Origin: Candidatus Phycosocius spiralis
GTDB lineage: Bacteria > Pseudomonadota > Alphaproteobacteria > Caulobacterales > Aquidulcibacteraceae
Reading direction: 5' to 3'
Assembly: GCF_030158815.1 (NCBI RefSeq)
Contig: NZ_BPFZ01000003.1
Coordinates: 62,001-126,000, forward strand
DNA: 64,000 nt
The translations under genes and the position numbers were made by a program. Of this stretch, positions 1 through 64,000 are shown in pieces; the stretch's first letter is position 1; every line of letters begins with the position of its first letter. The notes under the pieces are model-generated. The model saw only the letters and a list, made by a program, of their open reading frames with translations, had not been told where the DNA came from and made no database searches.

Positions 1-362
1 CCAATGGTCACAGCGCCATGGCCTGATTGCTCGATCACGCAAGCCCCTTCACACAAGCGGTCTTGCGGGCAGATGCGGCCACAGATTTCGGGCATAGAAT
101 TGGTCGCCGATGACAGGGCATAGGCTTCCTCCAAGCGGCCCTCGGCTGTCATTTTCAGCCAATCAGGAATGTTGTTTTGCAGGGGGCAGCCGGTTTGACA
201 AAATGGCACACCGCATTGGGAGCAGCGCGAAGCCTGCTCATTGGCTTTTTGGGTAATGAATTCGGCATAGATTTCATGGAAATCGCCGGTCCGCTTGGCG
301 ACTTCGCGCTTATTGGGCATTTGCGCGTCAATGCTGACGAATTTTAATAGCCGCTCAGCCAT
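1..362 (-). CDS. gltD: Glutamate synthase small subunit GltD, 5' part
   Basis: About 120 N-terminal residues are visible; the rest lies beyond the left edge. The start codon is at 362-360 and the protein begins MAERLLKFVSIDAQ. Two cysteine clusters, CSQCGVPFCQTGCP and CGRICPQDRLCEGAC, are the N-terminal iron-sulfur ligands of the GltD/dihydropyrimidine dehydrogenase-type flavoprotein family. In the family, this subunit takes electrons from NADPH and passes them to GltB, which makes glutamate from glutamine and 2-oxoglutarate. The gene diverges from uppP, and the shared spacer holds two palindromic sites (480-502 and 566-588) that could control either gene. The FAD and NADPH domains cannot be checked here. 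Confidence 0.9.
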   Translation of the reverse strand, partial: MAERLLKFVSIDAQMPNKREVAKRTGDFHEIYAEFITQKANEQASRCSQCGVPFCQTGCPLQNNIPDWLKMTAEGRLEEAYALSSATNSMPEICGRICPQDRLCEGACVIEQSGHGAVTI

Positions 363-479
363 TCTTACACTCGATCCCTCATCACCCATCGGCTGGGCTT
401 AGCCCGCGCGACTTACCCCATTTGTCGTAACTCACGTTCCTAACGTTAAAACTGATGAAAGCCAAGCAAAATTCACAAT

Positions 480-502
480 TTAGGTAAATTATTTGACCTA
501 AA
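480..502. promoter_or_regulatory. Palindromic operator candidate, copy 1
   Basis: This AT-rich inverted repeat has arms TTAGGT (480-485) and ACCTAA (496-501) separated by 10 bases. It agrees at 19 of 23 aligned positions with a second element at 566-588. It lies about 118 bp upstream of the gltD start and about 165 bp upstream of the uppP start. The regulator is unknown. Confidence 0.55.
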
Positions 503-565
503 ACTACTTATATCTGCCCCTTCCTTAGCGAAATTGACCCCCATTTTCGTATATAAAACCAAAGA

Positions 566-588
566 TTAGGTAATTTATATTACCTTAA
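566..588. promoter_or_regulatory. Palindromic operator candidate, copy 2
   Basis: The arms AGGTAAT (568-574) and ATTACCT (579-585) are perfect complements around TTAT, and the element begins TTAGGTAA like copy 1. The two copies start 86 bp apart, close to eight helical turns, which would suit cooperative binding or looping by one repressor. It sits about 78 bp upstream of the uppP start. The binding protein is not known; an Lrp-type regulator is encoded 2 kb away, but nothing links it directly. Confidence 0.55.
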
Positions 589-665
589 TATGCATGTAGC
601 TGCTGCTGGTTTTGTATGCCAACCCATGCCAGAACGCTGACCAAGCTGACACAAGATCGGGTTTT

Positions 666-1466
666 ATGAGCGACTATTTCATTGCAATCCTGTTGGGCAT
701 TATCGAAGGTCTCACCGAGTTTCTTCCCATTTCGTCCACCGGGCATTTAATTCTGGCTGAACAATTAATCGGGGCGGCCTTTCCTTCAACTTTTGAGACG
801 ATGATCCAACTGGGCGCGGTTTTGGCCGTGGTCGTGCTCTATTTTGACAAGTTGTGGAGCGTCATCATTTCCCTGCCCCAGAATCCGGCTTCTAGGCGCT
901 TTACGCTGGCAGTGGTTTTGGCTTTCTTCCCGTCGATGGGTTTGGGTGCGCTTCTACATGACTTCATTAAAAGTGTGTTGTTTAGCCCATTGGTGGTTTC
1001 TATTACGCTTGTGGTTGGTGGATTTCTTATCTTACTTACCGAAAAGCTGCGCCCAAAACCCCATGTACTAGTGGTCGACGATATTTCCATTTCGCTTGGT
1101 TTGAAAATCGGCCTTTGTCAGTGCTTGGCGCTCGTCCCTGGTATGTCCCGTTCAGGTGCCACCATTATTGGCGCGATGTTGATGGGGGTGGAACGCAAAG
1201 CCGCCGCAGAATTTAGCTTCTTCCTTTCAATCCCAACTATGCTGGGCGTCTTTGCCTTTGAAGGCTGGCACAACCGGCAGCAGCTGTTAGCGCAAGGCGG
1301 GCAGGACCTCTTGTTGATTGCCATTGGCTTTGTGGTCGCGTTGATCACAGCGATTTTTGTCATTAAGCTATTCATTGGCATTGTCGGTCGGGTAGGCTTT
1401 GCACCCTTCGCGTATTACCGCATTGCCCTAGGCTTGGTTATGCTTGGGATCTTTTGGCCAGGCTAG
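666..1466 (+). CDS. uppP: Undecaprenyl-diphosphatase UppP (BacA)
   Basis: The product is a 266-aa polytopic inner-membrane enzyme. UppP removes one phosphate from undecaprenyl diphosphate to recycle the carrier lipid for peptidoglycan, and overproduction is known to give bacitracin resistance. Visible family motifs are GIIEGLTEFLPISSTGHL near the N-terminus and PGMSRSGATI in the second half, both part of the active site. The ATG at 666 is preferred over an in-frame TTG at 612 because the conserved family start (M-x-D-Y-F) begins there. The stop overlaps the convergent coaBC stop by four bases. Confidence 0.95.
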   Translation: MSDYFIAILLGIIEGLTEFLPISSTGHLILAEQLIGAAFPSTFETMIQLGAVLAVVVLYFDKLWSVIISLPQNPASRRFTLAVVLAFFPSMGLGALLHDFIKSVLFSPLVVSITLVVGGFLILLTEKLRPKPHVLVVDDISISLGLKIGLCQCLALVPGMSRSGATIIGAMLMGVERKAAAEFSFFLSIPTMLGVFAFEGWHNRQQLLAQGGQDLLLIAIGFVVALITAIFVIKLFIGIVGRVGFAPFAYYRIALGLVMLGIFWPG

Positions 1467-2674
1467 TTCGCAGCAGCTGAAAAATGCTGGGCAATGGTAT
1501 CTACCAACCGTTTGGCTATTTGCTCTTTTGGGGCCTGCGACCATGTTTGATGGCCGTTGGGCGTTAGCAGCGTCACTGCATTTGTATCCCCGCCCATAGC
1601 GTCGCCTGACACATCATTGGCGACCATCCAGTCACATTTCTTATTGTTACGCTTCAAAGCGGCATAGGTAAGCACGTCATGGGTTTCAGCCGCAAAGCCG
1701 ATGACTAGGCTTGGCCGATTGGTTCCAGATTGTGCAATCGTTGCCACGATATCAGGGTTTTCCACCAAAGCGATATTCGGTGAACCCTGGCTGCTTTTTT
1801 GCTTTAGTTTGACGTCGACCATAGTTTTGGGGCGCCAATCGGCAACGGCGGCCACCGCAACAAAAATGTCGGCTGGTAAGGCGCTTTGGCACGCGGCTAA
1901 CATATCGCGTGCGCTTTCCACCCGCACCATCGTTACGCCTGGCACATCATGGAGCGCAGTAGGTCCAGATACCAAAGTAACGCGCGCTCCGGCCCGCGCT
2001 AAAGCCGCTGCAATCGCATAGCCTTGTTTGCCTGAAGACCGGTTTGAAATGAAGCGTACAGGATCAAGCGCCTCTAAAGTTGGCCCAGCGGTTACAATCG
2101 CGCTGCGACCCGCTAGAGACCCGTACACTGCTTTCCCGTTCAAAAAACCTTCTACCACACAGGCAATATCTTCAGGTTCTGCCATCCGGCCGGGGCCATA
2201 TTCGCCACAAGCCATCTCGCCTTCTTCAGGGCCTACAAAATGGATGCCATCGCCGCGCAGGGTTTCCATGGTGCGCCTAACAGCTGGGTGGTACCACATT
2301 GCCACATTCATGGCCGGTGCCATCATCACAGGCTTATTGGTTGCCAATAAAGTTGTAGAAGCTAAATCATTAGCCAGCCCATGGGCGGCTTTTGCCATCA
2401 AATCGGCGGTAGCTGGTGCCACTAACACCAAATCGGCACTACGCGACAATTCAATATGGCCCATTTTGGCTTCTTGGGTGAGGTCGAACAACTCTTCATG
2501 CACTTCGTTATGGCTGACGCTGGCCAAACTCAGCGGGGTTACAAAAGCACTGCCAGCCTTGGTCAAAATGATACGACAGCCGATGCCGCGTTTTTCAAGT
2601 GCCCGTACCAACAGCGGGGCTTTATAGGCGGAAATGCCCCCACCAACGATTAACAGGACGCGCTTTTGGCTCAT
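1463..2674 (-). CDS. coaBC: Bifunctional phosphopantothenoylcysteine decarboxylase / phosphopantothenate-cysteine ligase
   Basis: This 403-aa protein carries out two steps of coenzyme A synthesis: ligation of cysteine to 4'-phosphopantothenate and decarboxylation of the product. The N-terminal half is the FMN-dependent CoaC domain (GGGISAYKAPLL at the start, PAMNVAMWYHPA with the active-site Asn, and a MACGEYGPGRMAE substrate clamp). The C-terminal half is the CoaB domain (VTAGPTLEALDPVRFISN, then AAVADWRP). The length matches the fused Dfp family. It converges on uppP and is separated from the Lrp gene upstream by 36 bp. Confidence 0.95.
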   Translation of the reverse strand: MSQKRVLLIVGGGISAYKAPLLVRALEKRGIGCRIILTKAGSAFVTPLSLASVSHNEVHEELFDLTQEAKMGHIELSRSADLVLVAPATADLMAKAAHGLANDLASTTLLATNKPVMMAPAMNVAMWYHPAVRRTMETLRGDGIHFVGPEEGEMACGEYGPGRMAEPEDIACVVEGFLNGKAVYGSLAGRSAIVTAGPTLEALDPVRFISNRSSGKQGYAIAAALARAGARVTLVSGPTALHDVPGVTMVRVESARDMLAACQSALPADIFVAVAAVADWRPKTMVDVKLKQKSSQGSPNIALVENPDIVATIAQSGTNRPSLVIGFAAETHDVLTYAALKRNNKKCDWMVANDVSGDAMGGDTNAVTLLTPNGHQTWSQAPKEQIAKRLVDTIAQHFSAAAN

Positions 2675-2710
2675 GTCTGCCCTTTAGCCGATAATGCCAT
2701 GGACCAAAAG

Positions 2711-3187
2711 CTATATTCGCAAAGGTACGGCGGTGGTGAATTTAATCGTCTCCATCGCAAAACTAGAACTTACATCATTGAGCTTGGCCGAACGGATCAA
2801 CTTTTTATAGACACGGTCATAATCACCGATGGATGCCACTAAAAGCTTTAACAAATAATCAGTCTCCCCGCTCATGCGGTAAAACTCCACCACTTCAGGA
2901 ATCGCTCTGACCGCCTTGGCAAAATCTTCCAGCCAAGCGTCGGAATGATCAGAGGTCTTTATCGCGACAAACACAGTCACGCCAATGCCCAGAGCTTCCG
3001 GATTGATCAAGGCGACCCGTTTGGTAATGATCCCGACCTCTTCCATGCGCTTGATCCGCCGCCAAGCCGTATTGGCCGACATGGCTGTGCGCTTGGACAA
3101 TTCTTCGAGCGAAATCGCGGCATCTTGTTGAAGGATTGACAAAAGCTTAACATCAGCTTCGTCTAATTTTTGATTGTTTGGCTCCAT
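2711..3187 (-). CDS. Lrp/AsnC family transcriptional regulator
   Basis: The 158-aa protein has an N-terminal winged helix-turn-helix (LDEADVKLLSILQQDA, ISLEELSKRTAMSANTAWRRIKRMEE) and a C-terminal RAM ligand-binding domain (FVAIKTSDHSDAW, GETDYLLKLLVASIGDYD). Family members sense amino acids and bind DNA as dimers or octamers. It is probably cotranscribed with coaBC only by proximity (36 bp). Its spacer toward the divergent DUF6356 gene is AT-rich. Targets are not known; the last residues (KFTTAVPLRI) are typical of alphaproteobacterial Lrp paralogues. Confidence 0.9.
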   Translation of the reverse strand: MEPNNQKLDEADVKLLSILQQDAAISLEELSKRTAMSANTAWRRIKRMEEVGIITKRVALINPEALGIGVTVFVAIKTSDHSDAWLEDFAKAVRAIPEVVEFYRMSGETDYLLKLLVASIGDYDRVYKKLIRSAKLNDVSSSFAMETIKFTTAVPLRI

Positions 3188-3291
3188 AATCGAAATTTAA
3201 TAAGCAATTTTACGGTAAACACAATAAAAAAGTGAAAAATTCTCGCTGATTCTAAGATAATATCACCTCATGCTATTTAGGGGAAGGTCAG

Positions 3292-3549
3292 ATGTTTAAA
3301 AAACTATTTGTCGATCATCCAAGCACTGTAGGTGAAACATATAGTGAACATTTTTGTGTTGCCTTCGGTTTTGGCTTCAAGCTTTTGGGTGCAGCTTTGG
3401 CTTGCATGATTCATGGCTTAATTCCTGGCCTTTTTAAATCGACGGGCAGTGCGACCATTAGCTGCCTTCATGAGGAAATGGTGACCCATCGTGATCGACG
3501 TCACCATCATGCACCTAAAGCTAGTACTGCAAATGGTAAAATCGCCTAA
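3292..3549 (+). CDS. DUF6356 family small membrane-associated protein
   Basis: This 85-aa protein begins MFKKLFVDHPSTVGETYSEH, which matches the DUF6356 family as I recall it; the role of that family is unknown. A hydrophobic stretch at about residues 26-48 could span or lie on the membrane. The C-terminal tail is rich in His and Arg (HRDRRHHH), a possible metal-binding run. A purine-rich ribosome-binding site, GGGGAAGG, precedes the ATG. It diverges from the Lrp gene. Confidence 0.8.
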   Translation: MFKKLFVDHPSTVGETYSEHFCVAFGFGFKLLGAALACMIHGLIPGLFKSTGSATISCLHEEMVTHRDRRHHHAPKASTANGKIA

Positions 3550-3636
3550 CACATCAAAGCCATAAACCAATTGCTCATGTTAGATCCGACTTTAGGATAA
3601 GCATTGCTTGCAAATAGGGTTGAGATTTGGGGGCAT

Positions 3637-4644
3637 ATGTTTAAATCAGTCGCGAAATACGGGCCTGGAGTCGGTGTGGGGATTGCTCTTGCAGCACTTG
3701 CCTATTTTCCAACTCAAGGAACGCGTGTCCCAACCTTGTTGGTTGCACTTTTACTTGGTATGGCGGCAGCCTTTATCTTAAACCAACCAGCTTTTAAATC
3801 TGGAAACGATGTCTTGGCCAAGCCGTTGTTGCGCATTGGCGTCGCTTTGATGGGTTTTCGGATCACCATTTCTGACCTGCAGATCTTAGGATGGCAACCT
3901 GCTTTGATAGCCATGGCTGCAACTTTTGGTACCTTAGGGCTTGGGTATCTGGCGGGGCGAGCCTTATTTTTGCCGCGGGCTACGGCATTTTTAACTGCCG
4001 CATCTGTAGCCATTTGTGGGGCGTCTGCTGCATTGGCGATTGCCACGGTTTTGGCGCGCCGACCCAATTCGCAGGTAGAGCGTGATGTTGTTGCTACAGT
4101 TGCAACCATCACTATTTTGGGGACTATAGCGATGGTTCTCTATCCAGCAATGTGCCATTATTTAAACTTACCCCTCATTCCTTCGGCCGTTTTTTTGGGC
4201 GCTACGATCCATGAAGTCGCCCAAGTCGTGGCAGCTTCTGATCTTTATGGTCAAGCGGCTACACCAGCAGCAACCACCGTCAAAATGATCCGAGTTGCCA
4301 TGCTGCCAATTGTTATATTTGGGCTGATGATGATCTTATCCCTACGTGATCGTACGGGGTTAGATGATGAGACCCATGAAGCGACGGTTCCAGTTTTTTT
4401 ATTGGGATTTGTGGCCGCGATTGTCGTGACCAACACAGGATGGCTAACCCATAGAGGCATCTTAGCCTTAACACAGATTTCAAATCTATGTCTGGTTGTC
4501 TCCATGGTAGCACTTGGTGCCAATACCTCAATTAAGGGGGTGATGGCTTTGGGGCCGCAAGCAGTGGGCGCATTATTGGTTCAAACCATGATAATTGCCG
4601 CGATCTCGGCGGCCGGCATTGGTATGATGATCATCATGAATTAA
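3637..4644 (+). CDS. YeiH/putative sulfate exporter family membrane protein
   Basis: The 335-aa, highly hydrophobic protein has roughly ten membrane segments. The motifs GVALMGFRITISDL, AICGASAALAIA and FLGATIHEVAQVVAAS are characteristic of the UPF0324/YeiH (PSE) family, some members of which have been linked to sulfonate or sulfate export. The ATG at 3637 follows a GGGGG-rich stretch and is preferred to an in-frame TTG at 3604. The substrate cannot be told from the sequence. Confidence 0.85.
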   Translation: MFKSVAKYGPGVGVGIALAALAYFPTQGTRVPTLLVALLLGMAAAFILNQPAFKSGNDVLAKPLLRIGVALMGFRITISDLQILGWQPALIAMAATFGTLGLGYLAGRALFLPRATAFLTAASVAICGASAALAIATVLARRPNSQVERDVVATVATITILGTIAMVLYPAMCHYLNLPLIPSAVFLGATIHEVAQVVAASDLYGQAATPAATTVKMIRVAMLPIVIFGLMMILSLRDRTGLDDETHEATVPVFLLGFVAAIVVTNTGWLTHRGILALTQISNLCLVVSMVALGANTSIKGVMALGPQAVGALLVQTMIIAAISAAGIGMMIIMN

Positions 4645-4724
4645 ACGTCAGTTTGACCCTTGCCTAATTGAAATCGAATGGTCATTTTAGTGTTGGGTGG
4701 GTAGATCGACATGGAGATGGTGCA

Positions 4725-5366
4725 ATGAAACCAATCATGATGTATTTAGCCGCGCTTGCTGTCTTGACCACAGCAAGTTGTTCAACAACCGAGTTTAATA
4801 ACGGCCAAACACCTTACCAATCAGCCGAACAAGGTAAGTTTGGCTATTCAGATCAACGCATTGAGACCAATCGCTTTCGGATCATGTTTGAAGGCAATAG
4901 CCGCACTTCACGTGAGCGGGTGGAAGACGCGCTCTTATTGCGTGCCGCTGAAGTAACACTGGAAAATGGATTTGATTGGTTTCAAATTGTTGAACGCGCA
5001 ACCGATCCAAAGATCACAACTGGTTATAGTCGTTCACCAAGCTGGGCTTTTGGTGGGGCTTGGGGCTATGGGCCAGGATTTGCAACTTGGCGCAGCTACC
5101 ATCCACGTTATGGCTGGATAAGCTATTATGACCCGTTTTGGGCAAGCGGGCTATTTGACCCATTCGATCGTGAAGTAATCACACGTTTTCAAGCCAGTGC
5201 AGAGATTGTTTTAGGGAAAGGGGTTAAGCCAAATGATCGACCAGACACATTTGATGCGCGCGACGTGAAAAAGAATTTGGGTGGTCGTCTTATCCCTGCT
5301 CCACCCCAAACACCAACCCAATCTTCACCCCAATCGCCATCCATTCCACCCCAGGCGACTCCTTGA
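4725..5366 (+). CDS. CC0125/CC1285-type lipoprotein
   Basis: The 213-aa protein has a lipoprotein signal peptide (MKPIMMYLAALAVLTTASC; Cys at residue 19 is the expected lipidation site). The body, with YSDQRIETNRFRIMFEGNSRTSRERVEDALLLRAAEVT, resembles the CC0125/CC1285 lipoproteins of Caulobacter, whose function is unknown. A central stretch is rich in Trp, Tyr and Gly (GGAWGYGPG, WRSYHPRYGW), and the tail is Pro/Gln-rich and probably disordered. The ATG at 4725 follows GGAGATGG; an earlier in-frame start at 4668 would ruin the signal peptide. Confidence 0.85.
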   Translation: MKPIMMYLAALAVLTTASCSTTEFNNGQTPYQSAEQGKFGYSDQRIETNRFRIMFEGNSRTSRERVEDALLLRAAEVTLENGFDWFQIVERATDPKITTGYSRSPSWAFGGAWGYGPGFATWRSYHPRYGWISYYDPFWASGLFDPFDREVITRFQASAEIVLGKGVKPNDRPDTFDARDVKKNLGGRLIPAPPQTPTQSSPQSPSIPPQATP

Positions 5367-5396
5367 CAGGTAAATCCATCACCTGCCCATTATATC

Positions 5397-5435
5397 GCGC
5401 CATTGATAACATTAGATTGCTCTTATCAATGGCGC
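5397..5435. repeat. Perfect 13-bp inverted repeat
   Basis: The arms GCGCCATTGATAA (5397-5409) and TTATCAATGGCGC (5423-5435) are exact complements around a 13-base spacer. The repeat lies just after the lipoprotein stop and no T-tract follows, so a rho-independent terminator is not obvious. It may instead protect the mRNA end or bind a protein. Confidence 0.6.
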
Positions 5436-5487
5436 TTACAAATACTGCCAACCCACTAGAGACGCGGAATTTCATGTGTCTATTGAG

Positions 5488-5533
5488 GTTTAGGGGGGTG
5501 ATAAATTAGTTTGATATGATCCCCCTTAAACTT
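5488..5533. terminator. Imperfect hairpin between convergent lipoprotein and sod genes
   Basis: GTTTAGGGGGGTGAT pairs with ATGATCCCCCTTAAAC, with a few wobbles, around an AT-rich loop. The hairpin touches the sod stop codon. Its position between two convergent genes fits a bidirectional terminator, although no clean T-run is seen on either side. Confidence 0.4.
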
Positions 5534-5534
5534 C

Positions 5535-6266
5535 CTAGTAAGCTTTAGATTTTGCGGCTTGGGCATACAGATTGGATACTTGCGTCCAATTGATGATCGG
5601 CCACCAAGCATCCACATAGTCAGCACGTCTATTTTGATATTTGAGATAATAAGCATGTTCCCACACATCGTTGCCTAAAATGGGGGTACCGCGAAACTCA
5701 CCCACATTCATCAAAGGATTGTCTTGATTGGGGGTAGAGCCCACAGCCAGCTTACCGTCGGCTTTGACAATCAGCCATGCCCAACCCGAACCAAACTGGC
5801 CTAATGATGCCGCGCGAAACTTGGCTTTTAATGCATCAAGGGAGCCAAAATCTCGAACAATCGCCGCGGTGAGGGCTGGGGAGGGACTACCGCCTGCTCC
5901 AAGTGGGGCCATGATCTTCCAGTAAAAGCTATGGTTCCAATGCCCTCCTGCATTGTTGCGAATAGCAGGTGGAGCTGTCGCGGCTGAGGCCAAAAGAGCC
6001 TCGAGGCTTTTGCCCGCAAAGGCTGGGTTGGCAGCAATTGCAGCATTCAGCCCCGCAACTTGGGTTCCATGATGGCGCTCATAATGGATACGCATGGTTG
6101 CTTCATCTATGCTGGGCTCAAGCGCATTAAAGGCATAAGGAAGGGGGGCTTGGGTAAAGGTGGCAGCTTGTGAGGCTGGTGTTGTTACCGGCGTAGAGCC
6201 CACAGGCTGCGCCAAGACAGGTGCTGCGCAAAGCGATAGAAGAATGGCGCAAAGGGCGTGTTTCAT
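5535..6266 (-). CDS. Exported Fe/Mn superoxide dismutase
   Basis: The 243-aa protein starts with a Sec signal peptide (MKHALCAILLSLCAAPVLAQ), so it should act in the periplasm. A Ser/Thr/Pro/Ala linker follows, then a full SOD domain. Metal ligands are visible at about His61 (HYERHH), His112 (WNHSFYW) and Asp200 and His204 (DVWEHAYY). The GGHWNH and LGNDVWEHAYYLKYQNRR contexts look more like Mn than Fe enzymes, but metal use is uncertain. The second ATG (6266) is chosen because AAGGA is well spaced before it. Confidence 0.9.
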   Translation of the reverse strand: MKHALCAILLSLCAAPVLAQPVGSTPVTTPASQAATFTQAPLPYAFNALEPSIDEATMRIHYERHHGTQVAGLNAAIAANPAFAGKSLEALLASAATAPPAIRNNAGGHWNHSFYWKIMAPLGAGGSPSPALTAAIVRDFGSLDALKAKFRAASLGQFGSGWAWLIVKADGKLAVGSTPNQDNPLMNVGEFRGTPILGNDVWEHAYYLKYQNRRADYVDAWWPIINWTQVSNLYAQAAKSKAY

Positions 6267-6409
6267 GATCATTCCTTACTTATGTATGATAGAGATATTG
6301 TATCTGGCCCAGCGATCCTCAAGATCGATTGGCCGAACAAAGCGCATCTTGTTAAAGACGACTATGTGCACGACTTTTGGCGCAATCCAACCCTAAAATT
6401 GAGATCCAC

Positions 6410-6613
6410 ATGAATGAACGCGTCGAAGCTTTGGAAGTTCAAATCACCCATTTAAGCCGGGTGGTGGAGGATTTATCGGACATTTGTGCGCAACAAGCCG
6501 ATGAGATCGGTCGTCTAAAGCGCAGGCTGGATCATTGGGTGGCGCGCGAAGCACAGCGCCAAAGCGAAGCCGCGGACCCTGCGATGATCGATCAAAAGCC
6601 GCCCCATTACTAA
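6410..6613 (+). CDS. slyX: SlyX family coiled-coil protein
   Basis: This 67-aa protein is almost wholly heptad-like helix (MNERVEALEVQITHLSRVVEDL, then DEIGRLKRRLDHW) and ends in Pro-Pro-His-Tyr, the usual SlyX signature. The role of SlyX is poorly understood. The ATG at 6410 fits the family start; an upstream in-frame ATG (6377) adds residues that do not look like SlyX. It converges on the DUF2332 gene with a 9-bp gap. Confidence 0.85.
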   Translation: MNERVEALEVQITHLSRVVEDLSDICAQQADEIGRLKRRLDHWVAREAQRQSEAADPAMIDQKPPHY

Positions 6614-6622
6614 GGATCTGCG

Positions 6623-7696
6623 CTAAGCGCCAAGCCATTCAACTGAGCGGCCATGGGGATGGATGCTCGCCAGTTTTCGCCTTTGATTAGAGGGCCACTC
6701 CATCAGATCAATGATTTGGTTGGTAACAAACTGCTGATGGCCAAGCTCAGGGTTTGGTTCATACCGTAACCAAGCAAGGGGGCTTTCTTTGGTGGCTGCA
6801 GCCCCATGGCGCTGCATGGTCTGTTCAATCGCTTGACGGACAACGAGGGGTGGATATTGAAAAAACACCGAATGATAAACCACCGTCAGGGCATCTTTCG
6901 CGCGCTTCCTAAGCTTGTCGGCCAACCAATCGGCGGCATCGGCCTGATCGGGAACAAAGGCGTGGGCTTGGGCGATGTTAAGAGCTGATTCCAAGCGCGC
7001 CAAGCGGTCAAATTGCTCTGGCCAAACATAGGCCATCAAGCGTAGGCGATGGTCGCGATCACTTGCGTCTAGAGGATTTTGGTCACAGGCGGCGCGGTGA
7101 CGAATCGGCGACTGCTCTGGAACAAATGGCCTGGCACCAGTCCATCGCGCAGTTATATGCACCTTCGCGTAGGCGGGCTCTGGTCGCCACGACCACGCGT
7201 CTGTAAGATACTCAAAATGATCCATGAAGATGTTCAGGCCCGCGGACGCCCCAAGCTCTAACACGTCAATCGGGCCGTCAAATCCTTGAGCAGCCGCACA
7301 CAGGCCGGGCCACAGCCCCACAGAGCGGCTCACTTCATTGGTTTGGGGTGGCGATTGAATAATGACCTTCACCCAATCCGCCTCGGCGCGCAGGGTCGCT
7401 TCTGCCAGTGCCCAAGCCACTTCTATCGACCAGTCATAACCCGGTCTTGGCCAAGCCTTAGCCAAATCGCTGTCTGAGTTTTTTAAGGCGCAATAATGAA
7501 GCGCACCCGTCAGCCGCAAGGCAAGCGCATCGCTGATGGGATGGCTGGGCCAGCCTTTGGTTAAGTCAGCAACGATGCCGCCCCGCGCATAATCATCCGC
7601 CATTGCGCGGCATAAAGCGGCTGTAAACGGAGCTTGAAGGTCCTTACACCACATGGCTTGCTGGAGCAAAGCCGCATGAACGCTCGAAACTACCAT
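6623..7696 (-). CDS. DUF2332 domain-containing protein
   Basis: The 357-aa soluble protein matches the DUF2332 pattern: an N-terminal LRLTGALHYCAL segment, a central WPGLCAAAQGFDGPIDVLELGASAGLN, and a C-terminal VVYHSVFFQYPP region. The LELGASAGLN stretch resembles the S-adenosylmethionine-binding glycine loop of methyltransferases, so a Rossmann-like fold is plausible. No function is established. It stands between slyX and the lipocalin gene, with no evident operon partner. Confidence 0.85.
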   Translation of the reverse strand: MVVSSVHAALLQQAMWCKDLQAPFTAALCRAMADDYARGGIVADLTKGWPSHPISDALALRLTGALHYCALKNSDSDLAKAWPRPGYDWSIEVAWALAEATLRAEADWVKVIIQSPPQTNEVSRSVGLWPGLCAAAQGFDGPIDVLELGASAGLNIFMDHFEYLTDAWSWRPEPAYAKVHITARWTGARPFVPEQSPIRHRAACDQNPLDASDRDHRLRLMAYVWPEQFDRLARLESALNIAQAHAFVPDQADAADWLADKLRKRAKDALTVVYHSVFFQYPPLVVRQAIEQTMQRHGAAATKESPLAWLRYEPNPELGHQQFVTNQIIDLMEWPSNQRRKLASIHPHGRSVEWLGA

Positions 7697-7726
7697 CCAA
7701 ACAATCCTAATTCTCAGACTAGAGCG

Positions 7727-8356
7727 CTAAGGCTGTATGGTATCTTTTAATAGATCGATCCGATAGCCATTTTGGAGTGCGGCATCATTGAGGGCGGTGC
7801 GCTGGGCCGGTGTGATTTTCGGTGTTCGGGCCAGAAGCCAAAGATAATCGCCATTGGGCCCTCCAACCAGTGCGGTTTGATAGGCGCTATCAAGATATAG
7901 CACCCAATAATTGCCTTGGCCTTTTGGTAGTGGGATTGGGGTGAAGTTAACGGCAAGCTTTGCATTGTTGGAACCAGCGATCACCGACGCAATTCCCTTC
8001 ACAGCGCGCGGTTTACCCGAACTTGTGCCGTGCGCGCACGTGTTTGTTACGCCAACCCGGCCATCAGCGCGCACTTCATAATGTGCTGTCACACCCTCAC
8101 ATTTTTTTTGAAAACTATTCGGATAGCGGGCAATCTCGTACCAAGTACCCCCATAGCGCTGAAGATCGACACTTGGCACGGTTACAGGGGGTGGGCTATT
8201 TTTTGGGCGTCCTTGGGTGCCAACGATACAACCAGAAATTGTAATACATGCGATCATGACAATCATGGTCGTAAAGGCTGACACTTTATCAGCCTTGGCT
8301 AGGAGAAGCGGTTTTATGAGCCAATCGTGCAGCAATGGCTTCCGAGTTTTTTCCAT
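7727..8356 (-). CDS. Lipocalin family outer-membrane lipoprotein (Blc-like)
   Basis: A lipobox (ITISGC) is followed by the lipocalin signature (YGGTWYEIARYPNSFQKKC) and the family's later strands (NYWVLYLDSAYQTALVGGPNGDYLWLLAR). Bacterial lipocalins bind fatty acids or lysophospholipids at the outer membrane. The start is uncertain: ATG 8356 has an AAGG nine bases upstream but gives an unusually long N-region before the lipobox; ATG 8398 lacks a ribosome-binding site, and an internal start near the lipobox is also possible. Confidence 0.85.
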   Translation of the reverse strand: MEKTRKPLLHDWLIKPLLLAKADKVSAFTTMIVMIACITISGCIVGTQGRPKNSPPPVTVPSVDLQRYGGTWYEIARYPNSFQKKCEGVTAHYEVRADGRVGVTNTCAHGTSSGKPRAVKGIASVIAGSNNAKLAVNFTPIPLPKGQGNYWVLYLDSAYQTALVGGPNGDYLWLLARTPKITPAQRTALNDAALQNGYRIDLLKDTIQP

Positions 8357-8398
8357 CAAATGATACCTTCTACAGTTGTCGTTATTCGCCTGCATCAA

Positions 8399-8707
8399 AA
8401 CATTGTGCGTTGACTCTTATCCCATGAGAATTAGAGCGTGGAATATAAACGCCTTAACCCCACTATGCTACAAAACAAGTGCTCGGCAACGCCTATTTTG
8501 AAACTTTAAGATGTCATCTGATCGCGGCCTTGGATTAATTGAAGTGGTCTTGGGCACAATATGATGAGCAAACCCTATTGCTAAAAATGGAGCAGTAACA
8601 AACTTCAACCACAGGGGGCAAGACCGAAATGTGAACCACGCCAGAGGCAAGAACCCTTACGCCAACGTCACATTGAACTCTCCTCAATGCTGGCAGATCA
8701 AGCGATT
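8399..8707. other. Intergenic stretch, nothing recognised
   Basis: This region of about 309 bases lies between the lipocalin gene and the pheT stop. It contains no ORF with a recognisable product, no tRNA-like sequence and no strong hairpin. It should include the lipocalin promoter, but I cannot place it. Confidence 0.5.
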
Positions 8708-11095
8708 TCAGCGCAATCGTGCCCCTAATTTTGCAGCAGCCGCGATTATTTTATCGCTAATCGCTTCAATTTCTGTATCGGTGAGCGTTTTGTCGTGCGG
8801 CTGTATTCTGACTTGCAGTCCTAAAGAAACCTCGTCCTCCCCGAAACCATAGCCATGATAACGATCAAAGAGGGTTACATCCTTGATTACGGCCTTATCG
8901 ACATGAGCTACCGCTCTAATCAGATCTCCAGCTGGCAAATCGGCCTTCACGACAAAGGCAAAGTCGCGCGATAGGGGCATAAGGGAGGAGGCGTCTAATA
9001 GTGGCTTGGTTTTAACCGCCTTGGCTTTGGTAAGTGGGATTGCGTCCAAGAAAACTTCAAACCCAAGCATAGGAGCATCGACACCGAGTGCTTTCAATAC
9101 GCTGGGGTGGATTTCGCCAAATTCAGCTACGATGACTTTAGGGCCCAGCTTGAATGTACCTGAGCGACCAGGATGCCACCAGGAACGCCCACTTTGGACG
9201 GTCTGTAGCCCGCCTACAGAAACACCCATCGCCTCTAACATCGCAAGCACGTCCGCTTTGACACTAAATACATCTGGGGCGCTTGGCTCGCGCCAATGAC
9301 GGACTAGGCCGCGTGTAATGCCCGCGATCACCTGCTCCTGATCGTCTGGGCCATCCCCCTTATAGATCGGGCCAGCTTCAAAAAGCGCGAAATTCCCAAA
9401 ACCGCGATCGATGTTGCGCTGTCCCGCCAATAATAAATGGATCAAAGCACTTGGGCGCATACAATCTAAATCTGAAGCAATTGGATTGGCTAAAACCAGC
9501 CCACCGCCACCTTGCGCACCCCCAAATAAGGCGCAGCTAGCTTGGCTCGCAAAACTCCAGCTGACGGTCTCCATCCAACCGCGTACCGCAAGACTGCGCC
9601 GCCCCAAGCGGACGCGATTTTGGCTAGGGGCAATGTGGGGTACCCTGGGGCTACAACGATCGGGTAGTTTCGTAGTGGGGAGGCGATCAAAGCCTGCGAT
9701 GCGGGCAATATCTTCAACCAGATCTGCACTGCCAATCACATCGCGTCGCCAGGAAGGGACCTTAATTACGCGTGACTTGGGTCCTGTGCTGGTTATGCCA
9801 AAGCCAAGCTGATCCAAGATAGTGTCAATTTCACTCTCGCTCAAATCCATGCCAGTCAGTCGTGCGACTTCCGTGGTCTTAAATACGACATCGGCCGGTG
9901 GAGGCGGCACTTGACCGACCAGAAGGCAATCAGACGCTTGTCCGCCACACAGATCCAAGATCATCCGCGTGGCAAGTTCAAGCCCGGTTTGAACAAAGCC
10001 TGTATCGACGCCGCGCTCAAAGCGATATTTTGCATCCGACTGAATGCCCGTTTGCCGGGCGGTTTGGGCGATCATCAAGGGCGCGAATAAAGCGCTCTCA
10101 AGGAAGACCTCGGTGGTAGCTTCTGAACAACCCGTCGATTGCCCGCCCATAATGCCGCCCAATCCCAAAGGACCATTGTCATCGGCGATCACACACATGG
10201 ATGGGTTCAATGCATAGGTCTTGGAGTCGAGTGCAACAAAACTCTCCCCCATCTGCGCCATACGGGCGGTGATAGTGCCCTTTAGCAAAGCGGCGTCATA
10301 GATATGCAAGGGTCGCGCGCGGTCAAAGCAAATGAAATTGGTAATATCAACCAATGCATTGATTGGGCGCAGGCCAATAGCGATCAAGCGATCGGCCAGC
10401 CATTTGGGGCTTGGCCCGTTCTTAACGCCCTTGATCAAGCGTCCCGCGAAGGCGGGGCAGGCTTCTGGCGCTTCAATCTTGATCGAAACGGGGCAGGCAA
10501 GACTGCCAGGAACCGCCACAATGGCGCGCTCCTTCAATATACCAAGACCGGCGGCGGCAAGTTCGCGCGCAATTCCAGCAACACCCAGCCAATCTGGGCG
10601 ATTGGGCGTCACCTCAAAATCAATCACCGCATCATCAAGGCCCAGCGCCGCCGCCGCGGGCAGACCAATATCTAAGCCCGCTTCAAGCTCTAGGATGCCA
10701 TCGCTTTCCTCGGCCGTTTCAAGTTCAGCGGCTGAGCAGAGCATACCGTTTGAGACGACGCCGCGCACGGCGCGTGGCTCCAAGGTAATCCCACTGCCTG
10801 GAATAAAGGTTCCCAAAGGCGCATAAATCGTAAACAGGCCTGCGCGCGCATTGGGTGCGCCGCACACGATTTCCTTCATGCCATCCTTGGTTTCGACTTG
10901 GCAAACTTGCAGCCGATCCGCATTGGGGTGCTGGGCGGTCGAGACAATTTTGGCCACCGAAAAGGCTTTGAGCTTTTCAGCTGGATCTTCCCAATGCTCC
11001 ACCTCAAGGCCAGCCATCGTCATGGCTTCTAAAACTGCCGGCAAAGATGCGTCAGTGGCCAAATGCTCTTTAAGCCAAGACAAAGTGAATTTCAT
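8708..11095 (-). CDS. pheT: Phenylalanyl-tRNA synthetase beta subunit
   Basis: The 795-aa protein is a full-length PheT: an N-terminal tRNA-binding OB fold (HPNADRLQVCQVETKDG, IVCGAPNARAGL), B3/B4 editing modules (INALVDITNFICFDRARPLHIYDA), B5 domain, catalytic-like core and a C-terminal anticodon-binding FDX domain (SRDFAFVVKADLPAGDL, VTLFDRYHGYGFGEDEVSLGLQVRI). The beta subunit edits mischarged tyrosine and binds tRNA-Phe in an alpha2beta2 enzyme. In most bacteria pheS lies directly upstream; here the upstream gene is polA, 76 bp away. Confidence 0.97.
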   Translation of the reverse strand: MKFTLSWLKEHLATDASLPAVLEAMTMAGLEVEHWEDPAEKLKAFSVAKIVSTAQHPNADRLQVCQVETKDGMKEIVCGAPNARAGLFTIYAPLGTFIPGSGITLEPRAVRGVVSNGMLCSAAELETAEESDGILELEAGLDIGLPAAAALGLDDAVIDFEVTPNRPDWLGVAGIARELAAAGLGILKERAIVAVPGSLACPVSIKIEAPEACPAFAGRLIKGVKNGPSPKWLADRLIAIGLRPINALVDITNFICFDRARPLHIYDAALLKGTITARMAQMGESFVALDSKTYALNPSMCVIADDNGPLGLGGIMGGQSTGCSEATTEVFLESALFAPLMIAQTARQTGIQSDAKYRFERGVDTGFVQTGLELATRMILDLCGGQASDCLLVGQVPPPPADVVFKTTEVARLTGMDLSESEIDTILDQLGFGITSTGPKSRVIKVPSWRRDVIGSADLVEDIARIAGFDRLPTTKLPDRCSPRVPHIAPSQNRVRLGRRSLAVRGWMETVSWSFASQASCALFGGAQGGGGLVLANPIASDLDCMRPSALIHLLLAGQRNIDRGFGNFALFEAGPIYKGDGPDDQEQVIAGITRGLVRHWREPSAPDVFSVKADVLAMLEAMGVSVGGLQTVQSGRSWWHPGRSGTFKLGPKVIVAEFGEIHPSVLKALGVDAPMLGFEVFLDAIPLTKAKAVKTKPLLDASSLMPLSRDFAFVVKADLPAGDLIRAVAHVDKAVIKDVTLFDRYHGYGFGEDEVSLGLQVRIQPHDKTLTDTEIEAISDKIIAAAAKLGARLR

Positions 11096-11171
11096 TGTTT
11101 CTATCCATAAAATAGCGGCACGTATCGGCGGACAAAGGTAGATGACCTAAGCGACGTTTGATGCATCGACC

Positions 11172-14084
11172 TCAGTGCGCCTCAGCCCAATTGAAGGCGC
11201 TGCGCGCTTCAACCACCAAGGGCACAGAAAGAGCAACAGCGGGAAGTGCTGCCTTCTCCATCACCTTAACAACCAAAGCACATGTCGCATCCGCTTGGCT
11301 TGAAGGCGCTTCAAATACAAGCTCGTCATGCACTTGCAGCAGCATGCGCGCATCCAAACCCGCCTCTGCTAAAGCATCTGGTAATCGGATCATCGCCCGT
11401 TTGATGATGTCAGCTGCCGCCCCTTGTAAAGGCGCATTGATGGCTTGGCGTTCGGCAAAGGCTTGTTCGGCTTGGCTTTTGGCGTGGATACCCGGCACCC
11501 AACAGCGACGGCCAAAGATTGTCTCAACATAGGTTTTTTCCCGCGCCATGGCTTTCATGGTATCCATATAGGCCTGAATACCGGGAAATCTTTGCTTGTA
11601 GGTGGCGATATAGTCGCGCGCCTCGCCTTGTGGGATCGATAATTGGCGCGCCAGCCCAAAGGCGGAAATGCCATAAATGATACCAAAGTTAATCGCCTTT
11701 GCTTTGCGCCGCACCATTGGGTCCATGCCTTCAAGGGGGACGCCAAACATCTCTGAAGCCGTCATGGCATGAATATCAAGGCCATCGACAAATGCTTTCT
11801 TTAATTGGGGAATATCGCCGACATGGGCCAAAAGACGCAGCTCAATTTGGCTATAATCTGCAGAAATCAAAACATGGCCGGGCTCGGCCACAAAGGCGCG
11901 GCGGATGCGTCGCCCTTCTTCGGTTCGGATCGGGATATTTTGTAGGTTTGGATCGGTGGAAGATAAGCGACCTGTTGCAGCACCGACCATATTGTAAGAC
12001 GTATGCACCCGCCCAGATGTGGGATCAATCGCTGCTTTCAGATTATCCGTATACGTGCTTTTAAGTTTGGCCAGCATGCGCCAGTCCACCAATGTGCGCG
12101 GTAATTCATGGCCTTGGGCAGCTAGATCTTCAAGGGCCTCTGCACCCGTTGCCCATTGACCCGTGGCGGTCTTTTTGCCTCCGGGCAAGGACATTTTATC
12201 AAATAGGATCTCACCCAATTGCTTGGGGCTTCCAAGATTAAACACTTCGCCAGCTTGGGTATGGGCAATTGCTTCAAGGGCGACCATGCGCTGCGCAAAA
12301 TCCAGCGAAAGGCGCGACAGCTCACCAACATCGACCTTTACCCCCGCGCGCTCCATCGCTGCAACCACGGGAACCAAGGGTCGCTCCAAAGTTTCATAAA
12401 CCGTGGTTGAACGCTCCTGCACCAAACGCGGCTTAAGAATATGCCATAGTCTAAGTGTTACATCGGCATCCTCGGAAGCATAGCAAGTGGCGCGCTCAAC
12501 AGGTACCTGATCAAAGCTGATTTGGGCTTTACCAATGCCGCATACATCTTTGAACGCGATGGGCTTATGGCCCAAAAGGCGCTCAGAAAGATCGTCCATA
12601 CCATGGTTGTTGCGCCCGGCATCGAGCGCGAAACTCATTAGCATGGTGTCGTCGATGGGCGCGATAATGACCCCGTGCTGTGCCAGAACTGAGACATCAT
12701 ATTTAATGTTTTGGCCGATCTTTAACACCGCATCATCTTCCATCAACGGCTTCAAAGTATCGATGACTTCGATGAGGCTCAGTTGGCCGGGAATGAGCGC
12801 GATAGATGCATCTGCGCCACTGAAAAGATCCCCCGTGACGCCCATTTCACCAGCGCCCCGATGGCCGATAGGTACATAACAGGCAAGGCCAGGTTCCACC
12901 GCCAAGGACAGGCCCACCAAAGTACCGCTTGAGCTATTTAGGGAAGAGGTTTCCGTATCAAAAGCCAGATAGCCCTGATTTTTGGCGCGGGCGATCCAAT
13001 CTTGCAGCCGCTCTAGGCTGGTGATTGTTTCATAGCTGGTCGTATCCATTGGTTTAAAGACCGATTGGGGTATGCCCGCAAAGCCAGTTGAACTGGTACC
13101 CCTTTCTGGCTCATGAGTCGCATGCTGGATGGCGTCGACCCCGGCATTGGAGCTTACATGCTGGGCTTGATCAGCCACAAAGCCATCGCGGCGCAAGCCT
13201 GCTTCCACCCGCCCTGTCAGGGTTCTAAGTTCCATCTTGCGAAGGAAATCCAACAGCACCAAGGGTTCGGGCTCGCGGACGCCAAAATGCTCAAGATGCT
13301 CCAAAACGGGCACATCCTGCATCAAAGTAACCAGTCTTTTGGATACCTCAATTTGCTCGCGAAAAGCGATCAAGGTCTCGCGCCGCTTGGGCTGCTTAAT
13401 CTCATGGGCATGGTCGAGGAGGTTTTCGAGTGTGCCGTAAACGGACAAAAGCTCAGCCGCTGTTTTCACACCAATGCCGGGTGCACCCGGCACATTATCG
13501 GTGCTATCTCCCGCCAAAGCCTGGACATCAATCACCTGATTTGGGGCAACGCCAAATTTTTCCAACACCGCTTCTGGGCCCATGGGCCGATCCTTCATCG
13601 GATCATAGAGGCTGATTTGATCCGTGATCAGTTGCATCAAATCCTTGTCAGAGGAAATGATCCGCACCCTTGCGCCGCTTTCAGCCGCTTGGCGGGCATA
13701 GGTTGCGATCAAATCATCGGCTTCATAGCCCGCCAGCTCAATACACGGCAGTCCAAAGGCGCGGGTGGCCTCACGTATCATAGGAAATTGAGGAACCAAA
13801 TCTTCAGGTGCTGGGGGGCGGTTGGCTTTATAGGCCTGATAAATCTCATTGCGAAAAGTTGGTCCGGGCGCATCGAATATCACGGCTAAATGGGTAGGCT
13901 GCTCACTATCACGCTCATCGGCCAATAGTTTGAAAATCATGTTGCAAAAGCCAGATACGGCACCAATCGGCGCACCATCACTCTTGCGAGTTAGAGGCGG
14001 CAGGCCATGAAAAGCACGAAAAATATAGCCGGAGCCATCAATCAAGGTTAGGCGGGAATCGGGGCCAATTGGGTAGGTCATCAT
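11172..14084 (-). CDS. polA: DNA polymerase I
   Basis: The 970-aa protein has all three domains. The N-terminal 5'-3' exonuclease starts RLTLIDGSGYIFRAFHGLPP and includes YEADDLIATYAR and DNVPGAPGIGVKTAAELL. The 3'-5' proofreading domain keeps the DxE motif (AFDTETSSL). The polymerase domain has motif A (ISADYSQIELRLLAHV), motif B (RRKAKAINFGIIYG) and motif C (LLQVHDELVFEA). It fills gaps in repair and removes RNA primers. It is probably an independent transcription unit upstream of pheT. Confidence 0.98.
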   Translation of the reverse strand: MMTYPIGPDSRLTLIDGSGYIFRAFHGLPPLTRKSDGAPIGAVSGFCNMIFKLLADERDSEQPTHLAVIFDAPGPTFRNEIYQAYKANRPPAPEDLVPQFPMIREATRAFGLPCIELAGYEADDLIATYARQAAESGARVRIISSDKDLMQLITDQISLYDPMKDRPMGPEAVLEKFGVAPNQVIDVQALAGDSTDNVPGAPGIGVKTAAELLSVYGTLENLLDHAHEIKQPKRRETLIAFREQIEVSKRLVTLMQDVPVLEHLEHFGVREPEPLVLLDFLRKMELRTLTGRVEAGLRRDGFVADQAQHVSSNAGVDAIQHATHEPERGTSSTGFAGIPQSVFKPMDTTSYETITSLERLQDWIARAKNQGYLAFDTETSSLNSSSGTLVGLSLAVEPGLACYVPIGHRGAGEMGVTGDLFSGADASIALIPGQLSLIEVIDTLKPLMEDDAVLKIGQNIKYDVSVLAQHGVIIAPIDDTMLMSFALDAGRNNHGMDDLSERLLGHKPIAFKDVCGIGKAQISFDQVPVERATCYASEDADVTLRLWHILKPRLVQERSTTVYETLERPLVPVVAAMERAGVKVDVGELSRLSLDFAQRMVALEAIAHTQAGEVFNLGSPKQLGEILFDKMSLPGGKKTATGQWATGAEALEDLAAQGHELPRTLVDWRMLAKLKSTYTDNLKAAIDPTSGRVHTSYNMVGAATGRLSSTDPNLQNIPIRTEEGRRIRRAFVAEPGHVLISADYSQIELRLLAHVGDIPQLKKAFVDGLDIHAMTASEMFGVPLEGMDPMVRRKAKAINFGIIYGISAFGLARQLSIPQGEARDYIATYKQRFPGIQAYMDTMKAMAREKTYVETIFGRRCWVPGIHAKSQAEQAFAERQAINAPLQGAAADIIKRAMIRLPDALAEAGLDARMLLQVHDELVFEAPSSQADATCALVVKVMEKAALPAVALSVPLVVEARSAFNWAEAH

Positions 14085-14130
14085 CCGATCTTAAGCTAGG
14101 CGATCATGACTTCCAATCCCGGTGTGAGCC

Positions 14131-14925
14131 TTAAACCAGCAAGGATTCTGCCAAGCGCGCCTTAAAAGCCTGATCGATGCCTAATCTGGCCAGATAGCCA
14201 TCGACACCACCTTCCCTTTTGTCCATGTGTGACCAAGCTTGGCTTAAAAAATCTTCATGCACACCAATCATAGGAGCAAGAGTTGCTGGTTCGATTACTT
14301 TGTTAAATTGCAGACTCAACTGACGGGCATAGCGGGCGATCATGTCCATGTCGCGCGCAACCTGATTGGTCAACAAATAGTCGGCAAGGATGGTATCATA
14401 ATCTACACCTAAGGCATGCAATATCAAACCGCACAAAATCCCAGTTCGATCTTTGCCCGCTGCACAATGGATAACAAGGGGGCTTTCATGACGAGCCAGA
14501 CGATCAAATGTTTCCTTAAACAATTGAATATGTTGCGGCTCCCATGGAATACGCCGATAGGCACGGAGCATATGGTCATGCGTGGCTTGCAAGGTCAGAT
14601 CGGTGTCGCGAATAAATTCCAAATGCGGGGGCAAAGCTAGGGTATCATCCTCACCCAGCGATGAAGTCACGACCTCTACGTCAAGGCCATGAAACTGGCT
14701 TGGCTGTTGTTCCCGTTCATGGCGGCGGCGCAGATCGACGATGGTTTTGACTCCTAATTCCGCGAGCTGCGCGCGACCTTCATTGGTCATTTGAGCATAA
14801 TTAGCAGATCGAAAAAGCTTGTGCTTGGCTACGGTGCGCCCCGATTGGGTGGGGTAAGCTCCAAAGTCGCGAAAATTACGTACGCCTTCGACCAAGATAA
14901 ATGGGGGTGGCATTAGATGAGTCAT
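14131..14925 (-). CDS. Tyrosine-specific protein phosphatase family protein
   Basis: The 264-aa protein has the P-loop phosphatase signature HCAAGKDRTG (Cys and Arg of CX5R) in the second half, and an N-terminal VRNFRDFGAYPTQSGRTV typical of the Y_phosphatase3 family. Such enzymes hydrolyse phosphotyrosine or phosphoinositides; the substrate is unknown here. It lies 46 bp upstream of polA on the same strand, which may be coincidental. Confidence 0.88.
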   Translation of the reverse strand: MTHLMPPPFILVEGVRNFRDFGAYPTQSGRTVAKHKLFRSANYAQMTNEGRAQLAELGVKTIVDLRRRHEREQQPSQFHGLDVEVVTSSLGEDDTLALPPHLEFIRDTDLTLQATHDHMLRAYRRIPWEPQHIQLFKETFDRLARHESPLVIHCAAGKDRTGILCGLILHALGVDYDTILADYLLTNQVARDMDMIARYARQLSLQFNKVIEPATLAPMIGVHEDFLSQAWSHMDKREGGVDGYLARLGIDQAFKARLAESLLV

Positions 14926-15273
14926 GGCTTGCTCATGTATCAGTCTGGTCTGCGCTTCAAGGCGTTTTACAGCCTTGGACGGCTAACCCTGATGCTTGAT
15001 CGCCTCTGGCCTAAATTCCCTTTGAACAAATTGAACGCTTTTAGTACCATTTAACTAGCACCTGATGCGTTGAGTGGCAGATCGGTTTAAGAACTGACCT
15101 CTCGCGTGGCGGTCATTGTCACGGTGCGATCATGTACGACAATCTATGAATAGATAGGAATTTAGCAAGGTCGAAATCAGTAGCCGCTTCGAACCAATAG
15201 AACCACTCTTTCTTGAATAATCAACAACGTTTTCAAATCAAGGCATTTTTATACACAGACTCGGTCAGAAGCT
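14926..15273. other. Intergenic stretch with one possible CtrA-like box
   Basis: No gene is recognised in these 348 bases. The only pattern worth noting is TTTA-N7-TTAAC at 15040-15055, one mismatch from the CtrA consensus TTAA-N7-TTAAC, about 115 bp upstream of the phosphatase gene. A single short match could be chance. Confidence 0.4.
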
Positions 15274-16266
15274 TTACAGAACTGAGCCAGTCAAAAGATG
15301 AAATTCCCAAGCTAAAGCCGCTGCAACAATATCGTCCAATCGCTCAAATTTAGGCTGCCAAGGTAAGATTGATCGCAGGTAAGATGAATTGGCTATCAGG
15401 ATGGGTGCGTCGCCGGCGCGCCGTGGGGCCATGATGGTCGCGATAGGGTGGTTGAGTTGCTTTTCAAGCGATGCCAGTACCTCTAGGACAGACGCACCTT
15501 TGCCATACCCACAATTGGCAGTGACATTGTCACCACCAGCCAATAGATAATTGACCAGTAGCACATGAGCGTCGGCCAAATCACTTACATGAATGTAATC
15601 GCGCACACATGTGCCATCGCGTGTATCATAGTCGGTCCCAAAGACCTGGATGTGAGGACGCTGCCCTGTAGCCACTTGGCAAGCGACTTTGATGAGATGG
15701 GTGGCATTAGGGGTACTTTGACCTGTTCGGCCTAAAGGGTCTGCACCGGCGACATTGAAATAGCGCAAAATCCCGACTGGTATGCCATGCGCGGCGGAAA
15801 TGTCGCCTAGCATAATCTCCGTCATTAGCTTTGATTGGCCGTACGGACTTAAAGGGGCTTTGAGCGCATCCTCGGTTAGGGGCTTAGAATTACCGGGTGC
15901 ATAGACTGCGGCGGTGGAAGAGAAAATAAATGCTTTAACCCCTGCCTTGACCGCTTCACGGACCAATCCCAGGCTTTTGACCGTGTTATTCTCATAATAA
16001 AGTCCGGGATTGACCACCGATTCAGGTACAATGATAGATCCCGCAAAATGCATCACAGCATCAATCGATTGGGTCTCAAATACAGCACTGACCGCCATTT
16101 TATCGCCTATGTCGGCGATAATCAGGTGCGCCTGAGGTGGGACATTGACCTCCTTACCTGTTGATAAATTATCAATAATAACAACATCATAACCTACATC
16201 AATGCAGGCCCAAGCTGCGTGGCTACCGATATAGCCTGCCCCGCCAGTGATAAGGATTTTGGCCAT
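15274..16266 (-). CDS. galE: UDP-glucose 4-epimerase
   Basis: The 330-aa short-chain dehydrogenase begins with the NAD-binding loop GGAGYIGSH, followed by DNLSTG and the catalytic Ser-Thr region (FSSTAAVYA) with YGQSKLMTE (YxxxK). The motifs YFNVAGADP and GTDYDTRDGTCVRDYIHVSDLADAH are typical of GalE. The enzyme interconverts UDP-glucose and UDP-galactose for envelope polysaccharides. It appears monocistronic. Confidence 0.93.
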   Translation of the reverse strand: MAKILITGGAGYIGSHAAWACIDVGYDVVIIDNLSTGKEVNVPPQAHLIIADIGDKMAVSAVFETQSIDAVMHFAGSIIVPESVVNPGLYYENNTVKSLGLVREAVKAGVKAFIFSSTAAVYAPGNSKPLTEDALKAPLSPYGQSKLMTEIMLGDISAAHGIPVGILRYFNVAGADPLGRTGQSTPNATHLIKVACQVATGQRPHIQVFGTDYDTRDGTCVRDYIHVSDLADAHVLLVNYLLAGGDNVTANCGYGKGASVLEVLASLEKQLNHPIATIMAPRRAGDAPILIANSSYLRSILPWQPKFERLDDIVAAALAWEFHLLTGSVL

Positions 16267-16333
16267 GCCGACACACCCATAAGATCAGAAATCAAAACAA
16301 TTATACCGCCACTTAAGCCTTAGATCTTTGTGT

Positions 16334-16663
16334 TCAAAGCATGCCAAGAGCAGCACGTATATCTTCCATGGCCTCTTGGAGAGCTCCGCGGGCTTCTTCT
16401 ACTGCCGCTTGTAATTGGCCCTCACGCGCCTTTGCCGCTTTAAGGTCTTCTTTTAATGCTTGATCACGCATCGTTTGACTTTCGGTGTCTAAAGAACCTT
16501 GGCCAAGTTTAAGTCCGGCACGATGGCCTTCTTCATAGCCCTTCATACGCGCGATGTCGCCTATCCTGGCCAAAGAGTTACCAAATACACTTTCCAGCCG
16601 TGTCAGCGCCCTTTCAAATCGTGCCAATGTATCGTCTAAACTAGGTCTGTGTCCCATGCTCAT
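16334..16663 (-). CDS. Small coiled-coil protein, DUF4164-like
   Basis: The 109-aa protein has helical segments at both ends (LDDTLARFERALTRLESVFG; then LKEDLKAAKAREGQLQAAVEEA) and a Gly-rich middle (MKGYEEGHRAGLKLGQG). It resembles the DUF4164 proteins often found near cell-division and central carbon genes in alphaproteobacteria, but this family assignment is tentative. It diverges from gap. A 23-bp tandem repeat lies immediately upstream of its start. Confidence 0.6.
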   Translation of the reverse strand: MSMGHRPSLDDTLARFERALTRLESVFGNSLARIGDIARMKGYEEGHRAGLKLGQGSLDTESQTMRDQALKEDLKAAKAREGQLQAAVEEARGALQEAMEDIRAALGML

Positions 16664-16680
16664 ACACGCACATTATCTCA

Positions 16681-16726
16681 GTCCTGCCAAAAACCAAATC
16701 TCTGTCCTGCCAAAAACCGAAATCTT
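16681..16726. repeat. Two-copy 23-bp tandem repeat
   Basis: Two adjacent units (16681-16703 and 16704-16726), each starting GTCCTGCCAAAAACC, differ at only a few positions. They lie in the divergent promoter region between the coiled-coil gene and gap, so they could be a duplicated regulatory site or a replication slippage product. Confidence 0.7.
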
Positions 16727-16872
16727 GGAAAGATCAAAGGTGGTATTGGGTGGACGATTCGATGTAGGTTGGCTATAGCCTCCGTTCACACCCATGGATT
16801 TACCTACAAATCCCCTGCCTGCACACGAGGCTAAACAGGTTTAAAATTTGTTACATCACCACGGAGAAAAGT

Positions 16873-17880
16873 ATGAGCGTGCGCGTCGCGATCAATGGGT
16901 TTGGCCGAATCGGTCGCCTTGTCTTACGGTCTATCATTGAACAGGGCAGAACCGATATTGAAGTGGTGGCGATTAATGATTTGGGCCCGGCACCAACCAA
17001 CGCGCATTTGCTCAAATATGATTCTCTCCATGGTCGGTTTCCAGCAAGTGTGACCGTTGTTGGCGACACCATTGTTGTCAATGGTAAGCCCATTCAAGTT
17101 ACAGCCATCAGAGATCCTGCTAGCTTGCCTTGGGCGGCGCACAACATTGATATCGCGATGGAATGTACAGGTATGTTTACGGCGCGTGACAAAGCAATAG
17201 CGCATGTAACAGCTGGCGCTAAGCGCGTTTTGATTTCTGCTCCAGGTGATCATGCCGATAAGACCATAGTATACGGGGTCAATCATCATGCTTTGACCCA
17301 AGAAGACGTGATTGTCTCCAACGCCTCATGCACCACCAATTGCTTGGCCCCTGTCGTCAAAGTCCTTCACGATGGTGTGGGGATCGACAAGGGATTTATG
17401 ACCACCATCCATTCCTATACCGGTGACCAGCCAACTTTAGACACTATGCATAAGGACTTGTACCGCGCGCGCGCGGCAGGGCTTTCAATGATTCCAACCT
17501 CAACTGGGGCCGCCAAGGCAGTGGGCCTGGTTTTGCCAGAGCTTGCAGGCCGTTTGGACGGCGTCGCGATCCGAGTGCCCACACCTAACGTCTCGTGCGT
17601 AGATCTGAAGTTCCTCGCCAAGCGTGTGACCACTGTCGAGGAGATTAATGCCGCGATCCAAGCTGCTGCTGACGGGCCGCTTAAGGGTATTTTGGGCTAC
17701 ACTGCTGATCCCAATGTCTCGGTCGATTTTAATCATGACAGCCATTCCTCCACCTTTGCTTTGGATCAAACCAAGGTAATGGACGGCAATTTCGTTAGGA
17801 TCTTGTCTTGGTATGATAATGAGTGGGGCTTCTCCACCCGCATGGCCGACACCGCTATTGCAATGGCCAAGTTGATCTAA
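16873..17880 (+). CDS. gap: Glyceraldehyde-3-phosphate dehydrogenase
   Basis: The 335-aa enzyme carries the NAD-binding start [13 protein letters not shown] and the active-site [12 protein letters not shown] with the nucleophilic Cys at about residue 153. Later, [13 protein letters not shown] is the usual C-terminal signature. It converts glyceraldehyde-3-phosphate to 1,3-bisphosphoglycerate. GGAG precedes the ATG. It is first in a gap-pgk-fba operon with short spacers (45 and 23 bp). Confidence 0.97.
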
Positions 17881-17925
17881 GGGTTCGGTTTTGGGTGCAA
17901 AAATAGGATAATCTTTAGGTTCATT

Positions 17926-19119
17926 ATGACTTTTTCTTCTCTAGAGACCGCTAACCTCGCCGGAAAGCGGGTATTTGTTCGGGTTGACTTTAACGTACCG
18001 ATGCAAGACGGCATTATCACAGACGATACCCGCCTGCGTGCCAGTGTGCCCACCATCAAACTCTTGCTCGATAAGGGTGCTAAGGTGATTTTAGCGGCGC
18101 ACTTTGACCGGCCAAAGGGTAAGGTGGTGGCCTCGATGTCGCTGGCCTCAGTGGCACCAGCGCTTGCGACACTTTTAGGGGTGCCTGTCGCATTCGTGGC
18201 TGAAAGTGTTGGGCCGATAGCCGAAGCAGCCGTTGCCGCTTTAAGCCAAGGCGATGTGTTACTGCTTGAGAACACGCGTTTTCATCCAGGTGAAGAAACC
18301 AATCACCCTGAGCTTGCGAAAGGCTTTGCCCGCTTGGCCGATATCTATGTGAATGATGCGTTTTCGGCGGCCCATCGCGCCCATGCTTCCACAGAAGGTT
18401 TGGCGCATCTGCTGCCAGCCTATCCCGGCTTATCGATGTCGCATGAATTAGGTTATCTTGATAAAGCCTTGGGTCAACCCACCCATCCTGTAATGGCGAT
18501 CGTCGGCGGGGCTAAAGTTTCAAGCAAGATTGATGTGTTGCACAACCTTGTCTCTCGCGTCGATGTTTTGGCGGTTGGAGGTGGTATGGCCAATACGTTT
18601 TTGGCAGCGCGTGGTACCCATGTTGGCAAGTCCTTGTGTGAACACGATCTTGTGGACACCGTGCGTACCATTGAAGCGGCAGCTATCGCCAACTCATGCA
18701 AGATCCTTTTGCCAATTGATGTGGTGGTTGCAACAGCCTTTATCGCCCATGCCCCCCACCGCACGTGTGAACGCGATCAAATAGGCGACAATGAAATGAT
18801 TTTGGACGCTGGTCCCAAATCCGTAGCGGCACTGGCCGCAGCGATGGAGCAAGCAAAGACCTTGGTCTGGAATGGCCCACTTGGCGCGTTTGAGTTAGAG
18901 CCGTTCAATCAGGGCACTATAGAGGCAGCGCGAACGGCCGCGGCACTGGCGCACTCTGGCCGCTTGATCGCAGTCGCAGGTGGCGGCGACACCGTATCTG
19001 CTCTTAATCAAGCCCAAGTCACCGACGACTTTACCTTTGTTTCAACGGCTGGTGGGGCCTTTCTTGAATGGATGGAAGGCAAAAAGCTACCTGGCGTCGA
19101 AGCACTCAAACACAGCTAA
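17926..19119 (+). CDS. pgk: Phosphoglycerate kinase
   Basis: The 397-aa enzyme shows the PGK signature [12 protein letters not shown] near the start, [13 protein letters not shown] for substrate binding, and the C-terminal nucleotide-binding loops ([12 protein letters not shown] and [19 protein letters not shown]). It transfers phosphate from 1,3-bisphosphoglycerate to ADP. It is the middle gene of gap-pgk-fba. Confidence 0.97.
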
Positions 19120-19142
19120 ATTACTCAACTAGTGAGGCACCG

Positions 19143-20159
19143 ATGAATCTCGATCAACTGGTCGCAACAGCAAAAGCTATGGTTGCCCCCGGCAAAGGAA
19201 TTCTTGCCGCCGATGAAAGTACTGCGACCATTCGCTCCCGTTTTGACGCTATCGGGGTTGAATCTACGCCCGATACACGCCGTGATTACCGTGAACTTTT
19301 GTTTCGTTCCGAAGAAGCCATGCGCAATCATATATCAGGTGTGATTTTGTATGATGAGACCATTCGCCAGTTTGCGCGCGATGGCACCCGCTTGGTTGAT
19401 GTCATCAAGTCGCATAGCGCTTTGGCCGGCATTAAAGTCGATTTGGGCCCGCGTGAAATGCCATTTTTTCCAGGAGAGCGTGTCACCGAGGGATTAGATG
19501 GGTTGCGCGATCGATTGCGCGATTATTACGTACATGGCGCGCGCTTTGCCAAATGGCGCGCCGTGATCGATATTGATGCGCGCCGACCCAGTGCCGGTTC
19601 CGTTAAAGCCAATGCCCACGCTTTGGCGCGTTATGCAGCACTGTGCCAAGAAGAAAACATTGTTCCTATTGTGGAACCTGAAGTTCTCATGGACCTCGAT
19701 CACGACATTAAGCGCTGTTATGAAGTCACAGAATATGTGTTGAAAATGACCTTTTCGGCACTTTATGAAATGCGTGTGCAGTTGGAAGGCATCGTCCTAA
19801 AGCCTAATATGGTTATCGCCGGACGTAAGGCAAAGGTGCGATCAAGCGTGGAAGAAGTGGCAGAAAAAACCATACAGTGCCTCAAAAATACCGTACCTTC
19901 TACCGTGACTGGAATAGCCTTTTTATCGGGCGGTCAGTCTGATATTGATGCGACAGCGCATTTAAATGCCATGAATGCCCTTCATGCGCTGCCATGGAAT
20001 TTGACTTTCTCCTTCGGCCGCGCACTACAAGCTGCCCCGCAAACAACTTGGGCGGGTAAGGATGAAAATATCCCAGCAGCCCAAGCTGCCTTTTATAAGC
20101 GCGCGCGTATGAACGGCTTGGCTTCACTGGGTCAGTGGTCGCCCGAACTAGAAGCATAA
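19143..20159 (+). CDS. fba: Class I fructose-bisphosphate aldolase
   Basis: The 338-aa protein is a class I (Schiff-base) aldolase, beginning with APGKGILAADESTATI. The active-site Lys lies in GIVLKPNMVIAG, and ARYAALCQEENIVPIVEPEVLMDLDHDI is typical of the family. The class I type is notable because many bacteria use the metal-dependent class II enzyme, but it is the usual form in Caulobacter relatives. The ATG at 19143 is chosen over an upstream start inside pgk. A hairpin with a T-rich tail begins at the stop codon. Confidence 0.95.
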   Translation: MNLDQLVATAKAMVAPGKGILAADESTATIRSRFDAIGVESTPDTRRDYRELLFRSEEAMRNHISGVILYDETIRQFARDGTRLVDVIKSHSALAGIKVDLGPREMPFFPGERVTEGLDGLRDRLRDYYVHGARFAKWRAVIDIDARRPSAGSVKANAHALARYAALCQEENIVPIVEPEVLMDLDHDIKRCYEVTEYVLKMTFSALYEMRVQLEGIVLKPNMVIAGRKAKVRSSVEEVAEKTIQCLKNTVPSTVTGIAFLSGGQSDIDATAHLNAMNALHALPWNLTFSFGRALQAAPQTTWAGKDENIPAAQAAFYKRARMNGLASLGQWSPELEA

Positions 20160-20187
20160 CATGGGGTACCATGTTGATCTTTTCTTG
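20158..20187 (+). terminator. Candidate terminator of gap-pgk-fba
   Basis: AACATGG (20158-20164) and CCATGTT (20169-20175) pair perfectly around a GGTA loop that starts within the fba stop codon. The T-rich GATCTTTTCTTG follows. The stem is short and AT-containing, so efficiency is uncertain. Confidence 0.5.
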
Positions 20188-20212
20188 ACCCTTAAACGGT
20201 TCATCGATTGGA

Positions 20213-22642
20213 TTAGTCATCTTTCAACAAGCGGTCTAGATAGTCTCGCTCCGTTTGATCACGCGAGGGGTCACTTTGGCGACGTCTTAACTCATGGCGC
20301 AGATCGCGCGCACGCCGTCTTTCCATGCCGTCAGGGATTTTGGTCCCAGCACCATCATCAGCACCTGGCATTGGGCGACCTAAGGGGTCTTTAGAATTAT
20401 CTCTACCTGCTTGGCTGCCTGCTGGACCTTTGGATTGCGCGGCTTGACGGAGGGATTGAAGAGCGCGCATTTGTGCACTATTGGCTTCCGTTAATCGGCC
20501 ATGACGCAGCGCCTGCGCCGCCTCGCGCATCGCTTTGGATGCCAAACGTTTCTGCTCTAAACCATAGCTATCCGAGGGATTGGTTACACTATCCTTTGCA
20601 TTCAGCTCAGTTAAATTTGCTAATTCGTCTTGCTGTAGAGCAAGTTCTTCGGCGGCCTTGGCGCGGGCGTCAGAATTGGGCATCTCTCTCAACTGATCGG
20701 TTTGGTCATTTAATTGGGTTTGCGCCCGCATAGCGCGGTCAATCGGCCCGCCGCCGCCATCCCCGCTCGAGCCCGATGGCCCTGCCTCTAAATTTTCTAG
20801 CACTTGGCCTAATTGATCCAATTGGCGCAAAGCATCCTGCCTGGACCCATTGGCGCTTAAATCTTCAAACGCATTGAGTGCATCGTCTAAATCTTGGCTG
20901 GTGATGGGTGGATTGGTCTCGCCGGCTTCTTGGCCTTCACCGGACGCTTGTTCTTGCGCCAATTCCTGTATACGCTCGCCGACGGCTTCGCGCAACTCTT
21001 GGGTGAGGGCACGGATTTCATCACTGGGCGCGCCTTGCCCTATAGCTTGTTTGAGCGCGTCTTTGACCTCTGCGATCTTTTGTTGCGCCGGGGATTGGGT
21101 GCCCGCTTCAACCTCATTGGCTAAGCTCCACAACAGTGGTGCTACGCTATGGGCATCTTCTACATGGCGCGCAATAGACAAGCGCTCTAGCCCATAATGC
21201 AATGCAACTTGCCCGGTGTCGGGAAACCCTATGCTCTGTGTGACTTGTGATAAAGCGGTCAGCGTTGCCACCGCCTGTGCGATGCCGGGTGGCGCGCCAG
21301 CCAAGGGTTCAGAGAGGTCGAGCTTGATTGGCCCTAGCGCTTGCTGATCCGACATGCTCGCCCCTGAAATCAAAGGTTCAAACAGGATCGCCCAGCGCGG
21401 CAATGCCTGTGCGTAGGGGCGGGCTTCGCGCAGGACCATTAAACGCACTTCTTGGAACGCAGCCGCCAAGTTGGAGCGCCATCGCCGCTGGGGCATAATC
21501 AGGCGGGTCGGCTTTGAGGCCGCTTCCTGCCCCAGTCCATCGCGAACCACGATGCGGGCCTCAACCTCCATACCCGTCAAAGCATGGTCAAACACATCTA
21601 AAAATAGGCGCTTAGCCTCGCCATCGCCCAAAGAGGCGTCCCCAGGAATAGGCGTGTCATAGGTTGAATGCCCTGCGAGCCCGTCGGGGATTTTTACCGG
21701 TCTAATCCGCACAAAAGCGCCCTTTAGGCCGTAATCGTCACTGGCAGAAAAAGCGATGGATAGCCGCCCTTTGGGGTCGATCTTTATAGGCTCTGCGGCC
21801 TTTAAAACAGGGGGTAGGTCGCGGATGAGGTCAATGACCCAAGCCGCCCGCGTCCCAAACCGACTGACCGATAGAGTGCCCGATTGGGTCAGCGCAATGG
21901 TGCCGCGCCAAATCCTGTCATTGGTGACTTTAAGTTTTTGAGATCGCCAAGGGGCATGAAGATGGGGGGCCCCGCGCGCACCTTGGACTTGGGCGGTGAT
22001 GATTGAGCCCGAGGGGAGAGCAACCCTTTTTTGATTGGGATCGAGCCGGATGAGCGGAAGGCCCGTATAGGCTGGTGGCTCCGCCCACACCTCAATCATC
22101 AAATCACTATCCCCCATCACGGGCGATACATCAAAATGAAGAGCTCGGATTGAAGCTGTTGGGTTTAAAACACATAGACCAAAGGCAAATAGCAAAAGGG
22201 CAGCCTTACCCGCATCGCGCCAATAAAGCTGTGGGTTAACCGGCTTGGATAATTGACCGGTGACTTCAGCGAGGCGGCGCTGATGTAGCGCCCACAATTG
22301 CTGATCGCCTAAAACCCTTTGGTCCTGCGCGCTACTTAGTGGGGCAAGTTCAAGAAGGCCTGCACTAACTTCCAAGGCGCGGTAAGCTTCTTCTTGGGTC
22401 ATGACCTGGAAACCACGTATGCCACGCCAAAGGGCATAAAAACTCAAAACCCAAATCAAGCCCGCAAACAAACTTATGAGGGCAGGGGGCCATGCCTGAC
22501 TTAAACTGCCAGATAAAGCGCCACATGCGAGCACAAACAACGGCGGCCAAATCGCCCTTAGGCCCTTCACCAAAGCATCATCGCGGATCGTTCGCGCCAC
22601 AGCGCGCTGAGTTGACCGAGAGGGGGAGGCGGGTGCTAACAC
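20213..22642 (-). CDS. DUF4175 / TIGR02302 family protein
   Basis: The 809-aa protein has two N-terminal membrane segments (about residues 30-70), another near residue 150, a long periplasmic-type region, and a charged Gln/Asp/Ala-rich helical C-terminal half (RDALRQLDQLGQVLENLEAG, MRAQTQLNDQTDQLREM). This layout is that of the alphaproteobacterial TIGR02302 family, whose function is unknown. It is the last gene of a thiE-Sel1-DUF4175 run on the minus strand, with 32 bp to the Sel1 gene. Confidence 0.88.
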   Translation of the reverse strand: MLAPASPSRSTQRAVARTIRDDALVKGLRAIWPPLFVLACGALSGSLSQAWPPALISLFAGLIWVLSFYALWRGIRGFQVMTQEEAYRALEVSAGLLELAPLSSAQDQRVLGDQQLWALHQRRLAEVTGQLSKPVNPQLYWRDAGKAALLLFAFGLCVLNPTASIRALHFDVSPVMGDSDLMIEVWAEPPAYTGLPLIRLDPNQKRVALPSGSIITAQVQGARGAPHLHAPWRSQKLKVTNDRIWRGTIALTQSGTLSVSRFGTRAAWVIDLIRDLPPVLKAAEPIKIDPKGRLSIAFSASDDYGLKGAFVRIRPVKIPDGLAGHSTYDTPIPGDASLGDGEAKRLFLDVFDHALTGMEVEARIVVRDGLGQEAASKPTRLIMPQRRWRSNLAAAFQEVRLMVLREARPYAQALPRWAILFEPLISGASMSDQQALGPIKLDLSEPLAGAPPGIAQAVATLTALSQVTQSIGFPDTGQVALHYGLERLSIARHVEDAHSVAPLLWSLANEVEAGTQSPAQQKIAEVKDALKQAIGQGAPSDEIRALTQELREAVGERIQELAQEQASGEGQEAGETNPPITSQDLDDALNAFEDLSANGSRQDALRQLDQLGQVLENLEAGPSGSSGDGGGGPIDRAMRAQTQLNDQTDQLREMPNSDARAKAAEELALQQDELANLTELNAKDSVTNPSDSYGLEQKRLASKAMREAAQALRHGRLTEANSAQMRALQSLRQAAQSKGPAGSQAGRDNSKDPLGRPMPGADDGAGTKIPDGMERRRARDLRHELRRRQSDPSRDQTERDYLDRLLKDD

Positions 22643-22674
22643 TAGGCTACCTTAACACAGCCTCAATTGGTTTG

Positions 22675-23610
22675 TTAATTGGCCTTGGGTGGCGGGGTGG
22701 CGTTTGGGCGCGCCATGACACGCTCGAGTTGGGCTAAAAGACTATCGGCTTCGGGGGATGAGCCTTTGGCGACCCGCGCCCATTGGAGGGCAAGCTCTAG
22801 ATTTTGCGCCGTCCCTTCGCCCTTGGCATTGACCAGCGCCCAATAAAACGCGCCGTCTGCGTCGCCCGCTTCGGCTGCGGTTTTGAACCAGCGGGCGGCA
22901 CTGGCGAGGTCCCGCGCCACACCGCGGCCCTGATAAAGCATTAGCCCATAATCTGCAGAGGCATCAGCGCGCCCAGCCGTGGCAGCTTGTTTAAGAAAGC
23001 CTATGGCTTTGAGGGGGTCATCAATGGGGTCAGGGTCGCCATCGGCGTAAAGAATGGCTGCGGCATAAGCGGCATCTGCATCGCCAAATCCAGCAGCCCG
23101 GCTATACAAGCTTGCGGCGCGGCCACGGTCTTTAATGCCAGCTGCTCCAGATAAGAAAAGATCGGCCAAAGGTGCATAGGCATCCTTGCGCCCAATCGCG
23201 ACTGCGCGCTGCAATACTAAAAGGGCTTCGCCCGGCGTCGCGCCACCTTGGTTCGCAAGGCCCAAGCGGGCTAAGCCCATCATCGCATCACCATCACCAC
23301 CGCCAACCGCCCGCCGATACCAGCGCACAGCAAGGGCGGGTGCTGGGGTGCCCATAATTCCTTGCTCATAGATAGAAGCTGCCAGAGTTGCCGCTTTTGG
23401 ATTACCCCGTGATGCGAGGTTTTCGGCTTGACTAAGGGCGTCACTATAGTCACCACGACCGAAAGCGGCATTGGCCGCCGCTAAAGCTTCCTGATCGGCT
23501 AAGGCCTCGCTCGCAGCGGGGCTCATCTGCCCAGTGACTTGCGCCAAGCACGCCCCCGAACCCATCAACCAGGCCAACCAAAGGCTCGCACCAAAACAAC
23601 CTAAGCGCAT
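22675..23610 (-). CDS. Exported Sel1-repeat protein
   Basis: The 311-aa protein has a signal peptide ([24 protein letters not shown]) and several Sel1-type TPR units, for example [39 protein letters not shown] and [20 protein letters not shown]. Sel1 proteins usually act as protein-binding scaffolds in the periplasm. The start overlaps the 3' end of thiE by 10 bases, so the two are translationally coupled. Partners are unknown. Confidence 0.88.
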
Positions 23611-24242
23611 GTCTGAAACATCTCTTTAAACGAGGCGCTGGCGGCAGCTGCACCCCCCGGCCACGCCCAGATACCCGCACTGACCGCTAAGAAATCAGCG
23701 CCAGCACGCACCAGTTGCGCGCCATTATCAGGATTGATGCCACCAATGGCCACACAGGGAATTACCATAAACTCTTGCCACCATGTCAATATGTCCAAAT
23801 TGGCACGTGTTGGTGCCGACTTTGTGGCGGTATCAAAAAAAGCACCGAAAGCGACATAATCGGCCCCGGCTTCTGCAGCCTCCATCGCCAAATGGCGACT
23901 GTCATGACAGGTGACTCCCAAGATCGCTTCTTTCCCGATTGTTGTGCGGGCTTGCACAACCGAACCATCCGTTTGGCCAATATGGACGCCATCGGCCCCA
24001 GTTTCGCGGGCTAGGTCGGGGCGGTCATTGATGAGGCAAGCCACACCCATCGCTTGGGCTAGGGGAAAAATCGCTTGGGCAGCGGCTAGGATTTCAGCAT
24101 CGCTGACGTCTTTAAGCCGCAATTGCAGGCACGCCACATCACCTGCCTCGATAACGGCTTCCAGTTCTTTTGTGAAAGCGTGAAGGTCGCCAATACTGGG
24201 CGGCGTGATCAAATAGAGGCGAGCAGGGTCACGATTTAACAC
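23601..24242 (-). CDS. thiE: Thiamine-phosphate synthase
   Basis: The 213-aa TIM-barrel protein shows the ThiE motifs QLRLKD (pyrophosphate binding), [37 protein letters not shown] and the late AIGGINPDN loop. It joins hydroxymethylpyrimidine diphosphate and thiazole phosphate. No THI-box (TPP) riboswitch is apparent upstream. It heads the thiE-Sel1-DUF4175 run, opposite to fba, a neighbourhood familiar from Caulobacter. Confidence 0.92.
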
Positions 24243-24349
24243 GTCAAAAATTCCTACAAAGCTTCAGGCACGGAACAGAAGATGGACAAGTGCCAGCATT
24301 GTGAGCTGCACACGCGTTTGGAAACGGGCACAACATCTCTTTACACTTT

Positions 24350-25975
24350 ATGGCGACCTCTATGACCCAAGCAACCACTCCAGCCAAGCCAGTCCCAGCG
24401 CATCAACGCGGTTTTTTAGGATGGGTTGAGCGGATTGGAAACCTTTTGCCCGATCCCGTGATGATCTTCGTCTGGCTGATCGGCTTCTTGATGGTGCTGT
24501 CGGTGATTGGTTCAGTGCTTGGTTGGTCGGCATCTTTACCTTTTGCAGGCGAAAAGGCACCAAGTGGCGGCGAGCTTAAGGATGGCATCTTATCATTTGA
24601 AGCCACCAGCCTCTTTACCGAAGAAAATATCAAGCGACTAATTGTCGATATGCCCCGCACCCTAACCGGCTTTGCGCCTTTAGGCATGGTTTTGGTGGTG
24701 ATGCTGGGCGCGGCGGTTGGTGAGCGAACGGGCCTTTTTAGCGCATTAATCCGCTCTAGTTTACGCGATTTACCGCGCCCCTATCTGACCCCTGTTGTGT
24801 GCGTGATTGGGATGATGAGCCATCATGCCTCTGATGCAGGCTACGTCGTCTTTATCCCTTTAAGCGGTCTGGTTTATGCTGCGGCTGGCCGTCATCCCTT
24901 GGCTGGAATCGCGGCTGCCTTTGCCGCTGTCTCGGGTGGCTTTGCCGGCAATATCACGCCTGGCCAACTCGACGTTTTATTGTTTGGCTTTACCCAAGAA
25001 GCCGCGCGCATCATTGACCCAACTTGGACGATGAACCCATTGGGCAATTGGTGGTTTATTCTGGCGATTGTCGTGTTGTTCACCCCCATTATCTGGTTCA
25101 TCACCGATCGCATTCTCGAGCCTCGCCTTGGGCCCTGGGCGGGCCAGCCCGATCAGGATCTCCAAGCCGAATTAGCCAAGTCAGCGGTAACGGCGGATGA
25201 AAAGCGCGGCCTTCTTTATGCGGGCCTGTCTGCCCTCTGCGTCATCATCGGGTTTGCTGCTCTGGCGCTATGGCCGGGCTTTACGCCCTTGATCGACGAG
25301 GCCCAAAAAGGCACCGCACAATTGCAACCATTTTACCAAGCTTTGATTGGGGGCTTTAGTTTGTTATTCTTGGCGAGCGGATTGGCCTATGGCCTGACCG
25401 TTAAATCCATCCGATCCTCTGGCGATGTGGTCAATATGATGGGTCAAGGTGTGGGGTCTCTTGCCCCCTATATCGTGTTTGCCTTCTTTGCAGCTCACTT
25501 TATCGCCATGTTTAATTGGTCCAATCTAGGGCCGATTGCGGCGATCAACGGTGCTGAAGTTCTCAAGGCTTGGAGCCTCCCCGCACCATTTTTATTGGTG
25601 TGCGTGCAAGCCTTTTCTTCGCTTTTAGACTTGTTCATTGGTTCAGCCTCGGCGAAATGGAGCGCGATGGCACCCGTTGTTGTGCCGATGTTTATGCTGC
25701 TTGGAATTTCCCCCGAAATGACGACAGCTGCTTATCGCATGGGCGATAGCTATACCAATATCGCAACCCCATTGATGAGCTATTTTCCGCTCGTCCTTGC
25801 CTTTTGTCGGCGGTGGGACAAGGATGTAGGTGTGGGCACTTTACTATCGTTGATGTTGCCTTTCGCCTTAGCCTTTATGGTGTCTGGCATGGCGTTGACG
25901 GCGGCTTGGGTATTTTTTGACTGGCCGTTAGGACCAGGTGCAAGTGTCCATTATAGCCTACCAGGTGCGCAATAA
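24350..25975 (+). CDS. AbgT family transporter
   Basis: The 541-aa membrane protein has many hydrophobic segments and the AbgT hallmarks GWVERIGNLLPDPVMIFVWL at the start, MMSHHASDAGYVVFIPL, and the late SAKWSAMAPVVVPMFMLLG followed by YRMGDSYTNIATPLMSYFP. Family members import p-aminobenzoyl-glutamate or export sulfonamides; which one applies here is not clear. The 3' end overlaps the convergent astB by 18 bp. Confidence 0.92.
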   Translation: MATSMTQATTPAKPVPAHQRGFLGWVERIGNLLPDPVMIFVWLIGFLMVLSVIGSVLGWSASLPFAGEKAPSGGELKDGILSFEATSLFTEENIKRLIVDMPRTLTGFAPLGMVLVVMLGAAVGERTGLFSALIRSSLRDLPRPYLTPVVCVIGMMSHHASDAGYVVFIPLSGLVYAAAGRHPLAGIAAAFAAVSGGFAGNITPGQLDVLLFGFTQEAARIIDPTWTMNPLGNWWFILAIVVLFTPIIWFITDRILEPRLGPWAGQPDQDLQAELAKSAVTADEKRGLLYAGLSALCVIIGFAALALWPGFTPLIDEAQKGTAQLQPFYQALIGGFSLLFLASGLAYGLTVKSIRSSGDVVNMMGQGVGSLAPYIVFAFFAAHFIAMFNWSNLGPIAAINGAEVLKAWSLPAPFLLVCVQAFSSLLDLFIGSASAKWSAMAPVVVPMFMLLGISPEMTTAAYRMGDSYTNIATPLMSYFPLVLAFCRRWDKDVGVGTLLSLMLPFALAFMVSGMALTAAWVFFDWPLGPGASVHYSLPGAQ

Positions 25976-27313
25976 AGCTTCACGCTGGAACGGATAAAAG
26001 TCTGAACCCAAGTGCATCAAGTCGGTGAGTTCATCAAGGGCAACTTGGCCTTCCAGCATCAAGTTGGGATCGGCAAGATCATCAGGGCCCAACGTGTCAC
26101 GATAATGGCGCTCGATCCAAGTTGACAGGTCTTGATAGAGCGCATCGTCCAACACCGCCCTGGCACCTAAGGCGTCGCGTTGCGCGTCATCCATCACCAC
26201 CCGTAAACGCAGGCATGCAGGCCCACCCCCGTTACGCATGGATTGGCGCACATCCACAAACATCACCCGCCCAATCGGCCCATTGCTGGCGACTAATTTT
26301 TGCAAATAGCGATGAGTGGGCCGATTTTCACGGCATTCTTCTGGTGCGATCAACACCAAACGATCTTCACCGGGCAGTTCGAGTAATTGTGTATTGAACA
26401 AATAGGATTTGATCGCGTCGCTTAGGGGGACTTCCGCCTCTGGCACTTCCACGATCACCGCTTCCATCAGCCCATCACACGCCCGCTTGATCGCTTCATG
26501 GGTACCCAAACGGTCTTCAAACGCATGCTCATGACAAAAGAGCACGTTTAAGCTCGCCACCGCCACAACGTCATTGTGGAAAGCACCAGCTTCAATCGCT
26601 TTGACGCTTTGTTGCACGTGCAAGGTGCGGCCCGCCTCTAAGCCATGACGCCGCGCGATGGCTTGCCCGGTCTGGATCGTTTGGCGGGCTGGAAAGGCGG
26701 TGTGTTGACGGCCAAACCCGTTTCGTCCCCACACAAAAATCTCAACACCGGGCTCGCCATGTGCGCGACATAGCCGCATATGGTTGGCGGCCCCCTCGTC
26801 GGCGAACAGCGACTGGTAGGGTAAAGCATGGTGGACGGCAAAGTGGTCAGAGTTAGCAAAGATGGCCCAAAGGCTCGCTTCGGTTTGGCTTGCCTCTAAG
26901 GCGCGATGCGCCATGGTCATGAGATTTGCGGGGGTAAAATGTAGCCGTCCATCGGCACAATCGGTACTTGGCGATACGGTTGCCGCATTGGCGGCCCACA
27001 TTTGCGCTGACGAGCCGGCCGCGCGTACCAAGGCTGGATCTGCCTTCCACGCGGCGGCTAAAACGTCCTTATCAGAGCCTGAAAAGCCGACCGCGCGCAG
27101 GCTGGGTAGATGGGGGCGTTGATGGGGTGGGAACAGGCCCTGCACCAAGCCTAAATCCGCCAGCATTTTAGCTTTGGCCAAGCCTTGTAGCGCGCCTTCT
27201 TTGGGCCTTGAGATCGCGCTCGCATGGGCGGTTGAAGCCAGATTGCCGATGCTAAGCCCGCCATAATTATGGGTTAAGCCAACTAGACCATCAAAATTTG
27301 CCTCAAAAGCCAC
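25958..27313 (-). CDS. astB: N-succinylarginine dihydrolase
   Basis: The 451-aa protein begins EANFDGLVGLTHNYGGLS and ends with the catalytic region SMRNGGGPACLRLRVVM (nucleophilic Cys); it also has NDVVAVASLNVLFCHEHAFED. AstB hydrolyses N2-succinylarginine to succinylornithine, ammonia and CO2 in the AST arginine-degradation pathway. None of astA, astC, astD or astE is next to it, so the pathway genes are scattered or incomplete. The first codon context (MAFEANFDGLVG) is standard. Confidence 0.93.
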   Translation of the reverse strand: MAFEANFDGLVGLTHNYGGLSIGNLASTAHASAISRPKEGALQGLAKAKMLADLGLVQGLFPPHQRPHLPSLRAVGFSGSDKDVLAAAWKADPALVRAAGSSAQMWAANAATVSPSTDCADGRLHFTPANLMTMAHRALEASQTEASLWAIFANSDHFAVHHALPYQSLFADEGAANHMRLCRAHGEPGVEIFVWGRNGFGRQHTAFPARQTIQTGQAIARRHGLEAGRTLHVQQSVKAIEAGAFHNDVVAVASLNVLFCHEHAFEDRLGTHEAIKRACDGLMEAVIVEVPEAEVPLSDAIKSYLFNTQLLELPGEDRLVLIAPEECRENRPTHRYLQKLVASNGPIGRVMFVDVRQSMRNGGGPACLRLRVVMDDAQRDALGARAVLDDALYQDLSTWIERHYRDTLGPDDLADPNLMLEGQVALDELTDLMHLGSDFYPFQREALLRTW

Positions 27314-27404
27314 GATCTACCCCTTATGAGCTATCGCCTTGGGCTATAGATATAGGCTTAGGAGTCAAGACTTAGGGTGTAGCTGCGTGACTTGCCAGCG
27401 AAGT

Positions 27405-27435
27405 TTGGGCCGTCACTATGTCTGCAACGGCCCAA
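27405..27435. terminator. GC-rich hairpin after the ABC operon
   Basis: TTGGGCCGT (27405-27413) and ACGGCCCAA (27427-27435) form a perfect 9-bp stem with a 13-base loop, just downstream of the ABC permease stop on the minus strand. No strong T-tract follows on that strand, so termination efficiency is unclear. Confidence 0.5.
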
Positions 27436-27444
27436 GCTTAGGTC

Positions 27445-28503
27445 TTAGAGTGCCCGACGGCGGCGGATTTCGCTGGCGGCATAGATAAAGCCAGCAGAGG
27501 CTACCAGACCCACCCAGAACATCGGTTGAGTTAGGCTTTGGGTGAGGTGAGCCAGTATTTCGTTAACTGGGATCTCTGGAACATCCTTTGCGTTCTTAAT
27601 GCTAACAATGCCAAGATTGTCATAGAGTGGCTCCCCGATCAGGCGGCCGACGGGGTCCCATAAAGCGTCGAGAATTTTATCGTCGTCATTACCCCGGTAG
27701 GCAATCGCCATATAGACGAGGGGGACCACGACGAGGGGTGCAAAGGCGGCAATGAAGGGCATTTTAGGGGCCCAAGCGCTGACCATGCTAAACCAGCCAT
27801 AAACAGGCATCGCCCAGCCAATATAGAAGGGAAGACCAACGGTGACGACGATCCAAACCTTTACCGCATTGGCCAAGACGGGCACAAGGGTCACACCGGT
27901 GATGCCAACTTGATTGAGGGTCAAGACTGCAATGGTGGTGATCGCCAAGTGCAGGACGATGCCAACCATCAAGGCAAAGAAGAGCCCAATCCCAACAATC
28001 GAGACCAATTTAGCCCCAACGGTTTCTAGATCACTGACCGGCATGGATTTCCAGAACAGGATGGTGCGGTCCTTGCGTTCATCATGCAAAGCGCCTGCCT
28101 GCAGGAACAAGATGGCAATAAGGGCTATGCCTAAAGGCAGGCTTGATGCAATGGCTGTACCGATTGGCAATACCGCTGTGATGCCTTCCTTGGTTTTCTT
28201 ATTGATAGCTTCATCCAAGGTCCGCGCTTCGCCATTAGGTCCAACGACGGTCACGCGCCCTTTTGCGTCACGGTTGACTGTTGCATTGCCACCGCCGACT
28301 TCGATTTCCGCAGACATGGAGGTGCCGCGCGCCTCGCGTGCGCTTGAAAAATCCCCCGGATCAAAGCCAAAGCGGGCGTGGCCAGTTAGGCTGGCCACCA
28401 AAGTCACCACCAATAGGATGGCTGCGATCACGACGGGTGTGATGATCAAAGCACCGCGATTATCGGCCAAGTCGCGCCGAATAAGGGTCAAAAACTTGTT
28501 CAT
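27445..28503 (-). CDS. ABC-2 type transporter permease
   Basis: The 352-aa protein has about six membrane segments, with a large extracytoplasmic insertion after the first one (residues about 45-110). GALHDERKDRTILFWKSMPVSDLETVGAKL is the cytoplasmic signature of ABC-2 permeases. It is encoded with an ATPase, a small membrane protein and a GntR regulator. The substrate is unknown; YtrA-type units often respond to cell-wall stress. The start overlaps the upstream small gene by four bases. Confidence 0.85.
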   Translation of the reverse strand: MNKFLTLIRRDLADNRGALIITPVVIAAILLVVTLVASLTGHARFGFDPGDFSSAREARGTSMSAEIEVGGGNATVNRDAKGRVTVVGPNGEARTLDEAINKKTKEGITAVLPIGTAIASSLPLGIALIAILFLQAGALHDERKDRTILFWKSMPVSDLETVGAKLVSIVGIGLFFALMVGIVLHLAITTIAVLTLNQVGITGVTLVPVLANAVKVWIVVTVGLPFYIGWAMPVYGWFSMVSAWAPKMPFIAAFAPLVVVPLVYMAIAYRGNDDDKILDALWDPVGRLIGEPLYDNLGIVSIKNAKDVPEIPVNEILAHLTQSLTQPMFWVGLVASAGFIYAASEIRRRRAL

Positions 28504-28790
28504 GAGAACACTCCCGCAGGTAGGGTAAAGCTAAGAACAGCTGTTTGAATTTTAAGGCCAAGTACCGGATCAAACGACCATTCCACGCCTCCAAGTCCCA
28601 ATAAAGCAAGACCAATGAGGCCAAGCACGACGCCAGAGGTGCGCACTATTTTAATGATCCCACCCCTTGAGACAGGCTTTTCTGGGCGCACAAGTGTGGC
28701 GGGTTTGGCTGCCAGCGCTTTGGTCGGGAAGGGTCGTCCCTCCTCTTTGGCGCGACCTTGGGCGAGAGTGAATAATAATCCAGTAATCAT
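28500..28790 (-). CDS. Small one-pass membrane protein of the ABC operon
   Basis: The 96-aa protein is not recognised. It has one clear hydrophobic segment (about residues 46-68, IVRTSGVVLGLIGLALLGLGG) preceded by a Lys/Arg/Pro-rich region, and a moderately hydrophobic tail. It is flanked by ABC genes with a 4-bp overlap on one side and 9 bp on the other, which suggests an accessory subunit of the transporter. Confidence 0.7.
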   Translation of the reverse strand: MITGLLFTLAQGRAKEEGRPFPTKALAAKPATLVRPEKPVSRGGIIKIVRTSGVVLGLIGLALLGLGGVEWSFDPVLGLKIQTAVLSFTLPAGVFS

Positions 28791-28799
28791 CTAAGCCCC

Positions 28800-29648
28800 C
28801 TATTGCGCAAGCGCGACGAAAAGGTCGGTCAAGCCCACACGTTTGGGCTCCCCGAAGGTTTTAAGCGTGTCGGCACTGACCCCATCAAACACAAACGTGG
28901 TGCGGCCAAGGAGCGATCGGCCGTATAAGGGCTTTAAAGCCTCGGCTTCGCTTTTTTGGGTATCAAGCACATCGACGGCCAAGAAGCGTTCGGCCACATC
29001 CTCCATGGAGGCGTCTAATGTGACCGCCCCGTCGCGAATAAAAATTGCGTGGCTCAAAATGGGCTCGACCTCATCGACCTGATGGGTGGTAATGATCACG
29101 GTGCGGGTTTCATCAAAAAAATCTGACAAAATCGCGTCGTAAAAGCCACGCCGATTGACGATATCAAGGCCAAGCGTTGGCTCATCCAAGACTAGAATGC
29201 GGGCATCAATCGCCAAAGCAATCGCCAAATGAACCTGCACAATCATGCCTTTGGAGAGGGCTTTGATTTTAGAGTCGAGCTTAACCGTGGTGGTCTTTAT
29301 GCGGGCGATCGCTTTGCTTTGATCAAATTTTGGATGCAGGCCCGCCACCCAATCAAGCAGGTCAGCGACTTTTGCCCAGCGCGGCAAAGTTGCGACATCA
29401 GCGATAAAGCAAACCTGCTCCATCAAGGCGGCGCGTTCCATCAAAGGGTTCATCCCCATCACCTGCAACTCCCCCTCATAATTGGATAGGCCCAAGAGGC
29501 AGTTTAAAAGCGTGCTTTTGCCCGCGCCATTGGCCCCGATGACGCCAACAATCCGCCCAGCTGGGATTTCAAGATTGGTGGGTTTGAGCGCTTGTTTTTT
29601 GCCGTAATTTTTTGCCAAGCCTTTGGCCGAAATCAAACTATCTGTCAT
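28800..29648 (-). CDS. ABC transporter ATP-binding protein
   Basis: The 282-aa ATPase has Walker A GANGAGKSTLL, a degenerate signature (ALSKGMIVQVHLAIAL), Walker B ILVLDEPTLGLD and a switch His in TTHQVDEVE. The LSKGM form instead of LSGGQ is common in YtrB-type ATPases. It powers the permease encoded downstream. The stop of the GntR gene and its start abut within one base. Confidence 0.93.
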   Translation of the reverse strand: MTDSLISAKGLAKNYGKKQALKPTNLEIPAGRIVGVIGANGAGKSTLLNCLLGLSNYEGELQVMGMNPLMERAALMEQVCFIADVATLPRWAKVADLLDWVAGLHPKFDQSKAIARIKTTTVKLDSKIKALSKGMIVQVHLAIALAIDARILVLDEPTLGLDIVNRRGFYDAILSDFFDETRTVIITTHQVDEVEPILSHAIFIRDGAVTLDASMEDVAERFLAVDVLDTQKSEAEALKPLYGRSLLGRTTFVFDGVSADTLKTFGEPKRVGLTDLFVALAQ

Positions 29649-30016
29649 TACCCATTTCCCTCAATGTCTTGCAGTAAATCGCGCGCGCTCAGATTAAGGC
29701 GCTTGATGCGGGCCAAGACGATTGGCCACTCTTCTTTTAGAAATACGGTTCGCTCGCTGGCGGTTAAGCCCTGACGGACACCTTCAATCACAAACATGCC
29801 AAGCCCGCGGCGGCGCTCAACCAAGCCCTCATCAGCGAGTTCCTGGTAAGCCTTGGATACCGTTAAAGGATTGACCTGAAGGTCGAGCGCCACCTGCCGT
29901 ACCGAGGGCAATGGCTCACCTTCCTTTATCCCCCCATCGAGGATAGCAGACAGGACCCGGTCCTTGATCTGCCTCCAGATTGGTTGATCGTCGCGCCAAG
30001 TTTGCGTCATAGACAA
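29648..30016 (-). CDS. GntR (YtrA subfamily) transcriptional regulator
   Basis: The 122-aa protein consists of a GntR winged helix (PIWRQIKDRVLSAILDGGIKEGEPLPSVRQVALDL, NPLTVSKAYQELADEGLVERRRGLGMFV) followed by a short helical tail, the layout of YtrA regulators. It probably represses its own four-gene operon; an inverted repeat, ATGGTGT-N14-ACACCAT, overlaps the promoter just upstream. Confidence 0.92.
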   Translation of the reverse strand: MSMTQTWRDDQPIWRQIKDRVLSAILDGGIKEGEPLPSVRQVALDLQVNPLTVSKAYQELADEGLVERRRGLGMFVIEGVRQGLTASERTVFLKEEWPIVLARIKRLNLSARDLLQDIEGNG

Positions 30017-30050
30017 CTCCCAACCGCGCTAAACATGCCGTACTAGCGCT

Positions 30051-30087
30051 ATGGTGTATTGGTATAGTAACACACCATGCTTGTCAA
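30051..30087 (-). promoter_or_regulatory. Promoter and GntR operator candidate
   Basis: Read on the minus strand, a perfect -35 hexamer TTGACA (30087-30082) is followed after 15 bases by TATACC (30066-30061); a 17-base spacing would give TACCAA. The inverted repeat ATGGTGT (30051-30057) and ACACCAT (30072-30078) spans the -10 region and spacer, as expected for a repressor site. It lies 35-71 bp upstream of the GntR start. Confidence 0.6.
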
Positions 30088-30673
30088 GCGACAAATGTGT
30101 TCGAGATGCATTTAGCGAACACAAAAGCCATAGCGCTCTTCACTAAATGCCAAGAAAGGTTGGTACTGATATAGGATGAAGGGGGTTTGACCGTTTGCTC
30201 CTTCAGCAAAGTTACGTGCTAGCCTCTAAGCTATTGACATGGAGAACTTAGAAGGCCTGCGGGCATGTTTAACCCATGAGGTCTGCAATGCGCTTAGGTG
30301 ACGATTCTGGTACAAATCTATCTATGATGATCAAGCCCTATGTGGCGTCAAATCACCCAAGCATGATCTGTACACGATTGATAATGTGAGGACTTGGGTC
30401 AATAGGCATGCACCAGAAGCGGCAGGAAAACATGCATTGGTTACCCCGCCCGAGGAACCATTTCAGAGAAACCTAAGCGCCCATTCACCTACCATCACCC
30501 TCCCAGATTTTTGGCATCTAGAAAGGCATGTTTGCGTCTAGATCTACTGTTGACAATCAATCAGCATTGAAGGTGAACGTGTTCCATTTACATTTGCCAT
30601 CCACTGTCTCTAGGTTCTCCATCCTTCAGGCATGATTGTTAAGAACACGTAACGTGCCACTTCATGATTCCAC
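30088..30673. other. Intergenic stretch, nothing recognised
   Basis: In almost 590 bases I see no credible ORF, tRNA, repeat family or transposon end. The base composition is more AT-rich and less structured than nearby genes, so this may be decayed coding sequence that is no longer identifiable. Confidence 0.5.
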
Positions 30674-31090
30674 TTAATGCAAGACCTGGGGCCGGTCACA
30701 ATCTGGTTCAAACACCATATGCGCCACGCCTAGCAACTTTGCGGTGTCGATGAGAATTTCTAGCTCACTCACCCAGCCATCGGGCCTATCGGCGATTGGT
30801 AGACAGGCCTTAATCGTGATATCGCTCCAGCCCTGACGGCCTAAGGTTTCAACTACAAGACGGCCAGCGTCTAGGCCGTCATGGGTGACATAATCGTTCA
30901 TCAAGCCAAGTTCGGTGAGCCGATCACAATCACAAATACACAGCATGGCATAGCGGGCACCCTTGCTAAATCGATGACTAAACCCATCGCATAAGGCAGT
31001 TCCAACCAAAACGAATTGTCCCGTAAAAACACACATGGGCGTATAACCGCAATAAAGATGCCAGCTTGGCAGCAAAATCGTGCCGTACAT
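30674..31090 (-). CDS. Hypothetical protein
   Basis: The 138-aa protein is not recognised. It is Cys-rich in its first half (C at about 14, 20, 34, 52 and 54; CICDCD), and the C-terminal half contains DGLDAGRLVVETLGRQGWSD and ELEILIDTAKLLG, likely helical. AAGGAGG lies 11 bases before the ATG, which supports a real gene, although the spacing is a little long. It diverges from the PBP1A gene. No role can be given. Confidence 0.5.
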   Translation of the reverse strand: MYGTILLPSWHLYCGYTPMCVFTGQFVLVGTALCDGFSHRFSKGARYAMLCICDCDRLTELGLMNDYVTHDGLDAGRLVVETLGRQGWSDITIKACLPIADRPDGWVSELEILIDTAKLLGVAHMVFEPDCDRPQVLH

Positions 31091-31183
31091 AGGCCCGTTT
31101 CCCTCCTTGGAATTGCCTGATTCACCTGTGATTAACCCTAATCAGGCAGGACAGAACGAGCTTAGAGCGCGAAGGGATTTTGA

Positions 31184-33343
31184 GTGGCACGGCGTGGGGG
31201 AAGTAAGGCAAGTCGGTCGAATGGTGGCTCCCGTCGTGGTGGCTATCCCGATGATGCGCCACAACCCAGAAGGCGCGCCCGCGCCCGTGTGCCGCACCCA
31301 GCACCCCGTCGTGGTCGCGGCTTTGTTGGAACTCTATTCTATTGGGCCGCTGTCCTAGTATTATGGATAGGGATCGGCAGCGTCGGCATTTTCATCTGGG
31401 TGGCGTCCGACTTACCCGATCCAGAGGGATTGTGGAAAAAGACCGACCGACCTTCCATCACCTATATCGATATTCGGGGCCAGGTGGTGGACAGAAGGGG
31501 TGCCCCTGATTCGCCGCCCATCGATCTTAAAAGCCTCCCCCCCTATGTACCCAAAGCGGTTTTGGCGATTGAAGACCGTAAATTTTACCGCCACTGGGGC
31601 TTTGATTTTGAAGGCTTGGCAAGGGCCTTTTATGTCAATGCGCGTGCAGGTCGGGTTGTTCAAGGAGGTTCCACCCTCACCCAACAATTGGCAAAAAATT
31701 TATTTTTATCATCCGAGCAATCCATAAAACGAAAAGCCCAAGAGCTTTTGTTATCGGTGTGGCTTGAGAGCCGTTTTACAAAGGATGAAATCCTCTCGCT
31801 CTATTTAGCACGTGTGTATTTTGGTTCAGGTGCTTATGGTTTAGATGAAGCCGCACGCAGGTATTTTGACAAAACACCGCAAAAACTCACCATTTCTGAG
31901 GCGGCTTTACTCGCGGGTCTTCTCAAAGCCCCATCCAGATTTAACCCAGTATCAAGCGCGCAGCGCGCCGAAGATCGCGCCACCGTGGTGTTGGATGTAA
32001 TGGAGGCGCAAAAAGTAATCAGCCGCGAGCAACGCTTACAAGCGGTGAAAGAGCCTTTACGCTTTGTGCCAATATCGCGCGGTGGGGGGGCCGCGTATTT
32101 CCTCGATTGGATTGCCGGCGATGTTGGTGCCATCGTGGGTGAACCTGAAGAAGATATCATCGTTGAAACCACTTTGGACATGCGGGCCCAGACCAATGCG
32201 GAAAGTGCAATTGCGCAAGAGCTTAACCAAAACGCGAAACCCCTTAAAATGAGCCAAGGGGCATTGGTGGCCTTTGCAGGCGATGGCGGCGTGCGCGCCA
32301 TGGTGGGCGGGCGCAATTATCAAGAGAGCGAGTTTAACCGCGTTACAGACGCCAAGCGCCAACCGGGCTCTGCCTTTAAGCCGTTCGTCTATCTAGCAGC
32401 GATGGAACGCGGTGAGACCCCTTATTCGGTGCGCGTGGATGCACCTATCAAAGTGGGCCAATGGGCACCCCAAAATTATGATGGCACCTTCCGTGGTGCC
32501 ATGCCGCTGATCGGTGCTTTTGCGCGCTCGATCAACACAATTGCCGTCGGCTTGGGCGAAGAAGTAGGCCGCGATAACGTTATTCGTGCCGCGCGTCGTT
32601 TGGGCATTCGTTCGCGCCTCGATCCCCAATCCACGCTCGCTTTAGGGACCGAGGTCTTAACCCCGCTAGAATTGACAGCAGCCTATGTCCCCTTCGCCAA
32701 CGGTGGCATGGCGATCACACCCTACGGCTTTAAGCGTATCCGCACACGCTCTGGCCGCATTTTGTGGGAACGCCCTTCGCCTGCGCCACGCCGGGTGATC
32801 GAAGATGGGCCCTTACGCAATATGAACTTGATGCTGGCCCAGGTCGTCTCTGCAGGGACTGCACGTGCCGCCCAATTGCCCGATCGACCCGTTGGGGGAA
32901 AAACGGGCACCACCAGCGATTACCGCGACGCTTGGTTTATCGGTTTCACCGGCGGTTATGTCGCCGGGGTTTGGGTTGGCAATGACAATTTTGGCATTCA
33001 AACCAATAAGGTGACGGGTGGCTCTGCCCCAGCACGCATCTGGAAAGCCTTCATGGTACCCACGATGAAGGGGGTTGCCGCGCGTGGCTTTGCCTTGCCA
33101 CTGACACCACCACCAGATCCAAATGCCATAGCTGAGCCCACCGACGACAATGTGGAGACCTTGCCGGTTGACCCGGTCGATAATGTTGCTGAAGTCGCAG
33201 CGCCAACCGGCAATGACGGCGCACCGCCCACGCCTAGCCCGAACCCGGGTGCTCCTAAATCTGGTCCAGAGACCCGCACTTTGGATGAAATTGTCAAGGA
33301 TGTGCAAGCTAAATCCAATGAGGCCAGTGGTCCACCCCGCTAA
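31184..33343 (+). CDS. Penicillin-binding protein 1A family (transglycosylase/transpeptidase)
   Basis: The 719-aa class A PBP starts with a basic Arg/Gly-rich cytoplasmic tail, then one membrane anchor (about residues 48-72). The glycosyltransferase domain includes AIEDRKFYRHWGFD (catalytic Glu near 130) and GGSTLTQQLAKNL. The transpeptidase domain has SAFK (Ser near 396), the SIN motif in ARSINTIAV, and KTGTT near 572. The tail is Pro/Asn-rich. It polymerises and cross-links peptidoglycan. The GTG start follows AAGGG. Confidence 0.93.
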   Translation: MARRGGSKASRSNGGSRRGGYPDDAPQPRRRARARVPHPAPRRGRGFVGTLFYWAAVLVLWIGIGSVGIFIWVASDLPDPEGLWKKTDRPSITYIDIRGQVVDRRGAPDSPPIDLKSLPPYVPKAVLAIEDRKFYRHWGFDFEGLARAFYVNARAGRVVQGGSTLTQQLAKNLFLSSEQSIKRKAQELLLSVWLESRFTKDEILSLYLARVYFGSGAYGLDEAARRYFDKTPQKLTISEAALLAGLLKAPSRFNPVSSAQRAEDRATVVLDVMEAQKVISREQRLQAVKEPLRFVPISRGGGAAYFLDWIAGDVGAIVGEPEEDIIVETTLDMRAQTNAESAIAQELNQNAKPLKMSQGALVAFAGDGGVRAMVGGRNYQESEFNRVTDAKRQPGSAFKPFVYLAAMERGETPYSVRVDAPIKVGQWAPQNYDGTFRGAMPLIGAFARSINTIAVGLGEEVGRDNVIRAARRLGIRSRLDPQSTLALGTEVLTPLELTAAYVPFANGGMAITPYGFKRIRTRSGRILWERPSPAPRRVIEDGPLRNMNLMLAQVVSAGTARAAQLPDRPVGGKTGTTSDYRDAWFIGFTGGYVAGVWVGNDNFGIQTNKVTGGSAPARIWKAFMVPTMKGVAARGFALPLTPPPDPNAIAEPTDDNVETLPVDPVDNVAEVAAPTGNDGAPPTPSPNPGAPKSGPETRTLDEIVKDVQAKSNEASGPPR

Positions 33344-33493
33344 GCTACCAAGCAATGCAGTTAAACTTATCGTTATGATTCCTTAGCGTTGTGACGTTTT
33401 CAGCATTTTGGCGTTTTTAGCGTTAGGCGTTGGCAGACAATCACTTATGTGCAAATTAATCTATACTGAGTGATTGATATTGGAGGTTGATTG

Positions 33494-35524
33494 ATGATTG
33501 TGAAAACTTTATTCGCATCTATAGCGCTTTATTCTTTCCTGATCACATCTGCCTATGCGCAATCTTTACCCAAAATGGGGACCATGTTGCAGGCTTCCAA
33601 ATTGGATAAGCCAAGTGCAACCCTTCAGTTTGTGACTAAAAGTGTGAATGAGGATCAGGCAGTTTTTGAGAATGTTGTAATCAGAAACAAGTATAGCAAA
33701 AAAATAAGTGCCAGTTTTGGCACATTGGTCTTAGAACGTATGCCCCAAACTGGGTCAAAAACTGACCAAGCGCTGTTTAGCCTAACGCTTAAAAATGGTG
33801 TGTTGCGCAATCAGGACGGCACAAATACCACAATCAAACACATTGAAGTGAAGGGCCTCACCCAAAAGTCAAACTTCAAGACCTTGGTCAGCTGGATGTT
33901 TGATGGAAACGTCGCAGACGCATCTAACAATCTCTCACATCTCGATTTTCAAGGTGATATACGTATTTCTAAAGTCGTGACGCAGCCAACGGGGCCAAAG
34001 AGTGCGGCGTTTGGCGTCAACATTGGCGAAGTCAACCTACTTGGCGTCCATCTTAGTCAAGGTGACCTAAAGGCCAGTTCATTGGCGGTGATCAATGTTG
34101 AAATCGAGGATGCTGACCTTTTAGTCCGAATTGGCAAGATTTACGTGACTGAATTGAAAAACAAAAATTGGCTCATCCATAAAAAACCCCATCATATCCA
34201 GATGGGAGACCCTGAATACAATGATTTAAACATGGGTTCGTTGGTGATCGGTGAGCTCAACGTTGATGTTAAACCCCAAACAACGAAGGATCAAGATAGA
34301 AAACTGTTCGCCTCGGTTGATCGTATTGAGGCGGCTAATTGGACGGATAAGAACATTGGACAATTTGGTATTTCGGGTTTGAAAGCCAAAATAGGCAGCT
34401 TTGATAAGCCCATTGATGTGAGCCTTGAATCTTTCAGCATGCGGGATATCAACCTTCCCTATTTTTCGTCATTTGGTGAAGCAATCGCCAACGAACTGCC
34501 AAACATGGCACCCAAGTCTAACGGTCTCTCTACGCACTTGGATCAGGCCGAGTTACACTTGCTATCGTCTACACCAAAAGCAGTTGCGCCTTCTGCTTCG
34601 ACCGCAGCACCAAGCCAAAGGTTAAAAGACCTTTTGCCCGGCGGTCCTTTGGACGTGGGAATCAGTGGCATGAGCCTGTCAAATCTAGCCGTTGACGTCA
34701 CAGGGTTTAAATTCACAATCGATAAGATCAATAGTAAGCAAGGTCGTAATAGCGCAGGGATCATTACATCATCTCAACTTGACCCGATGACGATGAAACT
34801 CACTTTTCCCGAGGCAATGTTCTTAAATGAACCCAATGGTCCTACAGCCCTTTTCATGCCCTTGATTGCCGACGGAATTGAATTGGTCTTAAACTACAAT
34901 GCCACATATGAACCAACCACAGATGTGATGAGTGTTTCACAAGCCGGCTATGAGTTTAAAGGATGGGCTAGGATCAATCTGGCCCTAGCTTTGGATGGTT
35001 TGTCACACTATTTTCAAGAGCAAACCGTCCAAACGGCTGCTCAAACTATGCTTGCTGCCTTAAGAAGCAGCCAAGCACCACAAAGTGACACAAAACCCAA
35101 TAATACTGATGTATTACCGATGCTCAAAAGTGCGTTGGCTCCTTTTCAAAGCATACGCTTACTGAACGGCAGGCTGGAGCTTATCGATCAAGGCGGGATA
35201 GACAAAGTAGCCGGATTGTTTGCTGCAATGATACCAACTGCAGAGGGTACAACAAGCAGGACAATTGAGAAAAATACACGGGTGATCAAGCAGGTGCGTC
35301 AATCTTGGGCCATCCCTCTGCACGAAAGAGCAGATCAGAAGGATAGGCCTGAGGTGGAGCGGATTTTCATGCATGCTCTGGCACGCTGGCTTGAAGTGGG
35401 AGGAGTTATGACCGCTGTCTTGCAGCCCCCAGAACCTGTTACCCTACCTAGTCTGGTCGAACCCTACGACTTGACCAAAAGGCTGGGCATGACCTTTACC
35501 AATCAGCTTCCGGCCAAAAACTGA
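33494..35524 (+). CDS. Unknown exported protein, 676 aa
   Basis: A signal peptide with a likely cut after AYA (MIVKTLFASIALYSFLITSAYA) precedes a long soluble protein. It is not recognised. Alternating short hydrophobic and polar stretches (FENVVIRNKYSKKISASFGTL, IDVSLESFSMRDINLPYF) suggest beta-rich repeats similar to AsmA- or DUF945-type proteins, but this is inference. GGAGG precedes the ATG. The -10-like TATACT (33462-33467) and arms AATCACT/AGTGATT (33439-33475) lie upstream. It converges on the PHA depolymerase, overlapping it by 22 bp. Confidence 0.8.
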   Translation: MIVKTLFASIALYSFLITSAYAQSLPKMGTMLQASKLDKPSATLQFVTKSVNEDQAVFENVVIRNKYSKKISASFGTLVLERMPQTGSKTDQALFSLTLKNGVLRNQDGTNTTIKHIEVKGLTQKSNFKTLVSWMFDGNVADASNNLSHLDFQGDIRISKVVTQPTGPKSAAFGVNIGEVNLLGVHLSQGDLKASSLAVINVEIEDADLLVRIGKIYVTELKNKNWLIHKKPHHIQMGDPEYNDLNMGSLVIGELNVDVKPQTTKDQDRKLFASVDRIEAANWTDKNIGQFGISGLKAKIGSFDKPIDVSLESFSMRDINLPYFSSFGEAIANELPNMAPKSNGLSTHLDQAELHLLSSTPKAVAPSASTAAPSQRLKDLLPGGPLDVGISGMSLSNLAVDVTGFKFTIDKINSKQGRNSAGIITSSQLDPMTMKLTFPEAMFLNEPNGPTALFMPLIADGIELVLNYNATYEPTTDVMSVSQAGYEFKGWARINLALALDGLSHYFQEQTVQTAAQTMLAALRSSQAPQSDTKPNNTDVLPMLKSALAPFQSIRLLNGRLELIDQGGIDKVAGLFAAMIPTAEGTTSRTIEKNTRVIKQVRQSWAIPLHERADQKDRPEVERIFMHALARWLEVGGVMTAVLQPPEPVTLPSLVEPYDLTKRLGMTFTNQLPAKN

Positions 35525-36783
35525 CGTTCATGCTTGGCGTCAAAATAGGTGCGGATGAATTGTTTTTGCCGGGGATAGATTTCGCTCTTGAACCGGCGGC
35601 CATTAAACACGCCGTAATGGCCCACACCTTCTTGGACATAGTCATAATGCATATCCGCTGGTATGCCGGTGCAGATGTCATGTGCGGCTTGGGTCTGGCC
35701 GATGCCTGATATATCGTCGTTTTCGCCTTCAATCGTCATTAAAGCGACCGTATTGATCAGTTCCGGCTTCACCAAGCGGCCTTTGACCCTCAAAATGCCG
35801 CGCGGGAGATGATATTCCTGAAACACCTTTTTGATCGTGTCGAGGTAAAACTCTTCTGATAAATCGAGCACAGAAAGATATTCATCATAGAATTCGCGGT
35901 GTTTTTCAGTTTCATCACCATCACCCGCAACCAAATGATTAAAGAAATCTCGGTGTGCATCAACATGGCGGGTGAGGTTCATGGACATAAAGGACGTGAG
36001 CTGAACAAAACCCGGATAGACCCGACGGAAAGCACCTGGAAAAATCGGTGGTACGGTCTGAATCATTTTGGATTCAAACCAAGTGAAGGGTTTGTCTTCT
36101 GCCAGTTTATTGGTGACTGTGGGCGAACAGCGCGCATCAATGGGTGAACCCATAAAGGCCATAGTGGCAGGCAGAGCGGGGTCATTATCTTCTGCCATCA
36201 AGGCTATTGCCGCCAATACGGGTGGGCCGGGCTGACACACCGCCACCACATGCGCCTTCGGCCCAATTACCCCCAGCATAGTGCGAATATGTTCGATATA
36301 ATCATCCAAATCAAAGCGCCCATCGGCGATCGGGACATCGCGCGCATCGTGCCAATCCGTGATATAGACGTCATGGTCTTGCATGAAGGCCTGTACGGTC
36401 CCCCGTAACAAGGTTGCAAAATGGCCCGATAAGGGTGCCGCGATCAATACACGAGGTTCTACCCAATTGGCACCACGCGCTTGATGCATAGCCCCATCAT
36501 CGCGTTTAAACCGCACTAAAGAACACCATGGCGATGACCAAACCACTTGTTGGGTCACGGGGACATTGATGCCGTTAACGATCGTCGCATCAATACGCCA
36601 TTGCGGCTTTTCATAGCGTCGCGTCATGGCTTCAAAGAGGTCAGACGCCGCCGATAAATTGCGGCCAAACGGGGTTGCAGCAATGGGATTGAGCGGATTT
36701 GCTAGCCAATTTCGCTGTAGATTGACGACCACCCGCCATGGCATCAGGGCCGCGCGCTGTATCTCAACCATGGAATAAAGCAT
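35503..36783 (-). CDS. phaZ: Intracellular polyhydroxyalkanoate depolymerase
   Basis: The 426-aa protein is an alpha/beta-hydrolase of the granule-associated PhaZ type. The nucleophile is a Cys in VAVCQPGPPVLAA, and TIEGENDDISGIGQ and EGVGHYGVFNGRRF supply the acid and His. The protein lacks a signal peptide, as expected for cytoplasmic granule breakdown. The ATG at 36783 follows GAGGGGG and gives the family N-terminus (MLYSMVEIQRAALMP). No phaC or phasin gene is in the window. Confidence 0.93.
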   Translation of the reverse strand: MLYSMVEIQRAALMPWRVVVNLQRNWLANPLNPIAATPFGRNLSAASDLFEAMTRRYEKPQWRIDATIVNGINVPVTQQVVWSSPWCSLVRFKRDDGAMHQARGANWVEPRVLIAAPLSGHFATLLRGTVQAFMQDHDVYITDWHDARDVPIADGRFDLDDYIEHIRTMLGVIGPKAHVVAVCQPGPPVLAAIALMAEDNDPALPATMAFMGSPIDARCSPTVTNKLAEDKPFTWFESKMIQTVPPIFPGAFRRVYPGFVQLTSFMSMNLTRHVDAHRDFFNHLVAGDGDETEKHREFYDEYLSVLDLSEEFYLDTIKKVFQEYHLPRGILRVKGRLVKPELINTVALMTIEGENDDISGIGQTQAAHDICTGIPADMHYDYVQEGVGHYGVFNGRRFKSEIYPRQKQFIRTYFDAKHERQFLAGS

Positions 36784-36890
36784 CTGTGCCCCCTCGAAGG
36801 CGTGCCCAAAGCACGCGGACAGTATAATCCTTGCACGCCAACTATGAAGATTTGGCAACCAAACGTCGCAGTAATCCCCTCCTCATCGGT

Positions 36891-37583
36891 TTATAGACCC
36901 TGTTTTGAGATTGCCGCGATACAGATACCCATATCTTTGGGGTCAGGGTCGCTGGAAAAAAAAGTGGCCAATTTGCCTTTGCTGTCCATCAAGTAAAAGA
37001 TCGAGGTGTGATCAATCACATAATCTTCCGGCTTTGCCCCTTCAGGCACTGATTTCCTGTAACCCACCTTAAACGCCTTAGCAGCGGCGGCAATTTGTTC
37101 GTTTGTACCCGTCAGGCCTTGCAAGGAAGCCGGGAAACCAGCTGAGGCAACATAAGCTTTAAGCACAGCAGGTGTATCACGCTCTGGGTCAAGACTGATA
37201 AGAATGGGTTGAATCGCTTCGGATTTAGAGCCTGGCACTGCTTTGGCCACATCCAAGGCTTGGGTCATGGTTTGAAGGGAAAGCGGGCAAATGTCAGGGC
37301 AAGAAGTAAAGCCAAAATAGATTAAAGCAGGCTTGCCTTGAAAGGACTTTTCGGTAACCGCCACATTGTCTTGATTGACCAAGCTAAGCGGGCCGCCAAT
37401 CTCCCCAAAAGCACGCGCGTTACACCCTTTTGGTAAGCTTGCTTCAGCTGCTTTCTGCGCCAGATTGCGTTGCACAAAGGCCCCGCCCAACACCACAAGG
37501 CCAATGACCAACGCTACAAATGCAATCAGGCGGGGCAAAGGGCTGGATTTCGAGGCGGGTGGTTGCTCAGACGAAGTAGACAT
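36891..37583 (-). CDS. SCO1/SenC family copper chaperone
   Basis: The 230-aa protein has one N-terminal membrane anchor (about residues 17-38) and a thioredoxin-like periplasmic domain with the copper-binding SCPDIC and the distal His in DHTSIFYLMD. SCO proteins deliver copper to the CuA site of cytochrome oxidase or reduce its cysteines. The cbb3 oxidase in this window lacks CuA, so its target may be another oxidase. The start at 37583 gives the expected short cytoplasmic tail. Confidence 0.92.
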   Translation of the reverse strand: MSTSSEQPPASKSSPLPRLIAFVALVIGLVVLGGAFVQRNLAQKAAEASLPKGCNARAFGEIGGPLSLVNQDNVAVTEKSFQGKPALIYFGFTSCPDICPLSLQTMTQALDVAKAVPGSKSEAIQPILISLDPERDTPAVLKAYVASAGFPASLQGLTGTNEQIAAAAKAFKVGYRKSVPEGAKPEDYVIDHTSIFYLMDSKGKLATFFSSDPDPKDMGICIAAISKQGL

Positions 37584-37720
37584 GAAGCGCGATCCACCAT
37601 GGAATGGCCGCCATGACAAGCATAAATGGGCAGCTTTACCTGCGGCGCTTTGTCTTAGACACATTGCGTAATCAGTAAGGCGCATTAAAGGCGGTGACGC
37701 TTTCATCACGGAGTGGCGCC

Positions 37721-38401
37721 ATGGTTCAGATCGGTTTTGTGCTTTTCCCAAACGTCACCCAATTGGACTTTACCGGCCCATTACAGGTCCTGCACCGCTT
37801 GCCAGACTCCCAAGTTCATATCATCAGCCATACGTTAGAGCCGGTGCCCAGTGATTGCGGGCTATCCTTGGTGCCGACCATGACGTTTGAGGACTGCCCA
37901 CCACTCGATCTCATCTGTGTGCCCGGCGGCTTTGGGGTGGAGCAAGCGATGGTAGACCCTGTCTTGATTGGGTTCTTAAAGCAGCAGGCAAAAACCGCCC
38001 GCTATATCACCAGTGTTTGCACGGGTGCATTTGTGTTGGGAGCAGCGGGTCTGTTGAAGGGCATAAAGGCGACGACCCATTGGGCTTATCACGCGCTATT
38101 GGCCGATGTAGGGGCGATCCCAACTCAAGGGCGCGTGGTTCGTGACGGGCCTATTTTTACAGGCGGCGGGGTAACCGCTGGGATTGATTTTGCCTTGACC
38201 ATCGTGGCTGAAATCGCCAGCCAAGCCACTGCCCAAAGCATCCAATTGGCCATTGAATATGATCCTGCACCACCCTTTGTCGGTGGTTCGCCCCAAACTG
38301 CACTAGAGCCTATCTTAGGGCGGATCTCAAGCTTTTATGCCAAGCGCAATTTGGATTTTGGTCCAGCGGTGATAAAGGCGTTCGAGCGTTTTGGTGCTTA
38401 A
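37721..38401 (+). CDS. DJ-1/PfpI family protein
   Basis: The 226-aa protein has the DJ-1/PfpI fold: FVLFPNVTQLDFTGPLQVL, LICVPGGFGVEQAM and the nucleophile elbow TSVCTGAFVLGAAGLLKG (Cys), followed by ATTHWAYH. The overall pattern is close to bacterial isonitrile hydratase, but a hydrolase or chaperone role is equally possible. GGAG precedes the ATG at 37721. It converges on mmcB with a 4-bp overlap. Confidence 0.88.
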   Translation: MVQIGFVLFPNVTQLDFTGPLQVLHRLPDSQVHIISHTLEPVPSDCGLSLVPTMTFEDCPPLDLICVPGGFGVEQAMVDPVLIGFLKQQAKTARYITSVCTGAFVLGAAGLLKGIKATTHWAYHALLADVGAIPTQGRVVRDGPIFTGGGVTAGIDFALTIVAEIASQATAQSIQLAIEYDPAPPFVGGSPQTALEPILGRISSFYAKRNLDFGPAVIKAFERFGA

Positions 38402-38898
38402 AGGCGCAAAGCCCTTACCGCAGCATGGCGTGCAAAACTTAAAGTAACCGCTTTGCGCCGCGCCGGGGCCAAGTCAAAGCGGGGCGCACGGCGCACAATC
38501 TCCGCTCCAAATGCATCCCCCACAATCAGGCCGGGGGCTTGATCGGGTGTGGCGGGGATTAGATCGATGGGAAAATCAGGTGCGACCGCAAAATAAAAGA
38601 GATCACAATAAGGCGCATATTCGGGCCATTTGGCATCGGTGCGAAAATCCTCCACCCCCGATTTGACCTCCACAATCACCAATTCACCCTTGGGGCTTAG
38701 GCCGCAAATATCGGCCCGACGGTTATTGGCCAGCTTAAATTCCCAGATGGGCGCATAGCCCGCATGGATCAAACAGCGCGTGGCACCTTGGCGCACCGCC
38801 ACCGTCACATCTGGCCGCGCCAGCGTGCTTTGGGCGACGGGGGTTTCAAGAACAGCCTCTTGAATAAGCGATAATTCGGGCATGGATGGCTCAAGCAT
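38398..38898 (-). CDS. mmcB: MmcB family DNA repair protein
   Basis: The 166-aa protein is a PD-(D/E)XK-type nuclease-like protein: RRADICGLSPKGELVIVEVKSGVEDFRTDAKWPEY contains the D-(x)n-ExK core. In Caulobacter, MmcB is an SOS-associated repair protein required for tolerance to mitomycin C. The start is ambiguous: ATG 38898 or 38883. No LexA box was identified by eye. A 205-base spacer separates it from the small membrane gene on the same strand. Confidence 0.85.
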   Translation of the reverse strand: MLEPSMPELSLIQEAVLETPVAQSTLARPDVTVAVRQGATRCLIHAGYAPIWEFKLANNRRADICGLSPKGELVIVEVKSGVEDFRTDAKWPEYAPYCDLFYFAVAPDFPIDLIPATPDQAPGLIVGDAFGAEIVRRAPRFDLAPARRKAVTLSFARHAAVRALRL

Positions 38899-39103
38899 CA
38901 GCCATCATGTTCCATCTATGTTCTTTTGTCGAGAGGGGGTTTTACAAAAAGCCCTAACGCAACAGAGATTGCTTTTACCACCGCCTGTAAATTCCTGCGG
39001 ACTACAAGTCGGCCTAGATGGGCCTAGGCAACTAAAGCACTTTCTAGATTTGCCAAGTTTGGTTACTTACCCATACATTCCTTGAATATATGTAAGAGAT
39101 TTA

Positions 39104-39274
39104 TCAGAGTTTGTTCAATCTATTCATAATCATACCACTCACAAATGCTGAAATTCCTATCGTTGCAAAGAAGCCAAAAGAGCCAAAACCAAATGTGAGG
39201 CCGCCGGCAAAGTTCACAGCTACTCCAATCAAGATAACAATAATATAGACAATCCACCATTTAAGTGTGGTCAT
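39104..39274 (-). CDS. 56-aa membrane protein, candidate immunity protein
   Basis: This small ORF starts with an ATG that overlaps the stop of the upstream bacteriocin-like gene as ATGA, so it should be translated by coupling. The protein has two hydrophobic segments (about residues 6-22 and 30-52) separated by a short Gly/Phe turn, and ends with basic RLNKL. Many bacteriocin immunity proteins are small and membrane-bound, so immunity is the first guess. The sequence is not otherwise recognised. Confidence 0.6.
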   Translation of the reverse strand: MTTLKWWIVYIIVILIGVAVNFAGGLTFGFGSFGFFATIGISAFVSGMIMNRLNKL

Positions 39275-39741
39275 GATGTTATCAGAGCACCACTAGCTCC
39301 CGCTGCAAGGTTAACCCCAACTCCCCATACAATACGGGCAAGCGTAGAGGTCAATGTAGCATCAACACTAACTCCCAGAGCTCCCATTCCAGCACCCAAA
39401 GCCCCAGCAACAAACGCTACGGTCCATTCTTGTGGCGTAATTGTCCCGTCTGAATATGCCATCAACAGAGCACCGCCAACAGCTTGCAACGCACCTTGGA
39501 CTGCACCACTTAATCCTGGCGGTTGGAGCCGAAAAATCACTTCTTCAAAACATCCGTCTTCCAGGTTCAGTTGCATGCCCATTATACGGGCTTGATTTTC
39601 GATTGCGGAATTGAATTGAGCCTGCTGGGTCCAGAACTGCTGCCACATAAATATTGTTAAATCATCTCTTCTATGGGCAGTGACAATGACAGTCTCGCCG
39701 CCGCTGACAAACTCCAACTCCTCAATTGTTAATTCACGCAT
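39271..39741 (-). CDS. Double-glycine leader bacteriocin-like precursor
   Basis: The 156-aa product begins MRELTIEELEFVSGG, a textbook double-glycine leader as used by class II bacteriocins and microcins exported through C39-peptidase ABC transporters. The predicted mature part (141 aa, larger than most) has a polar N-terminal region with one Cys and a C-terminal half rich in Gly/Ala with GxxxG-like spacing (GALGAGMGALGV, GVNLAAGASGAL), which could insert into membranes. GGGGAG precedes the ATG. No exporter or processing peptidase is nearby. Confidence 0.7.
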   Translation of the reverse strand: MRELTIEELEFVSGGETVIVTAHRRDDLTIFMWQQFWTQQAQFNSAIENQARIMGMQLNLEDGCFEEVIFRLQPPGLSGAVQGALQAVGGALLMAYSDGTITPQEWTVAFVAGALGAGMGALGVSVDATLTSTLARIVWGVGVNLAAGASGALITS

Positions 39742-39898
39742 ATAGCAATCTCCCCGTGAAATTGAATGATAGTTCAGAGGAATTTCAGCGACTTTTTATC
39801 TTAGGTGGAATGGTTTAGAATAATCTCTAAAATCTGTCAAGAATGCTTATTGGGCAAAAGATTTGCTCGAAGTGATTAGGCTTTTAGAACGTCAGAAG

Positions 39899-40648
39899 TT
39901 ACTTCTTTCCCGTTTTGGTTCCAGGCCAAGGCTGCACATCCAGTTTTGTCCAATGCTGGGCTTTTGTGGTGGGTTTCCCATCAGGGCCTAAGCCTTGAAA
40001 ATAGGACTTTTGCCATTTGTCTTTGCGGGCTTGTGACCCAGGAACATCGAGAGCCTTATTAAAAGCGTTACGGCTTGCCTGCCACGCCTCATAGGAAGGC
40101 TTAAGATCAGCTTCGGTCTCATAGGGGGCATATTCTGGAGTGATTTGTTCAATGGCGGATAAATTGACCGGGAAGATATGGGCGAAGGGCTCACCTTTGT
40201 AAAAGCGCACAGGGTGATAGGCCCTCGTCATCACCCAATTCATGGTAAAAGAATAATGAGACCAGTCGGTCTCGATAATGCCAGATAGGGCATAAATTCC
40301 ATCTTTTGGATGGTTCATTGGCCCAGTTGTCATCAATTGTGTACCTGGCTCCGTGCGAAAGATTTGGTTGACGTGGAAAGTCAAGACACCATTACCGAAA
40401 TGGCTAGTCGGATGGGGCCACCCTTCCTCTAAAATATCAACCACTATGGCATCAGCGCTTTTACCCCCGTCCCATGTAGCTTCAAATGTGCAGGGGCACA
40501 GCATTTCCCAGCCATATTGATTGGCGATATTGAGAGGCAAACACCGATAAGCAAAGCGATCAGACGTTTGGTCCATCCAAGGCCGCTGGGCCGGGCCGGG
40601 GCGCAATTGAGTGGGCGGAAAGCCCAAAGTGTAAGAAATCAGTTTCAT
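39899..40648 (-). CDS. DUF6065 family protein
   Basis: The 249-aa soluble protein has the segment RPWMDQTSDRFAYRCLPLNIAN near the N-terminus, followed by GWEMLCPC, which I associate with DUF6065, a family of unknown function. The C-terminal third is Lys-rich and ends in TKTGKK. It shows no signal peptide or membrane segment. It lies 157 bp upstream of the bacteriocin-like gene on the same strand; cotranscription is possible but not supported by spacing. Confidence 0.75.
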   Translation of the reverse strand: MKLISYTLGFPPTQLRPGPAQRPWMDQTSDRFAYRCLPLNIANQYGWEMLCPCTFEATWDGGKSADAIVVDILEEGWPHPTSHFGNGVLTFHVNQIFRTEPGTQLMTTGPMNHPKDGIYALSGIIETDWSHYSFTMNWVMTRAYHPVRFYKGEPFAHIFPVNLSAIEQITPEYAPYETEADLKPSYEAWQASRNAFNKALDVPGSQARKDKWQKSYFQGLGPDGKPTTKAQHWTKLDVQPWPGTKTGKK

Positions 40649-40848
40649 GGTTTAAATTCAATCTCGGTTCACATCCATTTCCAGATGAGCTGGCCTAATC
40701 GGGGTTTAATGACAACTTCCTAGGGGTTACAACTGTGAAAGCATATGCAGCTCATAGCCAAAAAGCATGGACCTGCCTAGACATGCTCACTATCTGAAGC
40801 TGGAATATGAAAGCCTCTCTAACCTGTCGGAGGCTATTGGAGTCGCTG

Positions 40849-41694
40849 ATGACTAACCCTGCCACGATTGTGACCGTTGGATCTGACGCTGGCGCTGTTC
40901 AAATCGGGAACCATCTACCAATCAGTTTTTTTTGTGGGCCGTGCGCGATGGAAAGTCGCGAACACGCGCTTGAAACCGCTCATTGGCTCAAAGAAACTTA
41001 CACAAGGCTTGGCGTTGGCTTGGTTTATAAATCCAGCTTCGATAAGGCCAATCGCTCCAGCCTCACAGGTGCCCGTGGCTTTGGCTTGGATAAGGCTATG
41101 GCCGTGTTTGAGGAAATTCAATCCAAGCTTGGTTTGCCTGTGATCACCGATGTACACACCGAAGAGCAATGCAGACTTGTTGGCCAAGTGGTTGATGTGT
41201 TGCAGATACCGGCCTTTTTATGCCGTCAGACGGATTTGTTGATCGCAGCCGCCCAGACTGGTAAAGCCATCAATATCAAAAAAGGTCAGTTTTTAGCCCC
41301 TTGGGACATGAAACACGTGATCGCCAAGGTAACGGGTTCGGGTAATCCAAATGTTCTTGTTACCGAACGCGGTGCCAGTTTTGGTTATAATACGTTAGTC
41401 ACTGATTTTCGTGGTCTGCCCATTATGGCGGCCTTTGGCGCGCCTGTGGTGTTTGACGCCACCCATTCGGTCCAACAACCAGGGGGTCGGGGCGATTCTT
41501 CCGGTGGAGATCGTACCATGGTCAAATACCTGGCGCGCGCGGCTGCGGCAGTTGGCGTTGCAGCGATCTTTATGGAAAGCCATCCTGATCCCGATAAAGC
41601 CCCCTCAGACGGACCCAATATGGTCCCCTTTGCAGAGTTGGAAGCAGTTTTAGCCAGCATCATCGCCCATGATAAAATTACCAAAGGCTATTAA
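40849..41694 (+). CDS. kdsA: 3-deoxy-8-phosphooctulonate synthase (KDO8P synthase)
   Basis: The 281-aa enzyme condenses phosphoenolpyruvate and arabinose-5-phosphate for lipopolysaccharide KDO. Motifs: KSSFDKANRSS, GLPVITDVHTEEQ, QIPAFLCRQTDLL, KKGQFLAPWDM and DATHSVQQPG. The Cys in FFCGPCAMES occupies the place of the metal-ligand cysteine of class II enzymes, so it is probably metal-dependent, unlike the E. coli enzyme, which has Asn there. The ATG at 40849 follows GGAG; the earlier in-frame start at 40807 adds non-family sequence. Confidence 0.95.
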   Translation: MTNPATIVTVGSDAGAVQIGNHLPISFFCGPCAMESREHALETAHWLKETYTRLGVGLVYKSSFDKANRSSLTGARGFGLDKAMAVFEEIQSKLGLPVITDVHTEEQCRLVGQVVDVLQIPAFLCRQTDLLIAAAQTGKAINIKKGQFLAPWDMKHVIAKVTGSGNPNVLVTERGASFGYNTLVTDFRGLPIMAAFGAPVVFDATHSVQQPGGRGDSSGGDRTMVKYLARAAAAVGVAAIFMESHPDPDKAPSDGPNMVPFAELEAVLASIIAHDKITKGY

Positions 41695-41729
41695 GCGGTT
41701 CACCGCAGACCAAGACCTTATCGCTTCAC

Positions 41730-42137
41730 TTAAACATCTGAAGCCGCCGAAAAGTTGAGCTGAGTCTGGTTACCTCTAAGGAGCCTCTCCCAACTCAAAC
41801 CAAAGTTACTTTTGTGGCGCTTTATCCCTTCCAGGAATGGGCAAGGCACTGTGAAGCCCACAACCATTATCAATCCATAAATCACCCATCCAAGGCCTAC
41901 ATAGCAAATCGGGCAGTGGTGCAAGCTTAAAAAATTCATCATATCGGTGAAGCCAAAACCGCCTTGCCCGATCGGGCGACACCAAGCGCCAAAGAATGCA
42001 TCTGGCCCAGATAGGCTTGGACAAAGCCAAGTCAGGACTGCACCCAAACCCATCAAGAAAAAGCCAAGCAGGCGATCTTGCTTGCCTTTATCAGAAAAAA
42101 AACCAACGGGATTGATTTGCGTTTTTGGCCGAACCAT
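41730..42137 (-). CDS. Small membrane protein diverging from ccoN
   Basis: The 135-aa protein is not recognised. It has two membrane segments (LLGFFLMGLGAVLTWLCP and GLGWVIYGLIMVVGFTV), between which lies a short loop containing HHCPIC, a possible metal or disulfide site. AAGG precedes the ATG at 42137. Divergence from the cbb3 operon suggests a possible link with respiration or copper, but that is only context. Confidence 0.6.
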   Translation of the reverse strand: MVRPKTQINPVGFFSDKGKQDRLLGFFLMGLGAVLTWLCPSLSGPDAFFGAWCRPIGQGGFGFTDMMNFLSLHHCPICYVGLGWVIYGLIMVVGFTVPCPFLEGIKRHKSNFGLSWERLLRGNQTQLNFSAASDV

Positions 42138-42328
42138 GTGCGCCTTTCCCTTTCTTTTAGTGCTCCAGTGCACCTATACGCTTTTAATTTGAAATTGATA
42201 AGGGCTATCGACAATTGAGGCTAGTTTATGCGACATATAACCACACTTTTTTTGTGGGAATTTGTTAAATAGGATTTGTATCGATACGCAGGATAATAAG
42301 CTGCGGAGAGGGAGGCGGGAACAACACC

Positions 42329-43990
42329 ATGAATCAGGTTTCAATTCACCCCAAAGCGCCTGTGCGCATTGATATCATCTTTGTTGGTGTCCTCTCATTT
42401 CTGGTTGCGCTTTGGGCTTTATTTGCGACTTCACGCGCGGATGATTTCGGGATGGTCGTCCATGGGTGGATTTTACTGTTGGCTGGCGTGATTGGTGCTT
42501 TTACTTTGGTGTTTAACAGTGCAGGTAATGGCCTTTCCTACGATGCGAAAACCTATAGCGACGCGATCATCCGTTACGGCGTAATCGCCTCTACAATTTG
42601 GGGCATTGTCGGCATGTTGGTTGGCGTGGTCATTGCCTTACAACTGGCGTTTCCTGAGTTGCTTTATTTCAAAGATTTTGGATTTTTGAATTTTGGCCGT
42701 TTGAGACCCGTGCATACTTCCGCCGTGATTTTTGCATTCGGCGGCAATGTCCTGATTGCAACGAGCTTTTATGTGGTCCAGCGCACGTGTCGTGCAAGGC
42801 TTTTTGGCGGGATTTTGCCCTGGTTTGTGTTTTGGGGTTATCAACTCTTCATCGTTTTGGCGGCGATCGGTTATGTGTTAGGCGTTACGTCAGGACAAGA
42901 ATATGCAGAGCCAACTTGGCATGTTGATCTGTGGCTGACCATCGTCTGGGTCGCTTATCTCTTGGTGTTTCTTGGGACCTTGTGGAAGCGCAAAGAGCCC
43001 CATATTTACGTGGCCAATTGGTTTTATCTCGCCTGTATCGTTACCATTGCTATGTTGCATTTGGTTAATAATGCGGCAGTACCAACATCGCTTTTCGCCT
43101 CTTCTGCGTACCCCTTGTTTGGTGGGGTTCAAAATGCGCTGACCCAATGGTGGTATGGCCATAATGCGGTGGGCTTTTTCCTGACTGCCGGTTTCTTGGC
43201 GATCATGTATTATTTCATACCCAAGCAAGTGAACCGTCCGGTCTATTCCTATCAATTATCGATCGTGCACTTTTGGGCTTTGATCTTCATCTATATTTGG
43301 GCAGGCCCCCATCACCTCCATTACACGGCTTTGCCGCAATGGGCACAAACTTTGGGCATGGTGTTCTCAATCATGCTTTGGATGCCAAGCTGGGGTGGTA
43401 TGATCAATGGTTTGATGACGCTTTCTGGTGCGTGGGACAAATTGCGCACGGATCCGGTTTTGCGTATGTTTGTTGCCTCATTGGCATTTTATGGCATGAG
43501 CACGTTTGAAGGCCCTGTGATGTCGGTGCGGGCCGTCAACTCACTTTCCCATTACACCGATTGGACCATCGGGCATGTCCATTCAGGCGCTTTGGGTTGG
43601 GTGGGTCTGGTTTCATTTGGAGCACTTTATGCTCTAACGCCATGGCTGTGGAAACGTAAACGCTTATATTCGCTCAAGCTGGTGGAGATGCACTTCTGGC
43701 TCTCAACCATCGGGATTTTATTTTACATTTCTTCTATGTGGGTTTCAGGCATCCAGCAAGGTTTGATGTGGCGTGATTATAATGAATATGGCTTTTTGAC
43801 TTATTCCTTTGTGGAAACTGTGAAAGCGATGCATTTGCCCTATGTGGTGCGCGCCATTGGGGGTCTCCTCTATTTGATCGGCACTTGCATAATGGCATTC
43901 AATCTTTGGATGACGATCAAAGGTGCGGTGGCAAAAAAAGAGCCTCTCATTCTATCGCCATCCAATCCTAACCTTGTTCCGGCTGAGTAG
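42329..43990 (+). CDS. ccoN: cbb3-type cytochrome c oxidase subunit I
   Basis: The 553-aa heme-copper oxidase subunit has about twelve or more membrane helices. Conserved segments include [38 protein letters not shown] (a His ligand helix), [13 protein letters not shown] and [14 protein letters not shown]. It contains the high-spin heme b3-CuB site that reduces oxygen with high affinity. GAGGGAGGCGGG precedes the ATG. The upstream region holds only an imperfect FNR-like palindrome. Confidence 0.97.
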
Positions 43991-44001
43991 GGGCGCAGAT
44001 C

Positions 44002-44742
44002 ATGATTTTCAAACGTCATCAGTTGATTGAACGCAATTCTCTCTTCATGCTGTTGGGCATTTTGGTGGTAGTCTCTATCGGGGGTATCGTGCAAATCGCG
44101 CCTTTGTTCCGGGTTGAGCAAACCATTGAGAAAGTCGATGGCGTGCGGCCCTATACACCTTTGGAATTGGCCGGGCGCGGCATCTATATCCGCGAAGGCT
44201 GCTATACGTGTCACAGCCAGATGATCCGCCCCTTGCGCGATGAGATTGAGCGATATGGTCATTATAGTTTAGCGGCCGAAAGCATGTATGATCATCCGTT
44301 TCAATGGGGCTCCAAGCGCACCGGCCCAGATCTTGCCCGGGTTGGGGGTAAATATTCTGACGCTTGGCATGTTCAACATTTGATCAATCCCCGCTCAGTT
44401 GTTCCAGAATCTATTATGCCGCCCTACGCCTTCTTAGAAGGTCGCCCGATCGGGATTAAGGATAAGATCGATAAACATATCATTGCCAATGTGCGCGTTG
44501 GCGTCCCATATACCCAAGCCGAGATCGACAATGCCAAAGTCGATCTTATCGCCCAAGCCGACCCCACTGCTGACAGCGAAGGCTTACAACAGCGCTATGG
44601 TGGGAAGGTCAATGTCCGCGACTTTGACGGCGACCCTACTCAAGTCACCGAAATGGATGCTTTGGTTGCCTATCTTCAAGTGCTTGGAACCATGGTTGAT
44701 TTCAATACTTATGAGCCTGAAAAAGCTCAAAACTTAAGGTGA
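44002..44742 (+). CDS. ccoO: cbb3-type cytochrome c oxidase subunit II
   Basis: The 246-aa protein has one N-terminal membrane anchor ([16 protein letters not shown]) and one c-type heme site, CYTCH, followed by the axial-ligand region SIMPPYAFL. It passes electrons to the CcoN catalytic site. It begins 11 bases after the ccoN stop. Confidence 0.97.
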
Positions 44743-44751
44743 GGGATCAAA

Positions 44752-44916
44752 ATGACCTATGAGCAATTGTCAGCTTTTGCCCAAACATCTGGTATGATTT
44801 ACTTCATCGCGATTTTTTTGGCGGTCTGCCTCTATGTGTTCTGGCCCACCAATCGGCCAAAATTTGACAAAGCCGCTCGCATGCCGCTTGAAAATGAGGA
44901 CATTGGTCATGACTAA
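44752..44916 (+). CDS. ccoQ: cbb3-type oxidase subunit CcoQ
   Basis: The 54-aa protein has one membrane segment (MIYFIAIFLAVCLYVFWP) and a short polar tail (RPKFDKAARMPLENED), the usual CcoQ form. CcoQ stabilises the oxidase complex. It starts nine bases after ccoO, with GAGGG before the ATG, and its last bases overlap ccoP by eight. Confidence 0.93.
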   Translation: MTYEQLSAFAQTSGMIYFIAIFLAVCLYVFWPTNRPKFDKAARMPLENEDIGHD

Positions 44917-45793
44917 GCCAACCAGCAATGACGCACAAGCCAAGGACACGGTCAGTGAAGTCGAGACGACCGGTCACAATTGGGACGGTATTACAGAGCT
45001 GAACAATCCGCTGCCACGGTGGTGGGTCTTAACCTTTTACGGGACGATCATTTGGGCGATTGGCTATTGTATTTTAATGCCTGCTTGGCCAACGATAACA
45101 GGCCATACCAAGGGACTTTTAGGTGCATCTGATCGCCATGATGTTGGGGTTGCGGTGCGCGCACTAGAGGCCTCTCGCGCACCCATGTTGACTAAACTCC
45201 ACGCTACCCCGTTACAAAATGTTGCGGCCGATAAAGAGCTTTCCCAATTTGCCCAAGAGGCTGGCCGGGTCATTTTCGCGCAGAATTGTTCAACCTGTCA
45301 TGGTGCTGGGGGGCAAGGGGCGAAAGGCTATCCCAGCTTGGTCGATGATGTATGGCTTTGGGATGGGTCACTTCAAGGCATCCGCACGACCTTGGAATAC
45401 GGTATTCGTACCGACCATCCCAACACGCGCTTTAATCAAATGCCTGCTTATGGGCGCGACAAATTGTTGGAGCCAGCACAAATAAGGGATGTCACCAATT
45501 ATGTCCTAAGCTTGGCTTCTATGCCCTCAGATCAAGCGGCTGCGGCGCGTGGTGCAGCTATCTACACCACCAATTGTGTGGCTTGCCATGGACCAGATGG
45601 CAAGGGTGATATGACGCTTGGTGCCCCTAATCTGACCGACAAGGAATGGCTATATGGCGGCACGCCTGTAGAGATAGAGCAGCAAATTTATCTGGGCCGT
45701 GGCGGGGTAATGCCGACTATGTCACAACGCCTTGATCCCGCGAGTTTGGATGCCGTGACGATCTATGTGCATTCCTTAGGAGGCGGCACCTAA
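44909..45793 (+). CDS. ccoP: cbb3-type cytochrome c oxidase subunit III (diheme)
   Basis: The 294-aa protein begins with a polar stretch and GITELNNPLPRWWVLTFYGTI leading into its membrane anchor. Two c-heme motifs are visible, CSTCHGAGGQG and CVACHGPDGKG, with Met ligand regions (NQMPAYG, GVMPTMS). CcoP is the electron entry subunit. The ATG at 44909 overlaps ccoQ, so the two are coupled. Confidence 0.96.
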   Translation: MTKPTSNDAQAKDTVSEVETTGHNWDGITELNNPLPRWWVLTFYGTIIWAIGYCILMPAWPTITGHTKGLLGASDRHDVGVAVRALEASRAPMLTKLHATPLQNVAADKELSQFAQEAGRVIFAQNCSTCHGAGGQGAKGYPSLVDDVWLWDGSLQGIRTTLEYGIRTDHPNTRFNQMPAYGRDKLLEPAQIRDVTNYVLSLASMPSDQAAAARGAAIYTTNCVACHGPDGKGDMTLGAPNLTDKEWLYGGTPVEIEQQIYLGRGGVMPTMSQRLDPASLDAVTIYVHSLGGGT

Positions 45794-45822
45794 TCGCTCA
45801 ATCCTGAGCTTGAAAGAAGATC

Positions 45823-47367
45823 ATGCAAGCCCCATCCACAATCGGATTAACGACAAGAGATGAAACCACCGCAGGTGAAGCGGGCCATGGCATCATGCGC
45901 TCAGATGCTGTGGCAGTTAATGGCGCCAGTCAGCGTGAACTTTACGAAAAGCGCCAACAAATCTATCCAAAAGCAGTTCACGGCTTTTGGCGCAACACCA
46001 AATGGGCACTGCTCGCGATTTTTTTGGGTATTTATTATGTAGTGCCTTTCTTGCGCTGGGAGAGGCCTGGCCATGCACCCGATCAGTTCTTATTGTTCGA
46101 TTTTGCGGGGCGCCGCTTCTATTTGGGGCCGATCGAGATCTGGCCGCAAGAGCTATATTATGTCACTGGGCTTTTAATCCTTGGCGCGATTGGCCTGTTT
46201 CTGGCTTCAGCGCTTTTTGGGCGGGTTTGGTGCGGTTTTGCCTGCCCACAAACGGTTTGGACCGATCTATTTATCGCTGTCGAGTACTTTTTTGAAGGGG
46301 ACCGCAACCAGCGTATTCGTCTCGACAAACAAGCTTGGGATTTCAACAAGGCGTGGCGCAAGATTGGCAAGCATTTGATTTGGCTCGTAATTTCGCTGGC
46401 CACTGGTGGCTGGTTTGTTGCCTTTTTCCATGACGCACCGACTTTATTCACCAATTTTTTCCAGCTTAAAGCGCCCCTAACAGCTTATGTATTCGCCAGT
46501 CTTTTAACGGCCACCACCTATATTTTTGCTGGCACCTTACGTGAACAAATCTGCACCTATATGTGCCCATGGCCGCGCATTCAGGCAGCAATGCTGGATC
46601 AAGATGCCCTATCTGTGACCTATCGCTATGACCGTGGCGATCCACGCGGCCCCCATAAAAAGGGGGACACTTGGGAAGGCCGTGGCGATTGCATTGATTG
46701 CCGCCAATGTGTTGCTGCTTGCCCGGCTGGTATTGATATTCGCGACGGTCTTCAAATTGAGTGCATCAATTGCGCCTTATGTATTGATGCCTGCGATGAG
46801 ATTATGGTTAAGGTTGAGCGACCAAAGGGCTTAATTGCTTTTGACACCATCCAAAACATCGAACGCCGCCAAGCTGGGGAAAAGCCACGTTTTGTCATTA
46901 TACGTGGGCGTACTTTGTTTTACGGGGCATTATTTGTCGCTATTTCAGGGCTTATGTTGTCAGGCCTATTCTTACGCTCAAATCTCGACGTGAGTGTTCA
47001 GCGCGACCGGGCCCCCTTGTTTGTACCCTTATCAACTGGCCATGTCCGCAATGCCTATACCCTTAAAATTCTCAATAAGGCCAATGAAACTCGTGAACTA
47101 GAAATCAGTTTTGAGGGAGTCAAGTATGGATTATTGGAAGCCAATGAAATCCCGGTCAAAGATAACAAAATTGTGGTGCAGGCCGGGCCAGACCGCGTCA
47201 CTCAGGTTCGCCTCTTCCTCAGTGCTGACCCTGAAAAACAAGATGATCGGTCAAGCCATATGGAGTTTAACGTGAGAGCCATCCTTGATGGGGAAACCGC
47301 CCATGCTAAAACCGTTTTTATCAGCGCCGACCAATCTAAGAACCGCGATGATCGCGATGAAGACTAA
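45823..47367 (+). CDS. ccoG: Cytochrome oxidase accessory protein CcoG
   Basis: The 514-aa polytopic membrane protein carries two 4Fe-4S cysteine sets: CIDCRQCVAACPAGID and CINCALCIDACDE. CxxxCP motifs in the membrane part (CGFACPQTVW, CTYMCPWPR) are also typical. The C-terminal third is a periplasmic Ig-like domain. CcoG is thought to reduce Cu(II) during cbb3 copper delivery. It starts 29 bases after ccoP and overlaps ccoH. Confidence 0.95.
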   Translation: MQAPSTIGLTTRDETTAGEAGHGIMRSDAVAVNGASQRELYEKRQQIYPKAVHGFWRNTKWALLAIFLGIYYVVPFLRWERPGHAPDQFLLFDFAGRRFYLGPIEIWPQELYYVTGLLILGAIGLFLASALFGRVWCGFACPQTVWTDLFIAVEYFFEGDRNQRIRLDKQAWDFNKAWRKIGKHLIWLVISLATGGWFVAFFHDAPTLFTNFFQLKAPLTAYVFASLLTATTYIFAGTLREQICTYMCPWPRIQAAMLDQDALSVTYRYDRGDPRGPHKKGDTWEGRGDCIDCRQCVAACPAGIDIRDGLQIECINCALCIDACDEIMVKVERPKGLIAFDTIQNIERRQAGEKPRFVIIRGRTLFYGALFVAISGLMLSGLFLRSNLDVSVQRDRAPLFVPLSTGHVRNAYTLKILNKANETRELEISFEGVKYGLLEANEIPVKDNKIVVQAGPDRVTQVRLFLSADPEKQDDRSSHMEFNVRAILDGETAHAKTVFISADQSKNRDDRDED

Positions 47368-47863
47368 GACGCACCCATTGCCACAGCCTTTTTTACTTAC
47401 CGGCTGGCACGTTCTGGCCATGTTTGGTGGCTTTTTTGCCGTCATGCTGGCGGTCAATATCTTGTTTGTGGTTTTAGCCCTCAAGACTTTTTCGGGTGAG
47501 ACCGATCATGCCTATATCAATGGCCTGAAGTTTAACGAGACCCTGGCCGCCAAAGCACGTCAGGCAGAATTGGGCTGGAAAATGACTTTGGGTCTAGAGC
47601 GCCCCACAGGCGGTGGGGCTGTGCTGGAAGCCCGTCTAACAGATAAGTCTGGGGCGCCCCTTATTGGCGCGGCGATGGCGGGTAGCATCGGGCGGCCCAC
47701 CGACGCCAAGGAAGATAGAGCACTCAAATTTATTGAGACTGCACCCGGCGTGTATCGGGCCGTGATTGATCAATTGGCACCGGGGCGGTGGCGCTTTGCT
47801 GCTTCTGCACAAATCGCTGGCGCGCCAAAGTTTGAAACGGAGACCACCCTATCTCTGCGCTGA
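47348..47863 (+). CDS. ccoH: Cytochrome oxidase assembly protein FixH/CcoH
   Basis: The 171-aa protein has a single membrane segment (HVLAMFGGFFAVMLAVNILFVV in part) and a periplasmic domain that starts SGETDHAYINGLKFNE, the FixH signature. It joins the cbb3 complex during assembly. Two ATG codons (47348 and 47357) lie inside ccoG; neither has a strong ribosome-binding site, so coupling to ccoG is likely. Confidence 0.9.
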   Translation: MIAMKTKTHPLPQPFLLTGWHVLAMFGGFFAVMLAVNILFVVLALKTFSGETDHAYINGLKFNETLAAKARQAELGWKMTLGLERPTGGGAVLEARLTDKSGAPLIGAAMAGSIGRPTDAKEDRALKFIETAPGVYRAVIDQLAPGRWRFAASAQIAGAPKFETETTLSLR

Positions 47864-47883
47864 ACCACACTTTAGACCCCACT

Positions 47884-50097
47884 TTGGGATGTCCCTCCGG
47901 CTTGGAGCCGCCGTCGCCCGTAAGCTCGGCAGCAGACCCGCGCGCCTTTGTGCAGGAGGGACCGGGGGGAAAACTAACCATCGACCTTTTGGTGCGTGGC
48001 GCGCGATGTGCAGGTTGTCTGCGCAAAATTGAAAATGGCGTCACTGATTTGCCGGGCGTTTCTGCTGCTAGGCTTAATCTTTCCACGGGGCGTCTTTGTG
48101 TGAGCTGGACGCAAGACAGGATCGATCCACGCACGATTGTTCAGCGCGTCATCGACCTTGGTTATAGCGCCCAACCCTTTGATCAAGGTGAAGGTCATAG
48201 CCAGATGGATCATGAGGGCCGCCAGCTTTTAATATGTATGGCCGTCGCTGCTTTTGCCGTGATGAACATCATGATGTTTTCGGTGCCAATATGGTCTGCC
48301 CATGCCAATGGCGAGATGGAGTTAGGCACACGCACCATGTTCCATTGGATTTCAGCGGGGATTGCGCTGCCAGCGGCGGCCTATGCTGGCCTGCCCTTCT
48401 TCAAGAGTGCGTGGGCAGCGCTTTCCAAAGGGCGCGCCAATATGGATGTGCCGATTTCCTTAGGCGTGCTCTTGGCATCGTGCCTATCGGTTTATGAGAC
48501 GGCGCGCGGTGGCGAGCATGCCTATTTTGATGCCGTTGCGATGCTCTTATTCTTTTTACTGATCGGACGTTATCTCGATCACGCGTTGCGCCAAAAAGCC
48601 CGCCAAGCCGCCCGCGATCTTTTGGCACTTCAAGCTGTGACCGCAGCGCGCCTCAATCAAGATGGCAGCACCACCAGTGTGGCAGTGGGTGAGGTTTGCC
48701 CTGGTGACCGCCTGATTATCCTGCCCGGTGACCGAATCCCGGTTGATGGCGTGATCCACGATGGCCTCTCAGAAGGGGATTTATCTTTGCTGACTGGGGA
48801 AACCGCCCCGGTTGTTTTGGGGGTCGGTCACTTTATTCGTGCAGGGGCGCTAAATCTGTCGGGCCGCCTCATTTTGGAAGCGACAGCCCGCAGTGATGAT
48901 AGCTTTTTGGCCGAAATCGCCCGCCTAGTGGACATGGGGGAGCAGTCGAAGAGCATTTATGTCCGTTGGGCCGATCAGGCAGCGCGGTATTATGTGCCCG
49001 TGGTGCATAGTGCCGCCTTTTTAACCTGTGTGGTTTGGCTCTTGTTGGGGGCAGAGCCACGGGTGGCCATCCTTAATGCCTGTGCCGTCTTGATCATTAC
49101 CTGCCCTTGCGCGTTGGGCTTGGCAGTTCCTGCGGTTCAGGTTGTGGCCTCTGGAAGGCTCTTTAAACAAGGCATTCTTTTAAAGTCTGGCGACGCGCTT
49201 GAACGTTTGGCGCAAGTCGATTGCGTGGTGTTTGATAAAACCGGGGTTTTGACAACTGGCCAGCCCCATTTACTGAATTATGACCAATTACCTGCCGGCG
49301 CATTGGAACAAGCCGCCTTATTGGCGCGCGGTTCACGCCACCCCTTGGCCCGCTCCATCGCGCGCGCCGCGGGGCCGGGGGGCGTGGCCTCTGATATCGT
49401 CGAAGTACCTGGTTGCGGGGTAGAGGCGACACTAGAAGGTCAAGCCGCCCGACTGGGTCGCGCCGACTGGATTGGGTTAGAGGCAGCAACATCACAGGAG
49501 ACCGAGCTTTATTTCAAGTTTGGGGACAAACCCGCCATTCGCTTCGCCTTTGATGACACGCTACGCGCCGATTGCAAGGCCACCGTTGATCAGCTCAAGG
49601 CGATGGGTATACGGCAAATAGTATTGTCCGGCGACCGCGCTGGCGCGGTGCGAAGTGCCGCCCAAGCTGCGGGCCTTGAGGAATATTATTCTGAGCTATC
49701 GCCCTTTGAAAAGGCCAGCCATTTGGACCGTCTAAAAGCAGAAGGTATGAAAGTGCTGATGGTTGGCGACGGCCTCAATGATACCCCTGCCTTGGCTAAA
49801 GCTTTTGTTTCGATGGCACCTGGTAGTGCAGCCGATGCCAGCCAGTCTGCTGCTGATCTGGTGTTTCAGGGCGATCGCTTGGGCTGCGTCCAGGAAGCTC
49901 TTGTCATGGCCCAACGCAGTAAAGCGCGGGTTATGGAGAATTTCTGGTTTGCAGCATTCTATAATTTAATCGCCGCCCCGATTGCGATGCTGGGCCTGAT
50001 CACACCCTTTATCGCCGCCATTGCGATGTCTTCATCCTCCATCTTCGTAACATTGAATGCGCTGCGACTTGCCTCTATGCCAAGAAAAAGGAATTGA
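47884..50097 (+). CDS. ccoI: Copper-translocating P-type ATPase FixI/CcoI
   Basis: The 737-aa ATPase has an N-terminal heavy-metal domain (GARCAGC), eight expected membrane helices with the CPC transport site (ITCPCALGLAVPA), the TGE actuator loop (LLTGETAPV), the phosphorylation site and the hinge VGDGLNDTPAL. It exports copper to the periplasm for cbb3 assembly. The catalytic motif reads DKTGVLT, with Val for the nearly invariant Thr. The start is uncertain: the frame opens with TTG at 47884, and the nearest ATG (47889) is out of frame. Confidence 0.94.
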   Translation: MGCPSGLEPPSPVSSAADPRAFVQEGPGGKLTIDLLVRGARCAGCLRKIENGVTDLPGVSAARLNLSTGRLCVSWTQDRIDPRTIVQRVIDLGYSAQPFDQGEGHSQMDHEGRQLLICMAVAAFAVMNIMMFSVPIWSAHANGEMELGTRTMFHWISAGIALPAAAYAGLPFFKSAWAALSKGRANMDVPISLGVLLASCLSVYETARGGEHAYFDAVAMLLFFLLIGRYLDHALRQKARQAARDLLALQAVTAARLNQDGSTTSVAVGEVCPGDRLIILPGDRIPVDGVIHDGLSEGDLSLLTGETAPVVLGVGHFIRAGALNLSGRLILEATARSDDSFLAEIARLVDMGEQSKSIYVRWADQAARYYVPVVHSAAFLTCVVWLLLGAEPRVAILNACAVLIITCPCALGLAVPAVQVVASGRLFKQGILLKSGDALERLAQVDCVVFDKTGVLTTGQPHLLNYDQLPAGALEQAALLARGSRHPLARSIARAAGPGGVASDIVEVPGCGVEATLEGQAARLGRADWIGLEAATSQETELYFKFGDKPAIRFAFDDTLRADCKATVDQLKAMGIRQIVLSGDRAGAVRSAAQAAGLEEYYSELSPFEKASHLDRLKAEGMKVLMVGDGLNDTPALAKAFVSMAPGSAADASQSAADLVFQGDRLGCVQEALVMAQRSKARVMENFWFAAFYNLIAAPIAMLGLITPFIAAIAMSSSSIFVTLNALRLASMPRKRN

Positions 50098-50098
50098 T

Positions 50099-50251
50099 AT
50101 GGAAGGTATGTTTTTTCTCATACCCATCGCTTTATTCATGGGTTTCATTGGGCTTTTGGCCTTTCTGTGGAACCTCAAGCACAAGCAATATGACGATCCA
50201 AAAGGTGCGGCGATGCGCATCTTAAACGATGATGACTTCCCTTTGCCATGA
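50099..50251 (+). CDS. ccoS: cbb3-type oxidase assembly protein CcoS
   Basis: The 50-aa protein consists of one membrane helix (FFLIPIALFMGFIGLLAFLW) and an acidic tail, DDPKGAAMRILNDDD, the CcoS signature. CcoS is needed for cofactor insertion into the oxidase. AAGGA precedes the ATG; the gene begins one base after the ccoI stop. Confidence 0.92.
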   Translation: MEGMFFLIPIALFMGFIGLLAFLWNLKHKQYDDPKGAAMRILNDDDFPLP

Positions 50252-50272
50252 CCTTGCTTTTTGGAGGCACCC

Positions 50273-51076
50273 ATGGACCAGTATGAGATTCAGATCGGGG
50301 AAAATCGGAGCCTCACGGTCGCCCGAGTAATGCCAGACGCCCATTGGCATTGGCTGGCGAAAGGTTGGGTTGATTTTAAGGCTACGTGGAGGTTCGGCCT
50401 ATTGATCGGGATCGTCCCCGTGCTGAGCGCTTGGGTTATGGTGTTTGGCCTATGGTATTTAGACATGTTGGGCTTTATTCCTGCAGTTTGTGGCGGGTTT
50501 GCATTGGTGGGTCCGATCCTTGCGCTTGGATGTTATCAATTGTCGCGCAGCCATGAAGCCAGAGAGGCCATCGAACTGAACACACTGCTTAAGCCAAGGA
50601 TTATTTCACCCGGGCAAGTCTCCATCATAGGCTTCGTCCTCATGTTGATCTTGGTCATCTGGGCACGACTTGCCAGCTTACTCTACGCCCTTGCCAGCAG
50701 TGCCCGTCAACCCGCACCGGCTATCGATTTCATCAACTTCGCTTTACAAACCCCCGAAGGTCTGACGATGGTGGTGGTCGGCACATTGATAGGTGCTGCT
50801 TTGGCGGCAATGGCTTATGTGGTGTCAGTGATTGCTATTCCTTTGACCTTTGATCGACAAGTGGACGCCCTCACGGCCATGTTGGTATCGGTCGTGGCGG
50901 TTTTACGCAACAAGGGGGCTATGATCTCGTTTGCATTTAACATTGCCATGCTGGTTGGGCTTTGTTTAATCACGGGCTTTATCGGCCTCATCATTGTGTT
51001 TCCTTGGCTTGGTTATGCAACGTGGCATTGCTACCGCACATTGATAACCCACATAGATACCTCAGAAAGCCATTGA
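50273..51076 (+). CDS. DUF2189 family membrane protein
   Basis: The 267-aa protein has about six membrane segments in three pairs and the DUF2189 motifs GWVDFKATWRFGLLIG, RSHEAREAIELNTLL and PLTFDRQVDALTAM. Function is unknown, but such genes often follow cco or terminal oxidase genes. GGAGG precedes the ATG at 50273, 21 bases after ccoS, so it is probably in the same operon. Confidence 0.88.
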   Translation: MDQYEIQIGENRSLTVARVMPDAHWHWLAKGWVDFKATWRFGLLIGIVPVLSAWVMVFGLWYLDMLGFIPAVCGGFALVGPILALGCYQLSRSHEAREAIELNTLLKPRIISPGQVSIIGFVLMLILVIWARLASLLYALASSARQPAPAIDFINFALQTPEGLTMVVVGTLIGAALAAMAYVVSVIAIPLTFDRQVDALTAMLVSVVAVLRNKGAMISFAFNIAMLVGLCLITGFIGLIIVFPWLGYATWHCYRTLITHIDTSESH

Positions 51077-51089
51077 GCTATAAGTCGCG

Positions 51090-51780
51090 TTACTTCTCCG
51101 CCTGCATCACATCAAGATCTTCAAGGATCAAGGAAGCGCGGCCTTCCTTGGTACACATACGGACCAAAGTCGCCAATTTGCAAAATCCATACCGATTGAT
51201 CGCCAGCGCGACACCTATTGTTAGGAATAAATTGATGGCCTGTAGGTGGATGTAATGCAAACCGTATGGCTGCCACTCAAAGCTCAGCAAGCCACAAAAG
51301 CCGATCCCGAACAAGTCCGCCGCAATAGCCGCCCGCGCGTCGACATACCTAAACAATAAGCCAACCACAAAAGCCGCTAAGATTGGCATAAAGGCTAAGC
51401 CATTGAGGTGTTGTAAAAGATTAATAATGCTTTCTGCATGTGCATAGCATGGCACCATGCCATTCGCCAAGATGTTCAAAGGAACATCAACACCAAAGGC
51501 CGTGCGCATAAACTACGCCCCCGTATAAAGGGCAGATGGCATCGAAAGGAACACCAAAGCAAACATGAAGATCGCTGAAATTAATATGCGGATGCGCCCA
51601 TCGCGATAGCGCATTTCTAATAATTCAGTTGTTGTGGTGCTTTGATTTTTATCATAAATTGGCAAGAACAAAAAAGTTAGGATGATAAGGCCTGCAACTG
51701 CCACCAATTCCCACCAAGCCAGAAGGATCATCTGATTGCCATTCATGCCTACTAATTGTTCTGTACACAGATTGTTAAAT
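51090..51780 (-). pseudogene. Sodium:solute symporter (SSS family) remnant
   Basis: Two in-frame fragments are separated only by a TAG at 51515-51513. The N-terminal fragment (CTEQLVGMNGNQ, then WWELVAVAGLIILTFLFLPIY and TTTTELLEMRYRDGR) matches helices 1-3 of SGLT-like symporters. The second begins AFGVDVPLNILANG and jumps directly to the C-terminal end (ESIINLLQHLNGLAFMPILAAFVVGLLF, then WQPYGLHYIHLQAINL), so most of the middle of the protein is deleted. The gene cannot give a working transporter. Its 5' end abuts an RND remnant. Confidence 0.8.
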
Positions 51781-52120
51781 TGCCAAAGCCAGCAGTCCTC
51801 CGATGGCGGTAACACTTGTTACTAAACCAGTAAACCCGCCTCTCCCCTGCCCGCTCAATAGCATCCAACAGGCCCATGCGTTCTTTGCGCAATTGCTCGG
51901 TAAAATCGACCTAGAGAATGGAATTTTTGATCTCTATCCCAATCAAAGCGATCATTCCAATTGTTGCAGTGAAGCTTAAGGAATTGCCGGTTATGCCCAG
52001 ACGGCCACTACGCCAAATAGGCCCTAGGAATAATGCCCGCCACTACCAAAGCCGTTTTAAGCTTGCCAAACTCAAGCACAAGCCCGACCATATCGCTCAA
52101 AGTCTTTGGGCCAGTATGCA
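51773..52120 (-). pseudogene. RND efflux transporter remnant
   Basis: Read on the minus strand, three frames give consecutive pieces of one AcrB-like protein: TLSDMVGLVLEFGKLKTALVVAG, then GITGNSLSFTATIGMIALIG with IEIKNSIL, a TAG at 51913-51911 where Leu is normal, VDFTEQLRKERMGLLDAIERAGE, and after another shift GLVTSVTAIGGLLALAI. Two frameshifts (near 52020 and 51845) and one nonsense codon make it dead. Only the middle-to-C-terminal membrane part survives. Confidence 0.8.
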
Positions 52121-52610
52121 CGGCCTATGCGCTCTCATCATCGCACGCCCACATTTCCCGTGGGGGGCAATGGTGCGGTGATTGACTTTCATCTTCAGAT
52201 TTTGGTGGAAGCCTATCAAGCTTAGATTTTTGCGAACCAAAGTCAAAACATAGCGCAACAAACCATGTCACAAAGGCGGCATTGACTTAGCTTATGCTCT
52301 GATGGCTTCAATGCATTAGGCCATTCATCCATTACCGCCCCCACCCGATTTCAAATCAACCCGGCAAAAGTGGGATACATTACAGCTCTGATTTTAGTGA
52401 ACATTTAGCCATGAAGGAAGTGCCGACCCTAGGCACCATTGAGCCAGACAAACGCCGCCCAGCAGCGCGCCCCTTTTCGTTGCCTAGCGACCCATTTCAA
52501 GATTGTCATTCACCCTTGGTGTGAGAAAACGATTTCTAAGCTGAAGGCCAACCAAAACGGTTTACAAACGCTTGTCCACCCTAACAATACCTTACATTCT
52601 ATGGCCTAGC
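52121..52610. other. Decayed intergenic stretch
   Basis: About 490 bases upstream of the RND remnant contain no intact ORF. On the plus strand a short open run ending at about 52225 (GNGAVIDFHLQILVEAYQA) looks coding-like but has no recognisable start or family. The stretch is probably old coding DNA left by the same rearrangements. Confidence 0.45.
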
Positions 52611-53891
52611 CTAATCATCTTTTGCGATTGTTCGGCGCAGATGGCGTAAAATCATCCAGACGGCAAAGACAACGATGGGTGCTGCTACGCCGGTAGCGGC
52701 CTTGGCATTGAAATGAACAAAGGTTTCAGCCACCCCTTCCATAACAAAATAGATTAGTCCTAAGGCGTAATAAGATATGGCCGCAACTGAAAGACCTTCG
52801 ACGGTTTGTTGCAGGCGAAATTGCTCCTGCGATCGGCGATCCATCGAAGCCAAAAGACCAACATTGATCGCTTCGGAGGCTACCTCAACGCGCGTATTCA
52901 GCATTTGGGTGGTGCGTGCGATCCGTTCAATCACGTCACGCTGTCGCTGGGCCACAGCCACACAGGTTCGCATCGCCGGTGCAAGCCTACGTTCCATAAA
53001 GTCTGCAATGGTTGGTCGCCCGTCAATAGATTGCTCACGCAATTGACCAATTCGTTCAAGCACCAAGCCTTCATAGGCGCGCGCAGCAGCAAATCGGTAG
53101 GTGGTTGCCCCAACCATGGCTTCAGCCTCACCAGCAAGAGCAGCCAAACGCGACAAGAGGTTGCGATCCGCCTCAACGCCACCTTCATCGGCAACTTGTA
53201 TAGCAGAAGCAGCGGCTTCAGCCTCAAAGCGGGCCAGCGTAACAGATGTTAAATTGGCCAGAGGAAACGCCAAGAGCGCCAACAAACGATAGGTTTCAAT
53301 CTCAAATAATTGCTGTAGCACCCGGCCAGCGGTAATCGGATTGGGATCGGACTGCACCATGACAAAGCGGGTAAATGAATCAGGGCCGGGCCTAAAATCA
53401 CTGAACACATCAACCGTCCCGTTGGCGACACGGGCAGCGATGGTCTCGCTTTCGGCAAATGGCAAGCGATCAGGTGGTGTAACCGACAAAACCACATGGG
53501 CGGCGCACAAAATCTCGCCCGGTAATGCAGCTAGCCAATCTTGAGGAACAAGGTTGAGCGCTGTGCTTTCAAACATAAAATCTGGACTAGGTGGGCTTTC
53601 GCAAAATACAGTCCAAGTAGAAATCTCAGTGTGACGCTCCCAGCGAAGGCGCCAGTTGCCACCATCTAAAACACACCATCGCGCATCTGGACCGGGCTCT
53701 GAGGTTCCGATTTTTCGACACAGCGCCGCCATATGCGCACGGTCGGCATCAACACCACCTTCACCCGACATGGTTGCAATCCTTGAAGCTAAATGAGGTG
53801 CTAGTACGGGCGTTGAGGGGCGTGCATGGGCTTCAGCCAGAAGAACATCGCGTTGGGGATGAAACTTCCATTGTAAATTTTGGCTTCTCAT
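52611..53891 (-). CDS. DUF3422 family membrane-anchored protein
   Basis: The 426-aa protein begins with the DUF3422 hallmark HPQRDVLLAEAHARPSTPV and ends with two membrane segments (VEGLSVAAISYYALGLIYFV and GVAAPIVVFAVWMIL). The middle is mostly helical. DUF3422 proteins are widespread in proteobacteria with no known function; the tail resembles CorA-like membrane ends only loosely. ATG 53891 is used; an in-frame TTG 18 bases earlier is an alternative. Confidence 0.87.
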   Translation of the reverse strand: MRSQNLQWKFHPQRDVLLAEAHARPSTPVLAPHLASRIATMSGEGGVDADRAHMAALCRKIGTSEPGPDARWCVLDGGNWRLRWERHTEISTWTVFCESPPSPDFMFESTALNLVPQDWLAALPGEILCAAHVVLSVTPPDRLPFAESETIAARVANGTVDVFSDFRPGPDSFTRFVMVQSDPNPITAGRVLQQLFEIETYRLLALLAFPLANLTSVTLARFEAEAAASAIQVADEGGVEADRNLLSRLAALAGEAEAMVGATTYRFAAARAYEGLVLERIGQLREQSIDGRPTIADFMERRLAPAMRTCVAVAQRQRDVIERIARTTQMLNTRVEVASEAINVGLLASMDRRSQEQFRLQQTVEGLSVAAISYYALGLIYFVMEGVAETFVHFNAKAATGVAAPIVVFAVWMILRHLRRTIAKDD

Positions 53892-54041
53892 GCTGTGTGT
53901 TTTCTCCAATTCGCAACCTTTACGTGGTTGCTAGGCACGGATCGTCAAGCAGACTGTGCCATTATGTGAACGCTAGGCTTTAGCCATCATAGGATCAGAT
54001 TTGGTGGAACGCGCCTCATTGTCTTTATATCATTCTAGACA

Positions 54042-54058
54042 TGTCCACCAAGTGGACA
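54042..54058. promoter_or_regulatory. Perfect palindrome upstream of bchO
   Basis: TGTCCAC (54042-54048) and GTGGACA (54052-54058) pair perfectly around CAA, 56 bp before the bchO start. The form TGT-N11-ACA is one base short of the PpsR/CrtJ consensus TGT-N12-ACA that represses photosynthesis genes in purple bacteria. Binding by a PpsR-type or LacI-type protein is inference. Confidence 0.5.
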
Positions 54059-54113
54059 GGATAGAAGTGCTCTTAAGTTGCTCTAGTTCCCATTTACGAA
54101 CTCTAACTTTGCG

Positions 54114-55016
54114 ATGGCTGGGTCAAACCTGATGTATCGCAAGCCGAATTGGAACGTGGAAGGACGCGCTTGGCCCCATCGCAATCATAGTCGCTTTATC
54201 ACCGTTGGGGGCTTTGGCTGGCACGTTCAAATTATGGGTAAGGGACCCTCAATTTTAATGCTGCATGGCACTGGTTCATCGTGTCATTCTTGGGCCGATC
54301 TCGCTCCATTATTGGCCGATCGCTATTGTCTGATCATACCTGATTTGCCCGGACATGGTTTCAGTGACACACCTAAAAGAGAGGGCTTATCATTGCCAGG
54401 CATGGCCGACATGTTACAGGGTCTATTGGCTGCATTTGACTATCAGCCATTTGGCATTCTCGGTCATTCAGCTGGGGCGGCAATTGGGGCACACATGGCA
54501 TTGTCCGATCCCATTAAACCAAAGATTTTGATTGCAATCAATGGCTCTTTTGCCCCCTTTGAAGGTCTTGCAGGCATGGTACTTCCCGGAGCGGCCCAGC
54601 TTTTAGCCCTCAATGGCATTATCGTGCATGCAATTGCCAGCGGTGCCAAGGACATTGGACGGGTTGAAAGATTGATCCGCAGTACCGGCTCGCAAATCCC
54701 ACCACAAGCTTTGGACCGATATCGTGATTTATTCGCCGCCCCGGGCCATGTAGCGGGCGTCCTGCGCATGATGGCGGCTTGGGATTTGCGGGCGCTGAAC
54801 CAACAATTGGTCAACCTTCAAGTACCGCTTTTTTTATTAACGGGATCGCGCGACACGGCAGTGCCACCCCTGTTTGCACACCGGCTGGCCAGGCGGGTTA
54901 AGCAGGCGCACGTGGTGGACTTACCAGGGCTTGGCCATTTAGCCCATGAAGAAAATCCAATCGCTGTCGCTGAAGCCATAGAGCAGGCATTCCTCACAAT
55001 CAAACCACTTGCCTAG
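54114..55016 (+). CDS. bchO: Alpha/beta-hydrolase BchO
   Basis: The 300-aa protein opens with the BchO pattern PNWNVEGRAWPHRNHSRFI and has the oxyanion segment LMLHGTGSSCHSWADL, the nucleophile elbow GHSAGAAIG and a late His in LPGLGHLAHEENP. BchO is encoded in bacteriochlorophyll clusters and is thought to assist magnesium chelatase, although its reaction is not defined. In many clusters it follows bchI and bchD; here the upstream gene is DUF3422. It marks the left border of the photosynthesis/carotenoid genes. Confidence 0.85.
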   Translation: MAGSNLMYRKPNWNVEGRAWPHRNHSRFITVGGFGWHVQIMGKGPSILMLHGTGSSCHSWADLAPLLADRYCLIIPDLPGHGFSDTPKREGLSLPGMADMLQGLLAAFDYQPFGILGHSAGAAIGAHMALSDPIKPKILIAINGSFAPFEGLAGMVLPGAAQLLALNGIIVHAIASGAKDIGRVERLIRSTGSQIPPQALDRYRDLFAAPGHVAGVLRMMAAWDLRALNQQLVNLQVPLFLLTGSRDTAVPPLFAHRLARRVKQAHVVDLPGLGHLAHEENPIAVAEAIEQAFLTIKPLA

Positions 55017-55080
55017 CAGGAAGTTCGGCTTTGGACATATTGATACTTGCGCGCAGCTGTTGAGCAGGCATACTGATCTG

Positions 55081-56625
55081 ATGGATCTGACACTCACTCA
55101 CTCATCCGGCGCCAGCCATTCCTTCGACAACCGTCCCCATGCCTTGGTCATTGGTGCAGGCTTTGGCGGCTTGGCGGCTGCGATCCGATTAGGTGCCAAG
55201 GGCTACCGCGTTACGATTGTTGAAAAGCTCGATGGGCCAGGAGGGCGCGGTTATGTCTATCGTCAAGATGGCTTCACCTTTGACGCCGGGCCAACCATCA
55301 TTACAGCCCCCTTTATCTTTGAAGAGCTTTGGCGGTTGTGCGGTAAGACCCTGTCTGACCACGTCGATTTGCGCAGCATTGATCCATTTTACAAAATCCG
55401 CTTCGACGATGGTAGTGTGTTTGAGGCCACCGCTGATTTGGAGGCCATGCGCGCTCAAATCCAACGTTTTGAGCCCAATGATCTCAACGGCTTTGATCGC
55501 TATATGAAGACCAGCGAGGCCATTTATGATGAAGCCTTCACGAAGCTGGTAGATCAGCCGTTTCACCAGCTTTCAACCTTGTTCAAATCCGCGCCAGAAT
55601 TGATCCGCTTGGGTGGGTTTCGCACGGTCTATGGCAAAGTGTCTGAGTTTTTCAGCAATGAAAAGCTGCGTATCGCTTTTAGCTTTCATCCGCTGCTCAT
55701 CGGCGGCAACCCCTTCACCACCACCTCCTATTATTGTCTGATTGCGCATCTAGAGCGTACCCATGGCGTGCATTATGCCATGGGAGGTACCGGGGCCTTG
55801 GTGATGGGCATGGTCGATTTGATTGAAGGGCAAGGCAATAGATTGATTTTCAACACCGAAGTTGATGAAATCCTCATCAAGAACGCTCGTGCAGTCGGGG
55901 TGCGTACTACCACGGGCGCGATCATCGCAGCCGATTTGGTGGTCTCCAACGCCGATATCGGCTGGACCTATACAAGGCTTTTACGCCATCAGCCCAGCAA
56001 AACCTGGACCGATCAAAAAATAGCACGCGCCGATTATTCGATGAGCCTTTTTGTCTGGTATTTTGGAACCGATCGAATCTATGAGGATTGTTATCAGCAT
56101 ACGATGGTTTTGGGGCCACGCTATAAGGAATTACTAAACGATATCTTTGAGAAAAAGGTCTTAGCAGACGATTTCAGCCTTTATCTGCATCGCCCCACTG
56201 CCAATGATCCAAGCCTCGCACCGGAGGGCTGCGACGCATTTTACGTCCTGGCCCCTGTTCCCCATCTCGGTAGCGGCGTCGATTGGCAAGAGAAGGCAGA
56301 GCCTTTCCGCAAAAAGATCGAACAGCGCTTGGAGGAAACTATGTTGCCAGGATTGAGCAGCGCGATTGTCACATCCCACATGCTCACGCCGCAAGATTTT
56401 CAGGACCGTTTGCTCTCGACCATGGGCGCAGCATTTGGGATGGAACCCAAATTATTCCAAAGTGCTTGGTTTAGACCCCACAATGAAAGTTCTGATGTGC
56501 GAGGACTCTATTTTGTCGGCGCGGGTACCCATCCAGGTGCCGGCCTGCCGGGGGTCGTTTCGTCCGCCAAAGTCATCGATCATATGATCCCTCATGCTGC
56601 TCATTTGCCAAAGCGGGCGGATTAG
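55081..56625 (+). CDS. crtI: Phytoene desaturase CrtI
   Basis: The 514-aa flavoprotein has the FAD loop VIGAGFGGLAAAIRL, then KLDGPGGRGYVYRQDGFTFDAGPTI, and the C-terminal bacterial phytoene dehydrogenase signature GLYFVGAGTHPGAGLPGVV. CrtI introduces three or four double bases into phytoene to give neurosporene or lycopene. The ATG at 55081 gives a normal N-terminus; the frame is open back into bchO (TTG at 55009). Probably cotranscribed with bchO (64-bp gap). Confidence 0.93.
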   Translation: MDLTLTHSSGASHSFDNRPHALVIGAGFGGLAAAIRLGAKGYRVTIVEKLDGPGGRGYVYRQDGFTFDAGPTIITAPFIFEELWRLCGKTLSDHVDLRSIDPFYKIRFDDGSVFEATADLEAMRAQIQRFEPNDLNGFDRYMKTSEAIYDEAFTKLVDQPFHQLSTLFKSAPELIRLGGFRTVYGKVSEFFSNEKLRIAFSFHPLLIGGNPFTTTSYYCLIAHLERTHGVHYAMGGTGALVMGMVDLIEGQGNRLIFNTEVDEILIKNARAVGVRTTTGAIIAADLVVSNADIGWTYTRLLRHQPSKTWTDQKIARADYSMSLFVWYFGTDRIYEDCYQHTMVLGPRYKELLNDIFEKKVLADDFSLYLHRPTANDPSLAPEGCDAFYVLAPVPHLGSGVDWQEKAEPFRKKIEQRLEETMLPGLSSAIVTSHMLTPQDFQDRLLSTMGAAFGMEPKLFQSAWFRPHNESSDVRGLYFVGAGTHPGAGLPGVVSSAKVIDHMIPHAAHLPKRAD

Positions 56626-56988
56626 GGAGAGGTACTCAACATATAAGGGGTCTGGGACGCGTTTTTGGTGACCTTTAGGATCCCAACCCGCTTTACGAGC
56701 ATGACCGGGCGTTTTGTCGCGTCAAGTCCAGCTTTCTTTCAGAAAGCTGCCGCCCTAGGTCCGCTTCTTTTCTGCAATAAAAGAGGCGGCCTAATTTTTT
56801 GATTTAACGCGCAACTTGGTTCTAAAGAACCAAACGCGTGCCAATGGCGCGAAGCGGACTTGACCCGTCAAAATCGCCTACGAATAATGGAGTTAGGCCT
56901 TTGGGGTAGGCATGGCCTGCACCAAAGTCGTCCCAAGAAATGACGCTTTTTTCTGGCAGAATTGAATTTTAATTGAAACTCGAACCCG
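56626..56988. other. Hairpin-rich spacer between crtI and crtD
   Basis: This 363-bp convergent spacer holds at least three inverted repeats: CAGCTTTCT/AGAAAGCTG (56729-56749), a longer stem at 56761-56789 and TTGGTTCT/AGAACCAA (56816-56833). GTCAAGTCC (56721-56729) also recurs inverted as GGACTTGAC near 56855-56863. No ORF is credible. The region may contain terminators for both genes or a structured RNA. Confidence 0.55.
56761..56800 (+). terminator. Rho-independent terminator after crtI
   Basis: CCGCTTCTTTT (56761-56771) pairs with AAAAGAGGCGG (56779-56789) with one G-T wobble around CTGCAAT. A run of six T residues follows (CTAATTTTTT, 56791-56800). This is the clearest intrinsic terminator in the window. 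Confidence 0.7.
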
Positions 56989-58476
56989 CTAATCCTTACC
57001 ATAATCCTTAAGCAATTGCGCCGCTGCCAATCGACCCGAAAGTGTCGCCATAGGGATACCAGGTCCTGGATGGACAGAACCCCCCGCTAAATACAATCCC
57101 CGTAAGGCACTTCGCGCACCGGGCCTTTGGAAACTGGCAAAAGGACTATGATTCGCCCGGCCGTAGAGCGCACCACCCGTGCCTGGGAACAATGCATGAA
57201 AATCAGTTGGGATGGTCTGAACACTTTGTTCCATATCGATGGTAAGACCACATTGTTGCATGATGCGCCAAGCGGCTTGTTTAGCCTGCGCAGGATCAAA
57301 GGCTGGATTGTCAGATAAATCACCATCGGCGGGCGCATTGATCAGGATCAATAGGCGCTCTGCGCCATCGGGAGCAGTGCAGGTGTCATCGCGGTCTTGC
57401 GCACAGATATAGACGGTGGGCGATTTGGGCGGCGTTCGCGCCTTAAACACATCGTTGAATTCAGCCCGGTAATCATCTGAAAACAAAACACTGTGATGGG
57501 CAAGGGCCATTCCTTGTGTGCGCGCATTTATGCACCAGGTGATAGCAGACTGCGTCCGGTTGGTCGGTGCCACTGGTTTTGCCGCATTGCTAGCCTTTTT
57601 GCCCAACAGCCCTAGACCCAAAGCAGACAAATCGCCGTTAAACACAATCGCGTCAGCAACCAGTGTTTCACCATTTTCGAGCTCTACACCGCAGACCCGA
57701 CCACGCTGAACGAGGATTTGAGCTACCGAGCATTCAAAACGAAAATGCGCACCTACATATTTGCCAAGAGTGTGCATCGCACTACTGACCGCGGCCATAC
57801 CACCTTTTACGCGCCAAACCCCAGTTTGTTCAACATGGGACACCAGCATCAATGTTGCGGGTGCCCAAAAGGGTGAGGATCCACAATAAGTGGCATAGCG
57901 ACCAAATAATTGTTGTAATCTTTCATCTTTAAAATACTGACCTAGTGCGGACCACATGGTCTGGTGCGGGGCCGTGTCCAACATGGCACCAAGATTTTGA
58001 AAACCCAAGCGCCGCACAAGCTCTAATGGGCCCGGTCTTTGGCTTTCAATGAACGGCCCACGCAAGGTCTCAAAAATTCGACGGCTACGCTCGCAAAAGG
58101 CCAAATAACCCGAAGCCTCGCGTGCGCCCGCAAATTCGTCAATCGCCTCGGCAGATTTTTGGGTGTCGGCATAAAGATCAAGCTTCCCCCCCGATGCCCA
58201 TGCATGGCGGGCTAAAATCTCGACTGGCACTAGCGTCAGATGATCATCAAAGGCGAGACCCGCATCAGCAAAAAGCGCGTCAAACACCCATTTCATCGTA
58301 AAAACCGTCGGACCAGCATCAATCGCGGTCGTGCCAATCCTGATTTGGCGCATCTTGCCGCCACACGTGGCGGCGCGCTCCAGAACAGTGACGTCACAAT
58401 TGTTCCGGGCGAGGTCTGCAGCGGCGGCCAACCCTCCCATGCCGGCTCCAATGACAATGATTTTTGGGCGCTTCAA
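56989..58476 (-). CDS. crtD: 1-hydroxycarotenoid 3,4-desaturase CrtD
   Basis: The 495-aa CrtI-like flavoprotein has VIGAGMGGLAAAADL, ATCGGKMRQI and DAGPTVFTMKWVFDALF followed by ARHAWASGGKLDLY, the pattern that distinguishes CrtD from CrtI. The C-terminus has GLYLAGGSVHPGPGIPMA. CrtD desaturates 1-hydroxy carotenoids after CrtC acts. Its start overlaps the upstream membrane-protein gene by four bases (ATGA), so the two are coupled. Confidence 0.9.
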   Translation of the reverse strand: MKRPKIIVIGAGMGGLAAAADLARNNCDVTVLERAATCGGKMRQIRIGTTAIDAGPTVFTMKWVFDALFADAGLAFDDHLTLVPVEILARHAWASGGKLDLYADTQKSAEAIDEFAGAREASGYLAFCERSRRIFETLRGPFIESQRPGPLELVRRLGFQNLGAMLDTAPHQTMWSALGQYFKDERLQQLFGRYATYCGSSPFWAPATLMLVSHVEQTGVWRVKGGMAAVSSAMHTLGKYVGAHFRFECSVAQILVQRGRVCGVELENGETLVADAIVFNGDLSALGLGLLGKKASNAAKPVAPTNRTQSAITWCINARTQGMALAHHSVLFSDDYRAEFNDVFKARTPPKSPTVYICAQDRDDTCTAPDGAERLLILINAPADGDLSDNPAFDPAQAKQAAWRIMQQCGLTIDMEQSVQTIPTDFHALFPGTGGALYGRANHSPFASFQRPGARSALRGLYLAGGSVHPGPGIPMATLSGRLAAAQLLKDYGKD

Positions 58477-59219
58477 AACCCCAATCCTAATGACTTATTT
58501 GATTGGGAGGTGCTGTGTGCTTCTAAACGCAGACGGATTTGGCGGTGGTGGTATAAGATGATACCAAGCCCTGTGATAAGCGGTATCGCCCAAAGGACCG
58601 GATGCAGGGCGATCGTGGGCATAATCCTAACCGCGCCAAAAGCAAAGAATGCAGTATAAACAGAAATCCCAGCCCCAACAATGGCTTTGACGTGCTCTTT
58701 TAAATAAGTGAGGGGCGCAGGATTGGGCGTAAACATAAAGAATAAATTGGTGCCAGCGGTCGCAAAGCCAACGATGGAGATTACAACCATCAATAATTGA
58801 CCAATCAAAATGCCTTCCAGAGCACAACCTAGCGCCGCAACAATTAGGATCGGCTGCAAGAACAGGTTAAGCCCCCTTCGATTAGCACGATGATTGGCCT
58901 TATTTTTTAGGGTCTCGACCCCGTACCATGCGAGATTAATGGTCAAAATCGCCAGATAAAACATCATGATGCCAAAGATACCGCGCACGAAAACGGGATC
59001 TTTGAGATGGGGATGGGTGCTCAAGGGGTCGATCAGGGTGCATAAGCTTAAGAGGACTGCAATGAAACCTGCCATCAAGATCGTACGAGCGAATATCTTA
59101 CCCCATAGGCGGTGGTTCGGGGACCCTTTGCGCCCCAAAACCGGCACCCAAAAGCATACCAAGCCCACCGCGCCAAACACGATATGAAAGGCAACGAGCG
59201 TGTGAAATAGGGTCAGCAT
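58473..59219 (-). CDS. Polytopic membrane protein coupled to crtD
   Basis: The 248-aa protein has about seven membrane segments. The opening LFHTLVAFHIVFGAVGLVCFWVPVLGRKG, followed by NHRLWGKIFART, resembles DUF2306-type predicted membrane proteins. It has no assigned function. Because it lies first in an operon with crtD and overlaps it, it could affect carotenoid handling or the membrane, but this is context only. Confidence 0.7.
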   Translation of the reverse strand: MLTLFHTLVAFHIVFGAVGLVCFWVPVLGRKGSPNHRLWGKIFARTILMAGFIAVLLSLCTLIDPLSTHPHLKDPVFVRGIFGIMMFYLAILTINLAWYGVETLKNKANHRANRRGLNLFLQPILIVAALGCALEGILIGQLLMVVISIVGFATAGTNLFFMFTPNPAPLTYLKEHVKAIVGAGISVYTAFFAFGAVRIMPTIALHPVLWAIPLITGLGIILYHHRQIRLRLEAHSTSQSNKSLGLGF

Positions 59220-59360
59220 GCAAGGAGCTCCAGCCAGCAGCGTCTAACAGACTGGACATAGTGACGCGTCCAGAGCTAGGCTTCAAGAGGGCGTCAATGC
59301 CAAGGTGGCGACGCGGGCACTTTAAGGGGTCTTTCCACATGAATTTATGGATGATCAAGG

Positions 59361-60758
59361 GTGCTTGAACCAGAGCCAGTCCACAAGGGTTCTAGCCCCT
59401 ATTGCCCGCCACGACCCGCGCCCTTGGGCCCAATGTCAAGCTTGGTGCGGGTGATCCGCCAAGGCGATGGCGATCTTTTGAGCTTGATGCCAGCTGACGC
59501 CTATCGATTACCCATGGGCCCATTGGGCTATTCCAGACGTTCGATCCAAATCATCAATGATCCTGAATTAACCAAGCCGATTTTGGCTGATCCCAACGAT
59601 CTTTTCCCCAAAAATGATTTGATGGTTGGCGCTTTGGCACCCTTGGTCGGCAATTCAATGTTTGTCTCGAGTGGGGATTTGTGGCGTCGGCAACGGCGCA
59701 TGATTGACCCGGCTTTTTCCCATATTCGTCTGGCTAAAGCCTTTCCCGATATGGTCGGTGCCATACATGATTTTGAGGCGCGCCTCGCCAGCGCTAGTGC
59801 GGCGGCCCAGCCGATTTCGCTGGATTTGGCAATGGGTCAGTTAACCGCAGACATTATCTGCCGCACGGTGTTTTCAACCTCACTTGCGAACGAGACTGCA
59901 CGCGATGTTTATGATTCTTTTGCTTTTTTTGAGCGAAGCGTCGCCCATGTTGAGTTAACGCGCTTGATCTTTGGCAAGCCATTTGAAGAGATTCCACAGC
60001 GTAGAGACGTGCTGCAGGCTTGTGAAAATATCCGTGGCCATATTGGCCGATTGCTGGACACCCATGTCGCAAAAGGTGCCAAGTTTGACGATATCGCAAC
60101 CGCCATCATTGCCGCGCGCGATTTAGATACTCATGAACGCTTCAGCCGCGAAGAATTGATCGACCAATTGGGCGTGTTTTTTCTGGCAGGCCATGAAACA
60201 ACGGCCAGCGCTTTAACTTGGGCGTTCTTCATTGCCGCCATGATGCCTGAAGTGGCCGAGCGGATACGCCAAGAAGTCCAAGAAGTGGCAGGCACTGGCG
60301 AGATCGGCTTTGATCATATCAAGCGCCTAACCTACACCAAAAATGTGTTTAAAGAGACATTGCGGCTTTATCCACCTATTACCTTTATTCCCCGCGTTGC
60401 AGCTGAAGACACGTTGATTGGGGGCAAGAAAATCAAACGTGGCACCATGGTGATGATTGCGCCTTGGGCGATCCATCGCCATCAGTTGCTATGGCTTGAT
60501 CCCGATGTGTTTGATCCTGATCGCTTTTCATCAAGCCGCGAGCAGGAAATAGTTCCAGGCTCCTATTTGCCATTTGGCGCGGGGCCACGTGTGTGTGTGG
60601 GTGCGGCTTTTGCCACAACCGAAGCGACGCTCATTTTGGCCTATATCCTGCGCACCTATCAATTGGTAGTGCGCCAACCAGAACAAATTCGCCCTGTCGC
60701 GCGCCTTACCACCAGACCGGCGCAGGAAATTTTTGTCGATGTGGTCAAGCGCATATGA
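59361..60758 (+). CDS. Cytochrome P450
   Basis: The 465-aa protein has the complete P450 signature set: I-helix AGHETTASAL, ExxR in KETLRLYPP, and the heme loop FGAGPRVCVGAA with the Cys ligand. No membrane anchor is seen, which is usual for bacterial P450s. The GTG start has AAGG directly before it, so the true start may be different (ATG 59436 is in frame). The stop overlaps the ATP-grasp start as ATGA. Being coupled to crtB, it may oxidise a carotenoid; the exact reaction is unknown. Confidence 0.92.
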   Translation: MLEPEPVHKGSSPYCPPRPAPLGPMSSLVRVIRQGDGDLLSLMPADAYRLPMGPLGYSRRSIQIINDPELTKPILADPNDLFPKNDLMVGALAPLVGNSMFVSSGDLWRRQRRMIDPAFSHIRLAKAFPDMVGAIHDFEARLASASAAAQPISLDLAMGQLTADIICRTVFSTSLANETARDVYDSFAFFERSVAHVELTRLIFGKPFEEIPQRRDVLQACENIRGHIGRLLDTHVAKGAKFDDIATAIIAARDLDTHERFSREELIDQLGVFFLAGHETTASALTWAFFIAAMMPEVAERIRQEVQEVAGTGEIGFDHIKRLTYTKNVFKETLRLYPPITFIPRVAAEDTLIGGKKIKRGTMVMIAPWAIHRHQLLWLDPDVFDPDRFSSSREQEIVPGSYLPFGAGPRVCVGAAFATTEATLILAYILRTYQLVVRQPEQIRPVARLTTRPAQEIFVDVVKRI

Positions 60759-61945
60759 CTAAATCTGTTTTATTGACGATGGGCAGGTTACCCAAAGCGC
60801 TTGATTTCGCTCGCTCTTTTGCTGCTTTGGGTTGGCGGGTGGTGGTGGCTGAACCCTATCGCACCCACTTGACCGGGGCTTCAAACACGGTGGCAAAATC
60901 AGTGCAAACCCCGCCGCCTTGTGCTGGCAAACTGGCTTATTTATCGGCCTTACAAACCATTATTGAAGCCGAAAAAATCGATCTTGTGCTGCCCTTGTCG
61001 GAAGAGACGATGCACGTCGCGCATTTGCGTGATCATTTGCCCAAAACTGTTCAGCTTTTCGCGCCACCCACTGAGCAGCTTTTGGGGTTGCACCACAAGG
61101 CCCTATTTCAAAAGCGCGCCGCCGCCCATGGCTTAAGCGTACCCGACACGGCTATTTTAGGAACCAAGGCGGCTGAGAAACTGGCACATACCCATAATTA
61201 CGTGATTAAGCCCGTTTATTCCTGCTCTGGCCGGGGGGTCAGTTTGCACAGAGCGGGCGAGGCGTTGGAGAAAAGCCAGGACCTAAATCCCCATGAAGGG
61301 GCCGTGGTTCAACGCCAATTGCAGGGCCAGCAATACAGCAGTTTTGCGATCACCCATCAGGGCAAAATTCAAGCCCATGTCATTTACCGAGGCATCGTCA
61401 TGTCGGGCAGTGTGGCGGTAGCTTTTGAGCGGGTTGAACAAGGAGCCATAGAGGAGTGGGTCAACCGTTTTGTGGCCGCTGAGCACTATAGCGGCTTTAT
61501 CTCCTTTGATTTTTTTGTCGATGATCAGGGCCTAGCCCAAGCGATTGAGTGCAATCCACGCGTCACCAGCGGTGTGCATTTTATGGAGACAGAGGATTTG
61601 GCCCCTGCGATTTTAGCGCCCTTTTCTCAGCAGATCCGCATGAAACCCGCCCAAAGGATGCAGCAATTTTATCCCACCTTGACTGAAGTTCAGGCCACCA
61701 TGTTTAAGGGGCCTCAGTTCTGGAGCCACTTAAAGATCTTGCGCACGGCAAAAGATGTCACGTGGTGCGCCCGCGATCCAATGCCATTTGTGACCATGCC
61801 GATCACCGCCTTTTCCATCATCGCGATGTCAATGCGGGAACAGCGCAGCTTTGGTCAAGTATCAACCCAGGATATTTCTTGGTTTGAAGGCGAAGAGCTA
61901 TCCCCTTTGTCTGCGCGCTTGAAAAGTGGCGGTCTCCATGATTAG
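60755..61945 (+). CDS. ATP-grasp ligase in the carotenoid cluster
   Basis: The 396-aa protein has an N-terminal Rossmann-like part (SVLLTMGRLPKALDFARSF) and an ATP-grasp core: the Lys in YVIKPVYSCSGRGV, VVQRQLQGQQYSSFA and the metal-binding IECNPRVTSG. ATP-grasp enzymes activate a carboxylate by phosphorylation and join it to an amine or thiol. The substrate is unknown. It is translationally coupled to the P450 upstream and overlaps crtB, which suggests a shared product. Confidence 0.88.
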   Translation: MTKSVLLTMGRLPKALDFARSFAALGWRVVVAEPYRTHLTGASNTVAKSVQTPPPCAGKLAYLSALQTIIEAEKIDLVLPLSEETMHVAHLRDHLPKTVQLFAPPTEQLLGLHHKALFQKRAAAHGLSVPDTAILGTKAAEKLAHTHNYVIKPVYSCSGRGVSLHRAGEALEKSQDLNPHEGAVVQRQLQGQQYSSFAITHQGKIQAHVIYRGIVMSGSVAVAFERVEQGAIEEWVNRFVAAEHYSGFISFDFFVDDQGLAQAIECNPRVTSGVHFMETEDLAPAILAPFSQQIRMKPAQRMQQFYPTLTEVQATMFKGPQFWSHLKILRTAKDVTWCARDPMPFVTMPITAFSIIAMSMREQRSFGQVSTQDISWFEGEELSPLSARLKSGGLHD

Positions 61946-63101
61946 GTCGGGAGCAAGGTTTGGCGGCACTTTGGTGGATATCCCCCATGGGATGAAGCTT
62001 GGATGGAATGGTGATGCAATGAGTGCCCTTGAAAGCCTTATGACCGAGCAGGGCCATCCTCCTGTCTTTGCAAGCCATTTAGACCGCTTGGCCTGCCGGG
62101 ATTTAATTAAAACGGGCTCCCACTCTTTTTTCTCTGCCTCCCTCTTATTACCCGAAGAGCTGCGTGAAGCTGCCTATGCGCTTTATGCCTTTTGCCGCTT
62201 GTCCGATGATGCTGTGGATGTTGAAAATGGCAATGGCTTGGCGATTTTGCGGCTGAAAGAGCGACTGGACGGGGTTTATGGCGGCGAGCCAGAGCCCTTG
62301 CCGTCTGATCGATGCTTGGCAGACGTCGTGCGCCGATATGCCATCCCACGCTATGTCTTTGACCTATTGCTAGAGGGCTTTGAATGGGACGTTTCTGGGC
62401 GCACCTATAAAACGCTCGACGACGTTGAAGCCTATGGTGAGCGCGTGGCGGGATCGGTTGGTGCGATGATGGCAGCTTTGATGGGCGTGCGCGATCCTGC
62501 GATGGTTGAGCGCGCGTGCGATCTTGGGGTAGCGATGCAGTTGACCAATATCGCCCGCGACATTGGTGAGGACGCGCAAAATGGTAGGCTCTACCTGCCG
62601 CTGGATTGGTTTGTGGCGGCAGGTCTAGATGCCGGCGATTGGCTTAAGGACCCGCAATTCTTGCCCCAGATCGGCGACATGACATCGCTTCTTTTAAGCC
62701 GAGCTGAGAGCCTCTATCGCCGCGCCGATCAAGCCATCGCCCGTTTGCCTGCCCTTGTTCGCCCAGCCATATTTGCGGCGCGCTTACTATATGCAGAAAT
62801 TGGCAGGGTTATTCACGATCAAGGCTATAATTCTATTCATGAGCGCGCCAATACTAGCCCCGCGCGCAAGGCGTGGTTGGTGGGTGCGGCGATGCAGCGT
62901 GCGGCGCGACCTATGCCCAAAGCAGCGCTTACCATCCAAGACGGACTAAACCGACCATTGGTGGCCGCGATCTGCTTAGAGCCACCTCCACCCCGTGCGG
63001 CCAACAAACGGCCCGGTGGCGTGAAAGATGACCTCAATTGGGTGTTGGACTTGTTTTCTGATCTTGAAGTGCGGGATCGAACCGGGAGGCGCAGTTCATG
63101 A
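61938..63101 (+). CDS. crtB: Phytoene synthase CrtB
   Basis: The 387-aa enzyme joins two geranylgeranyl diphosphates to phytoene. The two Asp-rich motifs are DDAVD (within YAFCRLSDDAVD) and DIGED (in LTNIARDIGEDAQNGRLYLP). The ATG at 61938 overlaps the ATP-grasp gene; GTG 61926 or ATG 62019 are alternatives, and the first 30 residues look unconserved, so the real start may be later. The stop overlaps the next small gene as ATGA. Confidence 0.93.
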   Translation: MIRSGARFGGTLVDIPHGMKLGWNGDAMSALESLMTEQGHPPVFASHLDRLACRDLIKTGSHSFFSASLLLPEELREAAYALYAFCRLSDDAVDVENGNGLAILRLKERLDGVYGGEPEPLPSDRCLADVVRRYAIPRYVFDLLLEGFEWDVSGRTYKTLDDVEAYGERVAGSVGAMMAALMGVRDPAMVERACDLGVAMQLTNIARDIGEDAQNGRLYLPLDWFVAAGLDAGDWLKDPQFLPQIGDMTSLLLSRAESLYRRADQAIARLPALVRPAIFAARLLYAEIGRVIHDQGYNSIHERANTSPARKAWLVGAAMQRAARPMPKAALTIQDGLNRPLVAAICLEPPPPRAANKRPGGVKDDLNWVLDLFSDLEVRDRTGRRSS

Positions 63102-63262
63102 GTCCCAATATGCTATTTTTCTTGGAGTTTGTCGCCTTCAGTGGCTTAGCGCTCGCCTTCGCGATCCAACAAGTAATCTCGCTCTCACCCCAAAAGGGCG
63201 ACAAGAAAGAGGAAGACGAAAAGCCCACCCTACCAAAAACTTCGGGGCATTCTGAAGGGTAG
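63098..63262 (+). CDS. 54-aa membrane protein following crtB
   Basis: The short ORF starts on the crtB stop (ATGA) and encodes one membrane helix (MLFFLEFVAFSGLALAFAI) and a Lys/Glu-rich tail (KGDKKEEDEKP). It is not recognised. Its last 33 bases overlap the convergent crtC gene. The coupled start and clean topology argue that it is expressed, perhaps as a small membrane subunit or anchor. Confidence 0.6.
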   Translation: MSPNMLFFLEFVAFSGLALAFAIQQVISLSPQKGDKKEEDEKPTLPKTSGHSEG

Positions 63263-64000
63263 CATGGCGCGAATGATGGGCTGGCGTAGCCGCTCTAAAT
63301 TCAGAGTTTCATGCATCATCGTAACGCGTTCTCCATCGATGCTGGTTGATAACGCAGAGCGGGCATAAAAGGGCGTATCTTCCAACGATTTTAGGACACT
63401 TATCGGCGCATCGCGATCGCACCAAGCCTTGCGACGAATGCCCCAGAAGCTCGAGGATAAACCTTTATGCGTCATGTGTGCCAAGGAAGTTACCTCGCCA
63501 CTCTTCGAGACGCTCAGATGCGCAGACCCTTCGCGCTGATCGGGGTAGATAACGTCGTAGAATATACGCAAGTCATTGCCGAGATGCGCGCGCCCCCAAT
63601 GCCAATGGGTAAATGCCCGCTCTAAGGGCTCAGTTCCATGATTGGTGTCAAAATAGCCATCACCAGACCAAGAGAGAGCTGGGTGACTAAGGTCCAACTC
63701 AACCCGGGCACGCGGTGCCAACGGTCGCCATTGATGACGCCCTGCTGGATCAAGATCAAAGGCCGCTTCGGTCATCACTTCGGGAAAAAGGCGGATTGTA
63801 CCTTTCACGCGCAACGGGATCGGGGCGCAAATCTCATCGATTGTGATGGTCAGAACCCCATCTTCCCAAACCAAACGGCTTGGCCCAATACTGAGTTCAG
63901 TGGCCGTGCGCGACAAGGTTCGCGCACCCCGCTCGGTCATCGCCCATCTGCCACGTGCGCCATCAAATCGGTAAAGCGCCACATTGACTGCACAATGGTC
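63230..64000 (-). CDS. crtC: Hydroxyneurosporene synthase CrtC, 3' part
   Basis: The frame stays open to the window edge (DHCAVNVALYR), so the true start lies beyond 64000. WAMTERG near the visible N-terminal side and the later GTEPLERAFTHWHWGRAHLG and SFWGIRRKAW segments are CrtC features. CrtC adds water to the end of neurosporene or lycopene, giving 1-hydroxy carotenoids, the substrate of CrtD. It converges on the 54-aa gene. Confidence 0.9.
   Translation of the reverse strand, partial: DHCAVNVALYRFDGARGRWAMTERGARTLSRTATELSIGPSRLVWEDGVLTITIDEICAPIPLRVKGTIRLFPEVMTEAAFDLDPAGRHQWRPLAPRARVELDLSHPALSWSGDGYFDTNHGTEPLERAFTHWHWGRAHLGNDLRIFYDVIYPDQREGSAHLSVSKSGEVTSLAHMTHKGLSSSFWGIRRKAWCDRDAPISVLKSLEDTPFYARSALSTSIDGERVTMMHETLNLERLRQPIIRAMLPFRMPRSFW

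Follow-up and report, generated by a model that had tools for sequence, protein, structure and literature searches.

A conserved trio of membrane protein, P450 and ATP-grasp ligase genes at carotenoid loci of aerobic anoxygenic phototrophs: a possible carotenoid tailoring module

The stretch of DNA analysed here (the window: 64 000 nt from contig NZ_BPFZ01000003.1 of Candidatus Phycosocius spiralis) has at its far end the crt section of a photosynthesis gene cluster. Three genes located there, coding for a 248-aa membrane protein (MP248), a cytochrome P450 and an ATP-grasp ligase, make up one module; this composition is well supported, and so is the link of the module to phototrophy. Judging from gene content and context, we lean towards the view that the three genes would work together in aerobic anoxygenic phototrophs as a single conserved module for carotenoid tailoring, with a carotenoid as the likely substrate. 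As for the exact chemistry, we infer that it could be oxidation by the P450 followed by ATP-driven coupling of a small nucleophile.

Locus layout and gene coupling

The genes are arranged as follows: bchO and crtI on the + strand, crtD and MP248 on the − strand, then the P450, ligase, crtB and orf54 on the + strand, and crtC on the − strand; crtE, crtF, bchC, bchX, bchY, bchZ and pufLM are situated farther along the same contig. The gene of 1-hydroxycarotenoid 3,4-desaturase, crtD (56989..58476, − strand; NCBIfam NF045637, 659 bits with a cut-off of 580), abuts the MP248 gene (58473..59219, − strand), whose stop overlaps the crtD start. MP248 is divergent from the P450 gene, and the spacer between them (59220..59360) holds a block conserved in the genus. 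The P450, a soluble protein of 465 aa with a GTG start (59361..60758, + strand; Pfam p450, 2.7e-74), is followed by the 396-aa ligase (60755..61945, + strand; PF02655; PRK06849 family, 263 bits). Next come the phytoene synthase gene crtB (62019..63101, + strand; NCBIfam PhytnSynCrtBRhod, 362 bits), an ORF that overlaps the crtB end and codes for a 54-aa single-helix membrane protein (orf54; 63098..63262, + strand) and the carotenoid 1,2-hydratase gene crtC (63230..64000, − strand; NCBIfam NF045922, 235 bits for the part within the window), which runs past the window end. The original prediction had placed the P450, the ligase, CrtB and the 54-aa ORF between crtD and crtC, and the positions agree. 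The genome itself (2.50 Mb, 48 contigs) belongs to the same genus as the Ca. Phycosocius bacilliformis and Aquidulcibacter records.

An overlap had been claimed for every junction of this gene string. The claim stood for two junctions, as the P450 and ligase genes share an ATGA at 60755–60758, and crtB and orf54 share another one at 63098–63101; it did not stand for the junction of ligase and crtB. An overlap there would require a crtB start at 61926 or 61938, whereas crtB of eight relatives begins with ML(S)..., about 90–100 nt past the ligase stop, with the frame upstream soon closed. The counterpart of the relatives' start in the window is the ATG at 62019; another in-frame ATG is present at 61938, and the comparison makes 62019 the more likely start. 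Translational coupling of the P450/ligase pair to crtB is therefore doubtful, and one fully overlapping operon that includes crtB was set aside because of the start positions in relatives; ligase and crtB are coupled in some Rhizobiales loci. The P450 and ligase genes are intact, and their translational coupling is real: the overlap is retained in same-genus genomes, as ATGA or GTGA, and −4 is the commonest spacing across loci (27 of 49 co-directional pairs). As to orf54, it was seen downstream of crtB only in its own genus, in a genome of another genus of the same family (G017) and in one group of Hyphomonas-type loci; limited in this way, it was rejected as a module member and is probably a genus-level companion of crtB.

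Linkage of the module across genomes and its tie to phototrophy

Within the genus, the genes are kept in all eight other genomes searched (in one of them, G006, the ligase is divided over two contigs), with identities of 79–81% for the P450, 77–80% for MP248 and 65–66% for the ligase; the latter has 396 aa in the window and 384 in the relatives. In G017 these genes are present in another arrangement, in which the P450 and ligase genes converge. A single scan of GTDB species genomes with an alignment of the ligase gave 110 relatives, 80 of which were kept as named loci; gene maps of the loci were drawn with profiles. Considering the 54 loci whose sequence extends far enough on either side (the window's locus counted), we saw the P450 adjoining the ligase in 53. 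The original prediction had treated the P450–ligase pair alone as the unit; MP248, present in 51 of these 54 loci, is a third constant partner. The Geminicoccaceae locus L090, with the ligase alone, is the exception to P450 adjacency.

The pair had also been predicted to recur beside crt genes, and its absence from relatives would have spoken against a joint role. It does recur: P450 and ligase are neighbours in 76 of all 81 loci, and a crt gene is present on the stretch read in 68 of the 81. All three module genes were seen together in about 70 of the sampled loci. Gene order varies; MP248 and the P450 are divergent in 67 of 68 loci showing both, the ligase follows the P450 in 49 loci and faces it in 27. 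Bearers belong to Caulobacterales, Sphingomonadales, Acetobacteraceae, Rhizobiales and Halieaceae, with the module mostly within photosynthesis or crt clusters; it occurs in complete photosynthesis clusters, in the crtY-crtI-crtB-crtD loci found in Novosphingobium, in loci of the Luminiphilus type that also hold crtD and bchI-bchD-bchO, and on MAG contigs under an Acidobacteria label. Linkage that persists through so many gene orders rules out strain-specific or chance neighbours. One could still suppose that a mobile photosynthesis cluster carries these genes along as unrelated passengers that share no function, and their patchy occurrence among phototrophs fits such a picture; however, the trio is kept together in varied gene orders, inside and outside photosynthesis clusters and in several classes, which makes this reading highly improbable. 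The distance matrices of MP248, P450 and ligase show mutual correlations of 0.88–0.92, and correlations of 0.83–0.90 with that of crtD, but the value for crtB and crtC is 0.96 as well, so the high correlations of the module mostly reflect common descent and are no proof alone of joint function.

The choice of substrate bears on the same maps. The substrate could also be a different isoprenoid or photosynthetic lipid (bacteriochlorophyll, quinone or hopanoid), the module's proximity to crt genes being a product of shared photosynthesis regulation. Three loci (L056, L069 and L106) have bch neighbours and no crt gene on the stretch, and 8 of the 81 loci show neither; on the other hand, crtD, the crt gene found most regularly near the module, is present in 59 of the 81 loci, including the Novosphingobium crt loci, which have no bch genes on the stretch. 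We consider action on such another lipid improbable.

The tie to phototrophy appears at the level of whole genomes. PufL/M are encoded in 46 of 49 bearer genomes; among the three bearers with no PufL/M match, the genome of L060 has BchY, and at L062 the module has bchP as a neighbour. Alphaproteobacterial genomes were also sampled evenly (387 in all, 26 of them phototrophic); MP248 was present in 3 of the 26 phototrophs versus none of the 361 other genomes. The ligase orthologue was found in that sample only in the window's genome, the remaining five matches scoring <200 bits; the module is therefore an accessory trait. A plasmid search returned only relatives of 27–34% identity.

Putative sites of photosynthesis-type regulation are present in part of the loci. 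The string TGT-N12-ACA, which we take to be the PpsR/CrtJ motif, occurs in 20 of 67 MP248/P450 spacers versus a mean of 1.6 in the control (same-length windows from the same loci; 300 draws, maximum 7). This string also appears in papers on PpsR/CrtJ, for example PMC5362033. The spacers bearing it are mostly sphingomonad, with Rhizobiales loci too, and several are close kin, so that the number of independent cases is lower than 20. In the window's genus, the MP248/P450 spacer has no TGT-N12-ACA and carries the conserved block of its own instead.

The three proteins

Assignment of the P450 to its superfamily is firm (251 bits with the Pfam p450 cut-off at 22.8); the heme cysteine C412, E332 and R335 of the ExxR motif and the AGHET motif of the I-helix (G277-H278-E279-T280) are invariant in 38 homologues. 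Its closest PDB sequence match, among families with solved structures, is the plant carotenoid hydroxylase CYP97A3 (LUT5; 7e-46). It is a distant match, though, and CYP3A, CYP102 and CYP4 follow by small margins; with other families nearly as close, the resemblance is not specific and may be taken as a lead, and CYP97 membership is not claimed.

MP248 has seven long helices (AF2 pLDDT 93), and a fold search of the model versus the PDB gave no match at E ≤ 0.001. The protein scores 17.4 bits with DUF2306, below the Pfam gathering cut-off of 31.6; across the family this similarity is weak, with 26 of 36 members matching at E ≤ 1 and a best value of 3.5e-05. Residues H12, H69, E175, H176, K178 and R198 are invariant, which suggests that they form a polar site. 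For this family, with no fold match in the PDB, the module provides a concrete context.

The ligase is an ATP-grasp protein both by PF02655 (36 bits, cut-off 23.2) and by fold: the folds closest to its model (pLDDT 93) include PurK, 2pn1 and BL00235, an L-amino acid ligase. Its PRK06849 score (NF005315, an equivalog model), 262.8 bits, is below the curated cut-off of 406, indicating the same superfamily and not the equivalog. K115, K152, E265, N267 and R269 are invariant in the ligases, the last three within an ECNPR motif. In the tree, module ligases form one clade (support 100/99), apart from MysC and from the ligases of KAS III clusters. The latter, PRK06849 ligases from KAS III / reductase / MBL / F390-synthetase-like / GNAT clusters, are the nearest in the tree (28–33% identity); those clusters differ in that P450, MP248 and crt genes are all missing from the stretches, and their GNAT protein was discarded as a candidate shared partner, being absent from the carotenoid loci.

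Among characterised proteins, MysC (mycosporine-glycine ligase) was the closest relative that we found for the ligase; it couples glycine to 4-deoxygadusol, by which a small oxygenated molecule with a light-screening role gains an amino acid (PMC10510106). We placed MysC in the PRK06849 family because of mys-type clusters in Nostoc sp. HK-01 and G196. MysC and the module ligase have in common this family and the ECNPR motif, also seen in the MysC-like ligase of L130; they differ in sequence (26–27% identity) and in clade, and there are no mys genes beside the module. The separate clade, together with the crt or photosynthesis context instead of a mys cluster, rules out the module ligase as MysC proper.

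Possible chemistry and its context

The module sits among the genes of the spirilloxanthin/spheroidene pathway (CrtC, CrtD, CrtF, CrtA) and probably uses its products. The pathway differs from the module in that the 2023 review (PMC10604819) names no P450 among its enzymes and, in the passages covered, no ATP-dependent ligase; the review describes CrtA as an aerobic ketolase and states that it is not a P450. The idea of a tailoring branch beyond the standard spirilloxanthin route, already present in the original prediction, is now well supported, with a carotenoid as its likely substrate. In such a branch, a linear carotenoid coming from CrtC/CrtD would have an end group oxidised by the P450 with O2; the ligase would activate the oxidised carbon with ATP and join to it a small nucleophile (an amine or amino acid, probably), to give a polar carotenoid; MP248 could be the membrane partner that handles the substrate, supplies electrons or carries out a further step. 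Two photosynthesis clusters whose stretch read lacks a ligase, one with P450 and MP248 (G217) and one with a related P450 (G197), fit an order with the P450 first and the ligase last. Extracts of Candidatus Phycosocius spiralis are described with spirilloxanthin-like absorption peaks only, crtA is absent, and the text mentions no P450 (PMC10008586); any module product should then be minor or should retain the spirilloxanthin chromophore.

Two versions of the coupling step could be considered. In the first, a special case of the tailoring module, the P450 would turn a methyl end into a carboxylate, which the ligase would convert through an acyl phosphate into an amide. The resemblance of the ligase model to BL00235 and PurK and the invariance of E265, N267 and R269 of ECNPR agree with this route; yet no sequence feature picks out a carboxylate, and ECNPR is also present in the L130 MysC-like ligase, whose relatives use an enolone. 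4-Deoxygadusol is a cyclic enolone, not a carboxylate. Besides, a conjugated carboxylate would change the chromophore reported for Candidatus Phycosocius spiralis, and we regard the carboxylate route as possible at a rather low probability.

In the second version, the P450 would make a keto/enol end; the ligase would phosphorylate that oxygen, and replacement by an amine would yield an enaminone carotenoid. Here one can point to the PRK06849 membership common to the module ligase and the MysC-type ligases of Nostoc sp. HK-01 and the G196 mys-type clusters; purple bacteria are known to form 2-keto carotenoids aerobically (PMC10604819), and the lineage is without crtA (PMC10008586). However, identity to MysC is 26–27%, the clades are separate with the KAS-cluster ligases being nearer, and a simple 2-ketone is unlike the 1,3-dicarbonyl-type substrate of MysC; we judge the enaminone route unlikely. 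The sequence does not discriminate between a carboxylate and a keto/enol electrophile.

By either route the module may, as a tentative suggestion, make natural nitrogen-bearing carotenoids (amides or enaminones with an amino acid or amine), an O2-dependent kind of pigment that aerobic phototrophs from several classes would share and that has so far escaped notice. A paper on phototrophy in Caulobacterales mentions neither P450 nor ATP-grasp; a literature search that covered mainly open-access papers revealed no description of a carotenoid P450/ATP-grasp module and nothing relevant on carotenoid amides or on PRK06849. According to a 2012 compilation (PMC6268381), nature had not yet yielded any hetero-carotenoid, so a nitrogen conjugate, if true, would open a new class of pigments. 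Aerobic phototrophs are widespread in lakes and in the sea, and a three-gene branch of this kind would, if true, add ATP-dependent ligation to the enzyme classes of carotenoid biosynthesis.

Conserved sequences beside the ligase and P450 genes

A sequence between the ligase and crtB genes, CCATGATTAG, was kept in eight relatives (window 61936-62021; loci L036-L041 and L045); in the window it comprises the ligase stop codon and a possible crtB start. In the genus, the spacer between the divergent genes of the 248-aa membrane protein (MP248) and the P450 carries a strongly conserved block, GCGTCTAAC..CTGGACATAGTGACGCGTC, at about 59240-59290 of the window. The block differs from the PpsR motif, TGT-N12-ACA; it is perhaps another operator or promoter.

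Possible shorter versions of the branch and a common neighbour

In genome G217 the P450 and MP248 genes lie beside bchI in the photosynthesis cluster (L125:5000-7142), and in G197 a related P450 gene stands alone beside bchI (L138:9470-10864); neither cluster has the ligase on the stretch read. These could be shorter versions of the branch. In two gammaproteobacterial MAGs MP248 was not found near the ligase, which is followed by a further protein (L110:4643-5632; L111:5625-6647; mutual identity ∼37%) seen in none of the other loci compared.

A predicted 432-aa protein (52611-53909, minus strand) is a common neighbour, with relatives in 19 of the loci compared; they are located near bchO and crtI or, in a Geminicoccaceae locus (L090), by a lone ligase.

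Other clusters with related ATP-grasp enzymes

Genes for KAS III, a reductase, an MBL hydrolase, an F390-synthetase-like protein, a GNAT protein and a PRK06849 ATP-grasp enzyme are grouped at L127, L128, L141, L142 and L144-L147. This group, an uncharacterised natural-product cluster, occurs on plasmids of Rhizobium, Shinella, Roseateles, Paraburkholderia, Paenibacillus and Pontibacillus, as well as in alphaproteobacterial genomes. An alphaproteobacterial genome (G196, L130:5843-10799) holds a mycosporine-type cluster, with genes for an AroB-like synthase, a methyltransferase, a MysC-like ATP-grasp enzyme and a D-Ala ligase-like protein.
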